Under the pieces are notes generated by a model that was not told the DNA's origin, ran no database searches, and worked only from the letters and a program-made list of their open reading frames with translations. The position numbers and the translations under genes were made by a program. Source: an uncultured Acidobacteriota bacterium (GTDB lineage: Bacteria > Acidobacteriota > Terriglobia > Terriglobales > Acidobacteriaceae). Taken from it: DNA of 5,104 nt. The DNA lies in assembly GCA_903932385.1 (NCBI GenBank), contig CAIZGA010000351.1:1-5104 (forward strand), given 5' to 3'. How positions within the stretch are numbered: position 1 is the stretch's first letter; each line of letters begins with the position of its first letter. Of the stretch, positions 1 through 5,104 are shown in pieces.

Positions 1-6
1 ATTTTA

Positions 7-83
7 TGGTGCGCCCGGAGAGATTCGAACTCCCGACCTAATGGTTCGTAGCCATTCGCTCTATCCAACTGAGCTACGGGCGC
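7..83 (-). tRNA. tRNA-Arg (anticodon ACG), CCA encoded
   Basis: Read on the minus strand this folds into a full 77-nt cloverleaf. The 7-bp acceptor stem GCGCCCG/CGGGCGC is perfect. The D arm is GCTC/GAGC, the anticodon stem AATGG/CCATT, the variable loop AGGTC, and the T arm GGGAG/CTCTC (one G-U pair) encloses the TTCGAAT loop. The seven-base anticodon loop CTACGAA has anticodon ACG at plus-strand 47-49, so it decodes CGN arginine codons; A34 is normally deaminated to inosine by TadA, which extends reading to CGU/CGC/CGA. The discriminator base is A (position 10) and the CCA end is encoded at 7-9, so it needs no CCA addition. The mature RNA without CCA spans 10-83. It appears intact and functional. 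Confidence 0.97.
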
Positions 84-100
84 TTGACTGCAACCTTTTG

Positions 101-129
101 AGAATATCAATTTCGCACGGTTGTTGCAA
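101..129 (-). promoter_or_regulatory. Candidate sigma70-type promoter for tRNA-Arg
   Basis: On the minus strand a -35-like TTGCAA (124-129, 4/6 to consensus) and a -10-like TATTCT (101-106, 4/6) are separated by exactly 17 nt. A start about 7 nt past the -10 would leave a 5' leader of roughly 10 nt before the mature tRNA at 83, which is normal for tRNA genes. Both boxes are imperfect, so the call rests on their spacing and position. Confidence 0.45.
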
Positions 130-136
130 TTCGCGT

Positions 137-162
137 CTGACGGTCACAGCAAAGTGAGTCAG
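137..162 (-). terminator. Stem-loop after the HMA-like gene, no U-tract
   Basis: Read on the minus strand: CTGAC-TCAC, loop TTTGCT, GTGA, a CC bulge, then GTCAG. This gives a 9-bp stem with a two-base bulge. It begins 8 nt after the stop codon at 170-172 and ends before the tRNA promoter, which is where a terminator would sit. No run of U follows, so it is not a canonical intrinsic terminator. It could be a 3'-end protecting hairpin, a weak or Rho-assisted terminator, or chance. Confidence 0.3.
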
Positions 163-169
163 GCAGCAA

Positions 170-433
170 CTATGTGGTGACGGGTTCCGGCGGCGGTGGT
201 GGCGGGAAAGCGAGTGTTTCTGCTTCGCCAATCTGCAGGCCGGTGCGGCGCAGCAACTGGTGTACGGTGGACTCGTTCAGCCGCGTGGCGTCATACTCCA
301 CGCGAACCGTGTTGGCAGTCTCATCAAAGCGAACGCCGCGAATGCCGTATACCTCGCGCAGATTGCCGATGGCAACCAGCGTGGCTTCTGTGGGGCGGGA
401 GGAGTATTGGTAAATGGCGTCAACTGTGGTCAT
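170..433 (-). CDS. Small HMA-like (ferredoxin-fold) protein without CxxC, Pro-rich tail
   Basis: This encodes 87 residues. The sequence reads like the beta-alpha-beta-beta-alpha-beta fold of heavy-metal-associated domains: a first strand around residues 4-9, helix 15-28, then IRGVRFDETANTVRVEYD (31-48) as the paired central strands, and a second helix 54-64. The metal-binding CxxC normally placed near the first loop is absent, and the protein has no cysteine at all, so copper or zinc chaperoning by the usual route is unlikely. The tail (75-87) has six consecutive prolines. There is no signal peptide or membrane segment, so it is probably cytoplasmic. I chose the ATG at 433; a longer reading to 547 would run 74 nt into the upstream thioredoxin gene in another frame with low-complexity Arg/Ser sequence. 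No clear ribosome binding site precedes the start. It lies 40 nt downstream of the thioredoxin gene and is probably cotranscribed with it. The function is unknown; the fold assignment is inference. Confidence 0.72.
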   Translation of the reverse strand: MTTVDAIYQYSSRPTEATLVAIGNLREVYGIRGVRFDETANTVRVEYDATRLNESTVHQLLRRTGLQIGEAETLAFPPPPPPEPVTT

Positions 434-473
434 GCGTATTGAAATGATAGCAGTCTGCGATTGCGTGGAGCGG

Positions 474-989
474 TTAGAGTTTGCTGAGGAAGTCGAGAAT
501 CTCCGGCGAACTCCAGTCCTGCGCGCCGATGAATTTGCGACGGACAATGCCGTTGCGGTCCACTACAAATGTTTCTGGAAACTGATGCGTGCCGTAGAGG
601 TCTGCGGCGTGGAAGCCGGCATCGCGCGAGAGTACCATCTTACCCGGCGGATGCGTCTCAAGAAATCCAGTGTAGTCGGAAATATTGTCGTCCTGGTCGA
701 TGGCCAGAATGGTGATCTGCGGCATACGCTCCTGCAACGCAACCATGCTGGGCCACTCTTCCACGCAGGGACCGCACCAACTGGCCCAGAAATTTACCAG
801 CACAACTTTGCCGCGGTAGTTGGCCAGATGCACGGGGTTTGAGGGATCGTTCACGGTGAAATCAGGCGCGGCTGAACCAATCAACGCAGGATGGTTGGTG
901 TAATTGCAACCGGTGGCAGAGAGCAGCAGGGCCAGCAGGGCAGCAATCTGAATCGCGAAAAACTTTGAGGACATCTTCATGATTTTCAT
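474..989 (-). CDS. TlpA/ResA-like thioredoxin-fold lipoprotein
   Basis: This 171-aa protein is a thiol-disulfide oxidoreductase of the TlpA/ResA/AlkHP group. Residues 1-27 form a signal sequence (basic start, hydrophobic 10-23) ending in A-T-G-C28, a slightly atypical lipobox, so it is probably a lipoprotein facing the periplasm. The thioredoxin domain follows: the APDF entry motif (41-44), the central strand VVLVNFW (62-68), the active site W71-C72-G-P-C75, the strand ITILAID (92-98), the cis-Pro loop F137-P138-E-T, and FVVDRNG (141-147). Family members reduce apocytochrome c or other periplasmic disulfides; the actual partner cannot be read here. Full family length with both active-site cysteines suggests it is functional. 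In-frame ATGs at 989, 980 and 974 are all possible starts; I used the outermost, with GGGA about 9 nt upstream. It is the first gene of a minus-strand pair with the small HMA-like gene and is transcribed away from the glycosyltransferase operon. Confidence 0.93.
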   Translation of the reverse strand: MKIMKMSSKFFAIQIAALLALLLSATGCNYTNHPALIGSAAPDFTVNDPSNPVHLANYRGKVVLVNFWASWCGPCVEEWPSMVALQERMPQITILAIDQDDNISDYTGFLETHPPGKMVLSRDAGFHAADLYGTHQFPETFVVDRNGIVRRKFIGAQDWSSPEILDFLSKL

Positions 990-1123
990 TCTAATTATCC
1001 CATTTTGTCGCGTTGACGGTACATACTTCCAGTTCGGCGGATAGAAAACAAATATTTCCGGGAATGCTAGAATCCGTGAGTTGTAGGCAGTGATTTTTTG
1101 ATTGTTACAGTGCGATTGAATCT
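990..1123. promoter_or_regulatory. Divergent intergenic region with candidate promoter and palindrome
   Basis: These 134 nt separate the divergent thioredoxin and glycosyltransferase genes and must hold promoters for both. For the plus strand the best -10 is TAGAAT at 1068-1073 (5/6); the -35 position (around 1044-1050) is A-rich and poor. Immediately upstream, TTCC-G-GGAA at 1056-1064 is a short perfect palindrome inside the -10/-35 spacer, a place where a repressor or activator could bind. For the minus strand, GATAAT (5/6 as a -10) lies only a few bases before the thioredoxin ATG at 989 and would give a nearly leaderless mRNA, with no good -35. No riboswitch-like fold or small ORF was seen. 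Confidence 0.3.
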
Positions 1124-2206
1124 ATGCAGAACACGAACCAACTCGAACTCAGCGTCATTGTTCCCGCGAGGAATGAGCAGGACTGCCTGCAGGGATGCCT
1201 TACTTCACTGGTGGCGCAGAGCTGCGACGGCTTCGCGCTGGGCAGCGAGTGGGAGTTGATTGTGGTCAACGACGGCTCTACCGATACAACGCGCGAGATT
1301 GCGGCTTCCTTCGATGGAGTCACCGTGATGGATGCGCCGGAGTTGCCTGCTGGTTGGACTGGTAAGAACCACGCCGTGTGGTTGGCGGCGCAGGCCTCGC
1401 GTGGAAAGTGGCTGCTGTTTACCGATGCCGACACGATTCATGAGCCCGGGAATCTTTCTCGTGCGTTGCATGAGGCGAAAAAATATGACGCCTCATTGCT
1501 GAGTTATTCGCCGCGCCAGCAGGTGAGCGGTTTGTTACAGCGCATGGTGATGCCGCTTATCTTCAGCGAACTTGCGCTGGTCTATCGTCCCAAAGAAATT
1601 TCTGATCCTAACAAACGCATTGCTGCCGCCAACGGACAGTTTCTGCTGGTGGAGCACGAAAGTTATTTCTCGGCGGGTGGGCATAAGGCTGTGGCTGACT
1701 CTGTACTTGAAGACGTAGACCTAGCGTGGAATATCAAGCGCTCGCGCAAATTGGATGCAACAGGCTCTCTTGAGAAACATGGCCGAAATATTCGTTTCCG
1801 TTACGCGGCGGATGCCGTCTCTGCACGGATGTACCGTAGCTTTGGACAAATGGTCGAAGGTTGGACAAAAAATCTGGCTCTGCTGTTTCCTCAACCGTTA
1901 GCGCTGGCGGCGTGGCGATGGCTGGATTTGGCTCTGTTGATTGGATTGCCATTGCTAACTCTGTGGGTATACCTCTATGGAATGGCCGCCTATTGGTGGG
2001 CACCGGTGATACTTGCGGTGCTCTGGCTGCGTACGTTGTTGCGGGTCTACACGCGAATTGCCAAGTCGAATTTTTCATTCATGGATTGTGCCATCTCGCC
2101 GCTTGGAATTCCCATCTTCACCTGGCTGCTGTGGCGCAGTTGGACTCGTCACGCATTCGGCAAACGAGTAGGCTGGAAGGGCAGAAGCTACCCGGTCAAG
2201 AAATAA
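1124..2206 (+). CDS. Membrane-associated family 2 glycosyltransferase (HpnB/CrtQ-like)
   Basis: This 360-aa protein has a GT-A fold glycosyltransferase domain followed by membrane helices. Seen in order: SVIVPARNE (10-18), the nucleotide-binding strand and Asp in ELIVVNDGS (44-52), the loop LPAGWTGKNHA (74-84) typical of HpnB- and CrtQ-like enzymes, the metal-binding D101-A-D103, a candidate catalytic base in LEDVDL (195-200), and a YRSFGQMVEGWTKN segment (237-250). C-terminal hydrophobic helices lie around 266-285, 288-305 and 320-337, and the end W-K-G-R-x-Y (351-356) recurs in membrane GT2 enzymes of hopanoid, carotenoid and glycolipid routes. It probably transfers a sugar from a nucleotide sugar to a lipid at the inner face of the cytoplasmic membrane; the acceptor cannot be told. 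The ATG at 1124 starts six residues before the conserved first strand and has no clear ribosome binding site. It is the first gene of the plus-strand block, 43 nt before the first PTPS gene. Confidence 0.88.
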   Translation: MQNTNQLELSVIVPARNEQDCLQGCLTSLVAQSCDGFALGSEWELIVVNDGSTDTTREIAASFDGVTVMDAPELPAGWTGKNHAVWLAAQASRGKWLLFTDADTIHEPGNLSRALHEAKKYDASLLSYSPRQQVSGLLQRMVMPLIFSELALVYRPKEISDPNKRIAAANGQFLLVEHESYFSAGGHKAVADSVLEDVDLAWNIKRSRKLDATGSLEKHGRNIRFRYAADAVSARMYRSFGQMVEGWTKNLALLFPQPLALAAWRWLDLALLIGLPLLTLWVYLYGMAAYWWAPVILAVLWLRTLLRVYTRIAKSNFSFMDCAISPLGIPIFTWLLWRSWTRHAFGKRVGWKGRSYPVKK

Positions 2207-2240
2207 TTGCTTCACGGTGTATGTTCTTGCATCTAACTAT

Positions 2241-2244
2241 GGAG
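2241..2244 (+). promoter_or_regulatory. Ribosome binding site fixing the start of the first PTPS gene
   Basis: GGAG lies 5 nt before the ATG at 2250. An in-frame GTG at 2217 would add 11 residues that lack family similarity and has no Shine-Dalgarno sequence, so the downstream ATG is preferred. Confidence 0.7.
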
Positions 2245-2249
2245 TAAGC

Positions 2250-2660
2250 ATGGTTCTGTTAACACGCAAAGCGGAATTTTCTGCATCCCATTACTATTGG
2301 AACCCCGCGTGGAGCGAGGAAGAGAACGTGTGTGTTTTTGGCAAGTGCGCCAATCGCAACGGACACGGACACAATTACACGCTGGAAGTGACAGTGGCCG
2401 GCGATGTGGATGCAGATACCGGTTTCGTCGTAGACCTGAAGGCGCTGAAGGAAATTCTGGAACGTGAAGTGGTCAGCGTGTATGACCATCGCCACCTGAA
2501 CCTTGAAGTGCCAGAGTTTGCGACACTGGTGCCTACCACGGAAAACATCGCGATTGAAGTATGGAAGCGGTTGGATGGCAAAGTGCCGGGTGCGCGGTTG
2601 CATCGCGTTCGCGTGTATGAAATGCCAGACCTGTTCGCCGACTATTACGGAGAAGCGTAA
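2250..2660 (+). CDS. 6-pyruvoyl-tetrahydropterin synthase homologue, copy 1 (eukaryote-type motif)
   Basis: This 136-aa protein belongs to the PTPS/QueD family (T-fold), whose members act on 7,8-dihydroneopterin triphosphate. The zinc ligands are H14 (in FSASH), H39 and H41 (in HGHNY). The catalytic Cys is C33 in FGKC, with five residues between it and HGH. The catalytic pair is D79-H80, and E124 in RVYE is the pterin-anchoring Glu. The spacing C-x5-HGH and the motifs FGKC, GHGHNY and TTEN closely match animal PTPS; QueD enzymes have C-x3-HGH and the folate-route PTPS-III has Glu-x2-HGH. The likely reaction is therefore formation of 6-pyruvoyl-tetrahydropterin, although automatic pipelines would probably call it 6-carboxytetrahydropterin synthase. 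Its stop codon is 2 nt from the start of the second copy, suggesting translational coupling. The family assignment is firm; the exact product is inferred from motif spacing. Confidence 0.92.
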   Translation: MVLLTRKAEFSASHYYWNPAWSEEENVCVFGKCANRNGHGHNYTLEVTVAGDVDADTGFVVDLKALKEILEREVVSVYDHRHLNLEVPEFATLVPTTENIAIEVWKRLDGKVPGARLHRVRVYEMPDLFADYYGEA

Positions 2661-2662
2661 AC

Positions 2663-3067
2663 ATGAAGGCCTACCTGACGCGGCGCTATCACTTTAGCGC
2701 ATCGCACCGTCTAAACAACGACGCATTCTCTGCCGAGAAAAACCGTGTGGTCTACGGCAAGTGCAATAATCCGCATGGGCATGGGCACAACTATGTGGCG
2801 GAAGTGACGCTGTGTGGTGAGGTGGACCCGGCCACTGGCATGGTTTGCAATCTGGCGGACCTGGATATGTTTGCGCGAACAAATTTGCTGGATGCTTTTG
2901 ACCATATGAATTTGAACACCTTGAAGTGTTTTGCGAATCTTGTGCCCACAACAGAGAATCTAACCATAGAGATTTTCCGTCGGTTCCAAAGTGGATTCAG
3001 CCATGCGCATCTGGAGCGGGTGCGGGTGGAAGAGACAGGCAATAATTCATTTGAATATGCCGGTTAG
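2663..3067 (+). CDS. 6-pyruvoyl-tetrahydropterin synthase homologue, copy 2 (eukaryote-type motif)
   Basis: This 134-aa paralogue of the preceding protein shares roughly 55 of 115 aligned residues (hand count). It keeps every active-site position: zinc ligands H15, H40 and H42, catalytic C34 in YGKC with the same C-x5-HGH spacing, D80-H81, and E124 in RVEET. It differs from copy 1 in the loop after the zinc His (RLNNDAF versus YYWNPAW), in the residues after the Asp-His pair (MN versus RH), and in the C-terminal strand, so substrate preference or oligomer role may have diverged. The start ATG follows the copy-1 stop by 2 nt. A GGAG at 2649-2652, inside the end of copy 1, could serve as its ribosome binding site at a long 10-nt spacing, which fits coupled translation. 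PTPS enzymes are hexamers, so a mixed complex is possible. It sits 44 nt upstream of folE. Confidence 0.92.
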   Translation: MKAYLTRRYHFSASHRLNNDAFSAEKNRVVYGKCNNPHGHGHNYVAEVTLCGEVDPATGMVCNLADLDMFARTNLLDAFDHMNLNTLKCFANLVPTTENLTIEIFRRFQSGFSHAHLERVRVEETGNNSFEYAG

Positions 3068-3074
3068 ACGGCAT
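3057..3074 (+). other. Hairpin around the stop codon of PTPS copy 2
   Basis: ATGCCG (3057-3062) and CGGCAT (3069-3074) form a perfect 6-bp GC-rich stem with a 6-nt loop that contains the TAG stop (3065-3067). No U-tract follows, so it is not an intrinsic terminator. It could modulate mRNA decay or read-through between the PTPS genes and folE, or be chance. Confidence 0.3.
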
Positions 3075-3100
3075 TACAGGTATTCTGTAGCTGAGCGCAT

Positions 3101-3106
3101 AAGGAG
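3101..3106 (+). promoter_or_regulatory. Strong ribosome binding site of folE
   Basis: AAGGAG lies 5 nt before the folE ATG at 3112. It is the best Shine-Dalgarno sequence in the window and fixes the start; the other genes of the block have weaker or no recognisable sites, suggesting FolE may be translated most efficiently. Confidence 0.75.
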
Positions 3107-3111
3107 CAATC

Positions 3112-3774
3112 ATGGCCCACCAGGCAACCATTACCAAGCCCACATTGGTATTGCCGGAGAATGAAGCTGCGAAGTCAGCAGAGCAAACTCCGCCAAGGGA
3201 CTTGTCTGTATTCTCCACACAGGACCTCTACCGCGAATTGCTGCTGCGCATCGGTGAAGACCCGGAGCGCGACGGACTGAAGCGTACTCCCGAGCGCATG
3301 GAAAAAGCCAATGCCTTCTTGACCAGTGGCTATGCCATGGATCCGGCACGAATTCTTCGTGGGGCGCTTTTCAAAGTGGATTACGACGAGATGGTGATTG
3401 TGAAGGACATTGAGTTTTACTCGATGTGCGAACATCACATGCTGCCGTTCTTCGGGCGCGCCCATGTCGCTTACATTCCCAATGGCCGCGTCATCGGCCT
3501 CAGCAAGATTCCACGGCTGGTGGATGTTTTCGCGCGCCGCCTGCAGGTGCAGGAACGCCTGACTCGCGAAGTGGCCGATGCGATTGAAGAAGCAGTGGCT
3601 CCGCAAGGCGTTGGCGTTGTGATTGAAGCCGAGCATATGTGCATGATGATGCGCGGCGTGGAGAAGCAGGGATCGAGCACAGTCACTTCAGCGATGCGCG
3701 GTGTCTTCCGTAGCGAGCAGCAGACACGCAACGAGTTTCTAAGTCTGGTGCGACGTAACGGCTCCGGCAGCTAA
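3112..3774 (+). CDS. folE: GTP cyclohydrolase I (type IA, zinc)
   Basis: This 220-aa enzyme hydrolyses GTP to 7,8-dihydroneopterin triphosphate plus formate, the entry step to folate and tetrahydrobiopterin. The length matches E. coli FolE (222 aa). The catalytic domain is complete: GLKRTPERM (55-63), the zinc ligands C106 and H109 in [12 protein letters not shown] and C177 in EHMCMMMRG, catalytic H108 and H175, GLSKIPRL (129-136) with substrate-contacting S131-K132, E148 in the LQVQERLT helix, and R181. The first 30 or so residues are variable, as is usual. FolE is a cytoplasmic homodecamer. Its product is the substrate of the two PTPS homologues directly upstream, so these three genes form a functional unit. 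It has a strong ribosome binding site. A gap of 42 nt with no terminator separates it from truB. Confidence 0.97.
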
Positions 3775-3816
3775 GCTTACAACAAGGTTGAGGCAATCAG
3801 TTACCCTGTTCATACG

Positions 3817-4692
3817 ATGAACGGATTACTGGTGCTGGATAAACCCGCGGGGATGACCTCGCACGACGTTGTGTATCGCGTGCGTCGCGCCACCGGTGAA
3901 AAATCCGTCGGACATCTGGGCACGCTGGACCCGATGGCAACCGGCGTATTGCCTCTACTGCTGGGCCGATATACACGGCTGGCACAATTCTTCGGACAAG
4001 CCGAAAAAGAATACACAGGCGAGATTAGTTTCGGCTTTTCTACCGATACGTATGACGCCGAGGGATCTCCTACCAGCAATCCACAACAACTGAATAGCAC
4101 ATTGCAAGAATTACAATCGCTGGCCGCTGGATTTCTTGGCGAGAGCCAGCAGATGCCGCCTGCCTACTCCGCAAAAAAGATTGATGGAACGCCAGCACAT
4201 CGACTGGCGCGTGCCGGGAAGCCAGTGGAATTAAAAACCGCGCGCATTGTGATTGGGAAATTTGAATTACTCTCGCTGGAGAATAATGTTGCTAGCTTTT
4301 CCATGGCAATTTCTGCTGGCGGCTATGTGCGATCTGTCGCGCATGAACTGGGACGACTCGCTGGTTGCGGCGCACATCTTGCCAGTCTGCGTCGTATCCG
4401 CGCCGGCGTCTTCTCATTGCAGCAGGCCGTTACTCTGGATGCAATGGAATCGCTCGCCGCCGAAGGCCGAGTGATGGATGCCATGCCGCATCCGCGAACG
4501 CTGCTGCCAGAGATGCCTTGCGTCACGGTGGATGAGCAAACTGCCGTCCGACTGCGCAATGGTATGGCAGTCAACCTGCCGGAATTTTCATCCGCAGAGA
4601 AGATTAAAATTTTTACCAGCCAGCGCGATTTGCTGGCTATTGGTCGCCGCATGGCAGGCACATTGATTCAGCCGATGATTGTGCTGGGCTGA
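3817..4692 (+). CDS. truB: tRNA pseudouridine-55 synthase
   Basis: This 291-aa enzyme isomerises uridine 55 in the T loop of elongator tRNAs. Seen: the N-terminal LLVLDKPAGMTSHDVV (4-19), motif II GHLGTLDPMATGVLP (32-46) with catalytic D38, the K64-E-Y66 motif whose Tyr stacks on the target base, PPAYSAKKIDG (114-124), and AGGYVRSVAHELG (167-179) with R172 contacting the catalytic Asp. The region from about 225 to the end is a C-terminal PUA-like/TruB_C domain. The length is normal for bacterial TruB, and the protein looks intact and cytoplasmic. The ATG at 3817 gives the conserved N-terminus but has no good Shine-Dalgarno sequence, so translation may depend on coupling or A/U-rich context. 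TruB is commonly found with rbfA and infB; here it is the last gene of the pterin block, with no clear functional link to its neighbours. Confidence 0.97.
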   Translation: MNGLLVLDKPAGMTSHDVVYRVRRATGEKSVGHLGTLDPMATGVLPLLLGRYTRLAQFFGQAEKEYTGEISFGFSTDTYDAEGSPTSNPQQLNSTLQELQSLAAGFLGESQQMPPAYSAKKIDGTPAHRLARAGKPVELKTARIVIGKFELLSLENNVASFSMAISAGGYVRSVAHELGRLAGCGAHLASLRRIRAGVFSLQQAVTLDAMESLAAEGRVMDAMPHPRTLLPEMPCVTVDEQTAVRLRNGMAVNLPEFSSAEKIKIFTSQRDLLAIGRRMAGTLIQPMIVLG

Positions 4693-4706
4693 AGTTATTT
4701 CTTCAG
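4689..4706. other. Perfect hairpin joining the two convergent stop codons
   Basis: CTGAAG (4689-4694), loop TTATTT, CTTCAG (4701-4706) is a perfect 6-bp inverted repeat. It contains the truB stop TGA (4690-4692) and the stop of the minus-strand ORF (TTA at 4695-4697). There is no U-tract on either side, so at best it is a weak bidirectional terminator for genes with only 2 nt between them. Confidence 0.3.
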
Positions 4707-5104
4707 ATAGGGAAGTATCAACGGCAGCAGATTGCGCGCCACCTGTGCGTTGCCCTTGGCGGTTGCGTGGATGCCATCTTCCTGCATGCTGCCGGGCACA
4801 CCATACACATTGCGAAGTAAAAATGGTTCCAGCGGAACATGATATTTTCGTGCCAACTGCTGATACGTTGTGTCAAACTGGCGGATGTAATCGTCTCCAT
4901 AATTACGCGGCAATGTGATGCCCACAGTCGCAAAAATCATCTGCAGAAACCGCGAGCAATCCTGCTCGCCGTACATATCTCCCCACCCGTAAGGAGCATT
5001 CAACATTTTAAATGCCTGACGATACAGTGTCCGCGACGTAAATGGCAGAACCCCAAAGGACACATCCTCCCGCGACAAAAATGCGGACACAAAAACAACC
5101 GAAC
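4695..5104 (-). CDS. Chimeric ORF: NlpC/P60 N-terminal part fused to TesA-like SGNH hydrolase end (5' partial)
   Basis: The reading frame is open to the window edge. The GTG at 5090 is only the first possible start inside the window, and sequence similar to NlpC/P60 proteins continues upstream of it, so the true start lies outside. Numbering from that GTG, residues 1-63 resemble SH3-containing NlpC/P60 (C40) peptidases: LPFTSRTLYRQAFKML (15-30), PYGWG (33-37), catalytic Cys in D44-C45-S-R-F, and G57-I-T-L-P-R-N63. Residues about 57-131 resemble the C-terminal end of TesA-like arylesterases/thioesterases: LPRNYGDDY (60-68), VPLEPFLL (85-92), and the catalytic D105-G-I-H108 block followed by a terminal helix. 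The NlpC/P60 His and third polar residue are missing, as are the SGNH nucleophile Ser and oxyanion residues, so neither active site is complete. It converges on truB. It may be a decayed or novel fusion, or an assembly chimera at a contig end. The domain assignments are firm; the biological reality of the fusion is uncertain. Confidence 0.7.
   Translation of the reverse strand, partial: SVVFVSAFLSREDVSFGVLPFTSRTLYRQAFKMLNAPYGWGDMYGEQDCSRFLQMIFATVGITLPRNYGDDYIRQFDTTYQQLARKYHVPLEPFLLRNVYGVPGSMQEDGIHATAKGNAQVARNLLPLILPYLKK
4896..4922 (-). other. Fusion junction between NlpC/P60 and SGNH halves
   Basis: These codons (residues 57-65 of the chimeric ORF) spell G-I-T-L-P-R-N-Y-G. NlpC/P60 proteins typically have G-I-x-L-P-R-[NDT] at this point and TesA-type hydrolases have G-M-x-L-P-P-N-Y-G, so the homology switches within a motif common to both. 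The join is in frame and no repeat or insertion sequence is visible at it. Such short similarity could have mediated either a genuine recombination or a k-mer-based misjoin. Confidence 0.6.

Follow-up and report, generated by a model that had tools for sequence, protein, structure and literature searches.

The stretch of DNA analysed here (the window, 5,104 nucleotides) is an entire contig, C351, of an Acidobacteriaceae genome assembled as 687 contigs (2,925,465 bases, 76.74% complete, 3.05% contamination). Its last open reading frame, on the minus strand at positions 4695-5102, carries both a DCSRF and a DGIH motif in 135 codons that stay open up to the contig edge. Comparison with related genes and genomes indicates, with a probability of roughly 0.93, that this chimeric ORF is a metagenome misassembly at the end of the contig, and it is most likely neither a new domain architecture nor evidence of a dead tesA gene. 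At positions 4902-4922 the assembly would have switched from the organism's own tesA into an NlpC/P60 gene, probably of another organism, and continued there for about 180 bases, the cause being that both genes probably share the 21 bases encoding GITLPRN. The real tesA would be an ordinary SGNH esterase/thioesterase gene that was split, such that its front, with the GDS serine, ends a second contig (C189) and its back ends C351. We infer that the parents share these 21 bases in their DNA, that another organism supplied the NlpC part and that the assembly software, not a cell, created the join. A misassembly accounts together for the two tesA pieces, the template that bridges them, their spacing, the gene order and the lack of close NlpC/P60 relatives in the family. 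The initial annotation had offered misassembly, a deletion between neighbours and a new architecture as its three options; the first is favoured here over the other two, and what it says of the two parents, of the absent catalytic segments and of a junction within a shared motif holds.

Two partial domains in one open frame

The frame itself and searches with Pfam and NCBIfam models confirm that an NlpC/P60 piece is joined to the C-terminus of a TesA-like SGNH hydrolase. As the frame reaches the edge of a window that is the whole of contig C351, the chimeric gene is cut by the contig end. A GTG at position 5090, proposed earlier as a start, is not credible because the four residues upstream of it (residues 1-4) also align with P0004, an NlpC/P60 protein.

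The Pfam family NLPC_P60 (PF00877) matches residues 36-77 (E 1.8e-5, 25.1 bits against a cut-off of 23, profile positions 2-44 of 105), and Lipase_GDSL matches residues 65-124 at 1.5 bits below its cut-off (E 1.9e-4, profile positions 141-207 of 208). The TesA model of NCBIfam, PRK10528, matches residues 61-123 (E 3.9e-12, profile positions 136-198 of 210), with a score of 46.3 bits against a cut-off of 270 that is set for full length. The matches to both domains are thus partial, and no profile search placed the whole ORF in one family, so that its reading as a chimera of two partial families holds.

Neither active site is complete, as had been pointed out. Catalysis by NlpC/P60 enzymes involves a downstream His and a polar residue in addition to the catalytic Cys. 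The block around this Cys is present in the ORF, within the PF00877 match that scores above the cut-off, and the downstream part of the domain is not, since the match ends at profile position 44 and reaches position 74 in P0004. On the other side, the C-terminal block of TesA is present (PRK10528 positions 136-198), including the DGIH motif that we take to be the Asp-His of the SGNH triad, and the N-terminal GDS nucleophile serine and the Gly and Asn blocks are absent from the ORF.

A true two-domain architecture, in which NlpC/P60 and SGNH parts have a function of their own, would explain the open frame; it is contradicted by the partial nature of both domain matches and by the lack of any second fusion. 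No other fusion was found among the best 120 of 641 proteins retrieved with the ORF, which are 74-236 residues long and each cover at most 67% of the query, nor among 76 further proteins listed. When 286 proteins were compared with the separate halves, 165 matched residues 1-66, 119 matched residues 57-135 and none matched both. Likewise, a GDSL domain occurs in none of the 95 proteins of a search with P0182 (query included, lengths 193-614), all of which have SH3_6 and/or NLPC_P60 domains. With the same domain order seen in no other protein or genome among the matches listed, including those for 398 genomes of the family, the proposed new architecture is so improbable that it can practically be set aside.

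A tesA gene probably divided between two contigs

The TesA part of the ORF (positions 4695-4922, minus strand; residues 61-135 and the stop codon, with DGIH) is 96% identical to P0001, a metagenomic TesA of 167 residues whose annotated start is just downstream of the GDS block. The front half of a tesA gene, with FGDSLTAGY and FGGNDGLRG, lies at the edge of C189 in the same genome and reads off the contig; no second strong front half turned up in the genome. P0001 runs unbroken through both pieces, with 67 of 68 residues identical to C189 (P0001 1-68) and 72 of 75 to the window (P0001 93-167), and exactly 24 residues, or 72 nt, lie between the two matches. Elsewhere in the same genome (G000), positions 293-703 of C418 encode a distant, different SGNH-like protein that matches at 34-39% over part of TesA.

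The spacing recurs in relatives. We examined 55 loci of relatives, three of which (L028-L030) re-cover L003, L004 and L006. The C-terminal part of TesA is present in 47 of them, at 44 distinct places, and both parts of tesA are contiguous in 46 of the 47 (43 of the 44 distinct); only L017, which runs into a contig edge, differs. The gap between the two tesA matches is 72 nt in 41 of the 43 distinct loci, 78 in L018 and 81 in L019, the last because the front match ends three residues early. Given the bridge provided by P0001 and this conserved 72-nt gap, the best reading is that C189 and C351 hold either side of a single tesA gene and that some 72 bases are present in neither contig.

The gene order points the same way. 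Positions 3817-4692 of the window, on the plus strand, hold a gene that we take to be truB, following recall and the initial annotation; it is the usual convergent neighbour of tesA, as its relatives found by tblastn adjoin tesA in the relatives' loci. In 33 of the 47 loci, or 30 of the 44 distinct ones, truB is convergent with tesA; L007 and L047 have it at a distance of over 500 bases. The remaining 14 loci, mostly examined with 1.5 kb flanks, yielded no truB. The question whether relatives have an intact tesA next to truB is answered by these convergent pairs, together with the contiguous tesA in 46 of 47 loci. On the other side of tesA, an ABC ATPase is divergent from it in 45 of the 47 loci (42 of 44 distinct). 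Next to the tesA start on C189 there is likewise an ABC ATPase, followed by an FtsX-type permease, the same order as beyond truB and tesA in the relatives G016, G019 and G034, where all four genes adjoin one another. The missing half is thus found at another contig end with the expected neighbours.

We further note two features elsewhere on C351. At positions 2250-2660 and 2663-3067 lie adjacent genes for 6-pyruvoyl tetrahydropterin synthase-like proteins, 46% identical to each other, between a family-2 glycosyltransferase gene and folE; the same tandem and order are found in L029 and L030. The opposite end of the contig carries a tRNA-Arg gene (anticodon ACG) at positions 7-83 on the minus strand.

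These loci also bear on the earlier proposal that this lineage underwent a deletion between a tesA and an NlpC/P60 gene lying side by side. Such a deletion would yield one joined frame, but in the relatives tesA sits between truB and the ABC-FtsX gene pair, and the front half of tesA is present with its neighbours on C189. The NlpC half (60 residues, E 1e-5) matches none of the 55 loci and none of the 47 with tesA, mostly with 1.5 kb flanks, in a test that sees close relatives only, since eight of the 55 loci (L020, L032-L038), chosen as weak NlpC matches at 33-38%, were missed. Searches of whole genomes agree with this picture. The ORF matched 18 of 61 genomes (own genome included), and in all 17 others the match starts at residue 49 or later, that is, in the TesA part; G019 additionally shows, at another locus (L020), a weak 34% match to residues 6-67. 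In a larger sample of the family, 210 of 398 genomes (own included) matched, and all matches listed except that of the genome itself begin at residue 50 or later. We consider a deletion between neighbours exceedingly improbable.

The junction and the origin of the NlpC/P60 half

The ORF tracks NlpC/P60 proteins before residue 61 and TesA proteins after residue 67. Residues 61-67, GITLPRN, are a stretch common to both parents, encoded by 21 nt at positions 4902-4922 (minus strand), and the junction lies 182 bases from the end of C351. The crossover had been placed at 4896-4922, which is right to within two codons, the exact shared stretch being 4902-4922. That the switch falls inside a shared G-I-x-L-P-x-N motif is upheld by the presence of GITLPRN in both P0196, an NlpC/P60 protein (VGITLPRNSGEQ), and P0001 (GGITLPRNYGDD). 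The heptapeptide occurs in four of 119 TesA-type proteins (114 have GITLPPN and one could not be fitted to the motif) and, at the position searched, in three of 165 NlpC-type proteins (31 could not be fitted). The lineage thus carries an uncommon form of TesA, identical in this motif to some NlpC/P60 proteins.

At the DNA level, the junction 21-mer occurs once in its own genome, even when up to three mismatches are allowed. The closest NlpC/P60 DNA compared agrees at 17 of the 21 junction bases and the tesA of the closest relative at 18, so that a 21-mer shared by the parents is deduced from the protein sequences. Common short-read assemblers have 21 as their smallest word length, and 21-mers are commonly used. 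Two loci from Methylococcaceae MAGs, L068 and L069, were considered as the NlpC/P60 parent; they agree at 17 and 14 of the 21 junction bases, and neither is the parent. The NlpC/P60 gene at L068 (positions 1-480) is cut by the contig start and has a TAA at 408-410, after which the frame, judged by eye, still resembles the C-terminus of its relatives; a sequencing error is possible, as the contig has a coverage of 2.8 by its title.

The tail beyond the junction (positions 4923-5104, minus strand) is likely a misjoined fragment from the middle of an SH3b1-NlpC/P60 endopeptidase gene; it includes the DCSRF block of the catalytic Cys and is truncated where the contig ends. This assignment follows from the NLPC_P60 match and from similarity to P0196 and P0004. 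Residues 1-66 are 88% identical to P0196, an SH3_6-NlpC/P60 protein of 485 residues, and 85% identical to P0004, of 211 residues. Among the 398 family genomes P0004 is close only to C351 itself (83%), and its seven other matches are at 33-38%; the 397 other genomes sampled thus hold no close match to the NlpC part. The genome itself has no second match to P0004 at E values up to 10 and no other NLPC_P60 domain above the cut-off, with one at 10.7 bits on C274. The absence of an NlpC remainder is weak evidence, as the genome is only 77% complete. Of the 95 proteins related to P0182 (query included), 15 are named, and 12 of these belong to Candidatus Omnitrophica or Omnitrophota, the latter a phylum; Candidatus Methylumidiphilus, Desulfomonilia and Deltaproteobacteria account for one each. 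P0153, also of the NlpC type, is named Methylococcaceae.

By this distribution the NlpC half looks foreign to the family, although its base composition does not show it. The tail has a GC content of 0.50 against 0.553 +/- 0.034 in 207 overlapping sixty-codon windows from nine genes on C351 and C189, 6% of which are as low; its GC3 is 0.57, with 31% of the windows as low, and the tesA half has a GC content of 0.51. Composition was therefore rejected as a test of a foreign tail, since neither GC nor GC3 sets it apart from the host genes tested.

The same observations can be read as the trace of a real recombination in some cells, in which an NlpC/P60 gene acquired from elsewhere recombined with tesA at the short motif, so that part of the population now has a dead hybrid, with C189 derived from cells whose tesA is unbroken. 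This explanation fits the position of the junction within a short motif found in both parents, and a tail composition that is not clearly foreign. It also fits the reading frame, which passes through the join undisturbed, as it would in a real fusion. However, it calls for an acquired gene that lacks close relatives in the 397 other family genomes sampled, for a crossover within only some 21 bases and for mixed strains. In addition, C189 and C351 already fit together as one gene's two ends, at the 72-nt distance conserved in relatives. We regard such a recombination as very unlikely. Its more specific form, in which part of the population would carry a hybrid of tesA and a horizontally acquired SH3b1-NlpC/P60 gene, probably Omnitrophota-like, formed within the 21 shared bases, is highly improbable; if true, it would be a rare joining of unrelated genes between phyla through very short homology. 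Any real fusion would document recombination of this kind between unrelated genes. Under misassembly, the preferred reading, there is instead no need to consider an NlpC/P60-SGNH architecture or a tesA pseudogene, both of which are probably spurious. The case also illustrates a test that does without reads, in which the lost half of a gene is sought where another contig ends, at the conserved distance and beside the neighbours it should have.

Comparison with known systems

The two halves of the ORF each correspond to a part of a known enzyme. Residues 61-135 are the C-terminal third of a TesA-like SGNH hydrolase (acyl-CoA thioesterase I/lysophospholipase L1; PRK10528, PF13472/PF00657), of which the full-length TesA P0003 has the solved relatives 9otv, 4jgg (Esterase TesA) and 1ivn. 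The gene order truB-tesA-ABC is the same in this genome as in relatives, but the front of the gene is not on C351; it is mostly on C189, with 24 residues on neither contig. Residues 1-67 are the region around the catalytic Cys of an SH3b1-NlpC/P60 endopeptidase (PF12913 and PF00877), and P0004 matches the solved structure 3m1u, a putative gamma-D-glutamyl-L-diamino acid endopeptidase, at E 2.2e-24. Compared with this enzyme, the ORF stops short of the SH3 part, which would lie past the contig end, and has TesA sequence in place of the C-terminal part with the His and polar residue.

As a whole, the feature resembles the inter-genome misassemblies of metagenome contigs described in PMC9661791. 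Like those misassemblies, the join seen here in the contigs brings together pieces of apparently different origin at a common stretch, and it likewise lies near a contig end in a fragmented genome.
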